64,000 nucleotides of DNA from Polytrichum commune (Eukaryota > Streptophyta > Polytrichopsida > Polytrichales > Polytrichaceae). The notes below the pieces were generated by a model. That model did not search any database. It saw only the letters and a program-made list of their open reading frames with translations, and was not told the DNA's origin. Position 1 is the stretch's first letter; every line of letters begins with the position of its first letter. Below are positions 1-64,000 of this stretch, piece after piece. The stretch covers positions 26,895,501-26,959,500 of the forward strand of contig OX485805.1 of assembly GCA_950295325.1 (NCBI GenBank). Reading direction: 5' to 3'. The translations under genes and the position numbers were made by a program.

Positions 1-1347
1 CCAAAAATTGAATAATTTTGGTGACGGTGGGTTTTGTAATGATAATTGTCACTGGTTGGAACCACGTTGATAAATATTTGAGCTTTTGTGTAGGTAGGTA
101 GGTAGGTAGTACTTGTAAGTCTTCTTTCTTATTCATGAATCCACTTTGGGTATGAGTTACGTAGTGTACCCGCAAGGCGTAACTCATTTTGGGGATCCTA
201 TGATACTGACCAACAATAGTGATGTGCGCTCAGGTGTAGATCTAAGAACTCATGTCATTGTAGGTGTCAGGACATAACGCCCGGGATTCGATCTACATAC
301 CAAGTGTGCGAAGGGAAGACCCATTTTTGCACTTATCAGTTCCGCTCACTCCTTCCTCTTGGGTGCTCTTCCGTCCATGTGCTGGAGAACGATTTCGGAG
401 AAGCCTTGCAAGAAGCCCAAATCTAAGTTAGTTACCGAAATCTCTTCCCATAGGTTTTTGATGCTTGCAACTCCTCAATGGATGATGGCTCTTGAAGATT
501 AACCATTGGTCGGAGCTCACCGTGAGGATCAATATTGCCAGCTGAGGTGGGAGGATTTGCCACACGTGGAATAGAAAACTCTGCAAACAACTGAGACTCG
601 GGAAGAACCGGTCCAAGCAACTTGTAAGTATTGATATGTGTTTCTCTTATGTTTACAGTTTAACATGTGAGAAGCTGGCATTATTAAGTGCTTATTACCT
701 ACCAGAACTGTGAGTGCACGAGTGCAGTTTAGTGTTGTGCCCTGTTTTTTTTTCTCCTTTGGCTAATCATTATTGACAGCAGAGAGGTGTACGAGTGCTG
801 ACGATCTAGTCTCCATTAGACAGGGGCCCTAACAAACTTGTTTGTATAAAACCCTACCCTTCAAACCTATTTCGCTAATGTCTACCATCGACTCCGGCTA
901 TGGAGATCTGAATAACACTTCAATAGCTTGTAACTTGTGAAAGGGCAAGCACTGAAGTTTCCCAAACCCAAATCTCCATTGTTAACTATCTGTTGTTGTT
1001 CTCGTGGTTGGTGAGTCTTTCGCAGGCTGTGCTTAGATCTCTCATTACATTTGATGAGAACTTAGAATGGCCTCTATTGAGAGCTTCGCCCCGTAAACCG
1101 CACACATGTCGTGTTTGTGTCAGGGACTCCAGACATTCCCAAACTGCATGATTTTAAGTTAGCTCACTTCAGATGTATGTTGGTATGCCTGGGGTTTGAT
1201 TCCATCTTGAGATTGTGTGAATATGTGAGTGTGATGTTACATATGTCACATGATTCTAAAGTGCGGCTAATTTCGGGTAACGGTTGTTTTTGAAAAATAC
1301 TTGGGCATAGTGCTACAGAGGGCACCCCTCCCTCTCCGCCGTCGGTT
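1..1347. other. intergenic, no gene recognised
   Basis: No open frame here shows a recognisable domain; the short frames around 430-620 and 1110-1370 look like chance. A short GTAG microsatellite lies at about 92-110. At 283-293 a stretch resembles a pol III B box (GGGATTCGATC), but no convincing tRNA fold or A box pairing could be made. Confidence 0.6.
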
Positions 1348-1599
1348 CTGGGCCGGGGATTCGTGGCACTCAAGTAAAATCATCCGTGCGGATGAAAAAA
1401 ACACAGGAATCATCTAAATGGCTATTTTTGGGCAATTTGATTCCGGAAATAGAGTCAAAGGCCCCGAATTAGTCTAGTGACGACACATTCAAATGAATCG
1501 GCCCTCAACCCCATAGGGGGGCTTTTTTTATTGGAGCCACTTCATCCACGATATCTTGGATGGATGATTTTACTTGAGTGCCACGAATCCCCAGCCCGG
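1348..1599. mobile_element. MITE-like element with 39-bp terminal inverted repeats
   Basis: A 252-bp segment is bounded by near-perfect inverted repeats of about 39 bp. The left arm reads GGGATTCGTGGCACTCAAGT and onward, and the right arm is its reverse complement. No clear target duplication was seen, so the superfamily is open. A related sequence lies at about 40390-40560 (shared GCCCCGAATTAGTCTA core), and a single decayed arm lies at about 17975-18005. Confidence 0.7.
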
Positions 1600-2191
1600 G
1601 CAATCTACCTAGGAAATACTATGCAGCAGAGGTAGTAGGGTTTGCATAGTTTGAATGGCTGAGGGGTGGTTTTGGTAGCCGTAGATACTCGTGGGGGCTT
1701 TGATCCCTGACTCCCTTCATGCACCTGCATGAGATCATTTTCATCCAAGGTGAGTCTCTTATATTCCAAGGGCCGTAAGGGTACTCCTTAAATTTCGTTC
1801 TTATATGTTAGTAGAAAGTCAAATTTGGCTTCCTTCAGATCGAAGTCTCTCGCAGCCTGCCTGCCTGCCTTCTCCGATTCAGATCATGGCCATGGCCTCT
1901 CTTGTGGCACTCTCGTATTGTGCACAATTTTTTCCAATTCTACTCTGCGGTCCTAGTTGCTGGTAGATTAAGACATTGGAATGGGTTGGAAAAAGTGGAG
2001 GAGAGTGGGGAAGGTTTTGCCTCATCTTGCTGCACTCCAGTCTTCATTGTTGGATAGGGGTCCAGACTCCAGAGTGTTTGATGTGTTTGGAAAAGGGACA
2101 GTGGAATTAACGGAGTGGAGGAGATATTAGAGGACGTGGAGATGTCGCCTCATTGGGAGTAAAGTATGTGAGTGTTATTCAGTTTGTTTTT
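1600..2191. other. intergenic, nothing recognised
   Basis: No coding frame with a recognisable motif and no clear repeat structure, apart from small CTGC iterations near 1855-1870. Confidence 0.5.
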
Positions 2192-2534
2192 CATGTTCTC
2201 CAACTTCTACCACTTAGATTTATAGAATGGAACTTGTGTTACAATAGAAAATCTAGGAAGAAGCATGAGCACAAATTGGACTGAAAATGGACCTCCCTTT
2301 ATTCAATATGGTTTATCGGAAGTGCATGGTTGTTGATTTCCTACTTATATACGTGGTTCAACTTCCAATTGTGTTCACTATTGAGTGTGGAGTGGTTCAT
2401 AATATGAGGACGTAGTCAGATTTCTTTTAACACGTGTCTTCATGACGTTTGTTTTTGATCCTCGTTAAACTTAAAACCATTTAATTATAGGGATCCAATT
2501 AGGAAAAGTAATCAAATAACACCCTCATACCTTA
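2192..2534 (+). repeat. dispersed repeat D2, copy 1
   Basis: This segment aligns along its length with 24145-24490. Both copies share CATGTTCTCCA, TTGTGTTCACTATTGAGTG, a GAAGACGTAGTC-like block and GGAAAAGTAA near the end, with many substitutions and small indels between them. No terminal inverted repeats or coding capacity were seen, so it is an unclassified old dispersed repeat. Confidence 0.7.
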
Positions 2535-2539
2535 TGTAC

Positions 2540-2772
2540 AATGTTGAATAATTTCGGTGGGTTGCAAAGTGCAACCCGACTTGTTACACCGTATGGCTCT
2601 GTTTGCTCACACGAGGTCTAAGTGATGTGTTTCGTTACAATTGTCAAAATATGATGATGTTCACAAGCATGGACCTAATATATTAGGCTTGGCTAGATGG
2701 GGACCCCTAAAATCGAACCCCAATTGATGAGCACTACTACCTGTGAGGCCAAACCGCCCACCCTTAAGCGTC
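2540..2772 (-). mobile_element. possible tRNA-derived SINE remnant
   Basis: On the minus strand a box-A-like TGGCCTCACAGG (plus-strand 2740-2751) is followed about 20-30 bases later by box-B-like GGTTCGATTTT (plus-strand 2709-2719). That spacing and order is typical of the pol III promoter of plant tRNA-derived SINEs. The 3' end and target duplications could not be fixed, so both the call and the limits are tentative. Confidence 0.33.
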
Positions 2773-3133
2773 CTAGTGCGGGTGAGGGAATGGTTATCAC
2801 ATTCATGTTTCCATACTCCATTTTACCAAATTCGTGAGACTCCATTACAATTCCATCAATCATAGTACATCAATCCATTCCACGATAATATTACAAGCGT
2901 TAATAAACACTCTTCTCTATCATCTCAATCATAAAGCCCTCCGAGCTCGCTAATGAATTAAATATTTAAACTAGCATGAAGTAATAACCTAATTACTTCA
3001 CTATCCCTAAGCCTAAGGTAGCACCACGGGCTTTCCCCTTCTATGTCACCTTGGTCCCCTTTAAGCCCTCTACTTAAATCCCTCAAAGACTAGGATTAAG
3101 CCTTGAAGTCAAACCCAAATTCATCTCGCATTC

Positions 3134-3694
3134 TTGGCAGCTAAGTAGTAACCTTGCGGCCTAATTCCAGCAGCCTTGGGAAGTCCAACAGCAACCTCAA
3201 AGTCTAACCACAGTCTGGGCAGCTAGTAGTAACCTTGCGGCCTAGTCCCAGCCGTCTTGGGAAGTCCAGCAGCAACCTCGAAGTCTAACCATAGTCTGGG
3301 CAGCTAGTAGTAACCTTGCGGCCTAATTCCAACAGCCTTGGGAAGTCCCAACAGTAACCTCAAAGTCTAACCAGCAGTGTTGTGGAGTCCAGCAGTAACC
3401 TCAAATCTAACCAGCAGTATGTGGAGTCCAGGAGCAACCTCAAAGTATAACCAGCAGACTTGTGGAGTCCAGCAGTAACCTCAAATCTAACCAGCAGTCT
3501 GGGCATCTAGTAATGACCTTGCGGCCTAATTCCAGCAGCCTTGGGAAGTCCAGCAGTAACCTCAAAGTATAACCAACAGACTTGTGGAGTCCAGCAGTAA
3601 CCTCAAATCTAACCAGCAGTCTGGGCAGCTAGTAATGACCTTGCGGCCTAATTCCAGCAGCCTTGGGAAGTCCAGCAGTAACCTCAAAGTCTAA
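3134..3694. repeat. composite minisatellite, about 84-bp and 40-bp units
   Basis: Two interleaved unit types alternate. The long unit contains GGGCAGCTAGTAGTAACC, TTGCGGCCTAATTCCAGCAG and CCTTGGGAAGTCCAGCAGTA. The short one contains GTGGAGTCCAGCAGTAACC and TCTAACCAGCAG. About five long and four short units occur. The two types share the AGTCCAGCAGTAACCTCAAA segment, so the short unit probably arose by deletion within the long one. No reading frame of interest spans it. Confidence 0.85.
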
Positions 3695-3876
3695 TAAGCA
3701 ACTTCCTAATTAAGCCCACCAAGTCCCCAACTAATTCCACTAATTTTCCCAAACCCCCTACCTAATTTCCCTACTTGATTTAACTAATTTACCTAAACCC
3801 TCATTACCTAATTCACACATTAATCAACTATATTCCTAAGTTCCCCCTAATCAACTATATGTTCTACCACACTACA

Positions 3877-3895
3877 ACACACCCACCCACCCACC

Positions 3896-3929
<34 letters not shown>

Positions 3930-3976
3930 AGGGAGAGAGAGAGAAAAATGAGAGAGAGAGGGAGGAAGGAGGGGAG
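3877..3976. repeat. compound microsatellite (CCCA)n-(CA)n-(GA)n
   Basis: Successive runs of CCCA, CA and GA/GGA units lie directly beside one another. This is a simple-sequence locus with no further function visible. Confidence 0.95.
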
Positions 3977-5210
3977 GGCACCCCACACCACGAACCCTCT
4001 AACCTTTCCTACTTAGTAGGACCTTATCCTATCCACTAACTCCTTACCCCCTAAACCAACAAGAACACGTTCTAATTCAAACATTTAAATCAAAGGCACT
4101 TCCCCTTGCCTCATCAAACACTACTCCTCTAATCAAAACACTCCCTAATGCCACTAAGCTTCTAATTAACCAAACAAATAGGCTTAAGGCCTAAACATAA
4201 ATCCACACCAAGCCTCACTCTTTTTATACTTTTAATTGTTTCAATAACACTCCAATTGCAATTCTAAGTAGATCCTAAACATAAAACAAATATGAGCACT
4301 AATTTTGGGCTCATAGTACCCTTTTCCCAAGTCACAATGGTTTAGCAAATTAAAGGACAAAAGAACAAGGTATCCATGCCATAATAAATGTGAAGTATTC
4401 GTTGGTCACATGGCTCAAGTGTAAAATTGGGATAGTTGAAAGTCTAGTGCAAAGGAAGTCCCCTCGAAAGAGGTTGCTCTCTATGTGTGCACACAACCAC
4501 CTTCCATTTCTCAAGCATCCAACCTATTCGGTGACCTCCTGCCGTGGTTGAGTATAATTATTTCGGTGACGTACATGCTTGGGAGTCAATTTTCCCCTAC
4601 TCACTACGGAAAGTATCCACATCTTTAAGCAAGTTCACTTGCAAGTGGGGCTTCCTCCCCATGGTTCACCTGGTTAAACCGACGTTCAATAGGAATTCTT
4701 AATTTGAATATTTAAACTTATGTTTCCAAGGCTGAATATAGTGCCTCTGGCCCCCTTTCTTTTATATTATATTATTTTAAATCTGTAGAGGAGAAGGTTT
4801 CATTCAATTCACTTTTATGCGGATTGCGTTAAGCAAAAGTTGATCATACTACACAGTTAGACCGAAATGTCACTCTTGAGCGGATACGTTCCAAAACAGT
4901 GTTAGGTGGTGGATTCAACCTTCTCAAACCTTAGTGGTCTTTGTTCATCTGGAAGCCTTGGAGTAGGTGACCTGTCTTTCTGTATTTGGGCTAGTGTGCA
5001 ACGAAGTTATCAGACTGTTAATCAAAAGGAAGTTATCGAAAGGAAGTTAATTGTTACCTCTGAAGGGTATGCAAGGTAGGTTTTGTCTAGTATTTATTTG
5101 ATCATGTGGTCCACAGTTTTGGATTTGTCAGACTTCATTTATATGTACATATACATATGTACAATCCACGCTGCTAAGTCCAATGATTCCCATGAGGACT
5201 GTCCCCACGT
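3977..5210. other. intergenic, nothing recognised
   Basis: AT-rich sequence rich in CTAA and CCTAAT words, without a frame carrying a known motif, terminal repeats or an RNA signature that I can see. Confidence 0.5.
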
Positions 5211-5640
5211 TTGCAAGTTCTTGTTTCAATAGCCTGGGAGATTTTTGGGGATAACCAATGAAAAATCTTAGTGTTTCCAAGTTTAATCAATTACAGGTTG
5301 TGATCTTTGGGGGGCTCTTTATTAATTTTAAGGTATATTCCATGGATCCTCTAGAATGATGGGCAGTTCTCATGAAGTCTTGGACTACAACCGGTTAGTT
5401 CTCAAACTCAATTGGTTCGTCTGTAACTAGCGCTCGGTTCTCCCCGTTCATTGTGTTGTTTATCCCTTCCAACTGTTCTTTTTTGAAGTGAAGGAGAACT
5501 TGCACTAGCTTGGCATATACTTGCCTAGTGCTTAAAGAAAACGGGACATACAATGTCCTTAGGCATGGGCGACCTTGTTTCAGTATTTGTTGGTCTAGCT
5601 GGTTAGCTTGTGAAGCTTGGGACTCTTTTGTACACATATT
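5211..5640 (+). repeat. dispersed 'NGENR' repeat, copy 1
   Basis: This belongs to a family also seen at 19026-19258, 19870-20100, 45085-45265 and 54885-55330. It has two blocks: one with TTAGTGTTTCCAAGT followed by an ATTAATTTTAAGGTATATTCCA-like stretch, the other with CTCAAACTCAATTGGTTCGT then CGGTTCTCCCCGTTCAT. Read on the minus strand, the second block encodes NGENR, a short variable part, then TDEPIEFE. That peptide also recurs at 45 kb. It may be the tail of an unidentified mobile element. Confidence 0.6.
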
Positions 5641-6101
5641 TTGATTAGTTTTTTCATTTTGGGACCACTTACTACAAAGATCAATTTGCCTTGGTGGGGT
5701 ACGAGGCTCTGGTCGGCAGTAGTACGAATGATTTGACCATTGTTGGTTTTGATATTGTTTGCACTAAAAAGCTTGGTGGATTATGATGAATTTTGTGTTC
5801 ATTTGCATGGCACTCCGGATATTGATCTTCTGCACTCATTGTTGTTAATATGTTATTCTTCGTTCTTGACTTGCAGTTTTCATCAAGTTTTTGGAAGTGC
5901 AGCAGGAAGAATCTATGGTGCATGTTTTAGGTATGAATACTCTCCCTCTCCTTTCTTTTGTAACGTAATGAATTGATGAGAGTTTTGGCACACATGTTGA
6001 CTTATGACCATGCTCGAGTATCACGTGTTGAAAATCAACCAAGTGTTGCTTGCAATTTCATGCAATGAATAGTTTTGGCCTGACATGGATGGTACTACCT
6101 A
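5641..6101. other. upstream region of the kinase-NLR gene
   Basis: A plus-strand frame at 5740-5976 is open for 78 codons but carries no motif I recognise. It could hold a 5' exon or leader sequence of the downstream gene, but there is no direct support. No clear TATA box was chosen. Confidence 0.3.
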
Positions 6102-9100
6102 ATGCTTATGTCCTTCAATAACTACCATTCTTCAAATTCAGGAGAAATCATGGCCAAGTGTTTCATCATGGCCAAAACTTTGCAATTCGTTCGCATGATT
6201 TGGGGTTTTATAAGTATTTGGTTTGTAAAGCTTGGGACATATGTGGGAAAAGGACAAAAACAAAGCAATGAGCTTGGAGATATTATGAAATGGCACACGG
6301 AGGAAGTAAAGGAACTTCAAGAGGTTCTGAAGGCGGAGCAAGTGTTGAATGAGAAACAATGCATAAATCTTGTTGACAAGCTTGACCAAGTTGTGCTTTG
6401 TGTGAATGAGATGATCACATCCACTAAGGAGACGTCGAATAAATTTGGGCTTGTGCTTGGGGAGTTACATCGCATTACTCGAAAAGTAAGAGTATTGGTC
6501 CAAGATTGTGGGAAGCAAGAATGGTGCAATGCAGTGGCATTCCAAATGAACAATACAGAGGCCTTTCGAGAACTTGTGGATGATTTGAGGTGTTTTTGGG
6601 ATGCAATGTGCGAAGAGTATCTGGCGATCTATTCGGATTCACAACATTTTAGAATCCCATGTATTGATTTTAGTGTGGCCACTTATGACGAAATCGAAAG
6701 TGATGAAAAAGCCATGGTGGAAAGGCTCGAGAAACGACTTAAAAAAACGCCCAATGATTCCAAGGAGTATGAATTGGCAAAACATTTATTGAGGAGATTG
6801 CAATTTGAATTGCCACAAGTGAAAGGTGCAGAACTGGATGCTTTAGAAATTCCAAAGGATGTCGCAAAGCCGGTATTCTTAAAAAAAATAGGAACCGGAG
6901 CAGCGGGTGCAGTTCACAAATCAACATGGTTGGGACTTCAAATTGCAACAAAAATGTTAGGAGTTCTCCCCAACTTTCGCAAAGAAGCTGGCATCTTAGC
7001 ATGCTTGGGCCATCCAAACCTTGTCAAATTCATTTGTTGTGGAAGATTTGATGAAACTCATGAGGGCAATGTGGATGGATCAAACAATGTCTCAGAAAAT
7101 TTGTTTCTAGTAATGGAGCTCATGGAGACGAGTTTGAGTGATTTGGTGAAGAAGCAGAAGACGCCTTTACGATATCTTTTTGCCATTGGTGTGATGCATG
7201 AAATCGCAAGGGGCATGTGTTATCTTCATGACATGCATGTTGCCCATCTTGATTTAAAGCCAAGCAATGTGCTTCTAAGCTCCGTGTCGAGACTTGTAGG
7301 AGTCAAGGGATATATTGGCTATGATTTTGTCAAATTGACAGATTACGATACTTCCAAAACGGAGGTTCAAAGCAAACCGGAGTTACAAAAGCATACTATC
7401 GGTACACCAAAATACATGGCACCTGAGATGAATAACAACAACAAATATGAATCACCTTCAAATATGGCATGTCCTTTTCCAGCTGATGTATGGTCATTTG
7501 GTATGACATGTTCAGAGATCCTTTCTTTGAAGGAACCATTTCTAGACAGAGATAATAGAGAGGTTATCTTGCAAAAAATTAAAGATGGTTGGAGGCCTGA
7601 GCTACCTATCAATTGTGAGGAACTCACCACTTTGATCGAAGAATGTTGGATTGAGGATCCATCACAAAGGCCAACATTTTCTTACATTTGTAAGAGGCTC
7701 GCAACCTTGAAGAAGAAGTTCATGATTGGAATATATTCAAATGATTTACCAAAATTTGACAAAGGTGGGACTTGTTCCCCAAGCACTCAACTGAAGAAGG
7801 CCTCTGACCATATGAATGTCTTTGCTCTGAAGAAGGTAAGAACACATTCCATCACAATATGCTTATTGTGTATATTTGAGATGTCATTATTAATTAATTT
7901 TTTATTTTCTTGACATGATAATTGAAACCAAAACATAGGATCCGGTGCAAGCATGGTCAATTGGTCCAATAGAGGGGTCATGTATGTTGAAATCACAAAT
8001 ATCTTTGTCAAAGGCTATAAAAGTAGCACTAAACAGTCTTCCAAGTAGGATTTGGTTATGCGGAGCTCTTTATAATTGTTGCAAGTATTCAATATAGAAT
8101 ATCAAAATGTTGTCTTCAAAATTTATCACGAAAATAATGTCCACAAAGTAATGACTACAGTGGGTTAAAGAAGCAAAATTCATGACCTCACATGTAATTT
8201 TAGAACTTGAACTAATTTATGAATTTGTCCTTGAGTTCATGATGAACCGGAGGGCTCCATCAAATAGAAAACCAAAGCAATCAAATTAATACATTCAAAA
8301 CTAATTTGAAGGAACTTTCTTCATCACGCAAATTGTTTTCCAATTTGAGTTGCTTCCAACATCTTCAAAAGTATGTACATTATTCTTTTATAGATTTATG
8401 TGGAACATATTGATGAAGTTCTAAAAACAAGTTTTGAATACCTTCTAGAAAATATTTACCGTATTCATATTTAGTGTGCATTTCGAATCTTCTATCATAG
8501 TGTACACTTCTTGATCCAATTGACATGATATGTGAACTTCTTCATACAGGTGGATGCAGGAAAAAAACAATATGAAGATGTGGTTGGTCTTGAAAGCAAT
8601 CTTGCAAAGGTGAGAAACCACCTAAAACAAGTGAACATTTTGGGTCTCATTGGTATGGGTGGAATAGGGAAGACCACCTTGGCGAAGGCCATATTTGATG
8701 ATGTGAGGTCTACATACAATGCATCATGTTTTATTGAAAATATGAAAAGTAGAAATTCACTCGAAATCTTATGTGAAATTTTACGAAAGTTTGGAAAGGA
8801 TGAAGAATCCACTTGGACATTGGTGGATGCACAGAAGATAATGCGGGAGTTGTTGGCTAAGAAGAAAGTCCTTATAATATTGGATGATCCAAAAGATGCA
8901 GCTCAAGTGCGTGAAATAGTACCAGAAGATGTTTCTTGTGTCAACAATGGCACCAAAATTCTTATAACAACTCGTGGTTGGGCTTTAATTGAAAATCGTG
9001 TGGACGTAAATGGTAGGATAGATGTTGATAGGTTAGATGAAAATGCGGCGAGAGAACTCTTTGATTCTTACGTTTTTGTGGATGGAGCTCAATTATCATC

Positions 9101-11888
9101 ACAACTCTTTGATGTACGTGAAAAAATCATACAAAAATGTAACGGCTTGCCTTTGAGCTTGAAAGTGATGGGTGCATTCTTACGAGGAAAGGAGAGGATA
9201 AGAAGTTGGGAACGGGCTTTCCAAAGGATGAAAAGGGGTAGGCATTTGGATGGCGATGAAGGGCTTTGGAGTACGTTGATGATCAGCTTTGATGGACTGG
9301 AACACAGTGAGAAAGACATGTTTTTGGACCTAGCATGTTTTCTTCCCTTGAGCATGAGAGAAAAAACCTTGCGTTTATGTACCGACTATGGCGCCTCTCC
9401 AAATCACGTGCTTGATATATTGGTGGACAATTCCTTGGTTACGATAGATCAAAAGGGGAATGTAGAAATGCACGATCAACTACGTGACATGGGACGTATG
9501 ATTGCCGAGACAAACAAGGAATATTTGGGCACTCGAATTTGGAAACTAAACATGATTCCTTTACGAATTGGATCCACACATGACAAGGTATGGTGCACAT
9601 AAAAGAGCTTAATAAGGTTGATTTTTGTGAAATGCAAAATATAGATATGTTGGTGAAAGTTTGCGTTTCTAAGTTGTTTAAGTTTGACATTTGACACTTG
9701 TGTCATATGTAGTGTAATGGTTTTCCAATCTCATTTAAACACGACAGTCAAATTTAATTACCACTCTAATTAATGAAACACAATTCTGACATTTGTTGAT
9801 GTCTTTGAAACCCATAACTACAACAAATTAGAAGCAATTTATGTAGATGGACAAATTTCAAGATGGCTCGAGCACAATTCCACAGGCATGAAACACATTG
9901 ATGTAAGCTCTCTTCGATTATTGATATGTAAGGGATTGATAACATTACCGAAGACATTGGGGAACTTGACGTCTTTGACAACATTGGATTTATCAGATTG
10001 TTCGAGCTTGACAAGATTACGGCATACATTGGAGAACTTGACGTCTTTGACAACACTGGTTGTATCAGATTGTTCGAGCTTGACAATGTTAGCGGAAGCA
10101 TTGGGGAACTCGACATCTTTGACAACATTGTATTTGACTAGGTGTTGCAGCCTGACAACATTATCGGAGGCATTGGGGAACTTAACGTCTTTGACAACAT
10201 TGGATTTATCAGAGTGTCGGAACTTGTTAGGATTACCGAACGCATTGGGGAACTTGATGTTTTTGACAACATTGGATTTATCAGAGTGTTCAAGCTTGAC
10301 AACATTACCGCAGACATTGGGGAACTTGACGTCTTTGACAACATTGATTTTGAGAGCGTGTTCGAGCTTGACAACATTACCGGAGGCATTGGGGAACTTG
10401 ATGTCTTTGACAACATTGAATTTATCAGAGTGTTGGAACTTGACAAGATTACCGGAGGTCTTGGGGAACTTGACGTCTTTGACAACATTGAATTTATCAG
10501 AGTGTTCGAGCTTGACAAGAATACCGGAGGTCTTGGGGAACTTGACGTCTTTGACAACATTGTATTTGAGTAGGTGTTGGAGCTTGATAACATTACCGGA
10601 GGCATTGGGAAACTTGACGTCTTTGACAACATTGGATTTATCAAAGTGTTGGAGGTTGACAACATTACCGGAGGATTTGGGGAACTTGATGTCTTTGACA
10701 ACATTGAATTTGTTTGGGTGTTCGAGATTGACAGCATTGCCGAAGGGATTGGGGAACTTGACGTCTCTGACAATATTGGATTTGTTTGGGTGTTCGAGCT
10801 TGACAACATTACCGGAGGCATTGGGGAACTTGGCATCTTTGACAACATTGGATTTGTCATGGTGTTCAATGTTGGAAAGATTACCTGACGCATTGGAGAA
10901 CTTGACGTCTTTGACAACATTGGATTTGAGAGGGTGTTCAAAGTTGAAAAGATTACCGGAGGCATTGGAGAACTTGACGTCTTTGACAACGTTTAATTTA
11001 TCCGAGTGTTCGAGCTTGACAAGATTACCGGAGACCTTTGGGAACTTGACATCTTTGACAACATTGTATTTGAATATGTGTTGGAGCTTGACAAGATTAC
11101 CGAACGCATTGGGGAATTGGACGTCTTTGACAACATTGAATTTATTAGAGTGTTCAAGCTTGACAAGATTACCGGAGGTCTTGGGGAACTCGACGTCTTT
11201 GACAACATTGGATTTATCATATTGTTCGAGCTTGACATCGTTACCGCAAGCATTGGGAAACTTGACGTCTTTGACAAGATTGGATTTATCAGATTGTTCG
11301 CTCTTGACATCGTTACCGCAAGCATTGGGGAACTTGACGTCTTTGACAACATCGAATTTGTCAGGGTGTTCGAGCTTGACAAGATTACCGGAGGCATTGG
11401 GGAACTTGACGTCTTTGACAACATTGAATTTATCAGAGTGTTGGAGCTTGAGAAGATTACCGGAGGTCTTGGGGAACTGGACGTCTTTGACAACATTGAA
11501 TTTATCAGAGTGTTCGAGCTTGACAACATTACCGGAGGCATTGGGGTACTTGACATCTTTGACAACATTGGATTTGTCATGGTGTTGGAGCTTGATAACA
11601 TTACCGGAGGCATTGGGAAACTTGACGTCTTTGACAACATTGGATTTATCAAAGTGTTGGAGGTTGACAACATTACCGGAGGATTTGGGGAACTTGATGT
11701 CTTTGACAACATTGAATTTGTTTGGGTGTTCGAGATTGACAACATTGCCGAAGGGATTGGGGAACTTGACGTCTTTGAGAACATTGTATTTGACTAGGTG
11801 TTGGAGCTTGACAACATTACCGGAGGGATTGGGGAACTCGACGTCTTTGACAACATTGGATTTATCAGATTGTTCGAGCTTGACATAG
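6102..11888 (+). CDS. protein kinase-NB-ARC-LRR immune receptor (PNL class)
   Basis: This is a candidate intracellular immune receptor. Exon 1 (6102-7835, 578 codons) ends at AAG|GTAAG. Exon 2 (8550-9587, 346 codons) starts after ATACAG and ends at AAG|GTATGG. Exon 3 ends at 11888. The first intron is phase 0. Residues 50-180 look like a helical bundle. The kinase spans about 258-540: Gly loop GTGAAGAV 263-270, Lys284, Glu295, HLDLKPSN 382-389, DYD 414-416, APE 440-442. NB-ARC covers 585-890: P-loop GMGGIGKTT with Lys619, kinase-2 LIILDDP, RNBS-B ILITTR, GLPL, MHD 885-887. About 27 LRRs of 24 residues follow. Met17 at 6150 is an alternative start. The exon 3 acceptor is uncertain: the frame is open from 9777, and the only in-phase AG is at 9871-9872, with a weak context. 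Known family: the PK-NBS-LRR class of mosses. The array runs on past the stop, so the gene may be truncated or decaying. The kinase and NB-ARC parts could alternatively be separate genes. Confidence 0.8.
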
Positions 11889-13150
11889 TTAAAACAAGCA
11901 TTGGGGAACTTGACATCTTTGACAACATTGTATTTGACTAGGTGTTGGAGCTTGACAACATACCGGAGGCATTGGGGAACTCGACATCTTTGACAACATT
12001 GGATTTATCAGATTGTTCGAGCTTGACATAGTTAAAACAAGCATTGGGGAACTTGACTTCTTTGACAACATTGTATTTGACTAGGTGTTGGAACTTGACA
12101 ACATTACCGGAGGGATTGGGAAACTCGACGTCTTTGACAACATTGGATTTATCAGATTGTTCGAGCTTGACATAGTTAAAACAAGCATTGGGGAACTTGA
12201 CGTCTTTGACAACATCGAATTTATGAGAGTGTTCGAGCTTGACAAGATTACAGGAGGCCTTGGGGAACTTGATGTCTTTGACAACATTGGATTTGTCTTG
12301 GTGTTCAAAATTGACAACTTTACAGGAGGCATTGGGAAACTTGACGTCTTTGACAACATTGTATTTGAGTATGTATTCCAGCTTGACAACATTACCGAAG
12401 GTGTTGATGAACTTGACGTCTTTGACAACATTGTATAAGTCAGGATGTTCGACCTTGACAACATAACCGGATGCATTGGGGAACTTGACGCCTTTAACAA
12501 CATTGGATTTGTCTTCATGTTTTCGCTTAACAAAATTTGCCGGAGGCATTGGCGAATTTGTTATCTTTGACAACATTGGATTTGTCTTCATGTTCTCGCT
12601 TAACAACATTGCCGGAGGTATTAGGGAAGTTGACGTCTTTGACTACATTGAATTTGCCAGGGTGTTCGAGCTTGACAGAATTACCGGAGGCATTGGGGAA
12701 CTTGACGTCTTTGACAACATTGAATTTGTCAGTGTGTTCTAGCTTGACAAGATTACCGGAGGTCTTTGGGGAACTTGACATCTTTGGCAACATTGGATTT
12801 GTCTTGGTGTTCAAACTTGATAACATTACCAGAGGCATTGGGAAACTTGACGTCTTTGACAACATTGGATTTATCAAAGTGTTGGAGGTTGATAACATTA
12901 CCGGAGGCATTGGGGAACTTGAAGTCTTTGACAACGTTGAATTTGTCTATCTGTTCGAGCTTGATCACATTACCGGAGGCATTGGGGAACTTGACGTCTT
13001 TGACAAAATTGAATGTATATGCATGTTCAAGCTTGACAACATTAACGGAAGTTGTCTGGGTGTTCAAGTTTGACAACATTATGTGAAGCATTGGGGAACT
13101 TGACGTCTTTGACAACATTGAATTTGTTTGGGTGTTTGAACTTGACAACA
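9930..13150 (+). repeat. 72-bp tandem LRR-coding array, about 44 units
   Basis: Units of 72 bp (24 codons, pattern ALGNLTSLTTLDLSxC) repeat almost without spacers. Each contains GGGGAACTTGACGTCTTTG and AACATTGGATTTATC variants. Two stretches of at least 180 bp (from 10574 and 11582) are almost identical and 1008 bp apart, exactly 14 units, which shows a higher-order duplication. A third, similar block begins near 12800. Up to 11888 the sense frame is intact; beyond that it breaks. The same array is also open in a second forward frame and on the minus strand for up to 283 codons; I treat those frames as by-products of periodicity. Confidence 0.92.
11889..13150 (+). pseudogene. decayed 3' part of the LRR array
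   Basis: LRR coding continues here for about 17 units, but in broken frames. The CTTGACATAG stop context that ends the main frame recurs at about 12024 and 12168, each followed by GTTAAAACAAGC. The spacing is 143 and 144 bp, so a two-unit block carrying the stop was tandemly copied. A one-base loss near 11960 and a one-base gain near 12765 shift frame. Shorter LRR frames survive at 12239-12466, 12537-12764 and 12766-13068. It is either a dead 3' extension of the receptor gene or a reservoir of LRR units. An intron skipping the stops was not found. Confidence 0.75.
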
Positions 13151-13159
13151 TTGTTCACC

Positions 13160-14025
13160 ACAAATTTCAATGACAAAGGCGAGAATCACCGAAATCGCCA
13201 CATAAGAAGGATTATTTAGAAAGGTTTAAGGGGGCTTATGGGCCGGTTATGAATTAGTAAAATAAGAAACTACGTAAAGCTAATTGGCCGTAATTAGTAA
13301 GCCAATTTAGGCTAGTAGAGTATTTAGAGGCTAGTTAATAAGTCACGTAGCAAGCCACTTAGGATTAGGGGACCCCATGGTGATTAATACTCACCTAAGC
13401 CACGTAGGTGAGGCAACCGGAGATAGAAGTAAGTAAGGGCCAAGAAATGACTTCTTGGTTAGCCTTATGAATCTTCCTCAAACCTAGATAGTATTAGGTA
13501 GATTTTAGAACAGAATCTACCACATGTGGAACTTAAAAGAAGATGAGGATTATAAGTGTTCTTTTCAAAGATGTCCAGAAGAGCTATCTTCGTCTTCTTA
13601 GTAAAAAATTATAGATATGATAAATTAAAAAGAGGGCACATTTTAGGCACCTCTTCTCAATATGAATAAAGTTAGAATACCTTACCTTATTCGTGACGAT
13701 AAGCTACATGAGAGCTAGGTCCTTTGTATCTTTACCAATTTTGAGTACACGAGCTTCAAGCTCAATCTTCTTCATAGTGATTCCTGCTAGAGGCCAAAGT
13801 ATAAATTGTTAGCTTAGACTTATTCAAGTTGAGAGATTAAGAATGCAACTTGAGATGTTCTATAGCAACTCACATGAGATGAGATAGTTGAATGGAATTT
13901 TTTTATTAAAGACATTCACATGAGGCGAGATAGTTGTGAGAGATGTTTAATTGAACTCACATGAGGTGAGAGAAAGTGTAGGTAATGAAAGGTAATTGTG
14001 TAATTGATTATGGGTACTCACATAG
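13160..14025. other. between LRR arrays, no gene recognised
   Basis: The LRR units stop abruptly near 13150. The following sequence shows short iterations of CACATGAGRTGAGATAGTTG (about 13870-13975) but no coding motif. It may be an insertion separating this array from the LRR island at 16.1 kb. Confidence 0.45.
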
Positions 14026-14033
14026 GATGAGGA

Positions 14034-14442
14034 CATGGGTAGATCACTCCATTGTCAAGTTGAACACCACGTGCGACCAAAAAAAAATTTCTTTTGGTAA
14101 GTTGCACCACCAAAATGGGTCAAAATTTTATCAAAATTTGTTCATGAGTAGATATACACAGTACCTATGACAAAGTTAAAAGTGGTAACTAAATTTGATG
14201 ATTTTTTTTTTCATAAAACATACCATTTCTAACTAGAATGACACAGAATTGAACTAAAAAAATTACTAAAAAAAATAAAGATTACTGAAATTTTCAAAAA
14301 GGTATACAAAAGATACTATCAATGGTTATGTATATGTAGAAAAAATATCATAAATTTCAAAATTATATATGGCATGTAATATAGGGGTAGCAAACTTTGG
14401 CCGCACGTGGTGTTAACTTGACAATGAAGTGACCTCCCCGTG
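14034..14442. mobile_element. hAT-type MITE, family A, complete copy
   Basis: A 409-bp element with terminal inverted repeats of about 38 bp (GATCACTCCATTGTCAAGTT at the left, its complement at the right, inside CAYGGG...CCCGTG ends). It is flanked by the 8-bp direct repeat GATGAGGA (14026-14033 and 14443-14450). An 8-bp duplication with CA...TG ends is diagnostic of the hAT superfamily. No transposase is encoded, so it is non-autonomous. Copies of the same family lie at 17447-17808 and 53758-54167. Confidence 0.93.
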
Positions 14443-14450
14443 GATGAGGA

Positions 14451-16124
14451 TGAACGCTTGAGAAATTTTATGAAATTTATTAGGAGATTATGAATGACTA
14501 CCGATAGTAATGGAAAGTGAGAGAAAGAGTTTGATAAGAATAGTTGTGGAAATGGCAAGGACAAGTGATGATTGAGCGTATATGATTATTCATATCTACT
14601 AAGTTGTTTTGCTTTAACATAAATTGAACATAAGTAATTATTGTGTATTTAATTTGCTAACTATGAATGGATTGCTCAACGACCATAAACTTACAACATC
14701 TAAGACTCAAAAATTTATTGATTGAAGAATGAAATGTAATGAGGAGAGTTATGATCCAATAATGTATTATGATGGCTCTTATCAAACAATGATAAGTTTA
14801 CATATTATATTACTATAAAAGTTGCTTAATCATAATATGACTATGACCAAGACACATATGATTACGACTCTAAATGCTAATCATATAGAAACTACCTTAT
14901 AGAGAGATTGAAATTGAAAGAAAATAATTAAGAATGTTGCAGGAATGCCTCGTCAAGAGTTGGTGAGGAAATGAGAAATTGGTAGAGGCATTAATACTTG
15001 GATAGAGAGGAAATCTCCTCTCTATAGGAAAAGAGTGTCTAACAACAATTTGTTTACCATTAGATTGCTCTCTATGCATGTTTTATCGGAAAGACGTTCC
15101 AGTAATGAAGATTAACGATTAAGGGTCTAGGAGGAAGAGTCAAGAATGAGACAAAAATTTGGAATGAAAAGCACTTGGTCACTTATGAAGTGGAAGAAGA
15201 GTTAACTTGGTTACTTGGCTACTTGAGTAACTTGGCTACCTATACAAGAGATATGGGATTATTTGACTAATTTAAAAGAGACATTTCATTATTTAGCTAC
15301 ATGGAGGGAAAAAGTTAACTTGAAGACGAAGACGATACGAACACGTGGATACTTGGATACTTGGTTATTTGGATACTTGGTTATTTGGATACTTGATCAC
15401 TTGGAGAGAAGATAACTTGTTGACTATTCGGAGTTGAAGTTAACTTGATACTTAGATACTTGAAAGAAGAGTTAACTTATTACTTGGTTATATTGGCTAC
15501 TTGGCAATCGGAGAAAAAAGATAATTTCCTACTTGGTTACTTAAGTTACTTAATTCCTTGAAGGAAATGTTAACTAGCAACTTGAAAAGAAGAGGAGACA
15601 ACAGCGGCACATGAAAAAGTTACTCAAAATGGAGTGAACAAGATCAAACTAGATATAGAAGAAATACTTGAGCTTAATAACAACTGCGGCACATGAAGAA
15701 GTTACGACACTACAATATACAAGGAGAAGAGAACAAACTTCCGACCTAGAAGTAACACTTCAGCTAAAAGATACAAGTTTGACACATGAAGAAGTTACAT
15801 ACAAGAAGAAAGTTACAAACAAACAAGTTGATAAATAGAAACAACACTTGGACGAACAAGAAGACTATTTGAAGAGATATCATCAAGTGAAGAAGTGCAA
15901 AAGGATTTTTTTAAGTAACTTTAAAGTCCATCATGACAAATACAAGGTAGAGAAGTTTTTAAAAGAAGAAAGAAGGCATCAACCAAGTTGACAAGAAAAA
16001 ACAACCCAGAAGCGACTACAACAAACAACAAGGAGATTAGGGAGTTTAGTCGTCATAATCCGGACAACACTGTAAGTCACTACAATATGGTCAACCCTAG
16101 GAACAAGTGGAGGTAGTTGAAGTC
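14451..16124. other. intergenic with TTGGATACTT-rich low-complexity stretch
   Basis: No gene was recognised. From about 15190 to 15560 the sequence is built of imperfect ten-base units of the type ACTTGGATACTTGGTTATTT. From 15590 to 16010, A-rich repeats of CACATGAAGAAGTTAC are scattered. Open frames here are short and motif-free. Confidence 0.55.
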
Positions 16125-16970
16125 TACAAACATTACCGGAGGCATTGGAGAACTTCACATATCTGACAACATTGAATTTGTCTAAGTGTTCGAGCTTGAC
16201 AACATTACAGTAGGCATTGTGGAACTTGACGTCCTTGACAACATTGAATTTGTTTGAGAGTTGGAGATTGACAACATTACTGGAGGCATTGGGGAAACTG
16301 ATGTCTTTGTAAACATTGATTTTGTCTAAGTGTTTGAATTTGACAACATTTTGGGAGGCATTGGGGAACTTGACGTGTTTGGAAATATTGAATTTGTATG
16401 GGTGTCAGAGATTGACAACATTACCGGAGGCATTGAGGAACTTAACTTCTCTGACAACATTGAATTTGTCTCAGTATTCGAGCTTGATAACATTATTGGA
16501 GGCATTGGGGAATTTGACATCTTCACAACATTGGATTTGTCTAGGTGTGATAGCTTGACAACATTACTGGAGGCATTGGGAAACTTGATGTCTTTGACAA
16601 CATTAGATTTATCTAGGTGTTGAAGCTAGACAACATTACCGGAGGCATCGGAGAACTTGACTTCTTTGACAACATTGAATTTGTCTAATTATTTAAGCTT
16701 GACAACATTACCGGAGGCATTGGGGAACCTAACGTCTTTGGAAGTATTGGATTATTTTTTCTGTTGGAGCTTGATAACATTACCGGAGGCATTGTGGAAC
16801 TTAACGTCTTTGGAAATATTGGACTATTTTTTCTGTTGGAGCTTGATAACATTTTCGGAGGCATTGGGAAACTTGAAGTCTTTGACAACATTGCAATTGA
16901 ATGGGTTTTTGAAGGTGTCAACATAAGTAGAGGCATTGGGGAACTTGACTTCTTTGACAGATTCTTCCCA
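16125..16970 (+). pseudogene. detached LRR-array island, degenerate
   Basis: About twelve 72-bp LRR units reappear 3 kb after the main array. In-frame peptides such as LPEALGNLTSLTTLNLS survive at 16316-16558 and 16657-16926, separated by stops and frameshifts. Unit sequences are more diverged than in the main array (for example GATTATTTTTTCTGTTGGAG variants). It may be the original distal end of the receptor gene separated by inserted DNA, or the tail of a neighbouring lost paralogue. No kinase or NB-ARC part lies beside it. Confidence 0.8.
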
Positions 16971-17446
16971 AATGCAAGCAGTGAAGAGGGGGAATGACAT
17001 GAAATGTGAAATGTAACTATAAAAATCACAACCTATTCCTTTCTGCAAAGGACTTGAAAGTCAAGTGACATGGTCGTCAATGTCGAGGACATTGTTGTGT
17101 AGAGCTTCAGAGCCTTTGAAGTTTGTAGCACTATCAGATTCAACAAATGTCCTGATAAGTTGGATTTTGTTGCAATATGTTCTCCCGATTGTCCCAAACT
17201 TTCCAGATGGTGTCTTCACTGACTTCATACGTACTCTCGCCCCACTGCCCGTTTGCTTGGTGTGTTCGGTTTGCTCAACTTTGTAATGATCTCACATTGT
17301 TGGGCTTTGGTCAAGCGGGTGACCTCAAGTTTCATCCATTCCCCGTTGCGATTCATCGAATCAGAAGGTCTAGAAAGCAATATTAAGTACGCACCTACCA
17401 ACTAAGTGTGCACCAACAACTCAGGTTCAAAGTGCGTACTTAAGTG
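16971..17446. other. intergenic, nothing recognised
   Basis: Open frames at 17065-17386 have no family signature. No repeat ends were found. Confidence 0.45.
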
Positions 17447-17808
17447 GGAGATTACTGTAAAGCATCACCAAAATAGGTCAAAATTTTATCAATTTGTTTT
17501 CATGAGTAGATATACATTGTATCTATTACATAGTAAAAAATGGTAACCAAATTCGATGATTCTTTTCAAATTTTTAATAAAACAGACTGTTTTTAACTAG
17601 AATGATGCATAATTGAACTAAAACAATTACTACAAAAATGAAGATGACTAAAAATTTCAAACTTTTTTTTACAAAAGATACTATCAATGGTTATGTATAT
17701 GTAGAAAAAATATCATAAACCTTATAATTTTCTATGGCATGTAATATAGGGGTAGCAAACTTTGTTTGCATGTGGTGTTCAACTTATCAATGGAGTGACC
17801 TCCCCGTG
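17447..17808. mobile_element. hAT-type MITE, family A, internally deleted copy
   Basis: This matches family A from the CACCAAAATRGGTCAAAA block to the right terminus, which ends in GTGACCTCCCCGTG. About 50 bases near the left end are missing, and the left terminus is degraded. No matching 8-bp duplication could be found, in line with an older copy than the ones at 14 kb and 53.8 kb. Confidence 0.85.
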
Positions 17809-18658
17809 AAGCCACATCATGGGCACTTTCCAACTCATTAATATTTACAAAGTAGTCATGAGTTTATAATAGTTGAAATGTGACAATGGGAGCTTATGTG
17901 CCAACTCAGAGGCGCTTCACTAAAGTAAGCTCCATCCGTGCTTCTTGGTGGAGTCATTTGATTTTTGTTACTAAATGACTGTACTTTAAGTGCCACGAAT
18001 CTTTGGCCATCAATTTGGGAGCTCCTTTTCTTGACTATTTGCTCATTTTTTTGGAAGTCTAAAGCTTCGGATTTAGGTTGGTAAGTTAGATACTACTCTT
18101 TTAGAGTGGGATGTCTCACATACCAGTGTACCTCTCATCTAATCCAACCTAAAAACTTGGTCCCCTCTAGATTTGTGACCGATTAATGCCAAATGACTTG
18201 GACTAAATTTATTTGGGGATTTTAAATCGACAATTTTTGATATACAAACATCTAAAACAATAAGAATCTCTAGGATGCATACGACTTTTATGTCCGGTTA
18301 TATGATTCGTATCCATTGATTCTCCCTCTCCTGCTCATTCATACCATGACACTCTCTACTGAGGGACTTTCCACACGTCCAAGGACTTAGCATGGCCTGT
18401 AAGTTAGAAGATACCACTACATATGGGTTGATGTGTTAACCATTAAGTAGTCTCCGAGGGGTGCTTGGCATGGCCATTCATATCCTTCTCTCTATGGCCC
18501 CACTTTCCAACCAAAGTTTCTTGATCACCCAAGGTAGGTACAAGATTATATAAGGCACACAAATATCGGAATTCTTTTTTTATGATTCCACGCGGATTTC
18601 AAAAGAATCGAATGGTCCTCCAGTATAAGTTTAGGCTTAGGGAAGCAAATGAAGCCAA
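17809..18658. other. intergenic, nothing recognised
   Basis: Apart from an isolated arm like that of the 1348-1599 element (about 17975-18005), no repeat or coding signal was found. Confidence 0.45.
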
Positions 18659-19025
18659 CTACACTAAATAGTGCTATTAGTGTGGGTGGAGAATTAGTGT
18701 GGAACTAATTTAGCGTGGGTCACGCTTATTTTCTAGTCAAGGTGGAATTAACGTGGGTCCAAGACCCAAGGTCTTACCCTGAGTCTTCATTGAGACTTGC
18801 GACCCAACACATTGAATACTAGCTGTAGGACAAAAATACCACAAAATAAAATAAATCGCCCACGTGAATTTTCTAGAAAAACAATCAATGTGGCCCACAC
18901 TAATTCTAAACATAAATTTAACGTGGGTTGGAAGGTAATGTGGCTCATATTAATTCTCATGACATGAATGAGCGTGCGTTTTAGAACATTATTGTAGCCC
19001 ATAGTAATAGGATTATTCAGTGTAG
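18659..19025. mobile_element. MITE family C, copy 1 (TTAGTGTGGGT termini)
   Basis: The ends pair as inverted repeats of about 28 bp (left CTACACTAAATAGTGCTATT, right its complement around ATAGTAATAGGATTATTCAG). The whole segment aligns with 53391-53749, sharing GGGTCCAAGACCCA and AAAGTGGCCCA-like blocks. Target duplication is unclear. The ends carry CACTA, but the 3-bp flanks do not match, so a CACTA assignment is not supported. Confidence 0.8.
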
Positions 19026-19258
19026 TGTCCAAGGAGATTTTGGGACATATTGGTGAAAATCCTAGTGTTTCCAAGTCCAACCAGTTACATGTTGTCATTG
19101 TCTGGTTCTTTTTTATTAATTCGAGGTATGTTCCATGGATTCCTCTAAAAGGATTGATAAATTTCTTCCTCCTTGGCAGGGTAAATGCTTGCCAGAAGGA
19201 GTTGCTAGGTCCTAGGGGCTTGCTTTGAAATGAAAAGGTTAAGTGAAAGATTGTGGGC
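19026..19258 (+). repeat. dispersed 'NGENR' repeat, 5' block
   Basis: It contains CCTAGTGTTTCCAAGTCCAA and TTATTAATTCGAGGTATGTT, the first block of the family described at 5211. The hAT element at 19267 sits directly after it, and a minus-strand member follows at 19870. Confidence 0.6.
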
Positions 19259-19266
19259 TTTATATG

Positions 19267-19817
19267 CACAGGTAGATCACTTAGTGCATTTTAAAAACGA
19301 CGTGCGGCATAATATAGAGAGGATTAAAATCATTTGAAATAAAAATTATAAAGGAATTCCAAATAATGAAGGGGCCATTAAATGTAGACAATCCCATTAT
19401 AAGTAAGTTAGATGGACATAAAACGTGGGCCATTATTTTTTTGTAAAATTAATATAGGGGTTGAAGATAAGGATCCTAGAAGGTATGTTTAGTATGGTAT
19501 GTAAATGGGTTTAGGACTCACAAGGATGGATGATAATTGGGATTTCCGTCTGTCCAAAAATGAATGAAAAGGGTACGCGCCGTCGTTGGGGTCATCTTCC
19601 CCACGCCCGTTTATTACTTAAAAGGAATATAGAGTACAAAAAATTGCAGTGACTTGGACAATATAAGTAATGGAAGGGTGCAAACAAATGGGCCATTTTT
19701 GAAATTTAAGTAATTATAGGGAGGCTTTAATTCCACCCTTGAAGGTAAATAGCCCCAAAACAAAAGGCCCCCAGCCGCACGTGGTGCACAAAAATGCCTT
19801 AGAGTGATCTACCCGTG
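19267..19817. mobile_element. hAT-type MITE, family B, copy 1
   Basis: A 551-bp element with CACAGGTAGATCACT at the left and AGTGATCTACCCGTG at the right, flanked by a perfect 8-bp duplication TTTATATG (19259-19266, 19818-19825). The inverted repeats extend through CCGCACGTGGTGCAC on the right. No transposase is present. Copy 2 is at 26371; the two copies share both flanks but have unrelated centres. Confidence 0.95.
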
Positions 19818-19869
19818 TTTATATGGCCACTCCGAGTCTTAATTGGATGCATATATTTGAGTGGTGTGT

Positions 19870-20100
19870 GGCAATGAACGGGGAGAACCCGCCGCTAGTT
19901 ATAGATGAATTGGTTGAGTTTGAGGAATAACCAGTAAAAGTTCAAGACTTTAGGAAAACTACATGTCATTTTACATGAATATGGAGAATATACCTCAAAA
20001 CAATAAAGAATAACGGAAATATGTCAACGTGTAACCGGTTGGACTTGGAAACACTAAGATATCAACCATTTATGCCCATAAATGTCCCTGAACACTGGTA
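19870..20100 (-). repeat. dispersed 'NGENR' repeat, minus-strand copy
   Basis: It carries ATGAACGGGGAGAACC and GATGAATTGGTTGAGTTTGA on the plus strand, then an ATACCTCAAAACAATAAAGA-like block and GGTTGGACTTGGAAACACTA. The order is reversed relative to the copy at 5.2 kb, as expected for opposite orientation. Confidence 0.6.
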
Positions 20101-21060
20101 TATGGCCACACTTATTGTTTATAAGAATGGACACCATATTCATATGCAGTAAGTTATGATGAGACTAGAGTAAGAATGCTCAACACCTAGACATTGTTAT
20201 TCTAGGTCTAATACTTTAAGTCTCGATCATGGAGAAATTCTATGGTGTGTTTATTCATATATAAGGAGAATCTTCACTTTGACTTCTTATAATTTCTGCA
20301 TCTCAACTCCGATTTTTTTAATTTAAAATGTCACTAAAATGTTAATCTTTGTGATTCAAAATTACTAATTAGATGAGAAAAACCATCATGCAATGCAATG
20401 GCCAAAATAATCTATGTTGTTGGAAGTGCCTATGATCGCACCACATGCTTTAGTTGGTAGCTGGTAAGATCAATCAATCACTCAAGTACTGATCAACATA
20501 TCCAAAGTCATGCATGACCCTAAGTTTAAATGCACATAGTAAATCACATCGTGTATCATCCAATTTTGTGTTTCAAATTATACACTGCTTGCAGTGCCAA
20601 TTTTCAGTAATTGCTACTGAGCTTTGATTTGATAACCGAAGACCCAACAACAAAAGAGTAATTTTCATTAAATGTAGGTGGAATTAGTATATGAAAAACA
20701 TGTGATATATGAATGGTGTTCACAAACAAACAACTGAAAATTAGGTGATGATCTTATGCTTATCGGCAAGCTCTACAAGATGAATTGCTTCTTCTTTTTC
20801 TATCCAAGTTGACGACATTTGGGGGATGAAAGGAGGATCAAAATATGATCTTTTGATGTTCCAAACAAACCTTTGCTTCAACATGTGATCACCATCAAAT
20901 TTATGAACATAAGGTCAATGGATAGGTGATACACAAAGGCTACCCACACTAATTGTGCACCTACAGTTTTAGAAGTTTGGCCCAATGTAGATGTCAAACC
21001 AACAAGACAAGAATCTAGAAGCTTATTTGGTGGGAGAGAATTGAATATTATCATCGTGCT
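20101..21060. other. intergenic, nothing recognised
   Basis: AT-rich, no coding motif. A minus frame at 20878-21156 overlaps the LINE 3' end described next and is not considered a gene. Confidence 0.5.
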
Positions 21061-21074
21061 TCTGACGCTTTTGT

Positions 21075-21470
21075 TATGAAATGAAATGGATTTGATTCTA
21101 AAGCCCGAGAAGCCAAAAAGGCTAATGGGGTTGTAAGTAAATAAGGATGGTATCAAACCAATTACACAATTTTGTCTAATTAGTGTGGGTTACCATTCGA
21201 AGTTACATGTTGCTATAAAATTTTACTGTACTTATTGTTTTTTACACAACTAAGTTTTATTATAATCTTCGGTGTGCATACTAACTAAGTGTTGTTATTA
21301 GAGTAAAAAATGATACTTTCAATAAAGTGTTATAACAATGCGTAGCTCCAAATTCAACCCACACTAATTACGCAAAATAGGGTAATTCCCTAGAGTGGTG
21401 GAGTGCAGTAGCCGCTGTGAGATAGAGGCCAATGCCAGCTTGAGGGTCCAATTGAAAGAAAGTATGTACA
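21075..21470 (-). mobile_element. LINE 3'-end remnant, interrupted by a MITE
   Basis: The plus-strand blocks ATGAAATGGATTTGATTCTA, AGAAGCCAAAAAGGCTAATG and CCCTAGAGTGGTGGAG match, in order, the 3' tails of the LINE copies at 24762-25143 (minus) and 38990-39095 (plus). The blocks are split by a 210-bp inverted-repeat element (21169-21378). No reverse-transcriptase coding remains in this copy. Confidence 0.65.
21169..21378. mobile_element. 210-bp MITE nested in the LINE remnant
   Basis: ATTTTGTCTAATTAGTGTGG at the left pairs with CCACACTAATTACGCAAAAT at the right, about 23 bp with two or three mismatches. The interior is AT-rich and non-coding. The TTAGTGTGGGT core resembles the termini of MITE family C (18659, 53391). 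The matching LINE copies lack this segment, which shows insertion after the LINE. Confidence 0.72.
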
Positions 21471-21479
21471 TAATAAGAA

Positions 21480-23710
21480 GGTGTGGCCATGAAGATCCAA
21501 TTACTTTCTCCAGTTGAATTTTCGCTAGCAAGAATAATGGAGAAGATTCGGTACTTGTAGTGGACTCATGCCGTGTTGAATAAAAGACTTTCCATGGAAT
21601 TCCAACAACATGAAGACTTTAGGGTACGGTCCTCATCATGCATGTGGTTTGATTTTATGACAAATTCTAGAAAGCATGACATTCGTTAAGGTGGTAAGCG
21701 GGTGACTTTCAATGTAAAGGGTGAGTGTTACTCAAATGGACATTTTTTTCTCTTTTGCACTCACTTCTCGTAGGACGAGAAACACGTAATTAGTGTGAGA
21801 TGATTAGCAGATCAAAATCGTGTTTGTAGCCATTTACCTCGTAGTTTTTGGAGCTCCTATGAATATCTTATTCATTGTCAAGGTGAAGATTGTATGAGTT
21901 ATTAAATTTAACATATAGAGCTCTCCCTCTAATTATGTGGACTAAGCCATCTAGAATGATTAACAAATGTTCAACATGTAGTCCAACCTTTGTTCAACAA
22001 ATGTCTTTTTGGTGAATGTTTTTAGATTCTCAATCAACCATACACCACTCAAATACATGTGCCCGTTTAAGACCAAACACCAAATTAGGTATACCATACC
22101 TTAAACCTTTGGGTCTTTATGCATCCCAAGAGAGTTGATTTTTGACAACCATCCAAGCTAAAGGTGAAGAATGTCAAGAACCCTTATGGCTTGGAAGTTT
22201 CCCCTTTCTAACAAATTTGACTATGGAAATAGCATCAGGATCTCAAAGTCGTCTAGTGAGTGGAATTTGAGATAGATCAATTATAAACTATACTGGAGGT
22301 TGATAGCATGTTGGGCAAATTTTCTCATAAATAATTAATTTCAAAAAGGGCTTAGGTGGTCCATAAGAACTTATATGAAAAATTAGGCAAATATGTATAC
22401 GTATATTCATCCATGTCATGACATAGCATATCCTACATACAAATCCATGTAATGTAACCCTATTTTTTCACTCACTCATGACTTTGGATTGAGCTTTCCA
22501 ACACACCAAATTTCCTAACGTTTAGGCCATAAAGCCCAATGATCTCCAGAAAAATAAAATAGGCTTCATTATTTTGATTTATTTTCCCCAACTTGCTCCC
22601 AGCCTATGGTAGTCCAAGTTGATTTTTATTAGACTCCTCTATCAATTGTTGCAAATCCTAAGCCATAATGTGTGGCATGCATGTGAAGGTCACACATGTT
22701 CAAGAACGCCGGTTTCAATTTGGAATTTGGTAAGCCAAGGTGAAAGAATTTTGGCCTTGACACATGCCTAACTTTGAGGAATTTGGTTTCAAGGTTGATC
22801 CCTCTTTTATTGGGTATATCTTAAACATCTGATTTCAACTATGATCCAAGATGGCAGTTTTGCAAGGCTTAAAAAGCTTTGTTTCCGGTTAAAGCTAGAA
22901 AGTAATAGTTATAACTATATATAAAAAAGGGACCAAACTTGAAACCTAAGCTCTCAAAGTTAGGCACATGTCAAAGCCGGAATTCTTTTACTTTGTCTCA
23001 CCAAACTTGGTTTCGAAACCAACATTCTCAAACATGTGTGGCCTCCCCTACAAGCATGTTTCTCATCCATCAAAAATAGAAACAACCCACCTATGAGATT
23101 TACCCCAACTGCATCCCACCAAATGGGTACCATACAATGTAAATATATCTTGAAATAGATCAATTTCTAACTATCTATATTCAAATATTGGAAATACATG
23201 GCCTAGCATGTATACTTGAAAACTTCTAAAGTATTGAGGTCTTAAAGCAACACTTTAAGAGACTTTTGTTATTTCTAGAGGTTAAATTTTTTTCTTGAAT
23301 TATATAGATTAGCAAATCTATACAAAGTTTATTAAAAAAAATTCAAAAAATAAAAAATTCATTTGCAACCTATAAAAAATCTCAACGTTGTCTTAAGGAA
23401 AGAAGCTTTTTACTCCCAACTAAGGTGTCTATTGATGTTGGATTGCTAACTAAGAATCACCACAAAATCAACCTTATTGGAAGTGAGGGTTTTCTAATAA
23501 ATAAAGGGGTTGTCCCCCTTTTGTGGATCACATCTTACACCACCTTGTTGAGAGGATACATCCTTGATTAGCCTATGTGATTGGCCAAAGTTGGTGCTCT
23601 TTTAGAAGAATTCTTGCATCCTACTTATGAATGGCTGAAGTGTTGCTATTATATACTTAATGCCGCATATGATTATCACTTTTAGCAACGACTTAAGAAA
23701 AACAGTAAGT
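21480..23710. other. intergenic, nothing recognised
   Basis: A long AT-rich stretch with many short frames, none with a known motif. A 67-codon minus frame near 22960-23163 is not supported by any domain. Confidence 0.5.
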
Positions 23711-24120
23711 GACCATCTTTTGGTGCACTAGACTAGGGGTAGAATGATTTTTGTGTGGACCCAAAATGGCTAATTATAAAAGTGATGGTCCAAAAAGGAT
23801 GTAGTGATAGGTGGGATGTAGTGATGTAGTGGGATGTAGGTGTTGTTTCACACCACTTGCAATCACTTTTAGGTGCCATTGAGTTAACCATTTTGTGTGC
23901 AATGGCATGTAGAGTAGGATATTTTGATGCTCAGGTTAGGGACACTCTAGTGTACAACTATGGGTATTGACTTACTTGCCTCTTTGGGAACATGGAACTA
24001 ATTATTCAAAAGAAATAAAATTACAAAACAACTTGCATTCCTCATCATTTCCTCTACTTTGAAAAATATTGCACAAATTTCAAGCCACTCTTTTTGGGCA
24101 AATCAAGTTATTCTCACCAT
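23711..24120 (+). repeat. dispersed repeat D1, copy 1
   Basis: This aligns with 55356-55757 over its full length, sharing GTGTGGACCCAAAATGG, TAGGTGTTGTTTCACACCAC and CAACTTGCATTCCTCATCAT. The copies differ at many positions. No termini, coding sequence or target duplication were identified. Confidence 0.75.
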
Positions 24121-24144
24121 TTTCCGTATATCTGATTCCTTCTT

Positions 24145-24490
24145 CATGTTCTCCAGCTTCTACCAATTAGATTTACACAAAAAAATCTCGTGCTAGATTA
24201 ACAAATCTACGATGAAACATGTGCAAAAACATATTGAAAATCAGTCCTCCCTTGATGTAGTCATGGTTATCGTAAGTGCATGTTTGTTGATTTCTTAACT
24301 GGATACATAGGTTCTCCTAATTGTGTTCACTATTGAGTGAAGAGTAATTATTAATATTTGAAGACGTAGTCCAATCTCTTTCAAACATTTACCTTTTTAA
24401 TGTTTGCTCTTTGATCCTCACCAAACCACATACCAATCAAATCTAGGGGTCCAATAAGGAAAAGTAACTGCATAACACCCACTAACCTTA
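24145..24490 (+). repeat. dispersed repeat D2, copy 2
   Basis: This is the partner of the repeat at 2192-2534 and lies immediately after D1 copy 1. The D1 copy at 55 kb is not followed by D2, so the two families are separate. Confidence 0.7.
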
Positions 24491-24761
24491 ATGTGGGTCA
24501 CACCAATTACAAAAAAAAGAATGTATTAGTTTCTTAACTAATATTGGTCTTTGTAGCTAGAGGAAATCTTCAATTTCATCTTATAGACTCCAGGTATGAA
24601 GATATAATGTTTTCATCCACTGTAATGAAATTGGTGTTCAATAATCTCTTCCTTACAACAATAGTTTGGAAATATGTAGTCCAAGGTTGTGAACATAGTA
24701 AGTGCAGGGCAAAGACAATGACGATTTTCAAAAAATCCAATGTCTTGGGTTTACATCTAGA

Positions 24762-25143
24762 ATTCCATTGAAATGAAATTGATTTTAGAGTCTAGGAAGC
24801 CAAAACGCTAATGGGACTGAAAGTACATCATAAGGATTTAAACACTTGTCGCTTCCCTAGAGTGGCAGAACGCATGTGCCTTCATGAGATAGAGACTAAT
24901 AATGCCAACTTAATGATGCAATTGAAATAAAGACTCGAGGCTCGCTAATATTACATTCTCAAATAATGATGAAAACTTGTCTCCAATAAGAGTATATAGG
25001 GGACATTCCAACACAAAGTGTGCCTTGTCTTCAGTTCCATTATACAAGTATGAGTGGCAGAGTCCATTATGTATCCTTAAAGTGGTGGGAATTTTTTTTT
25101 CCCTTCTATTAAACAAAGCTACCATTGTATATACTTTTGTCAT
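24762..25143 (-). mobile_element. LINE 3' fragment with C-terminal zinc-knuckle coding
   Basis: The minus frame 25143-24910 encodes IHNGLCHSYLYNGTEDKAHF followed by VLECPLYTLIGDKF. It matches the cysteine-histidine tail after the reverse transcriptase of plant LINEs and the equivalent peptide at 38.8 kb (LCHFCSYNVVENEAQFVLEC). The 3' tail includes the plus-strand ATGAAATTGATTTTAGAGTC. It is 5'-truncated, as is common for LINEs. Confidence 0.75.
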
Positions 25144-25689
25144 TTAGATTTCCAAATACAATGGGATGGGGCATGCATACAAACCCATCTTGAAATTGAG
25201 ATTTTCACTTAATTAATTATCATAGCATGATGAATTGTAGGGTCAAGGTTTTGCATGGGTTCCATGTATACCACCCTTAAGTAATTGATGTTGAGTTTGG
25301 TGTCAAATCGTCTCACTAAATGGGCCATGATCGTGTGAGAGAGGAGTTTATTTAAATGGAAGCATTTCTCTCATTCATCCAACATGAAAGCCCTACAAAA
25401 TATCCAACTTCCTGGAGGTTACTATTTTTATTGATATGCCACCATAATGAAATTTAAAAGTCCGAATTGTTCTAGTCCAAGTCATTTGAGACAAATCGAC
25501 TACAAACATATAAGGAATACAACTTGTTATTGGATAGATGAGAGGTTTGCTCACATGCAATGATTCTCTCTCCCCGTGGTTGTGGGGATTATTATATATG
25601 AGCTAATCTCCCAACCATCCATTGAAAAATTAAAAATTAAAAATTCATATCCTAAAAATTCCCACTATAAATCGATTTGAGACTAACAT
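25144..25689. other. intergenic, nothing recognised
   Basis: No coding or repeat signal that I can name. Confidence 0.4.
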
Positions 25690-26362
25690 TAGCTTGAACA
25701 ATCTAGTGAGTCCTATAAGTTCAAATGCAAAGAACCACAATTAGGAGAGATGGAGTTTTTAAAAGTTTGGATGAACAAGAGACACACTCACATGGAACAA
25801 TTCCCCTTATCCATGGGCTATAGATGGTCCAATACGTTGAAACCACAAATGTAAACATGTTGTATGTTTCAAAAACCTTGCATTGGCCATTTAAAATCGG
25901 CTTGAGAAAGTCTAGTGAGACCCAAGTGAATTGGATTGACCGCAATGAAGTGACACAATTTGTGAGTTCGGATGAACTAAGTGATAGTATTATGCAACAA
26001 TACATGGGCTATACATGGTTTGATGACCCCCCCCCCCCCCCCCCCGCGGTGTCACAAACACAATGGTAATCGCATTGTATGTATCCAAAAACCCTCTAAT
26101 TAGCTCAAATTAGTTTAATTGTGACCCAATTGAGATGAATAGACCACAATTAGGAGACACAATACTTCAGTTTGGAGAAACTATGAGAAACACACTTGTA
26201 TGAAACAATTCATGGTCATTCCCAAACAATGGACGATATGATGTGTTTCACCTTGGCATGACAACCGTAGACCCATGGTACATCCCCAAACAACTTCCCA
26301 AAAACCTTCCAACCACCAAAATTACCTCAATTAAATAGTCCAGTGAGACCCAATTGAAACAA
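25690..26362. repeat. diverged tandem repeat, about 220-bp units
   Basis: Three loosely similar units begin near 25700, 25910 and 26110. Each contains TCTAGTGAGACCCAA-like, GACCACAATTAGGAGA-like and GAACAATTC-like blocks in order. The array continues after the hAT insertion at 26371 and again around 27500-27660. A run of C residues lies at about 26028-26045. Confidence 0.5.
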
Positions 26363-26370
26363 GTTGACCA

Positions 26371-26938
26371 CACGGGTAGGTCACTTAGTGCATTTTAAAA
26401 ACGACGTGCGGCATAATATAGAGAGGGTTAAAAGCATTTGAAATAAAATTTATAAAGGAATTCCAAATACCAAATAATGAAGGGGCCATTAAATGTAGAC
26501 AATCCCATTATAAGTAAGTTAGATGGACATAAAATGTGGGCCATTGTTTTTTTGTAAAATTAATATAGGGGCTGAAGATAAAGATCCTAGAAGGTATGTT
26601 TAGTATGTTTGCTATGGTCTCCTATGTGTTTTCTTCATAACTTTGTTTGCAATGATATTACTGTTTGCACCCTTTTTTGTTTCCATGGTTTCCCTTAACA
26701 CTCGTCAATGCGTTAGGAAGTAGATTAGCTTTTATTACTTAAAAGGAATATAGAGTACAAAAAATTACAGTGACTTGGACAATATAAGTAATGGAAGGGT
26801 GCAAACAAATGGGCCATTTTTGAAATTTAAGTAATTATAGGGAGGCTTTAATTCAACCCTTGAAGGTAAATAGCCCCAAAACAAAAAACCCCCAGCCGCA
26901 CGTGGTGCACAAAAATGCCTTAGAGTGACCTACCCGTG
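26371..26938. mobile_element. hAT-type MITE, family B, copy 2
   Basis: A 568-bp element with CACGGGTAGGTCACT and its complement at the two ends, and a perfect 8-bp duplication GTTGACCA (26363-26370, 26939-26946). Compared with the copy at 19267, the first 240 and last 210 bases are nearly identical. The central 122 bases (26609-26730) are unrelated to the 113 bases at the same place in copy 1. Confidence 0.95.
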
Positions 26939-26946
26939 GTTGACCA

Positions 26947-27664
26947 CAACTAAGAACCATGTTCTTTTGGTGCCCTCATCTAACTAATTAAGTATATACA
27001 TACCATAGCTCTCTAGTAGCTTGGGAACCTTTCTGCCTAATAATCAATTAAAGTGTGAAAGTAAGTTAGGCAACCCATATTCTAAAATTGATGAGTTTCA
27101 AAAAGTAATTTAAAATAAGTTAGACATTCACCCAAGTCATTTCTATATTCATGGAAGGTTTTCCTAATTTCATCTATGGCGGCTACGATGAACCTAAACA
27201 CTTCCCTTAACCTACATTCCCTACCCTAAAGTTTGTCTTTCACTTGTATGTCAGGGTTTTGCTTGGCAACAAAATTTTCTTAGTGTGAGATTGATGCCGT
27301 GTGAAGACACTATTGAAGTTATTGGATGCTACTTTGTTGGATTCTAGTGAATGTCACTTGTATTATTGCAATTTTAGGCACTCTTTGAATGTTACATTTT
27401 TTTTGGACACTCAACGAATACCAAAAATTCAGGCACCTTTAAAATTAATTATTGTATGTCCAAGCTGCTAGAGAGCTACAGTATATGCACGCAACCTATT
27501 CACATTCAAGCAAGCATGTGTAAGAGGTATATCTCTTGTATGGAACAATTCCTCGCATATAGATGCTCCAACATTTAATGGATGTCCACGTAGGCGTGAC
27601 ACATATAAACCCATGGTCCGTTCTCCAAAACCTCCCGAGCAACTTGCAAGTTAGAAAGCTATTA
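26947..27664. other. intergenic, remnants of the 220-bp repeat
   Basis: The 25.7-kb tandem repeat family resumes weakly (GACCACAACTAAGAACC, then near 27540-27600). No gene was recognised. Confidence 0.4.
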
Positions 27665-28953
27665 GAGCATCTGCAATGCACCCGCCAACGACGTTTGGCA
27701 CGCGTTGCAATTTCGGCGTGCTTCAATGGGCTCGGGTTAATCTCCCGTGTCTCGCCAAATACCTCCCAGTCTCGGCAAGTTTTGTCCCTTTGCCATGAGC
27801 TTTGTTCCTCCCGCTAGACACAATCAATGCCCAGGATGGTAATCGTAGAGCGGGAAGGGCAAGGATTCTTTTTGGTGTTTGTTTCATGTCTTGATGTTGG
27901 CCTGATTTTTTGGTCTTTGTTTTGTGTCTGGATGGTGGCCTGATTTTCTGGTTTCTGTTTTATGTCTTCATGATGGCGTGATTTTTTCCTTTTCGTTTTG
28001 TATCTTTACGCTAGGGTTTTTTTTCTTCCCATCTTCACTCTTAATCACAACCACATTAGTCACATTAGTGCCTTGTGACTAATGTGACTAACGCCCTCAC
28101 AAGGCATTAGTCACATTAGGCACATTAGGCACATTAGTCGCATTAGTGACATTAGTGCAGACCTTGGAGAAGTGCCAAAATAACTATAGTTAACTATATT
28201 ATTTTAATACATTTTAGGGAACAACTATAGTTAACTAGAAAACATTCAAACCGATTTGAAGAATAACTATAGATAACTAGAAAAATTCCAAATATAATTA
28301 TATATTCGAAGAATTTTGCCTCTTGATTTGCTTTAATTGAGGGTCTTTAATATGCTCAAAAGATTGAGGATCATCAAGAAACGCCTTTATACGATCATTA
28401 CAATAGATTGGGCTCAATGTTACATCACAATGTTGGGTTCTAGAATAATCTCCATATACACCACCAACACAAATAACACACTAGTGACACTACAACATTA
28501 CAATAGAATTCTGTGAACATGTTGTGCTCAACTTTAGCTAACTAGATATTTAGTTAATTAAATATGAACATAGTTAACTAGAGTTTTTGGTAGACTAAAT
28601 TTAAAACAACTATAGTTAACTACATATTTTGGCAGGTCAAATCATGAACAACTATAATTATAAAAGGCGACTAGTTAAGTAATAGTTGAATTAGTTGGTG
28701 AGTTATCCAAGGTTTGCATTAGTGCGACTACTCTATGGGAGCCGGCCCATGCCTCTGTAGCCACCCCGCTCATGCCACCGTGGCCGGCCTGCGACGCCAC
28801 CATGGCCACGGGAATGGGTAACGGGAGTGCATGATGGGTGCCGCATTGAGACTATTGCCCAGCACCTCCCCACGCCACTCGCCCGCAGTGCCCCGGGGGA
28901 CCTTCAAATGGCCTTTGATGGGTTCATTTGACGGGTGCGCATTGGCGATGCTC
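27665..28953. mobile_element. PIF/Harbinger-like non-autonomous element
   Basis: A 1289-bp segment with terminal inverted repeats GAGCATCTGCAATGCACCCG and CGGGTGCGCATTGGCGATGC(TC), flanked by TTA on both sides (27662-27664, 28954-28956). TTA duplications and GAGCATC-type ends fit the PIF/Harbinger superfamily. GC-rich arms enclose an AT-rich centre. The centre holds CACATTAG minisatellite units (about 28045-28160) and many AACTATAGTTAACTA palindromes (28180-28670). No transposase was recognised. Confidence 0.8.
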
Positions 28954-28956
28954 TTA

Positions 28957-29479
28957 GAAACATAGTTGTTAGAAACACAAGCTCAAGCCTTAACAAGGGG
29001 CATGGTAGAGGTCTAGGGGGGTGGGGGGGTGGATCCCACCAAGAAACCCTCAAGTTAGGAAGTTGTTTAAGAAACATGGGCTCAAGCCTTACCAAGGGGT
29101 GGGGTAGAAGTCTAAGGGGACATGGGTCCCACCACCACGACCGACGACCAAAGCACATGACACACGAGCTGAGTCGTCAGTCGTCGCGTCTGTCGTCAGC
29201 GTTGCGACAGCCCCTCACCTACGGTCCCCTTCCTTCCAATCGCCGCCCTCCACGTGGAGTCAGCCCCCACCATCTTCCACTAGCCCAGCATCAGTCAATG
29301 ACGAATCCTTCGGACCCTCAAGTTCCACACTCGTTCCGAGATCCCGAGATATCCAGAACTTTGATTCAACAGCTAGAGTACTAGGATTGAACAATGCAAT
29401 TATCAGTTGCGAGGAACAAGAGAGCTCTTGATAGACCGGAGAGCTCTTGTGACTTTTTTGACGCCTACTTCCGGCCTAG
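28957..29479. other. intergenic with a 110-bp direct duplication
   Basis: ACACAAGCTCAAGCCTTAAC to GTCTAGGGGG (about 28974-29020) is repeated at about 29078-29125. A 149-codon plus frame over 28935-29384 is Arg/Gly/Pro-rich and motif-free, probably an effect of local GC content. It is not called as a gene. Confidence 0.5.
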
Positions 29480-30600
29480 TTGGTAGCCTTGACCAGGAAC
29501 AACAAGGTAGGATCTAGCAGTTGCGAAAAAGCTCAGTTGTGACAGAGCTGGATAGCAGTATTTTGCAAACATCTCCTTGTAGTGGAGATTGTGCGCAAAT
29601 CGAGTTTTTATGTGGTGATTTGGGACCCCTCAGCACAGCTTCTAATCCTCAGCACAGCTTCTAATTTCCAGCAGCAGTCAGTCCTACACACTTGGTTAAG
29701 AGCCCACAAGATCAGTTGTGAGAAGGTAGGTACTGTATTACTCTGTTCCTCGAAGTGGGTGGAATGACCGTAGTGCTGGGCTAGGTTTGCTTCGAACTGT
29801 CTACTTGCAGTGTTTGGGAGCCTTCAAGAACATTGTCATCCACCAGTTATTCACAGACTAGAGAGCACTTGTGAGCTCAGTTGTGAGAGGTGCTACTGTT
29901 AGCTCTCGGTTGAGAGAGCTGGATAGTGGTGCGTGTTAGTATTTTGCAAACATCTCCTTGTGGTGGAGATTGTTCGCAGCTTGAGGATTGTGGGGTTCTG
30001 GACCCCTCAACACAGCTTCTGATTCTAGCAGGAGCCAGTCACTGCGCAAATTATAAGTCTAGTGCACAAGACCAGTTGTGAGAAGGTGGGTAGCACTCTG
30101 TTCCTCAAGTGGGTGGAATAACTGAAGTGCTGGGCTAGCTTTGCTTGGAATCGACTCCTTGCAGTGCTTGGGAGCCTTTAAGAGCATGGCATCCTCCAGT
30201 TATTCACAAACTAGAGACCCCAAGCTCAGTTGTGACAGCTGCTACTGTTAATCCTCTCGCTGTGGATTAACGATCCCTGAATATAGCTCCTTCCAGAAGT
30301 CACCGCACAAATTTATAGAGCGCACAAGATCAGGTGTAGAATAGTAGCCCTATAGTAGTGCTGGTACTCTAGGTTTGTTCATTTGTAATTGACTCCTGGC
30401 AGTGGAGGGATTGCAGGTTGAAGTTCTGGGTTGATACAGGAACTACCAGAGATTTGCACTTGAAAAGAATATGATCAGTTGTGTGAAGTGGTTCAAGTTG
30501 TGGAGGACTTCTAAGTTATATATATGTTACAAACATCTGTAATTTTGCTTCTCAGTGAATTGTAGTGCTTCTGGTGTACTATACAGGTTTGTAAAGATTC
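29480..30600 (+). repeat. amplified leader or promoter modules upstream of phytocyanin gene 1
   Basis: Two nearly collinear modules of about 387 bp (anchors TTTTGCAAACATCTCCTTGT at about 29552 and 29942) are followed by a third, more diverged one running up to the ATG. Each module has a TCAGTTGTGA block, a CCCCTCARCACAGCTTCT block and an ACTCCTTGCAGTG-like end. The same end, AACTCCTTGCCAGTGGAGG, lies just before the start codon at 30629. So the 5' flank or leader of the gene was tandemly copied. A TTATATATAT stretch at about 30517 is a candidate TATA box for the proximal module. Confidence 0.8.
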
Positions 30601-30628
30601 AACTCCTTGCCAGTGGAGGTTGATCAAA

Positions 30629-33600
30629 ATGGCGTCCAGCGGTTGGCCAACATGTGTAGCGCTGTTGGTTATGGTGGTGCTCCTGAATGTATCTCGAATG
30701 AGTGAGGGCACTCTCATTCTTGTGGGCGAAGACAAAGGCTGGACAGACAAGGGCGTGGACTACGTGGCTTGGGCAGCTGCTCATAAGGTCCATGTGGGAG
30801 ACTCTGTGGGTGAGATTCTGACTTGAAGTTTTCAATTCTGGTGTTGTAGCTGGCAACATTCTTGAAGTGGTTGGAGGACTCCTCCCATAAGTTAGATTTC
30901 GCATACTTTCCATTATATTCCAAGAAATGCTTCAAAGGACTCCTTAATTTTGCACATCAACCAAGTCGAGTGGAGATAGTAAAGAATGACTGTTGGTTTC
31001 ATGTCCTAAGATCACCTTCAGGCGATCATAAGGTAAGGACCCAATAAGAGCTTGACACTTGGGAATGTGCCAGACCTAGCTGGCAACATTCTTGAGTGGT
31101 TGGAAGACTCCTCCCAGTGTTTCCTTAATTTTTGAACCTCAATTAAGTAGAATCTAGAGAATGTCTGTTGGTTTCATGACCTAAGATTGTAGGCAACAAT
31201 AAGGCGTAGATCCAATAAGAGCTTGCTAGTAAGGGCTGGTTTACACGATGGACCATGAAGTCATCCCTTGACATTGTAAGAGCATTGATTGGTTGTTGAA
31301 CTCGTCCTGGGACTACTTCGGTTTACACTAAGGCAAAAATGGCAGACGGACCATGAAGGTCGAGGTCCCCAAAGTATAATTTTCAAGGCCTAATAATTCC
31401 ACCGACATGGTCCAACAGGTTTTGCGGTGAGAGAGATAAGAGAGGTGGTATGGTTGGAAAAAGCAAGGGCCCATGGGAGAGAAATGATGTTTTAATGAAA
31501 TTTTCATGAAATTTTTTTGGGGCTTCATATACAACTCTTCCCACTAGGTAAGGCTCACAAGGCACACTTTTCAACATATCTACCCTCTATGTGCCTTGAA
31601 TATATCATAGCCCATGAGACATACCATTTCTACCTTGCCCTACCCCTTAAACCAGTTCTCATATGTTTCACCAAACAACATGGGACGTCAAGAACTCAAG
31701 ACTTCAAGTGCAGATTTTTTTTTTTGGTTGACCAACTAAAATGTTTGGATTTTGGGGGTTGTAATATACTGTTGGAAAGGTCTTGACAACGCTTTTCCAA
31801 GGGTATATTACACGCCCCAAAAAAATTAAAATTACAGTCTCAAAATGAAAAAGAAAAATTTGTAGTCATTTAGTGACTGTAGATCAAGGTGGTCAAAAGA
31901 ACTGCAATGGGAAAACGATTATGGTTCTTTTTCGAATACTTTTTGCTATACTAAATAGGATATTTAGTGCTTGATACACTAAATATGAACGCATACACTA
32001 AATATCAATAACCTTATGAAAGTGAGTAACATCAAATGTAAACTCAAATACTAAATATCAACTTTGGTAATGTGTGGAAGTTACATTCTTGAATTTAGTG
32101 TTAGTAAGGATATGAAAAATAAAATAACAATGATAAAAGGAGAATTCCAACATATCTTCTAGCAAATCTTTTAACACTAATTATCAAAGAATTAAAAATT
32201 AGTGTTGAGTAAGGTAAGGTGGTAACAACATTAAATATAATCAAACACTAAATATCTTATTTAGTGTAGTGACAACACAAGGTAAATGTCACATAAAAAT
32301 TACATAGAACATGTACAAATTAATACGCTCATTTTTTGTAAAAATTGTTGTGAGAAGATTTGCAAACCACATCTTCAAGACATTTAAAAAGTGAAGACAA
32401 GTGAAGCCCAAGAGAAGACAAGAGAATGGTCAACCTTGATTTTTTTTCAAAACTGCCCTTTTTGGGCATGTGTTAAAAAAAAATTAGCACATTCACTTTA
32501 TGATGCATGGTCATTCTTGTTGGTCTACATTCGGTTTACACCCAGTGAGGAGTCCAAGACTTTCAAAACTATTTTTTTAAGAAGTCGGACCATTGAAGTT
32601 GAATCATGAACTCAGACCATTGAAAAAGGCCCTCTTCCATGGTCCGACTTCATGGTCCATAGTGTAAACCAGCCCTAAGCATGCAGCTCGGTAGACATGA
32701 GGGCCCCATTCTTGGAGATTGAATCCTTGAGCTGAAATAGAAGAGGGTGCAAAGCTAGGCTTATTAAGGTTATGAAGTAATTTGGAGCAGCCTTGCAGAA
32801 GGTTTATCAGTCACAATGATGGCTTTTGCTTGTAGACTCTTCCGAGGTCTTTTTATAGATAGTTGAGGCTATGGAAATTTGAAATATAATTTCGGACAAG
32901 TGGATCTGAACTGCACTTCCCTCAATTTGAAATTATTTCTGCTGACTCACTTTCATCTGCAACTTGCAGTGTTTGTAAACAAGGACAATGTATTGCACAC
33001 GATTGATGTTCTTGGTTCGAAAGAGGCCTACGACAACTGCACTCTTGGTGGTGGAACAATTATTCCCATCGATCCTGGCAAAAATTACACGGTACTTTCA
33101 CCCAAATTCCTTTAAAGTGCGGCTTCTTTAGGTCTGAGGACTATATATATGTTGGAATAGGGTCAAAACTTTTCCATACCTCATTTTTTGTTGAAAACTT
33201 CTTGGGAGACCATAAAGCAATATATTAATTAGTTTTCTACAAGTGTAAATATTGCTCTTCACAAGTTGAAAAGAATCCTGTTATAAAAGACACCCTAATA
33301 TCGACCTGTTGCAAAAGAAACTCTATTTCATCTCTCAAGTGACACACAAATGCTTATGAATTATGCCATCTGCATCTCTGTCTTGCTCTTAGAGCAACCC
33401 CCATGCTCACTGAAAAATGATTCTCAAGTCAATAATCAGCTTTCTAGGTTTTTGGTGAGCATGGTCGTATGATCATCCCACCCACAGAAACTGGCAATGT
33501 TTCCAAATCTTTATTGTCTACCGATTTTTGTGACAGAGAACATCTTCTAAACCCCTCCCCACCCTCAAGAATTGAGAGCATAACAAAGGACTTAGAGGGT

Positions 33601-34142
33601 TGTCTCTCTGTCAATAATAAGTTGCCAGTGAAGGTTTATGATACATATGGACGTCATGCGTGAGATGCCAAGCATGCAGCATCGGCTCAAAGAAATTTGA
33701 GAGCCGGTTGAATGGGAGAATCATTTTACAGTGACCATGAGAATATCTGCTCTTACTGTGAATGTGCTTACAAGAACATTCCTGCCGCGATTGTATGTTA
33801 TTGGAAACCTAGTGCCCCATGGGCTACCTAACCCATTGCTTAACGACCCATTAATTGGTTATTATATGTGGTCCTTTGCAGATCCCAATTCCGAGTGCGT
33901 TGTTAGGGCAGACCTTTTATGTGGCATGCTCCGTTGCTGGACACTGTGCGAAAGGCCAAAAGCTTCAAGGAACCGTGCTTCCTGCTGAAACAGCCCCTAC
34001 TCCAGCTTCACCACCAACCATGACTCCTGGATCCCCCCAAACCCCTGGCCCTGTCTCCACGAGTGACGCGGATTTAAACCGATTCATCTGCTGGACCACA
34101 GCAGTCGTTCTGATTGGAGCTTGCTTTTTGTCAGCTGTGTAA
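30629..34142 (+). CDS. GPI-anchored stellacyanin-like phytocyanin, copy 1
   Basis: This is a small blue-copper electron-transfer type protein predicted for the plasma membrane or wall. Exons are 30629-30809, 32970-33091 and 33882-34142, with GT-AG introns in phases 1 and 0 and acceptors CTTGCAG and TTTGCAG. The product has 187 residues: signal peptide 1-27, cupredoxin about 28-135, a Pro/Ser/Thr-rich linker 136-163 and a hydrophobic tail fitting a GPI signal. Copper ligands are His70, Cys117, His122 and, at the axial position, Gln127 (GQKL), as in stellacyanins rather than Met. Cys84 and Cys123 would form the fold disulfide. Intron 1 contains a duplicated 230-bp segment and a 1443-bp transposon. 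Copy 2 at 40815 has the same exon phases and tail. The substrate or redox partner is unknown. Confidence 0.93.
30847..31234 (+). repeat. direct duplication inside intron 1 of phytocyanin copy 1
   Basis: TAGCTGGCAACATTCTTGA, GACTCCTCCCA, TGTTGGTTTCATG and CCAATAAGAGCTTG occur in the same order at 30847-31060 and 31078-31229. The second unit is shorter. The transposon at 31233 inserted at the end of unit 2. Confidence 0.85.
31233..32675. mobile_element. PIF/Harbinger-like element in intron 1 of phytocyanin copy 1
   Basis: A 1443-bp element bounded by GGGCTGGTTTACACGATGGA and the complement of GGGCTGGTTTACACTATGGA, with TAA on both sides (31230-31232, 32676-32678). TAA duplications with GGG-starting ends are characteristic of PIF/Harbinger. 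The interior contains repeated ACACTAAATATC words (31950-32280). Short frames show no DDE transposase, so it is non-autonomous. Confidence 0.9.
33395..33475. repeat. small hairpin in intron 2 of phytocyanin copy 1
   Basis: CCATGCTCACTGAAAAA pairs with TTTTTGGTGAGCATGG about 40 bases downstream. It may be a solo foldback remnant of a MITE. Confidence 0.55.
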
Positions 34143-36247
34143 TTAACGATTGAATTCGTCACAGAGCCCCCCCAGTGAAAGGTGACAGTCAGAGTAGCAG
34201 AAACCTGTGGGCGAAGAGGCTTGTCATTTACGAATGCCTCCCCAGGAAGTAAGTGCTCATGGCTGTCTGTTTGAGGATCGAATTGAGGGATCTTTACATT
34301 TATAGCCCAGTGTGGGGTTGGGAGTGGTACTGTAAGATAAAATATTTAAATGTGAATAGGCTAGTCATGTCAACCAAATTGGGAGTCACAACAGGAATAC
34401 ACTGGTGGACTATCCCGTAGTGCACTGCACCTTGGGTGTTAATATCATTCACTTATCAAACAAAAGGCCTTTTGGAGGGCATAGTTTTTAGAGAGCAGAC
34501 TAATTTAACAAGAGGAGTAGAGCAGATTAGCAGTACTCCTGTCCCCACAATGGAGGATAGCATACATGAAGACAACTTCTGGCTTGGACAAAGGCTGTTG
34601 CAGTGTGGTGTCCCAAACTCAACCTTAAAACCCTAAACCTTCAAGGCCTTGCCAGTAGGTTGCCAACGTGCTTTTCTTTTCTTATTTACCGACAAGAATG
34701 TGGCAGGTGTGTCTAGATTTCAGATGCTAGAGAGTAATTCACAATTGCAAATTAGCATGACTGCAATATGAAGTTGGGTGTTGGCAATGACATCATGACC
34801 ATGGATGGTGAAGGTTTAAGGAAATTTACCAGCCCGAAATTTTACCAGTCAACACCTCTCTGGTGGACCAGGATAACCTTGTAATCTCCTTGAACTCTCA
34901 TGTCGGGGCCTCACAAATGTCAAGGTAGGTGTATGGAGGATAGTAATTGAGGGAAAGTTCTGTCCTTGCAAGTATTCAATTTATTGTGAGAAGCCCAAGA
35001 GAAGTCATAGATGTTCTGCATATATAGGATATGATGGATTGATCAGATTTTGAGAGTTTGGTGTGTGTGCAATAATCTGGGATTCTGATCGGTCAGGGCC
35101 TCAGCTACAGGAGTGGTTCAACAATCTCATGACCTCAATGGGAGATACTCCAAGCCTCCTTCATTTCTGTCCTTGAGTTTTTGTTGAGATTGTACAGGGT
35201 GAGTGCATGATTACAGTGGGGCAAATGTTTACTGTCTTGCAAAATTGAATCAGAGGAGGAGGCATCAACCATCTCATCGTATTTGTGTATTGCTTGTGCC
35301 AATGGATTCGTAGGGGATCTAAGGTTTTTGAGGTGTTTTGAGGTGCCTGCCATTGACCTTCAGCCCCGCCCTGGCTATGGCGATGACTATGTTCTTGTGT
35401 TATGACCATCATTAAAATTGTAGGACCTTTGGATATTGTCCAGGCACATTACCCAACTCACTTATCTATAAACTTCATATATATTTTAAGTAGGCCGTGG
35501 ACGTGCTCAGTGCAAATTATATTCAAATTCTGCATTCTTGAAGACTCCTTTGACTGGGAACTGTGCTAACTTGGTGGGACAGATTGTTGCATGTCTCCTC
35601 AAAACCATCAGGTAGGAACAGCTGATGTTAGGACAGTAAAGTTAACCCTACTGTGCCTACATTTGAATTTGAATGTTTAAAGATGGTTAGGAAAATGCTA
35701 AAGATGGTTTTTTTTGGTTTTTTTTTTAGACAGGATGGGTTTTGGGAGTCTGCCGTGGAGATAATTGGATTTTGGTCCACCAGTAACAGCCTTGAGACGC
35801 AAAACACAATTTTGTTCTTTTGTCATTTGCTTAGGACTGGAGCAGTCACCAAGCTTGCTAGTCGAAGACATTCACATAATGTAGGTACCTAGTGCAAGGG
35901 AGTGTATTATATGATGGACTTGACATCACAATCCAAGGTGATATTGCAATGCGCCAACCTGATGTGCAGTGCTAATGATATTGAAGAAAAATGTTTATCA
36001 AAGTTTGCAGACACTTACGTGGTATGACACACACTGACAGACTTGGGTGTAATGTCAGTTGCATGTGCTGGCAAGGGCTTCACACCAAAATACCCTCAAA
36101 TTACGTTAAGTTATGTGAAACATTTGTCACTGTCACACTTGCATGTGTGGCCCCATGAACAGGAAGTGTCAGAGCAGTGCGGGAGGCTTGTCACTTTTCC
36201 TATGACTTCGTACTCTAATACCACGACTCTGGGCAGTAGGAGGAGAC
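34143..36247. other. 3' flank of phytocyanin copy 1, then intergenic
   Basis: The first 300 bases include GGCTAGTCAT and TGTTAATATCATTCA, which recur in the same order after copy 2 (43730-43790). They are therefore probably conserved 3' UTR. The rest has short frames (for example 35135-35412 minus) with no recognisable family. Confidence 0.5.
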
Positions 36248-36618
36248 CCTCTTGATAGGGGAAGTGCATTTTTTCTGCAATGTATTGTTACCAGTATGGA
36301 AATTTTTGTCCTACTCATAGTAACCTCACTAGATGTAACATACCTTAGTTTCTCCAGTACAAACTTGACAAAAACTCCTATCAAGATGGAAATTCTCCCA
36401 CCAGTGTGGGCCAATTGATGGTCCTCGTTCGGGCTTGGTAAAATAGCATGCCCACACTAGGAGTTTTCATCGTAATAGGAGTTTTTGTCTTGCAAGTAGT
36501 GAAGTGAATGGAAAAAATTGCAATACATTACATCCAGTGAGGTTACTCTGAGTAGGTCGAAAAGTCCTTATTGATAGTAGTAGATTTCGGAAAGAAACAA
36601 ACTTTTCCTATCAAGAGG
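36248..36618. mobile_element. foldback element, about 371 bp
   Basis: The two halves are near-complementary along most of their length. CCTCTTGATAGG at the left pairs with CCTATCAAGAGG at the right. Inner pairs include CCTACTCATAGTAACCTCAC with GTGAGGTTACTCTGAGTAGG. No target duplication was seen. The transcript would form a long hairpin. Confidence 0.75.
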
Positions 36619-37559
36619 TATCATGTTGTTGCCAAGGAGCAACACCTGGCCCTAGTGTGTGTATGAAATAAGAGGCACTTTACACTAGATCTCGAGCACC
36701 CATGACCCTTGAAATTAAAAATCTCTTATTGGCGGAAAATGCAGAGACCAATCACTGGAGATTGAGGGCCAAAGAAATCAAGAAAGTTCTTATAATAAGC
36801 CTACATGGAGTCCTATGACATGCAACGGATGATGACTAATGATCTTTTGGATTTTGCACCAAGGAGGTGGGTCTAATACAAATTTAGGATATCATGGTAG
36901 TTAAAAATCTCATATTAACCTTTGATTTATTGCAACTCATTATGTAGAAGGGTCCACGTGAAGAGGATGGTAATGCACTACATTTAGTTGAGAGAGCGGT
37001 CTCGTATGTCTTTACACTATACTTGGAGGTACAATACCATGCACAACTCAATTTCAAATTTTCATAGTACAACCTTCGGATGACTTTCAAGTGTGCTCAC
37101 CATCTCAAAGTCAGAGCCTTTGGACATAGTGTAAATTGGCATCAAGTATTTCACCTTTCTTATTTTAAAAATTTCTTCAATAGCAAACTCCCTTTTGAAG
37201 TATAGAATAAGACACTAGAATAAGAAAATAGAGATTTCCTAGATAATAATAACTTTCTAGTTAGAACATGGTATATTTTATTGAAGGTTCAACTCTAATG
37301 GGTCTTCCCTTGTTCTCATATATTTACGTTATCTTTATTAAACTTCTAGTAAACTCCAAGATGATTACATGTGTTTCTAGACAAAACTAGAAGCACACAA
37401 GAAGTGATGTAATAACCAATGAAAATAAAAGACATGCAACTACTAATTGATTTTGGTAACTTTGAATGTTGATTCTTATAGGTAACGTTGCTTGTGTGTC
37501 AATCCTTGGTCACTCATATGTTGCTATTGTATTGTATTTTCCGCTTCATTCTTTCATGA
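36619..37559. other. intergenic, nothing recognised
   Basis: No coding motif or repeat that I can name. Confidence 0.4.
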
Positions 37560-39095
37560 TGTTCTCTCTCATGAGCCCAACTTGAGATAACTCAATGCCA
37601 ATGTGTTGTATGTTACTAGTCAATGAATAGACAAACACTTGACACTCCCCCAAAAATATGTTTTTAGGGGTCAAGACAATCCACACCCATGGCATTGGGC
37701 AACACCATTCTAACATCGGGATAAAACAAGGATATCCCCCTTTTCCCCACATTATTCGGCTTATACATTGATGAACTTGAAACATGTTTGGATGAGACAA
37801 ACGGAGATTCTATGTGTTTATTAAGTACGGTGGCTCCCATTCTTCTCTATGTTGACAATGTTGTTTTGCTCTCTAAATCAAGAACATGTTTATGAAGACT
37901 TCCAACAAACTATATGAGTTATGCACTTCTTCTAGTCTTGATGTCAATTTATCTAAGACCAAGACCATGATCTTTGGCCATGAACAAAAGGAAATTAAAC
38001 CAAGAAACATTTTACCTATGCAAGGAACAAATTGAGATAACTCAAGATTGATTTCTACTCACATAGCCACTTTTAAACCATCAAGTGAAAGGGCAAAGAT
38101 TGCCGGTATGAAAGCCTTGATGGGCACCTTAAGGGGAAAAAAACAGTAGTTGGAGTCACATGTTGGAAATTCAAAATCATATCTATTCAAGGCTTTGGTG
38201 CTCCCAACTTTCACATATGGCACTAAAAATTTGTGAGTTGACTTGAAAGACTCTCACTAGAAGGTTTTTGAGAAGGGCATGAAGATACATATGATGTCTC
38301 ACGAATGTGCATTCTTCGACAACTTATTATATTTTATTGGTCGAATTTGGAGAACTTCCCATGGAATTATATGCTTTTAAGCAAATTATGAGTTTTCAAC
38401 AACGGCTTGCCCACCGACCCTCCTCTTGGTTAGTTAGGCAAGCAACATCACTCTCCCAACATCTTGTTGAACAAGGGGCTAACACTTGGCACAAATTGAC
38501 AACCATGTGGAAGGCATCATGGGGTCTATCTCATTGGAAAACCCATGCCAACCCAACATTAAAAATCACACTTGATGATATCAAGGAGTCTATTCTTGCT
38601 AAAGAGTTACATCTTTCATGAAAGAAACTAGATTACCTTCACCTCAAGGATTCTCTCAAATATGACTATGAATTGTACTTGAAGCAATCATTGACATCAT
38701 CACAACTCAAGATCATTGTTGCCTACCACACCTCAATCCATAGACTTTCTATTGAAACTAGACAATGATCAACTACCCCTATGCCTAGAGAGAATAGGTT
38801 ATGCCACTTTTGCTCTTATAATGTAGTTGAAAATGAAGCACAATTTGTGTTGGAGTGCCCTCTATTCAACTCCATTAGAGATAAGTTTCAAACACTATTA
38901 AAAAAGGTAGTATCATGGAGTCTCAAGTCTTTATTCCAATTGGCCCATCAAGTTGAAAGTAACCTCTATCTCACGGAGACTACCACACTACGCCACTCTA
39001 GGAATTAGGCAGTCTAACACCACCTTGTTGTACTTTTAGTCCCATTATAAACCTATCGGCTTCCCAGACTCTAAAATCAACTTGATTTCATTATG
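37560..39095 (+). mobile_element. degenerate LINE, reverse-transcriptase to 3' end
   Basis: This is a 5'-truncated non-LTR retrotransposon. The RT core is readable: IKQGYPPFPTLFGLYIDELE near 37720-37780, then LLYVDNVVLLSKS near 37835-37880, where the usual YADD box reads YVDN. Further on come a thumb-like region at 38307-38621 (LAHRPSSWLVRQATSLSQHL), the C-terminal Cys/His tail LCHFCSYNVVENEAQFVLEC (38800-38860) and a 3' tail with GACTCTAAAATCAACTTGAT. Several frameshifts and stops separate these blocks, so it is inactive. Shorter copies lie at 24762-25143 and 21075-21470, both minus. Confidence 0.88.
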
Positions 39096-39217
39096 GACCC
39101 CTTTTTGCGAAGATGGGTCTGCCCACTGTGAAACTCCGCGACGTCCCACCTTAGGAGTCACCCCTAGGATGTCGAAGTTTGAACTTGAATTTAAGCTTGA
39201 CATTGTGGGCAACACTA

Positions 39218-39910
39218 CAATCTACCCTCGTTAATACGACACTCGTTTATATGACACCCTCAAGATTACGACACATTTTTGCAAGACCAAACTTTTTAGT
39301 TCAAAACTCCCTCTTTGATATGATTACGACACTCGGTAATGAGACATTTAGAATCTCCATTTTGTCATATCAAAGAGGTAGTTAATGCTAAAATTCTTTT
39401 CATCTATGTTAGTACATCTTAAATGCATCCATTTTCACTTGGGAACTACTTGGGAACTTCATTTATCATTGGGAACTCAATGAGAATCATGATTACTAGT
39501 GTAGATGTGGATGATGTTGCTCCACCTATAGTAAAGCTTAGTGATGCAAAACGTCATGCATCATTGTTGTATAGTTTCTTATTAGAGAACTCTTTATATT
39601 TTGAAGTTAATGAAACTACTAGTTTTCAAAAGTTAGTAGGGAATTTAGATAAGACGACAGTTACTAACTTGGGTAGGCAACACCAAAGGTCTTTGAACTC
39701 CTATTTCAAGAATTCTTGAAAACATTCATATTTGTTTGGAGTCATAAGTTATTATTTCATACCATCTATATTGCTTGAACTCGTTGTATATGTTTTTCAG
39801 CTCATATTACTTATGTTTACGCCATTTGTCATATTAATGAGAAGACGATACCTCGATAATACCACTTTTATTGTGTTTCCCAAACGTGTCATAATAAAGA
39901 GGGAGAAGAG
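39218..39910. mobile_element. pogo/Tigger-like Tc1-mariner element
   Basis: A 693-bp element with imperfect inverted ends (CTACCCTCGTTAATACGACA at the left against CTCCCTCTTTATTATGACAC at the right) and TA on each side (39216-39217, 39911-39912). The plus frame 39440-39719 (DVDDVAPPIVKLSDAKRHAS ... LNSYF) resembles the C-terminal tail after the DDE domain of Tigger-type transposases. The catalytic part is missing. The family call is inference from the ends plus this tail. Confidence 0.65.
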
Positions 39911-39912
39911 TA

Positions 39913-40389
39913 TTAGGATCAGTTCAGTAGCCGTGGAGGAGATGACAAGCGAGCCTTTGTGGCTCGTCGTCGGCGACAAGCTTATAAAGCACCCGACGTC
40001 AAGGCAGTACGCCTCCCCTCCCTGGACTCACCTGCGGGATCTATGTGAACTCTCCTGCCATCGCCGAACAGGAAGGAGCAATCCTCGGAGCCGATGCTGC
40101 AGACGGGAATATGTCACTGCAATATGCAATTTGCATATATATATATATATATATATTATCCGTCAACGAATTAGCGGATCTATCCTATGAAGCTTACTAT
40201 TGAGAGCAGGCACATGGCCAGCTCCATCTCCTCATCCTCCTTTGGCTCCTGCTCCTTCTCTCCCTCGCCTGCCCTCCTGGACCAACCTGGGATTGACCCC
40301 ATTTAAGTAAGTACTCACACACGGCCAGGGCTAGACGCCCACCTCCTTCAGCTGGGCCCCTACCACTGTTACCCGACCCAAGGTGAAAA
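39913..40389. other. intergenic, GC-rich stretch and (TA)n tract
   Basis: GC content rises at 39930-40110. A (TA) run lies at about 40134-40157. The open frame through it has no motif. Confidence 0.4.
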
Positions 40390-40560
40390 CGCAGGAAATT
40401 CTATTACATCATATAGATTTCTTGTTTTGGAAAATTTGACCACGAAATTGGCATCAGAAGCCCCGAATTAGTCTACCCAGATCCCTGGAGATGAATAATC
40501 CACAGACCTATGGGGTCATGATTTTACTAATTCCCATTACCGGTAGGGCCCTGCCACGAT
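40390..40560. mobile_element. relative of the 1348-1599 MITE, decayed
   Basis: It shares AAAACGCAGGAA-like, GCCCCGAATTAGTCTA, CCTATGGGG and GATTTTACT words in order with the element at 1348. The terminal arms are partly lost. Confidence 0.5.
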
Positions 40561-40814
40561 TGCCACCGGGGCCCAGCTTGACGAACACAGTGTCATAGCT
40601 CCGAGTCCTCACATGCGGCTCCGCTACTTACTCATCCGCCATCCAACCTCGGAATCTCATCGCATTCTAAGTAAACATCCTCATCTAGACTCCACTGCCA
40701 TGCAGTTGCGGCGAGAGTTAAGCCCAGCTCAAGTGTTGTAAGGCTTGCAGCTTGTCGTCAGCCTCCCTGCAGAGGAGTACTGTCGATGTAGTGAACTTTT
40801 GTTGCAGTTTCAAG

Positions 40815-43666
40815 ATGGCGTCCTCTTCTTGGAGTTTGTGCGTGGCGCTGTTGGTGGCGGTCGTGCTCGTGACTGTGTTGAGGGTGGAGAGCGCCACGCT
40901 CCAGGTGGGTGATGACAAGGGGTGGACCAACAAGGGGGTGAACTACACCGACTGGGCGGCCAACAACATCGTCCGAGTGGGTGATATTGTGGGTGAGTGG
41001 GCTGGATGATGATGAGATCTGATCTGAACCTCTTGCATTGCATGCATCTTACCCGAGATCTTTAGAAGTTCGTGGCAAGCAGTTTAAGGCTCATTTTCAT
41101 GTCGTGGCATCAATCTTTGGCATCAACATCTTGGAGCATGCTCGTAACGTCAAGGGGGGCCTTGTGTCTGTCTCCACCGCTTAATGCTAGAATTATTGTC
41201 AATAATATTGTTCGTCGAGTGAACACGATGAGCTCTGATCTGAATCTCTTGCATTTCATCTTAGCCGGAGACTAAGTTAGGGGGAGTTTTTAGGTTCATT
41301 TCCACGTCGTGGCATCGATCTTTGGCGTTAACATTGAGGCTAACCTGAAGCATGCTCGTGCTCTCACGGGTACCTTATGTCTGTCTCCACCGCTTGATCC
41401 TAGGAATTCTTGTCAGGAATATTGTCCTAGTGAACGATACTGTGTGTGAGTGGTCGGGATGAGGATCACTGATCTGAACCTCTTGCATTGCATCTTATCA
41501 TTCCCTGCGTGAGTGAGTGACAGTTGCAGGCTCATGCCGTGTCGCGGCATCTTGTAAAAATGTTGCAATCCTAGAGGAGTATGTAGTGGCATAAATCAGG
41601 CCACCGTGAGCTATGTACAGGAGATTTGGAGAAGAGTGTTCGAGAGCAAACACTGGAGAAAGCTCCCCTCCTCGCCTCTTCTAAAGATTCCCTGCCTCAT
41701 TTTAAGAATGGGATTTCGGTTTAGTTCCTTAAATGAACTTCCTTGAAGTGGTTCTCATATACATGGAACCTCAGTGGTGCACATCTTTGCAACATTGAGG
41801 CTAACTTGCTTGCTCGTGCTTCGTCTCCGCTTCAGGCTAATGCTAGGAATTCTTGTTACCAATATCTGTCCCCCGTATGTCACTTCGCCAATCTTTCAGA
41901 AGAGTTTCCTACGCATAGATCGACAGCACATATATTTTGTGGGTTTAACGTCCACTGAAGAACTAAAACTGATCTTTTTTTGGTTTCCTCCAAAGATTTG
42001 AGATCTTCATCTATATTTGACGAGAAACTGAATATGAATGGAATTTCATAATATTTGTCTACAAGTATAGCTAGTGCATTCAGAGTCGCTGGCAAGAGTA
42101 CTGAAATGCAAAACCGCGTGCAGGAGGCAACAGGAGCTAGTTTGCTTCAGATTAGCATTGGTTGTTTTGCGAGAAACACTGTAGTGTTTATTAGTCCCAA
42201 ACCTGACATTTCTTTTTCTTTCTGTATTTCTTTGCAGTGTTCGCGAACAAGGACAGCATTACACACACGATCCAAATTCTAGGTTCCCTTGAAGCCTACA
42301 CCAACTGCAACTTCAGCGGCGGCACACCGTTCCCAATTATTGCTGGAAGCAGCTTCCCGGTACGCACACTTCTATGTTTTGAATAAGAATTTCTCCTTTT
42401 TGGTGAACCTCCGATTTACATGCGGACAGAAAAGCCGAATCATTGTGTAATTTGATTGATAATTTTTTCAATCCACGTGAGGTGTGTGTTTCGAGGTTGT
42501 GTTTAAATTTGAATGAAGAGCAACCTCTCTCGGTTCATTGATGCCTAAACTCATTTCAGCAGCTCTTGGGATGCGATAATGAGTACGACCCTCAATGTAC
42601 CAGAACATTGGTCATTATTTAAACCTCTATTGTACGCGAATATTGGTCAATAGTGCCTCATATATCTAATGTCCACCCACCCCCCTTGATTCTACTGTGT
42701 TAATCCCGAGAAAAGTCGTAGTTCGTGGTCTAAGGGCCGGTTCACACTATGGCCAAACTTCGAGAGGAGAAGACTTTGGACCAATGAAAATGCAGAAATG
42801 TCCAAAGTCCGTCCTCTCGGCCTTCACACTAGAGGCCGAAGACCAAAGGACGTCGCCTCCAAAAGAGCCTAGGTGGCAGCACTTTTGGCGCCAAGAGTTC
42901 AGCCTCTCGAGCAAGGTTCGGGTCGAGCAAAATGCTCGACCCAAACTTCCGTCGAGAGGCCGAACTTTTTTTTCATTAAAATATCAATGATTGACAAGAT
43001 CTTGACCATTAGATTGGAGGGGTTATTTTGAGCAAGGAATAAAGTGGGATGCTCCTTTGGGTTTGGACTTTGGGCTCGGCCTTTGGAGGCTTCACACTAT
43101 GGCTGTCCAAGTCAAGAGGCCGTGGAAGTTCATGGCCAAAGGTTAGGACTTTGGGCTTAACCTTTGGAGGCTTCACACTATGCCCGGCCAAAGGCTCCAC
43201 TTACTATATTTTATTGACTATTTTCAGCTCATTTCTTTGGACTCTCAACAAAGTTTGGCCACTCAATCCCACGGCCTCTCGACTTGGACGGCCATAGTGT
43301 GAACCGGCCCTAACTTGCATTCAACGTGCCACTAGCTGTGGATAGTTCCTTTCGGAGTTCTGGACATGATTCGTGGGTTTTTGTGTTTTGCAGTACAAAG
43401 TGCCAGAAAGCTTGGAAAACCAAACCTTTTATGTAGCATGCTCCGTTACCGGCCATTGCCTGGCGGGTCAGAAGCTTAAAGGAACTGTATTGCCTGCTTC
43501 ATCAGCTGCACTTTCTCCTATTTCTCCTTCGACCCCAGCTCCGAACAGCCCTGGTTCGATGGGCCCCGGTACCGGCCCTAGTACCAGTGACGGTGATCTC
43601 AACAGATACATTTGCTGGACCACCGCGGTCATCCTGGTTGGAGCTTGCTTACTGGCTTCCAATTAA
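40815..43666 (+). CDS. GPI-anchored stellacyanin-like phytocyanin, copy 2
   Basis: Paralogue of the gene at 30629. Exons are 40815-40992, 42238-42359 and 43394-43666, with the same intron phases (1, 0) and an equal exon 2 length of 122 bp. The product has 190 residues: signal peptide 1-27, cupredoxin about 28-135, a Ser/Pro/Gly-rich linker and a GPI-type hydrophobic tail (RYICWTTAVILVGACLLASN). Ligands are His69, Cys116, His121 and axial Gln126; disulfide Cys83-Cys122. The ATG sits in CAAGATGGCG, and the MASSxW start is shared with copy 1, which supports the start. Intron 1 holds tandem copies of the exon 1/intron 1 junction; intron 2 holds a 577-bp transposon. The order and the shared 3' UTR words point to an old tandem duplication. 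Confidence 0.94.
40968..41870 (+). repeat. tandem copies of the exon1-intron1 junction in phytocyanin copy 2
   Basis: The segment from GATATTGTGGGTGAGTGG to GTCTCCACCGCTTAATGCTAG recurs as two further copies in intron 1, with GAACCTCTTGCATT anchors near 41020, 41240 and 41480. The last one includes GATACTGTGTGTGAGTGG, a decoy version of the true 5' splice site. A fourth partial unit (TTCAGGCTAATGCTAGGAAT) lies near 41830. Confidence 0.8.
42734..43310. mobile_element. PIF/Harbinger-like MITE in intron 2 of phytocyanin copy 2
   Basis: A 577-bp element with perfect GGGCCGGTTCACACTATGGCC-type inverted ends and TAA on both sides (42731-42733, 43311-43313). It contains two internal copies of a CTTTGGAGGCTTCACACTAT segment (about 43075 and 43158). 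It differs from the intronic element of copy 1 but shares the TAA target and GGGCYGGTT start. Confidence 0.93.
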
Positions 43667-45084
43667 TTAGTCTAGAGTACCCATGGAGGCGAGGTTGATC
43701 GCATCCGGGTATGGGCGGGTATGTTTCATTATAGGCTAGTCATCGGTAGATTGTATTTGACTCTCCGTTGGATGTTAATATCATTCATTCTTTCATTCAT
43801 TCATCAATTTATCAGAAATGTAGGGGATCTGAAATGATGATGCCCTTGTAGTCATTCATGAAGGCAGCGAAATGTGGATGCCTTCCAGAGTTTACGAAAC
43901 AGTTTGTAATAACAGCATCTCAATATCCAAGTTACCAGCATTTTGATATTGAATCAGTGATGATACATAGGTTATCGTCAATTCAGATGACATGAGATGA
44001 TAGGTAAGTTACTTAGACCTCTGAAATCAAAACAGGCTCAGCAGATCTTCCAATCCCATTCAGTTTGACGTTCTGTTATTTTCCTGCTCAAAGGGCCTAC
44101 CGAATCGAGATGTGAAATTTGAAGCAGCTCCTATACTTAAACGATTTCATCACCTCATATGAGAGTCTACGTAAGGTAGACATGCCTAAATCAAACATAG
44201 CAATAATCTGGACACCTATATTGAGTGAGCATGATGCTTCTCGTGAGGGATAATTAGGGCTAAGTACGTGAAAGATAAGCATCCAGCAGCAGTGTGCAAT
44301 GCACCTTTGCAATGAAGAAGTCACGAGATATCCAACCAAATGTGAGCAAGATTGAAGCATATCCCTTGATGAGGAGTTGATTCATCCTAGCATACAAAAT
44401 TATTCATAAAATGTATGTGATTGAGTTATAAAACTGGAATTCCACGAATTTATTCATAAAATGTATGAGTTCCAGAATTGGAAAGGACACGCACATGCTT
44501 ACGAGGAAGAGAGATCATTGCAAATCTTATTCAAGAACTGTACTCTGCGTTGTCACAAGGGATAATCAGTCTTATACGAAGTGAAGAGTTACTTTGTTTT
44601 GAGAATTTCGATGCTAAGTGTTCTATCAATGAATGTTTAATAAACTAATTTCATCTAAATTACCTAGTTTAAAAATCTTTGGGTGCAGCCGCATTGCCTT
44701 GTTAAGACACTGGTTAAGATAACTTCAGGCACAAATTAACTAATTCTAGGCCGCACTCAAGGGTCACCTAATTTTAGTCACATAACTAAATCTCAGCTAA
44801 GTTTCTAGAAAGGAGTTTTAACAAAGAACCTCAATTCCCCGTGGAGGCTAATGTCAACTAACCTTTTCTCTCCTCTGCCCGAGCTTGGCTCAAGCCTCAC
44901 AACCTTCCCCCCTCTCTTCTCTCCTCCCTTGGCTTCCAACACTCCTCTCTCCCAGTGGGTTTTCCTTCCTCTTGATTTCTTGTTTGATTTGCATGCAATC
45001 AACTCGTGTGAGGTTTCTAGGGACATCCTCAAAAAATTCCAGCCCTGCAACAGTATGCAACCAAGAAGTTACATTTGTAGGTTG
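43667..45084. other. 3' flank of phytocyanin copy 2, then intergenic
   Basis: GGCTAGTCAT and TGTTAATATCATTCATTC (43730-43785) mirror the 3' flank of copy 1. An ATTC microsatellite lies at about 43776-43803. Further on no gene was recognised. A CT-rich stretch at 44860-44950 gives motif-free frames on both strands. Confidence 0.5.
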
Positions 45085-45265
45085 AGCTTTCGTGAGAATT
45101 GGACTCGAACTCCACCGGTTCATCTATAATTTGTGGTCGGTTCTCCCCGTTCATGGTTCTCAAGTTCTCTGCCCTAAAATGAATGGTGGTTTTCCTAAAG
45201 TCTTGAACTTCGACCCATTGTTTCTCGAACTCCACCGGTTCATCTGTAACTTGTGGTCGGTTCAT
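45085..45265 (+). repeat. dispersed 'NGENR' repeat, tandem pair
   Basis: CTCGAACTCCACCGGTTCAT plus CTGTAACTTGTGGTCGGTTC occurs twice, 122 bp apart. Read on the minus strand both units encode the peptide pattern PQVTDEPVEFE, once preceded by MNGENR. Confidence 0.65.
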
Positions 45266-47050
45266 TCAGTGCTACTCCGTGTCCACTGCAGAAATATAAA
45301 ATCAAGAGCTTATTTATCGGACATGATTTTTCTGAGTACCATGTTTTTCATATATTACTCAAACTCCAGGAATATAGTGCTGGGTAAATGAATCTCCTGG
45401 AATCTTTGAAAGATTGTCATGCACCACGAATTTTGAGGGAAAGATAAAAGAAACAAGTACTGGTGCTTTTACAGATATGTGAATCCCTCCTGCGAACTTC
45501 AAAAACTCGAAATCTTAGTACTTGTTAAAAGGTGGACCTCATCATGAGTCATTCTAAACAAAATTATGAAGCTTGGCCTCTTCACCAAAATGTTGGAAAC
45601 TCGACTCCAGGAACCGTGGCTCGAGTGAACATTAAAAGGGATCGACTCTCCAAGAGCAAATATAGGGGACAGCAGCAAACCATGACAAGTATCCTTCACA
45701 AAGTGAGACTACAGGGCGAAGTTAGAATTACAGAAACATCAGAAATCCTCCCTACTAAACAGGTATCGAGTAAATTGAACTACCATATATTGGAATGGAT
45801 GGCAAAGATATTAGTAAATCACATTAGACCACATTGCAGCAACAGTAGTAGTATCAGGAGCTCAATGTAGATAATTCGCTGAACTAGCTCTTGGGATTAC
45901 ACTCATCAAGAGAGTTTAAAACCCTGGCGCGAGCTTCCACGCTGCAAAATACTGTGGTCACGCAGCAAAATATTGTGGTCACAATAACAAACCCCACCCC
46001 CCTCCACCCCCCCCCCCCAAAAAAAGAAAAAAAAGAACGAACCAGAAGGCACAGGAAGTACCTCTTGTCCCATCCTCGGCTTAAGTTGAACTTGCCGCAG
46101 CTCCGCCTCTGCAAGATCGCAACAAGCTCTAAAAGCTTTCCTGCAACACCATCCACTTCTGAATTATTCCTCCTTGCGCAAGAGCGAGAGCAAGATGCCC
46201 GGATTGAACAAGCGGTGGTTACAATAACAGGGACGAAGCTAACTCTTTGCAATTGAGGCTAATCCCTTGGCATTGTGTTTGCATGCCAGCATACAACAAA
46301 ACTTTCACACTTTGAAGAACCGAGACACCGAGACATGGAGGGCCGAGAATGGTGTGGACGTGTGGAAGGCTGGAAAGCCATCGGGGAAGGAACACTAATT
46401 TTTCAATAGCTGTCCTAACTCGGCTCTTAGCTTGTTGACTTTGTCAAGTTTGCTGACCGGGTGGTGCGACCTCCGAACAAATTAGGGGTGGCATTCGGTC
46501 AACTAATTTCTTTTAACTCTTGAGTTAAGTTACCACGGCTAACTAAGCAGTGCAGCTGCACCCTTAGCTGAGTTGGTGAAATTAATCTAGTTTAAGCTTA
46601 AGTATGAGAGGGTGGGTCTTTTGAACAGGAGCATGACCGAATTTCCATCTGGCCCACCGTCCTCGCAGGTGCTTTTGTAAAATAACTCGAACTCTGCATG
46701 AGGTGTCGAAAGCATGAATGAGTGTACTTGCAGCAGAGTACGAAAGGAAAGCTTTCTTCACTTCTCTTGGGCCTCTCGTCAGGGAAGAGGATTAAACTTC
46801 GTGCGTCGTGCTAAGCCTCGGACACGAATGATGTCACCCAAACTACGTGCCATTGCAACAAAAGAAATTGGCTTCTGTGTATCCTGAACACAGCCTTTCT
46901 CAAATTTCTCTCTCTCAGAGCTGAAGGTTCACTGAGCACTTCGAAACGTTCTCTGCATATCAGAGGACAACATGAAAGCGATCTAGATAACTGCAGGCGC
47001 TAGATTATCACCAAAGTCACTTGGGTCTTGTGCCTCTCTGACAGCGGTCT
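45266..47050. other. intergenic upstream of the PhyH gene
   Basis: No gene was recognised. Overlapping frames at 45884-46256 on both strands are motif-free and include a poly-C/poly-A tract at 46003-46035. The stretch 46540-46610 looks like the complement of 44641-44700 and may be the far end of an old element. Confidence 0.4.
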
Positions 47051-47139
47051 CTCTCTCCTGCACACACACACACACATTCTAACACCCGATTGGCACAAAT
47101 TGAGGATTTGGCTGCTCCGAGAACGTTAGCAAAGGATTA
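47051..47139 (+). promoter_or_regulatory. probable 5' leader of the PhyH gene
   Basis: A CT-rich stretch followed by a (CA) run (about 47060-47077) precedes the start codon by about 60 bases. Pyrimidine and CA tracts are common in plant 5' leaders. No TATA box was identified. Confidence 0.35.
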
Positions 47140-48030
47140 ATGGCGGACACAGAAGACATGTCAAGCTCAATCGAAACCCCTAAGTTGAGGATGGACCCTA
47201 AAGTGATTGAAGCCTACCAACGCAACGGCTTCGCAATCGTGCGAAACTTGTTCAGCGAGACAGAGTGCAACCAATTCTCCGACTACTTCACAGCGATGAT
47301 CGAGCGAGGGGGGGATGGCTATGCCGAAACGGATGTTGACACTCAGCATCCTGACCCCCTGAAACGTTACCCTAGGCTGCTGCAACCTCATCGGAGCGAC
47401 GAGGTTGCATTCGGATACATGACCGACCGACGAATTCGAGACTCACTTACATCGCTCAGCATGGGTGCGGAGCCATTCGCTGTGCAGACCATGGTGTATT
47501 TCAAGCCTCCAGGAGGCCGAGGGCAGAATTTGCACCAGGACAACATGTATCTTCTTGTGCACCCGGGCACATGCATAGCCGCATGGCTCGCCCTCGATGA
47601 CTGCGACGAGGAGAACGGGTGCATGGTCTTTGTTCCGAACACAGCTGAGTTGCCAATCATCTGCCAGGTTGAAACCCCAGGGCTGGATGTGGAGCAGTGG
47701 GGGAACATTGAAACACCTCTGCCTCCTCACAGTGCTAAACCGGTGCATGCGTTGATGAAGAAGGGAGATGTAGTTTTCTTCAATGGCAATGTCGTCCATG
47801 GATCCTTCAAGAACCGGAGTGAGACAAGGTTTCGAAGATCCCTAATCGGCCATTACATTGCTGCTGAGGCTAAGCAGGTGGCCAAGTACTACTTCCCTGT
47901 GTTTCGTTTGGACGGTACTAGACTTGATGAGGGTTTCGAACAAAGTGCACCTGGTGGCCCTTGTGGAGTCTACGAGAACGATGACATCAAATTGTCGGGC
48001 ACGTTCAAGGCTTGGGAGGCAGCTCATTAG
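47140..48030 (+). CDS. PhyH-type Fe(II)/2-oxoglutarate dioxygenase, intronless
   Basis: A 296-residue protein of the phytanoyl-CoA dioxygenase superfamily. Members hydroxylate small substrates with Fe(II), oxygen and 2-oxoglutarate; the substrate here is unknown. The iron triad is visible as His132 and Asp134 (NLHQDNMYL) and His220 (NGNVVHGSFKNRS). Arg230 or Arg232 (RFRR) would hold the 2-oxoglutarate carboxylate. The core follows the usual order: N-terminal helix with QRNGFAIVRNLFS, then MVYFKPPGGRGQNLHQD, AAWLALDDCDEENGCM, KKGDVVFF and the final His/Arg strand. No signal peptide or clear C-terminal peroxisome signal (ends AAH), so a cytosolic location is inferred. The start context TTAATGGCG is good and no other Met precedes it. 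The frame is intact and uninterrupted by introns, unlike the phytocyanins. This fits either a retrocopy or an acquired bacterial-like gene, which only a tree could decide. Confidence 0.92.
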   Translation: MADTEDMSSSIETPKLRMDPKVIEAYQRNGFAIVRNLFSETECNQFSDYFTAMIERGGDGYAETDVDTQHPDPLKRYPRLLQPHRSDEVAFGYMTDRRIRDSLTSLSMGAEPFAVQTMVYFKPPGGRGQNLHQDNMYLLVHPGTCIAAWLALDDCDEENGCMVFVPNTAELPIICQVETPGLDVEQWGNIETPLPPHSAKPVHALMKKGDVVFFNGNVVHGSFKNRSETRFRRSLIGHYIAAEAKQVAKYYFPVFRLDGTRLDEGFEQSAPGGPCGVYENDDIKLSGTFKAWEAAH

Positions 48031-49213
48031 CGGAATTCTGGCCTTCTCCGATGTAAGAATCTCTTGCCTTCTCATCGAGCTGCTCGCTTTCGCATCTTTC
48101 CCGTATTAAGTGTGCCCTCCTTCATTCTTTAATGTACAGTTACATAATAGGAAGAGCAAGAAAATTGTCGATGTATCTGATTACTCTCTCGGAGTTGCAT
48201 AACCAGTGTAGCCCTTGTCAGTGTGTATATGGATCTGGAGTAGAGCCTCACATTTATTGGTGACAGATTACGGTGTTGTAAGTTAGTCGTAAAGAGGAGA
48301 TTCAAGTAGTTTACATATGTACAGTTAGGTCTTCAGTTTTTGGTCTCACATTCCTAAGGGTTTGGAGAATTCTCGCCCTTTCTCCTTAGATTTCTGCCCA
48401 ACTCTGAATAGGTAGAGGGCAGTCAAGACAATGTAGGAATGAAACATGGGAATCAATGTATGCTTCATTTGGAGACTTTAATGAAAGTGATTGGAAATTC
48501 TGCTGGATTCAAGCTTTCTTCTTTGTTAACTTTTTGAGAACGACGTTCCGAAAATTACAAGTCTGACTACCTATCAAGTTCCTGATGTCAAACGACTCTA
48601 AGGCAAGAACAGAAGAACAGAAGTGACAGTAACATCCAGCTGTTACTATTGTCCAAGTTTTCGTATAATGTGCAAGGAAAAGCAATGGCAAATTCATCAT
48701 GCCCAAAATTGGTCTGCTTCATCGAGGGAGAGTCGAGGAGATGGATGCCCTTCATGAGCTTCCTGTGATTGATTTGGTAGACGTTGAAATTCCGGGAAGC
48801 TTGCAAGGAATAAGGCTTCTTCTACATTATGAACCCTAAAACTCAAACCCCTGTCCCAACATCCCATCGCCATAGCCAGGGTCGGTCATTCGGCGCCATA
48901 GCCATTTCCTGCTGCATAATTTGAGCGTGATTCGAGCTTTGTAGGGATTGCTGCGCTCAAGAGCACGGCGGTAAATCTGCACACGACTTGGGGGTGTGAA
49001 TACCTTTTTGCTGTTCAATTTGTGATCGAATCAATGCTGAGTTATTCGGGGTCTGGTGTAATGTGCCGATCGTGGAATACAATAAGTTAGATGCTTTACC
49101 ACGTTGTCGATTTGTCTAGGTGTGCCAAGAAGAGGATAGAAAAATCATGGAGAAGAGTATTCAGGGTAGGCAGGTTGAAGAAACATCGACAAACATGTAC
49201 AACTGCCAGGTTG
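48031..49213. other. 3' region of the PhyH gene and intergenic
   Basis: Probable 3' UTR extends to about 48500 (TTTAATGAAAGTGATT near the end). Beyond that, short frames without motifs. Confidence 0.45.
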
Positions 49214-50128
49214 AAGAAATGGCCAACCCTCTCGATATAATCTGCTAGGTGATCTGCCTGAAGAAACATATAATGTACTGTTCTGCACGCAAGGTGAGTT
49301 GCCATTCATTTACATTGAAAGCACGGTGCCTACAGTTCATTCAGGTTCTTCTCATATCGTGTCTGAAGCTACTTGCATGGCTATGTGATTGTAGCTTACA
49401 GAGTATTATCTGAGTGTCCATACACCATAGGCTGCGCTGAGGAATTGTACATGTGTAACTCAATATAGGAGATGCCCAACCATCCTAGTATAATCTACAA
49501 GGTGATCTGGGTGAAGACAAGTGTAATGTACTGTTCTGAACACTTCACACAAGATGAGCTGCCATTCATTTACATTGAAAGCATGGTGTTTACTTACAGT
49601 TCATTCAGTCCTTCTGATATTACAGGACACCACTTGCATGGCTATGTGAATGCAGAATAGGTAGTACTGAGTGTCCATAGTCCACAGGCTGCGCTGAGGA
49701 GTTGTACCTGTGTTTCTCAACATAGGAAATGGCCAACCATCTTGGTATAGTCTGCTAGGTGGTGATTTGACTGAAGAAAACTAGAATGTACTACTCCGCA
49801 CACCAGGTGAGTTGCCATTTATTTACTTTAAAAGCACGTTTCCTACAGTTCATTCGGGTTCTTCTCATATCGTGACTGAAGCTACTTGCATGGCTATGTG
49901 ATGGTAGGATAGAGAGCACTATCTGAATGTCCATAGTAGTGATATGGCTGAAGAAAACTAGAATGTACTATTACGCACACAAGGTGAGGTGCCATTCATT
50001 TACATTGAAGCCACGGTTCCTACTGTTCATTCAGGTTCGTCTGATATTGCCTGAAGCTATTTGCATGGCTATGTGGTTGGAGCATAGACAGTATTATCCA
50101 AGTGTTCGTAGTCCATAGGTTGCGCTGA
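49214..50128 (+). repeat. 257-bp tandem array, three full units and a deleted fourth
   Basis: Units start near 49216, 49469 and 49727 with AATGGCCAACC-like words. A fourth unit from about 49935 lacks the first 80 bases. Shared blocks include GCCATTCATTTACATTGAA, CAGTTCATTCAGG and CTTGCATGGCTATGTG. The blocks look weakly coding (CHSFTL or ELPFIYIES) but frames are not preserved between units. Confidence 0.85.
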
Positions 50129-52452
50129 CCTTCCTACACATTTACAAATGCTTTTACCGTCTCAATTGGATGTGCTAACTATCATGTCCTAATGGCATGT
50201 ATAGTATCCTTGGAGAAGTGGAATAGTTGAAAAATGAATCCCTGTTAGGGCTACTTACCTTACTACAAGAGTGCTTCTACCTCTTTGCATCTCTTTGCTG
50301 AAGGATACTAGTACTAGTAGGGTTTGGTTGACATCTCCTACGTATTTGAAGTGTGAGCTTCCACCATGCATTGGTCCTAGTAAATCGACACAATTTCAAA
50401 TCAAGCTCTTCGCTTGGTTTCTATTTTTTAACCTATGTCTTCTCCTGTCGTTACTCACATGATTGTGTATGTCAGTGCAGCAGTCGAGATTTTTGTCACC
50501 TTTGGCAACTATTCTGATACCCATGGGTAGGTTCTTTGGTATCATTATTTATGTAGATTATTGATACCATGCATCACCTATATACTGGTCCAACATTGGT
50601 TAAAACCCAGCTTGTCCACCTTAGAACTTGTTGCAAATAGGAAATATATTCCCTACTTCACATTCATTGTGATGTTGACCTGCCAAAACGTTAGCAATGT
50701 TAGGAAATTCTTGTTATCTAATATGATCTCCTTGCACGATTTTGAGTTGTTGCAGATCACAATACATAATGACAGGTGAAGGCCTTCATTGCATGGTGGT
50801 GGTCACAGACAGAAAGAGGGTTCTATCTAGAGAGCAACAATTTCTCTCTTGTTCTCGTCGATTATTGGAGCCTTTTGGACTTTTATTTATTGAAGAAACT
50901 CGATTTCAACAACAACTGGATGACTTCATTGAAACTAGTGCCAAGTAATTAATCTCTTCCAACCTTTTTCTCCATTTGCACTATGAAACTTTCAATGTTT
51001 ACAGATAGAATATGTAAGGCTAGGTCAGCCTTGCACGAATGGATTTACAAGTGTCCACTAATTGCAAGCTTTCGTGGTATTTGCTGTTCACACAAAGATG
51101 TTTAAATTTCTTATCTCGATGTCAACCTTGTGGAGCCTCGTGTCAATGCTTTTGGGTCCAGATAAGGTGTTGCAAAAGGGGGGTGTGTGTATATATATAT
51201 ATAAAATCTTTATTTTGTCCACTTTTATGCTGGATTACACGACGAGTTCTCAACCTTGGGAAGAGGAATAGGTCATTAGATTAGTGAATTCAAACTCCTT
51301 CTGAGTCCCCATAACATTATTCAGCTGCTATCAGCTGTTCCATTCCATTCTAATAATAATCTGTGACAGTGCTTCACCTAAATCTTAATCATTTTTTAGG
51401 TTGAGTCTACTTATTGACAAGCATTCGCAAGGTGTAACTCTAACACCTCACATGACATATTCTTGGTCCCACCCAACCTAGTCACTCAGATGAATAATGT
51501 TATGCCTTCTATCAGCTCTTCCTCATCTAGGAAAATGTATAATCTTTTTTATTTTCCAGACATTACCCCATTCCCAAGCAAACATAAATACTGCCATATC
51601 TTGGTCGTATTTCATATTTAATGCACACACTGGGTAGGTGGTGATTACCTAAAATGAAAGCTTGCGATGTGACTTAACTCTTGAACGCACAATCTATTCA
51701 AATACTTCCATAAGTTATACTGATAATTGCACATTAGTGATTTATGAACAAACAATCTATAATTCGAAGACAAGGTTAGCTTGCTTGTGAACCCTTTTGA
51801 TGTACAATTAAGGCAGATGGGTCTTGAACAGTTACTTTTTCCAACTAGCCTACTTCTAGGATATGAAACATGTGATTATCACAAGATGATTGACAACTTC
51901 AAATCGACTCAATGATAACCACTTTCTCATACTTGTTGGAGCTCATATGATTATCTTGAACCATTATCAAAGTGAATATAGATTCTCATGCTCATTAAAG
52001 AGTCATATAGGTCCCCACACTTACACAATTATGTTGATAGCTAGAATGGTTAACACATTTTGAGCATGCAATTCAATCACTTCTAACACATGTCCTGATA
52101 CGAAAAGCAACAACATAAGGCTGACTAGTCTTAAGCACTTTTCATCTCTGGATTGCAGTGTGACATGTGCAATTGAGGAGGAAGTCTGCACCTAAATTGA
52201 TCAGTCATGACTCACAATGTTTGAAGCGGTAATATTGCAAAGCAATTACTTCAAACATCGAACGTGAATAAAAATGCATCATAGCTTTGGACATTGATAC
52301 TCCAATTAAGGCATTTTCTGATAAGCAATCAGGGTGTTGAAATCGTCAACTGCAGATAAAGCATCACAAACACTATATCTCCATTTTCAAATTACTTCAT
52401 GCGCATTCTTTCAGGTGCAATACACCCCCAAAGACTTGAGTAACAATATTTT
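50129..52452. other. intergenic, nothing recognised
   Basis: Short motif-free frames and a (TA) tract at about 51190-51203. Confidence 0.45.
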
Positions 52453-52702
52453 GGTGTCCTTATCAACTAAAATGAGCCAATTGGGCCATTATGAGACAAT
52501 CCTTTTGTCACAATTGATGAGATCTTCCATATTACAATTGATTATTTGCATGGTTTTATAAACATGTGTGGGTGTATTGGAATGGTTGAGTTGTATTTTA
52601 AGAACCCTCAACGGGTATTCTCTCGTACCAACTAGCAATCATTATGTTCCCTACATTAAATTGAGCGGACCAATTGGCTCATTTTAGTTGATAAGGTGAC
52701 CT
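52453..52702. mobile_element. MITE-like inverted-repeat element, 250 bp
   Basis: GGTGTCCTTATCAACTAAAA and TGAGCCAATTGG at the left pair with CCAATTGGCTCATTTTAGTT and GATAAGGTGACC at the right, about 33 bp nearly perfect. No coding sequence. A target duplication was not resolved. Confidence 0.75.
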
Positions 52703-53390
52703 GTAACAAATGAGTAGCTACACTAAATATGTTATTTAGTGTCACATGGTATTTTATGTCAATATGGTAACTTTTCGGATGACACTCATGAACAAGTGAA
52801 CAAATATTGTCATGGATAATGGATGCGTTCATTAATTGGCCACAATCCTACCTTCTCTTGTCGGCAACTTGTGATAAAATATTGTCATGGATGATTGAAA
52901 TCTGGATGGAAATTCACTTGATAAGTGACAGTAATTGAAACACTGTAAATCCATAATCCTCCAAAAGAATTACAAGGAATCATAAATATGTTGAGTTAAC
53001 ATTTAGTGTTGGTGACACTATACCGCAGTTTACAATTAGTATTGAGCAAGACAATTAGAATTGGTGACACTCAATATCATATTCAGTGTAGCCTCTCTTG
53101 TTGCCGTGATCTACAACAAGCAATAAGATAGGTCATGAGCTACCAAAGAAATACTGGATAAAAGGCCATCAGGTGCTCATCACCACATTCTAAACTCTTA
53201 GGAGTCGCATCAGGGCTTCAGTTAAAAAACTTTAAAAAAAAAAAAAAATGAGCATCAAAATCTTTCTGTTGACGTGACGTCCACCATATACTCATGAAGT
53301 GCCTAACATATTTAGTCATTAATAAAAGAAAACTAGACAACCAACAAATACCTAAACAACCACCCCCATGAAGGTTAACTCGTGGAAACG
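52703..53390. other. intergenic, nothing recognised
   Basis: ACACTAAATAT and TTTAGTGT words like those inside the element at 31.2 kb recur at 52732-52740 and about 53000-53095. No gene. Poly-A at 53231-53248. Confidence 0.4.
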
Positions 53391-53749
53391 ACACTAAGAG
53401 TCCTATTAGTGTGGGTGGAAAATTAGAGTGGGAATAATTAACGTGAGCCACACTAATTTCCAATCAAGGTGGAAGTAATGTGGGTCCAAGACCCAGTTCT
53501 TCCCCTAAGTCTTCATGGAGATTTTTGACCAACACATTAGATATTAGCTATAAGAGGAAACTACCACAACATAAAATAATCATGCACATTAATTTTTTAG
53601 AAAAATAATTAAAGTGGCCCATTCTAATTTTCTACTATAAATTTAGTGTGGATTGAAAACTAATGTGGCCCCACATTAATGCCCATCATGAGAACTAGCA
53701 TGGTCTCTAGGAAGCTATTGTAGCCCACAATAATAGGACTACCCGGTGT
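53391..53749. mobile_element. MITE family C, copy 2
   Basis: A 359-bp element aligning with 18659-19025. ACACTAAGAGTCCTATTAGT at the left pairs with ATAATAGGACTACCCGGTGT at the right. It abuts the hAT element at 53758, with only eight bases between them. Confidence 0.8.
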
Positions 53750-53757
53750 TCGTAATC

Positions 53758-54167
53758 CACGGGGGGGTCACTCCATTGTCAAGTTGAACACCACGTGTGA
53801 CCAAAAAAAATCTTCTTTTAGTAAGTTGCACCACCAAAATGGGTCAAAATTTTATCAAATTTTTTTCATGAGTAAATATACACAGTACCTATGACAAAGT
53901 TTAAAGTGGTAACTAAATTTGATGATTTGTTTTTTTCATAAAACATACCGTTTCTAACTAGAATGACACAGATTGAACTAAAACAATTACTAAAAAAAAT
54001 AAAGATGACCAAAAATTTTAAAAACAATATACAAAAGATACTATCAATGGTTATGTATATGTAGAAAAAATATCATAAAATTTAAAATTATATATGGCAT
54101 GTAATATAGGGGTAGCAAACTTTGTCCGCATGTGGTGTCAACTTGACAATGAAATGACCTCCCCATG
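53758..54167. mobile_element. hAT-type MITE, family A, complete copy 2
   Basis: 410 bp, about 90% or more similar by eye to 14034-14442. The ends are CACGGGGGGGTCACT and GACCTCCCCATG. The flanks TCGTAATC and TCCTAATC are an 8-bp duplication with one mismatch. It inserted right beside MITE C. Confidence 0.93.
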
Positions 54168-54884
54168 TCCTAATCACCCAAAATTGAGCAAGGATAGGTA
54201 GAAAACCCTCCCCTATAACAAGGAGATTCTTGAACAAAATAGGGCCAACATGCTCAAATTCGCGTTGGTGGGGATTATCATGATTATTATTATTGTTGCT
54301 ATTACTATTATTGTGTTGACGTGACAAAGAGCCGCTTTACACACGTGACCAAGGGTTGTGAGAAAATTTGATGTAGGATTCTCGTGGTCATGGTCAAGAC
54401 TCAGTGTTCCGTAGACCATGACCAAGACAAATCCACACCAATATTTTTGAAGCCTTGGTCACATGACTTAGTGTAGAGTAGACTTAGATTGGGACATAGT
54501 CTTTTTAAAGTTTTTTTAAAGGTTAAAAATGTGGAATTGTTAACATAAGTTGTACTAAAACAGAAGTGATTAAATCATTATTTCTAACAAAGTTACCTTC
54601 ATTTTTTTGTTGAGATAACCTATTTGGGTTCTCTCGCTGCAAAATCCAAGTGGTCATCGAACATTATCCATTTTTGAGCATGTAGGATTCCATGTACTTT
54701 CTCATGCATTCTTTGATGGTCACTTCTAATTATGGTGGCCTTGCATGAAAAAAAGTGGGATCAATGCTTGTTTCTCAACCAATGAGAGACTTTAGAAAGA
54801 GGTGGTCATGGTCGCTAGTGACTAGTTACTAGAGTAAACATACCAAATAGTCACTGAGGACCTATTTGTCCTGAAATTCATCAG
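54168..54884. other. intergenic with a short inverted repeat
   Basis: ACACGTGACCAAGGG near 54342 pairs with CCTTGGTCACATGA near 54455. An ATTATT/GTT microsatellite lies at about 54280-54312. No gene. Confidence 0.45.
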
Positions 54885-55330
54885 ATGACCAATTGGTCTT
54901 GGAACAATGAACATGGAGAAACGACCACCAATTAGTTACATATGAATTGGTTGAGTTTGAGAAATAGCCAATTCAAATTCAAGCCTTCAAGAAAATGACT
55001 GATCCAGTTAGAGGAATTTACAAAATATCAATAAGGAATCTAAACCGAAAGATGTCGACAGTGTGACCGGTTGGTCTTGGAACAATGAATAGGGAGAACT
55101 GACTGCTCGTTACAGATGAACCAGTTGAGTTTGAGAAATAAACGGTTGAAGGTCAAGAGCTTCAAGAAGTCTCTGTGGAATACACCTCAAATTAATAAAG
55201 AAAAACCCAAGGATCGCAACATGTAACTGGTTGGACTTGGAAACACTAGGATTTTGATTGATTTTTGTCCAAAAATCTTCCCAGACATTTTCTTGGAAAC
55301 ATTGGGATCTCGACTGATTAAGGTAGAAAT
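54885..55330 (-). repeat. dispersed 'NGENR' repeat, tandem pair on the minus strand
   Basis: GGTCTTGGAACAATGAA occurs at about 54894 and 55072 (178 bp apart), each followed by a GAGAA block and GTTGAGTTTGAGAAATA. The second unit continues into CCTCAAATTAATAAAGAAAA and GGTTGGACTTGGAAACACTA. Confidence 0.65.
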
Positions 55331-55355
55331 ACCCAAAGCGGTGAATGACCACTAG

Positions 55356-55757
55356 TGGTGTACTAGACTAGGGGTATAATGATTCTTGTGTGGACCCAAA
55401 ATGGTTAATTGCAACAGTGGTGGCCCAAAAAGGATGCACTGCTAGATGGGATGCAATGAGTGACCGGATAGGTGTTGTTTCACACCACATGCAATCACTT
55501 TTGGATGCCATTAAGTTAACCGTTTTGCGTGTCTTTGTACGCGGAGTAGAATATTGTGATGTTTAGATTAGAAAGACTCTATTATGCAAGTAGGAGATTT
55601 GACTTACTTGCCTCTTTGAAAAAATGTAACTAATTCTTTACAAGGAATCAAATTACAAAACAACTTGCATTCCTCATCATTTCCTCTTCTCCATCTCTGA
55701 AAAACATTGCACAAAATTTCAAGCCACTCGTTCTAGCCGAATCACCTTATTTTCACT
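55356..55757 (+). repeat. dispersed repeat D1, copy 2
   Basis: Partner of 23711-24120; same blocks in the same order, with substitutions throughout. Confidence 0.75.
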
Positions 55758-57094
55758 GCGTTAGGTAGTTCTACCTTATGCCCAAACATCTCGCCAACCA
55801 CTGCGCTCGTCTGCAGTCTGGAACCATATCCATGTACTCTACCAAGAATCTGTGTGGCAGGTAACTGACAGTTTCCCAAATCTCATATGGATTAAATCAA
55901 AACCAGAAATATGTTTTTGTGTACCACAAATGTACAAAAAAAGGATTCATTCACCACTGTAAGGGCATCTGTTTTCTGGTGAATCCAAATTTGCACTCGC
56001 AACTACACCTTATTTACCTAGTTCCCCAGGCAAATGAGAGCTCCAAGTAGCGTCATTAGATTCAGTCATATGTTCGTTTTGTGCGACACGTGTAATATGG
56101 GCTTGAGATCTCGGTTTCGAAGATTGAATGGATGCCGATTGCAAGTTGTCTCACCTGCCTTCCCACGTCCAGGGGTCAATTAAAATAAAAGCTCGATAAT
56201 TTGTGAGCCATAAAGCTCAGAAGATGTCTTATGTGGCCCTAATAACGGTGGGCACTTCCAGCTCCACAAGCATTTCTGAGAGTTTGAATCAGCTTGGAAA
56301 TCGTCTCATCTGGTCAACAATTGTGAATCATGAAGATTGTCACTTCAAGCTCTAGAAACAAAGTAAACACGCAAAATTTATAAGTGTTCTTGGCTAGGGT
56401 TGGTGTATCGTGCTCGAGAGGCCCCGCCTCCCCTTGGTGTGGAAGCGTTTTTTCTCTTTAGTTATGCATTTGGCGTTGGCTTTGTTGGTCTTCTGTCTCA
56501 AAAACCAAAAATAAACAAAAAATAAAATAAAATTATAAGTGTCCTCAGAGAAGATTCTTTTTTCGTAATGATTACATTGGTCATTTTTATTGGGTTCTTA
56601 TATTCTGAGCACACAATCCAACTTCATCACCACACATGTCAATTTGATGTTCACTCTTGAATACAAGCCTTGTCATATACCACTCAAATACATGCATCCA
56701 TCAAATTAAGAAGAGTGACACCACACAAGATATGTGGGCCTTATGTGGTCACCCTTCTTAAGTAATAAGACACCTAGAGTTGAGGTGGTATATGGTAACT
56801 TGAAGGCTTGTTGATAAGAACGGGCACCAAAGTGACACATGTTACGGTGCGATTGGAAGTGCATGGATGTGCAAATGGACATGATGTGGCCCCTAGTCAT
56901 TACGTCACATCATAAATGACGTGATGCTATCACATCGCATCACGTCTAGACATGACACCTGCCGACATGGTTTTTTACTACAACATTTTTATAATTTTGG
57001 GAAAATGCTCTAATCAATTTAAACTAGTGGTTAACTTCTTTAAACAAACAATTAATTCTAAAAAAATATTTAAAAAATTGTATTGTCAAATCTT
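55758..57094. other. intergenic, nothing recognised
   Basis: No motif-bearing frame. At 56395-56520 a GC-richer stretch ends in an A-rich tail with AAAATAAA repeats, like a retroposon 3' end, but its source is unknown. Confidence 0.4.
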
Positions 57095-57380
57095 TTTATT
57101 GCAAGATTGACTATTTAGAAATAAATCTAGATTGTTCGATCTTGTTATTACAAGATTAACCGTTCAGAATCAAATTTAGACCAGTAGACCTTGTTATTGC
57201 TAGATTAACCATTTAGAAGAAGAAAAATTGGACCATTAGATCTTGTTGTTGCAAGATTAACCATTCCCAAAAAATCAGTTTTTCTTTCTTTCTTTTCCTA
57301 GAAGTTGACTATTAAACCAAAAAAATTAAAAATTAAAAAATAAAATATAAAATTGGACTGGTAGATCTTGTACTCAAACA
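57095..57380. repeat. diverged tandem repeat, about 55-bp units
   Basis: Four to five units share GATCTTGTTATTGCAAGATT, AACCATTTAGAA and AAATTGGACCATTAG. Each unit can also fold, since CTTGTTATTGCAAG is nearly palindromic. Confidence 0.75.
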
Positions 57381-59111
57381 AAATCTAACAACCCAATTTT
57401 TTTGAAATTTTTGGAATTTGTTTTTCTTTTGCAGTCGACTAGGGGGTTGATAGTTTCAATTTACCCTTCGGCAAATTGTCATGTTTACCGCTTGCCGACA
57501 TGACTTTTTTGGTATGGCGTAATGTTTTTGTCACAGGACGTGATGTGACATGATGGATATGGACGTGAAATCCTTGGGAATGTGTGCTCAAAACATATGC
57601 ACCATTCCAATCTCTAGGTTCGACTAATAACACAATTGGGAGGGCCTTTGCCATCATTTTGAGGACAAAGAGAGTTGACTAATCTTGTCATGATCAATTA
57701 CATGCCTAAATAAGATATGTCATCTCTATTAGAAACATGTTAAGTTAGTATAACTGACAATATGTATCCCTCCTTTGAAGTGTCCAGATACTCTCGTTAC
57801 TAATCAACATACATTTTACTAAGTTTCCATGTACACATAGGGATGAGTCCTCTTTTAAATAGGTATTACTTATGCATATTGTCTACACAACATTCTTCCT
57901 AGAAGTGTTAGGGTTCCGTTGTCTTTAACTTTTAACCTGTAAATATGGAATGCCTTCATTCCCAAAATGAGTGTAGGAAACATAACAGATTATGTCCTAT
58001 GAAATCACATGATTCCTAGGTGCATAAAAGCCCAACATGAAGGTCTTTGCGCAAGTGATAGCTCACGTTTGCAATTACTTAACAACCCTCAATCACGTCC
58101 ATATGGCTTCTTCACTATTTAATAATATATGTCAAGTGGCTAACAAAAAGAATCCTAGTTGTTATTTGGTGAAGATCGTAATTCCATAATGAAGAGTCCA
58201 ATTCTGAAGGATTCAGGGAGGTGGTTCCAAACCACGTAGCCTCACCTCTTAGCAACTTATTAACAAGAGGAAAGAATTTAAACAAGGAGGTGTCAAGAAA
58301 ATCAGATAAGCACTCTTCACATAAACCTCCTACTCCAATGTATTCATTGTTTTTGTAAGTCCATTACGCAAATTTTAACACCGACTATGGGAGTTTATTT
58401 GTAGTTATTGAGGTTTAGACTACAATAATTTTCAAGTTCTTAACACTGCATACAATGACCGACTACCAATAGGTTGTTCCCATAGAATTTCTCAGAGGAT
58501 CCTTGATAGAAGTGAGCAACTCTTCAAAAGGCGTGTAGCGTTTTGCAAAAGAAGTCATCACCTATGCCCATGCTCCCTAGGATATCACACAACATTTTAA
58601 TAGTACATTAGGTGTCAATGGACTTCTTAATTGTTATCAATGTCAACAAAGCTTTCATTTTTTCTAAGATATAAACAACTCTATAAAATCTGAAGTAGAA
58701 ATGGCTTTTAGATTTAAGTAAGTAAGGAGGGTCAATTAGATTTAAGTAAAGTCCGGGGGGTGGACTCTTCATGGGAAACCTAAAAAAAATCTTCACAAAA
58801 TTCAAAGTTAGTGTATAGTTTTGAATCACTTTCACTTGAATCTAGGTAGGGATCAGGAGCTCTCCACTTTACCATGCTTGCACCCTTATACTAAATTTTT
58901 CATTTTAATGTGATAATTGCCCACACTACATAAACAAAATATAAATCATGAAATAAACAAACCTTTACTACATATGTAGTCCACTTTCACTTTCCAGCAA
59001 TAAAATTATTGAACATTTTTTTCATCCATAGGGTTTAACTCATAATAACATGACCTTCAAACGCATGTCATTGGGTTGAACTAAGGTAAGTTGGATGAAA
59101 CTAACACATCT
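57381..59111. other. intergenic, nothing recognised
   Basis: AT-rich; no coding motif or clear element ends. Confidence 0.4.
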
Positions 59112-59129
59112 GGGGCCATTCACGATCAG

Positions 59130-60243
59130 CAGGGTTGTCTATCGCGACGTCCTGCCACCGTCATGACGTCATGACATGTCGTGTCGGGGCGGACCCCTCC
59201 GTCACGACATAATACGGTCCACGTAGGGTCATACTAGGGGGAAGCTAGTAGGGTGGGTAAAATACTTACCTTCTTGCCAAGGTGGCATCCAATGTGGCAG
59301 AAAAATCCGACGTGGATGTGCATATTTCCCTTGCCAGGTAAATCATTTTGCCTTTGTGTTTATCATTCTGTTAAAATCAAAGTAGTAAAATATGACAAAT
59401 GAGGGTGTGGGGGGGAGGGGAACGGAGCGGACGGGGACGGGAACGGGGGCGGGAACGGATGCGGACGGGGGGAACGCTGGATGGAGGGCCGGATGGGGTA
59501 CGGATGGGGGCCGGATTGGGGTTCGGATTGGGGGGGGAGGGGGTTCGGACTCGGGGGGGGGTAGTCATTGGTTGGAGTAGCAATATACGTGCGAACAAAT
59601 GATAGGGTATTTTAAAAACATGGGGGCTAAAAATTATAAATGGACTTAAGAGTAATATAGGGTATCAAAAATGGCACTGGACATCTTTAAAGTACTATAG
59701 GGTATGGAATAATAGGTAATTTGGAATTATAAGTAATGCAAGCCATTTTTCTATTAACCCAAAGTAGAAATTTACATAATGATAGCATGTGAAAAAAACA
59801 AGAGAATTGAAAGTAATACCCCCCTATAAAATAGTGGTTGTTCGCACCTATATCCTTAACTTTTTAACACACTGCCCCCCCCCCCCCAAGGGTTCGGATT
59901 AGGGGGGACAGGGTTCGGATGGGGGGGGGGGCGGATGGGGTGCCGGATGGGGGAGGGGAGGGGAACGTAGGGAGCGGGGGGAACGGGGGGAACGGGGGGG
60001 GGGGACGGGCGCTAGTAATTTTTTTCCCACTTTACCTCTACTTTGCTGACATGACACCATATGTGGACATCATAAATCCTACGTGTCCTGATTGGGGTAA
60101 TGTAATTACACAAAAAAATACGGTAAAATTCAAGTTCGTCAGGATAAAGACGGCATCCGGCATAATGTCGTGACAGATACGTGTCGTGACGCCACGACAT
60201 TATGTCGGGATTAGCCTCCGTCACGACACAATAGACAACCCTG
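59130..60243. mobile_element. hAT non-autonomous element, 1114 bp, G-rich interior
   Basis: Ends CAGGGTTGTCTAT and ATAGACAACCCTG, with a perfect 8-bp duplication ACGATCAG (59122-59129, 60244-60251). CAGGG termini and the 8-bp duplication are typical of hAT. Longer imperfect inverted repeats (ACGACATAATACGG type) extend inward. Two G-rich blocks (59402-59570, 59870-60011) contain many runs of 4-12 G. No transposase frame was recognised. Confidence 0.93.
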
Positions 60244-60410
60244 ACGATCAGGGTACTACTTTCGGGACAAACGACTTAAGGACTTTGTCGCATTGATCTT
60301 GGTTTTTATCATGATTTACTATTATTTGATCAATAAATTTTACATAAATAAGTAGATAGTTCATAAGCTTTATCAAGAAATATTTTTATTATTATTTAAT
60401 AATCACCCTA

Positions 60411-60425
60411 AACCCTAAACCCTAG
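60411..60425. repeat. short telomere-like CCCTAAA run
   Basis: CCCTAAACCCTAAACCCTA, just over two and a half plant-type telomere units, lies inside the GGGGCC-ended element. It is too short to claim a chromosome-end origin. Confidence 0.6.
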
Positions 60426-60990
60426 GCCACATCAGTGGCATTTTTTTGCTATTTAGATGTGCATTGGTGGTCAATTATTTCTTGTTATGTATCTTGGTAT
60501 CTTGGTAAAAGTGTCATGTGTTCATTCATATAAATTTTTTTGTCCAATTCTAATACTAGACGTTCCTTTTACGTGTGGCCGTGAGTATATGTATGTTTGG
60601 ACATGTTTGGTGCCACATGTAAAGTTGGGCAATTGCTATTCAACACATATTTGGTTCTATTGGTACACACTTGAACGATGAGTGTGAGGAAAAAATTTGG
60701 GATCGTTTCGATTGATTCTTGTTGTCCTTTTCATTCCTTGATCCTAAGGTGAACAATTAAGACAGCACTCCTGAATGTCCTTTAAGGAATCAAAATGATA
60801 TCTTAGATGACCCTATTCCTTCTAAATTAACTTTGTCAGTGTACTCGATATGGAGTATGAAATGTAGGTATGATCCAAAATATGCTTCACAATACAAATC
60901 TAAGCATACCAAGCATGTGAAGTTATCCAAAAAAGTCCGTTTTCCGTTAGACGGCCAAAAGTAGTACCCTAACCGTGAATGGCCCCATCT

Positions 60991-62390
60991 ATTGTCAATT
61001 TTCTCTAAACATTAGGGGCCCCTTTTGTACATCTATCTTTAGTTTGAAATTCTTAATAACCTTTTTAAATGTACACACTATAGAAAATAAATAAATAAAT
61101 AAAAACCTCTCCCTTATATAATATATCATGTACGCTAATACCTCAAATCATACCCCTTTCTACACTCTTGTTAGTTCGTACGAGGTATGAAGAGTTCTGA
61201 CACCCCCCGGGTCTACTTCACTCTTAGCTTCCGAATTCCGACAACTATGAAAGTAGATACTAAAAATCTATAGTCTACTTCTATGGCTACAAATCTTGCA
61301 GCTTGCATAAATATTTGTTATAACATCATCATGGCCTACTCTTATTAGTATCCTTAATATGGATCATTGTTATTGTTTTAATTTTTCTAGCTAAGACATA
61401 TAGCTACTTGCCACTCTTAAATGACAAGGTACATATTGTATTTAGTTTTCCGTGCTTTGACCCATCTTCACTTTGACTACCCATAAGCTTGGCAAAGGAA
61501 TTCCACTTTTAAAACTTGAAATGACAATCTCTAAAATTCCATGGATAACTTGATGAGACTGTCCCTGATCGAATCCAATGGCCAAAATTTTATGTGGAAG
61601 TGCCCATAGTATTAAGGTAGCATAGAAACCTTTTAAGGTAGATGCAATTGACATTTAAGTATATTTGGACAAACTACTTGTCCAAAAAAAGTAGGAGATG
61701 TGCACTTTTGGGGACAAAAACATCTAACGACAATAACAAAAACAACAACCACTGCATTTTTATAGTTTTGCGATCTAGTGTACGTCATATTGTCAATTGG
61801 AATTGCCCAAAATTCATGCATTAATCCACATATACTTAAATCCTAGACATGTGCCTTATTCAATTACTTATTTTAATTAGACACTTATATTTGATTGGCA
61901 TGTGGTTTGGCTTGGTTCCAAAAACATATAATTAAAAGACAAGTGTTTCGAAAAAGATAAGACTACATGCTCAAAACATATTACCCATTCTAGGTTCAAA
62001 AGTCAACATAATTGAATGGACCTATGTGACCATTTAATGGGCAAGAGAATCTTCACTTCGATGATAAAGAAGATATTCATACGAGCTCCGAACTTTTCGA
62101 GGAAAGTGGCTACAACCTCGATTTGCATCTGCTAACCATCTCGCACTAACGCGTGCTTCACTTCCTAAGAGGCGGGCTACGCCTTCGGAAGTAGTTCTCA
62201 TTCAAGATCCATCTACCTTAATTGGAAACTGATGCAAAAATCCGTTACGGAATTTCGTGAATTGGATTCTCCGCATCACATGATCACACCAAACACTCAT
62301 GATGCTCACCTACCCGGCACAGGCCCGCACTCACATTTAAACGCTCCGCTAGAATCGAAGGAGCCACAGCACTCATCAAGCCTCGACTTG
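60991..62390. other. intergenic upstream of the LTP gene
   Basis: No gene recognised in the AT-rich sequence up to 62050. GC rises from 62060 toward the LTP promoter. Confidence 0.45.
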
Positions 62391-62555
62391 CTCCCGATTC
62401 TCAAGCTTCCCTCAAAACCGGAGCCATCGATCCTAGCCTGGGAGCCATCAAAACTCCACTAGCACTCTGAAGCTCCCGATTCTCAAGCTTCCCTTCAAAA
62501 AGGAGCCATCGACCTCAGCCTGGGAGCCATCAAAACTCCACTAGCGCTCTGAAGT
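62391..62555 (+). repeat. 82-bp duplication in the LTP 5' region
   Basis: CTCCCGATTCTCAAGCTTCC to ATCAAAACTCCACTAGC occurs twice in tandem (from 62391 and 62473), ending about 100 bases before the start codon. It may duplicate promoter or leader elements. A (TCG) run at 62630-62646 follows. Confidence 0.85.
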
Positions 62556-62652
62556 TGCCGTCAAGCCGAGTAGTAGTAGAATTCCGGACAGTGAAAGAAA
62601 CAAGTTGCTGCTTGGTGGCTGCTTGTTGTTGTCGTCGTCGTCGTCGATTGAG

Positions 62653-63162
62653 ATGGAGACCACAGCCAAGCGGATTAAACTTGTGGATGTCACCTGCGTG
62701 GGCCTCTTGGCGCTCGTGTTGTCAGCAGCCGGGTACTGTGAAGCGGGCATTCCCGGGTGCATGAGCGGCCAGCTGACTTCGCTGCAGGCGTGCCTGCCGG
62801 CGGTGGAGGGGGACAACCCCCCGAAGCCCACCGAGGCCTGCTGCGTGGCCATCCGCGGCACCGACACCGCGTGCCTCTGCAACATTGTGATGGCCTACTC
62901 CAACTCCATGGGCGTCAACTACGAGTCCGCCATGCTCCTGCCCAAGCTCTGCAAGCACACCGTCCCCGGCGGCCTCACCTGTGACGGTTCTCAATCCACA
63001 ATCCCACACTCTCCTTCTTCTTCGTCCTCACTCGTCTTCTTCTTCGTAACCTTCTTATATGCATCTTCATGTTTCTGGGTCCCATCCACAACAAGGTGGA
63101 CCGAATTCGTGTCACGTGTCACGTGTCACCCTTCTTTCTTTCAGTCGTTGACACTCCTTTGA
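62653..63162 (+). CDS. DIR1/LTPG-like lipid-transfer protein with GPI-type tail
   Basis: A 169-residue secreted protein of the 2S-albumin/LTP superfamily. A signal peptide covers about 1-31 (hydrophobic core VGLLALVLSAAG). The eight-cysteine motif is complete: Cys36, Cys47, Cys63-Cys64, Cys74-X-Cys76, Cys100 and Cys110, giving four disulfides around a lipid-binding cavity. A Ser-rich linker (SPSSSSS) and a hydrophobic stretch LVFFFVTFLYASSCFW (127-142) resemble a GPI signal, so a cell-surface role in lipid or cuticle transport is inferred. The start at 62653 (GAGATGGAG) is the first Met of the frame. Oddly, 27 further residues follow the hydrophobic stretch, whereas GPI proteins usually end there. 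Either an intron is missed, or the stop has moved through local duplication, since the 3' end is triplicated downstream. Confidence 0.88.
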   Translation: METTAKRIKLVDVTCVGLLALVLSAAGYCEAGIPGCMSGQLTSLQACLPAVEGDNPPKPTEACCVAIRGTDTACLCNIVMAYSNSMGVNYESAMLLPKLCKHTVPGGLTCDGSQSTIPHSPSSSSSLVFFFVTFLYASSCFWVPSTTRWTEFVSRVTCHPSFFQSLTLL

Positions 63163-63925
63163 ATAGTTATCTAGTTTTTTCATTTGAACTATACATCAGT
63201 TTATTTTAGTGTCAAGAGTTGAAGTATTGTCATCACATTGATGGGTGGTTTGTGCTTTTGATCGGTAGCATTGCCTCAAACATGAGTCGTTATGAAATGT
63301 AAGGGCCGCTCTTTTTTATATTTAGTCCTATAGTGTACAACTCTACAAGCACACCGTCCCCGGCGGGTTCACCTTTGACAGTACTCAATCTATAATCCCA
63401 TATTGTAGTCTTCTTTGTAACATTATATACATCATGATGTTTCTGGGTCCCATCCACAACAAGGTGGACCGAAACCATGTCACGTGTCATGTGTCACCCT
63501 TTTTTCTTTCAGTCGTTGACACTCCTTTGAATAGTTATCCAATTTTTCCATTTCAACTTTTACACCGGTTTATTATAGTTTTAACAGTTGGAGTATTGTC
63601 ATCACATTGATGGATGGTTTGTGCTTTTGATCGGTAGCATCGCCTCAAATATGAGTCGTTATGAAATGTAAGTGCCACTCTTTTATATTTAGTCCTATAG
63701 TATACAACTCTACAAGCATGTTGTCCTAGGTGGGTTCACCTGCAACAATATTCAATCCATTATCCCATACTCCCATCTTCTACGTAACATTATATACATC
63801 GTGATGGTTTTGGGTCTCATCCACAACAAGGTGGACCGAAACCGTGTCACGTGTCGACTTTTTTTTTCCAGTCTTTGACACTCCTTTGAATAGTTATCCT
63901 ATCACGGTATGCGGCGTCGGTGGCC
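62950..63925 (+). repeat. LTP gene 3' end in three tandem copies
   Basis: The segment from CTCTGCAAGCACACCGTCCC through the stop region to the 3' flank recurs at about 63330 and 63695. The GTCGTTGACACTCC anchors at 63144 and 63512, and GTCTTTGACACTCC at 63871, give periods of 368 and 359 bp. The downstream copies contain the end of the cysteine domain (CKHTVPGG, then CKHVVLGG-like) without the upstream exon, so they are gene-end fragments. Confidence 0.88.
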
Positions 63926-64000
63926 GCACCTTATCCGTGGGATTTCATCCATTTACATTTGGATGGATGAATCTTAGAAGTTAGAGAGATGCACCTAAGT
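63926..64000. other. window end, nothing recognised
   Basis: The third 3'-end unit breaks off near 63900. The last bases contain TTTCATCCATTTACATTTGG and ATGGATGAA, a possible partial inverted repeat cut by the window edge. Confidence 0.3.

Follow-up and report, generated by a model that had tools for sequence, protein, structure and literature searches.

A moss kinase-NBS-LRR gene with a HeLo-like domain and brace ahead of its kinase: a candidate MLKL-NLR fusion

A gene on the + strand of a 64,000-nt Polytrichum commune window (OX485805.1; the window is the whole stretch of DNA that was analyzed, and all coordinates are positions in it) carries a predicted HeLo-like domain and brace ahead of its kinase, in the order found in plant MLKL. 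Judged from its sequence, the gene is one member of the large moss PNL (kinase-NBS-LRR) immune-receptor family; the PNL class was already known, and what is newly seen is the pair of parts ahead of the kinase, HeLo-like domain and brace. Because these two parts precede the kinase and profiles match MLKL, the moss "kinase-NLR" can be interpreted as a fusion of MLKL and NLR. The domain order, the N-terminal homology to the plant MLKL HeLo domain, and the single-frame fusion in relatives can be read from the sequences themselves. From these we infer, with somewhat better than even confidence, that the front half of the family is an MLKL-type module acting as an NLR-gated executioner.

The first-pass annotation had described a collinear kinase, NB-ARC, and LRR, and this order was borne out by three open frames, with the kinase N-terminal to the NB-ARC on one strand. 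In Pfam, the first frame (6084-7910) matched a protein kinase (PF07714, 1e-36; PF00069 was also matched), the second (8529-9599) an NB-ARC (4.6e-35) and a winged helix (WHD_ROQ1, 3.1e-14), and the third (9777-11885) LRRs. Exon 2 (8550..9587, +) holds the NB-ARC at 8595-9236 and the winged helix at 9297-9506. Its NB-ARC signature motifs, also claimed earlier, were all found: P-loop (8652-8678), kinase-2, RNBS-B, GLPL, RNBS-D, and MHD (9465-9482, +), with P-loop, kinase-2, GLPL, and MHD together making up the NB-ARC switch. The start had been placed at 6102, where an in-frame ATG is indeed present; the ATG conserved in the family is that at 6168 (MAK...), whose TCATGGCCAA context was seen in 17/17 aligned loci. 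The coding part of exon 1 (6168..7835, +), delimited by the open frame, this context, and an alignment with 22 related N-termini, comprises the HeLo-like domain, brace, and kinase. Since the in-frame ATGs at 6102 and 6150 are common to the window copy and its sister L010, which has lost ATG 6168, either could be used as the start in this pair. The 236 residues ahead of the kinase contain both newly seen parts: a hydrophobic, aromatic N-terminal segment (6168..6266, +; mean hydropathy of 1.29, borderline here) precedes the HeLo-like domain of the MLKL N-terminal type (6318..6611, +; the stretch aligned to 6lba residues 21-125), and a brace-like helical linker follows at 6675..6869 (+).

The best PDB relatives of exon 1 were 6lba (1.3e-42) and 6ka4 (5.4e-37), which we take to be AtMLKL3 and AtMLKL2, respectively. 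The N-terminal part of 6lba was collinear with exon 1, though weakly (11.6 bits), and the brace was collinear with 6lba residues of about 183-228, scoring 6.8 bits for that part alone, with the exon-1 alignments crossing it. A profile built from PNL members only scored 22.3 bits against the AtMLKL HeLo domain, a score reached by 0/3000 shuffles, the best of which gave 10.8 bits. When a mixed profile (A6) was searched against the PDB with E values up to 10, only 6lba (2e-7), 6ka4 (0.015), and one chance row (1.4) were returned. Furthermore, the HeLo segment of 6lba found 17 places in the whole genome, and for 12 of these the match lies within exon 1 of a kinase-NB-ARC locus. Comparison of PNL members with standalone HeLo-kinases by hhalign gave 99.5% and 6e-23, and one standalone relative, L063, lay over the DUF1221 cut-off and scored 50.1 bits with the PNL-only profile. 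PMC8559963 describes DUF1221 as the plant MLKL HeLo domain, and PMC10951266 describes the AtMLKL HeLo domain as able to trigger cell death.

The link to MLKL needs the wider family, as a profile restricted to the closest N-termini (A1), the N-terminus of the window copy, and the single-frame relative L039 are without such a match. Searched against the PDB, the A1 profile returned no MLKL and chance matches only (best E value, 0.24); in Pfam, PF06760 was not matched in the window copy's own N-terminus, and L039 had no HeLo-type match. PNL members scored at most 18.7 bits with the DUF1221-type Pfam model (cut-off, 25), which did not reach the window. Scanning the 23 A1 members with Pfam gave no significant family: GIT1_C appeared in 11/23 (best, 0.0031), more than RPW8, which appeared in 3/23, as did MCAfunc (best, 0.017). 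A single-sequence fold prediction of exon 1 was uninformative (mean pLDDT of 38). A separate search of the genome with the RPW8 family found 19 places, 10 of them over the cut-off, in long frames.

Kinase and NB-ARC are paired across the genome. A same-strand NB-ARC lies downstream of 74/79 kinase matches, and 75/117 NB-ARC matches have a same-strand kinase match within 10 kb upstream; within 10 kb of an NB-ARC, 0 kinase matches in the whole genome lie upstream in the opposite orientation or downstream in the same one. The kinase and NBS are separated by a phase-0 intron (intron 1, 7836..8549, +; GTAAG...CAG). The earlier description of this junction as canonical phase-0 GT-AG was confirmed, with donor and acceptor conserved at the same point across subfamily A: the GTAAG donor in 24/26 loci and the AG acceptor in 23/26, the window among them. 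The intron shortens to 282 bases at three loci in subfamily A, and alignment puts it at about 130-150 bases in subfamily B. In addition, three relatives have the HeLo-like domain, the kinase, and the NB-ARC within a single uninterrupted frame, namely L039+L083 (2089 codons, with LRR), L084 (with LRR), and L085 (within the stretch fetched); in L039 and L084 the LRR is joined C-terminally to the NB-ARC. That the kinase and the NB-LRR are two separate adjoining genes, a proposal to which the kinase frame lends something by staying open through 25 codons of intron 1 and then stopping, is very improbable given the conserved phase-0 splice sites, the short introns of some loci, and the single-frame relatives; together with the pairing, these led us to reject it as largely refuted. 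The architecture is that of the moss PNL class set out in PMC3352924, phase-0 intron included. In an 18-row tree, midpoint-rooted and with long branches flagged, PNL subfamilies A-D and the single-frame NLRs join at 80/89; because of that root and those branches, a single fusion event behind them is only suggested.

The earlier claim of a single kinase/NB-ARC/LRR gene thus holds for the family through pairing, splice sites, and single-frame relatives, but the LRR junction of the window copy is doubtful, because the ancestral intron-2 acceptor CCCAG|AAC reads CCCAT here. Intron 2, taken to this ancestral acceptor (9588..9815, +), has an intact donor (AAG|GTATGG), with the acceptor AG changed to AT at 9814-9815; the AG is kept in 20/22 subfamily loci and lost in the window copy and its sister. 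By eye, the start of exon 3 agrees with the intronless relative L039. If intron 2 were retained, translation would end at a stop at 9600-9602 and the protein would be truncated. The LRR frame of 72-bp units (9816..11888, +) ends at a TAG (11886-11888) that falls inside the LRR array. Sequence similarity traces a decayed continuation of the array, in several frames and with stops, over 11889..13152 (+), and a detached block of the same 72-bp unit, without a long LRR frame, at 16129..16959 (+). A stretch of 1.3-2.3 kb that separates the 5' flank from exon 1 in six relatives is missing. The gene had been called well preserved, a description at odds with the lost acceptor, the decayed LRR tail, the missing 5' stretch, and two altered kinase motifs. 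We give somewhat less than an even chance to the view that this particular copy, considered apart from the family, is a pseudogene in decay or a HeLo-kinase-NB-ARC gene truncated so that it lacks the LRR, which would be compatible with the MLKL-type reading of the family. In addition to these lesions, dN/dS against the sister is 0.89 in the HeLo-like domain and 0.79 in exon 2, and codon changes on the window branch comprise 4 silent and 14 replacing (exons 1 and 2). Against decay, open frames persist through exons 1 and 2 as well as 2.1 kb of LRR, dN/dS is 0.39 against the sister in the kinase part and 0.19-0.63 against other paralogues (exon-1 tail, 526-562, left out of the constrained parts at 0.23-0.99), and a phase-0 AG in the sequence near 9934 could still connect the LRR. 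We read the window copy as a young, partly damaged paralogue, whose product may be only HeLo-kinase-NB-ARC or may include the LRR through a cryptic acceptor.

The kinase domain (6876..7700, +; PF07714/PF00069 and motifs) was read correctly in the first-pass annotation, which overlooked the HeLo-like domain and brace ahead of it; their presence shifts the reading from a kinase output to an MLKL-type module. The claim that all kinase signature motifs are present did not survive, as the window reads HLD (7245-7253) for HRD and DYD (7341-7349) for DFG on the + strand, together with Lys (6951-6953) and Glu (6984-6986). In subfamilies A and B (30 loci, counting the window copy), HLD (Arg to Leu) was found in 29 and DYD (Gly to Asp) in 27, while the VAIK-type Lys, the alpha-C Glu, and the catalytic-loop Asp were kept in 30/30 and APE in 29/30. 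The window copy therefore departs from a canonical Ser/Thr kinase (HRD and DFG) and, with Lys, Glu, and catalytic Asp present, also from an MLKL pseudokinase, in which catalytic residues are absent. HRD and DFG are retained in the three single-frame relatives, and with the Lys and Glu kept in 30/30 loci, an active kinase in the family is possible. Such residues would suit an NLR whose fused kinase phosphorylates targets after activation, the HeLo-like domain being only a scaffold or localization part; phosphorylation is named as the straightforward expectation in one review (PMC10952240), and Pm13 is described as an MLKL with every key kinase residue (PMC10951266). Given the altered HRD and DFG in subfamilies A and B and a HeLo-brace arrangement that is the MLKL layout, we regard this alternative as unlikely. 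More improbable still is that the kinase is an integrated decoy, a bait for pathogen effectors, even though, as given in PMC8559963, the "integrated" domains that NLRtracker reports for P. patens NLRs are mainly protein kinases. HeLo, brace, and kinase form one unit in the aligned exons, with 50-86% identity across subfamilies, and the same unit precedes the NB-ARC in single-frame loci; an output module therefore fits better than a recent bait.

Under the MLKL-type reading, the LRR would detect a cue, and the NB-ARC would swap ADP for ATP and then oligomerize. The resulting NLR wheel would bring MLKL modules together, HeLo bundles would be freed from the brace and kinase clamp, and the released bundles could perturb the plasma membrane, leading to cell death or ion flux. 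The HLD/DYD kinase part would be mainly a nucleotide-responsive clamp or platform and a weak enzyme at most. In PMC11218826, the kinase domain of a P. patens NLR is described as giving a modest, variable response. That moss kinase-NLRs are complete MLKL-NLR fusions, with sensor, switch, and necroptosis-type executioner in one chain and the kinase as clamp, we consider evenly balanced. The front half predicts membrane execution by the HeLo bundle as output, as opposed to the phosphorylation expected in PMC10952240. If true, this would add to CC and RPW8 a further plant path by which an NLR acts directly through a membrane executioner of the HeLo type, and would mean that plant MLKLs and NLRs are connected by descent. 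Naturally fused MLKL-NLRs, some intronless and in a single frame, would offer material for studying release of the MLKL module by the NLR wheel.

The gene shares with the PNL class that Xue et al. 2012 present in PMC3352924 the order of kinase, NB-ARC, and LRR, the conserved phase-0 kinase/NBS intron, and a large family with often truncated members; it differs in having a HeLo-like domain and brace in front of the kinase, where the class description there names the PK domain alone, and in its changed HRD and DFG motifs. Plant MLKL (DUF1221 HeLo, brace, pseudokinase) is alike in domain order, in the collinear HeLo/brace/kinase alignment, and in supplying the best PDB relatives. It stands alone, whereas the moss module is fused to NB-ARC-LRR, keeps the catalytic Lys, has an extra hydrophobic N-terminal segment, and contains a domain that the DUF1221 model misses. 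Pm13 of Aegilops longissima likewise places a HeLo-type domain and a kinase in plant immunity but, as described in PMC10951266, has no NB-ARC or LRR and has canonical kinase residues. RPW8-type NLRs (ADR1, NRG1) also have a HeLo-type bundle before NB-ARC-LRR. They are not known to have a brace or kinase, and the winged helix of the moss gene matches the model of Roq1, a TIR-NLR. Fungal NLRs that bear HeLo or MLKL_NTD domains, as outlined in PMC9815663, likewise carry a HeLo-type executioner on an NLR, but with other C-terminal repeats and with the MLKL kinase part not named in that outline.

A whole-genome search returned at least 117 matches to the NB-ARC exon (exon 2, 8550..9587) and at least 79 to the kinase exon (exon 1, 6168..7835). 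The window lies at G000:C3:26895501-26959500 of the 408-Mb genome, and the fetched loci were spread over seven contigs (42-78 Mb). The first-pass annotation had joined kinase and NB-ARC in a single gene, and same-strand pairing, shared intron-1 splice sites, and single-frame relatives uphold this. Among the matches listed, 75 of the 117 NB-ARC matches had a same-strand kinase match within 10 kb upstream, one kinase serving two NB-ARC fragments. Pairs accounted for 74 of the 79 listed kinase matches, and two of the five left over were fragments of genes already counted. Within 10 kb of an NB-ARC, none of the listed kinase matches was an opposite-strand neighbour upstream or a same-strand neighbour downstream. 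Unpaired status does not prove that a kinase is absent: of the 42 unpaired NB-ARC matches among those listed, all three opened (L039, L043, and L084) do have one. In subfamily A of the PK-NBS-LRR moss family (PNL), the donor of intron 1 (7836..8549) was kept in 24/26 loci and the acceptor in 23/26, the exceptions being L030, L033 and, for the acceptor, also L034. Furthermore, a HeLo-like domain, kinase, NB-ARC, and LRR share one 2089-codon frame in L039 with L083 and 1434 codons in L084, while the first three occupy 971 codons in L085. The window gene matched L039 at 34% over 512 residues (exon 1) and 39% over 343 residues (exon 2).

The frames, domains, and intron 1 proposed for the window gene were borne out by reading frames, domain matches, and splice sites, and the NB-ARC signature motifs were found. 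The ATG proposed as the start, 6102, is present and in frame; however, the family start is the ATG at 6168, common to 17/17 aligned loci. The in-frame ATGs at 6102 and 6150 are common to the window gene and its sister, L010, in which ATG 6168 is lost. The kinase had been credited with all signature motifs, but not all are canonical. Across the 30 subfamily-A and subfamily-B kinase loci, window included, HLD replaces HRD in 29 and DYD replaces DFG in 27 (DYG in two, neither in one). The HeLo-like domain of the window gene and PNL relatives follows a hydrophobic, aromatic N-terminal segment (6168-6266 in the window gene), whose mean hydropathy over 19 residues is 1.55-2.07 in subfamily C, 1.29 in the window gene, and 0.77-1.11 in subfamily D; it is not specific, because the standalone HeLo-kinase L064 reaches 1.56.

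By sequence comparison, the front half of the gene, exon 1, is MLKL-like. The best PDB matches of exon 1 were the plant MLKL structures 6lba_A and 6ka4_A, and the N-terminal domain was tested separately from the kinase. Some results were negative or weak, among them the search of PDB with the profile of the closest N-termini (A1) alone and the hhalign match of A1 to the 6lba N-terminus (probability, 42%; E, 2.7e-4). In Pfam, GIT1_C matched more A1 members than any HeLo-type family did, and no HeLo-type family was found in L039. Nevertheless, when the 6lba N-terminus (106 aa) was searched against the whole genome, 11 of 17 places (E, 0.15-2.4) were exon 1 of kinase-NB-ARC pairs, one via a fragment. 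The other six comprised a site 1.4 kb upstream of one unpaired NB-ARC match, a broken PNL-like exon, a 236-codon HeLo-like frame, and three places elsewhere. DUF1221 (PF06760) matched 16 places in the genome, one above the cut-off; two matches below it (E, 0.19 and 0.47) were PNL N-termini.

The motif LN..QC..L ... L..L.R ... C....W..A ... E.F ... L is common to standalone moss HeLo-kinases and to most alignment rows, and PNL and standalone profiles matched in hhalign at 99.4% and 99.5%. Against PDB, a mixed profile including the window (A6) matched 6lba (2e-7) and 6ka4 (0.015), with one row at 1.4; of the standalone profiles, A3 matched 6ka4 only (0.0073) and A5 matched 6lba (1.2e-9) and 6ka4 (1.7e-5), with one row at 0.14. 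The PNL-only profile (A4) scored 22.3 bits against the 6lba HeLo domain versus 10.8 for the top of 3000 shuffles, and A1 scored 16.1 versus 14.1; none of the 3000 shuffles attained the real score with either profile. Six standalone N-termini scored 20.7-82.5 bits with A4, and shuffles at most 10.6. In Pfam scans of single proteins, L063 matched DUF1221 (26.3 bits; cut-off, 25), L065 matched RPW8 (4.9e-4) and DUF1221 (0.0013), and L066 matched MLKL_N (0.0038). Of two PNL members, L048 matched DUF1221 below the cut-off (E, 0.0013) and L050 matched DUF7792 (2.5e-4) and RPW8 (0.0044) without DUF1221.

When the HeLo domain of a standalone moss kinase served as query, 150 places were listed genome-wide, and frames of 1000-3674 codons contained many of them. 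Three of these long frames were opened (L039, L084, and L085), and all were HeLo-kinase-NB-ARC genes, intronless there, with canonical HRD and DFG. At L057-L058 (G000:C3:43.69-43.79 Mb), HeLo-kinase frames of >900 aa appeared by eye to carry a second kinase-like stretch after the first; Pfam reported only the first kinase in L057.

The condition of the window gene and its sister was then considered. Across 22 subfamily-A loci, the intron-2 donor GT was present in all, and the ancestral acceptor AG, whose position by eye matches intronless L039, in 20; it was absent only from the window gene (CCCAT) and the sister 27 kb away (CCCAA). Of two subfamily-B loci, L081 has the AG and L082 was unalignable. 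A phase-0 AG near 9934 could serve both genes as an alternative acceptor. The window LRR frame ends at 11886, and LRR similarity continues beyond in broken frames. In six relatives, 1.3-2.3 kb more sequence separates exon 1 from the counterpart of this 5' flank (which here runs to about 6147), so a 5' stretch is missing from the pair. For the window gene, dN/dS was 0.23-0.50 against 10 paralogues versus 0.39 against the sister (kinase), 0.32-0.63 against paralogues versus 0.89 (HeLo part), and 0.35-0.42 against six paralogues versus 0.79 (exon 2). The window branch carries 2 silent and 6 replacing codon changes in exon 1, and 2 and 8 in exon 2. On these ratios and changes, therefore, the PNL family looks constrained and its youngest pair relaxed. 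In L010 (G000:C3:26873062-26877630, upstream of the window gene), the exon-1 frame of 802 aa has two tandem copies of the HeLo and brace stretch ahead of the kinase.

Around the gene, a block of its 72-bp LRR unit lies at 16129-16959, ~3 kb past the point where the decayed array ends; an insertion at 13153-16128 may have separated the two. A dispersed repeat has three copies in the window, 83-93% alike (14044-14442, 17462-17808, and 53768-54167). The 5' flank contains a common repeat, since ~220 bases at 5233-5453 recur at some 30 places in the genome, matched at 78-82% in most cases.

In the open-access literature (titles and abstract openings among the matches listed), moss kinase-NLRs were not tied to MLKL or HeLo, nor was the tie made in excerpts of PMC11218826, PMC10952240, and PMC8559963; on this open-access scope, priority for the link is not claimed. 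In an MLKL-type module fused to an NLR, the LRR would sense a cue, the NB-ARC would then oligomerise, and the HeLo domain, freed from the brace-kinase clamp, could damage the membrane. According to excerpts of published work, the PNL class is already known (PMC3352924), the kinase domain of a P. patens NLR elicited a modest and variable response in N. benthamiana (PMC11218826), and cell death has been linked to the HeLo-type domains of both MLKL and RPW8 (PMC10951266, PMC9950082, PMC9815663).
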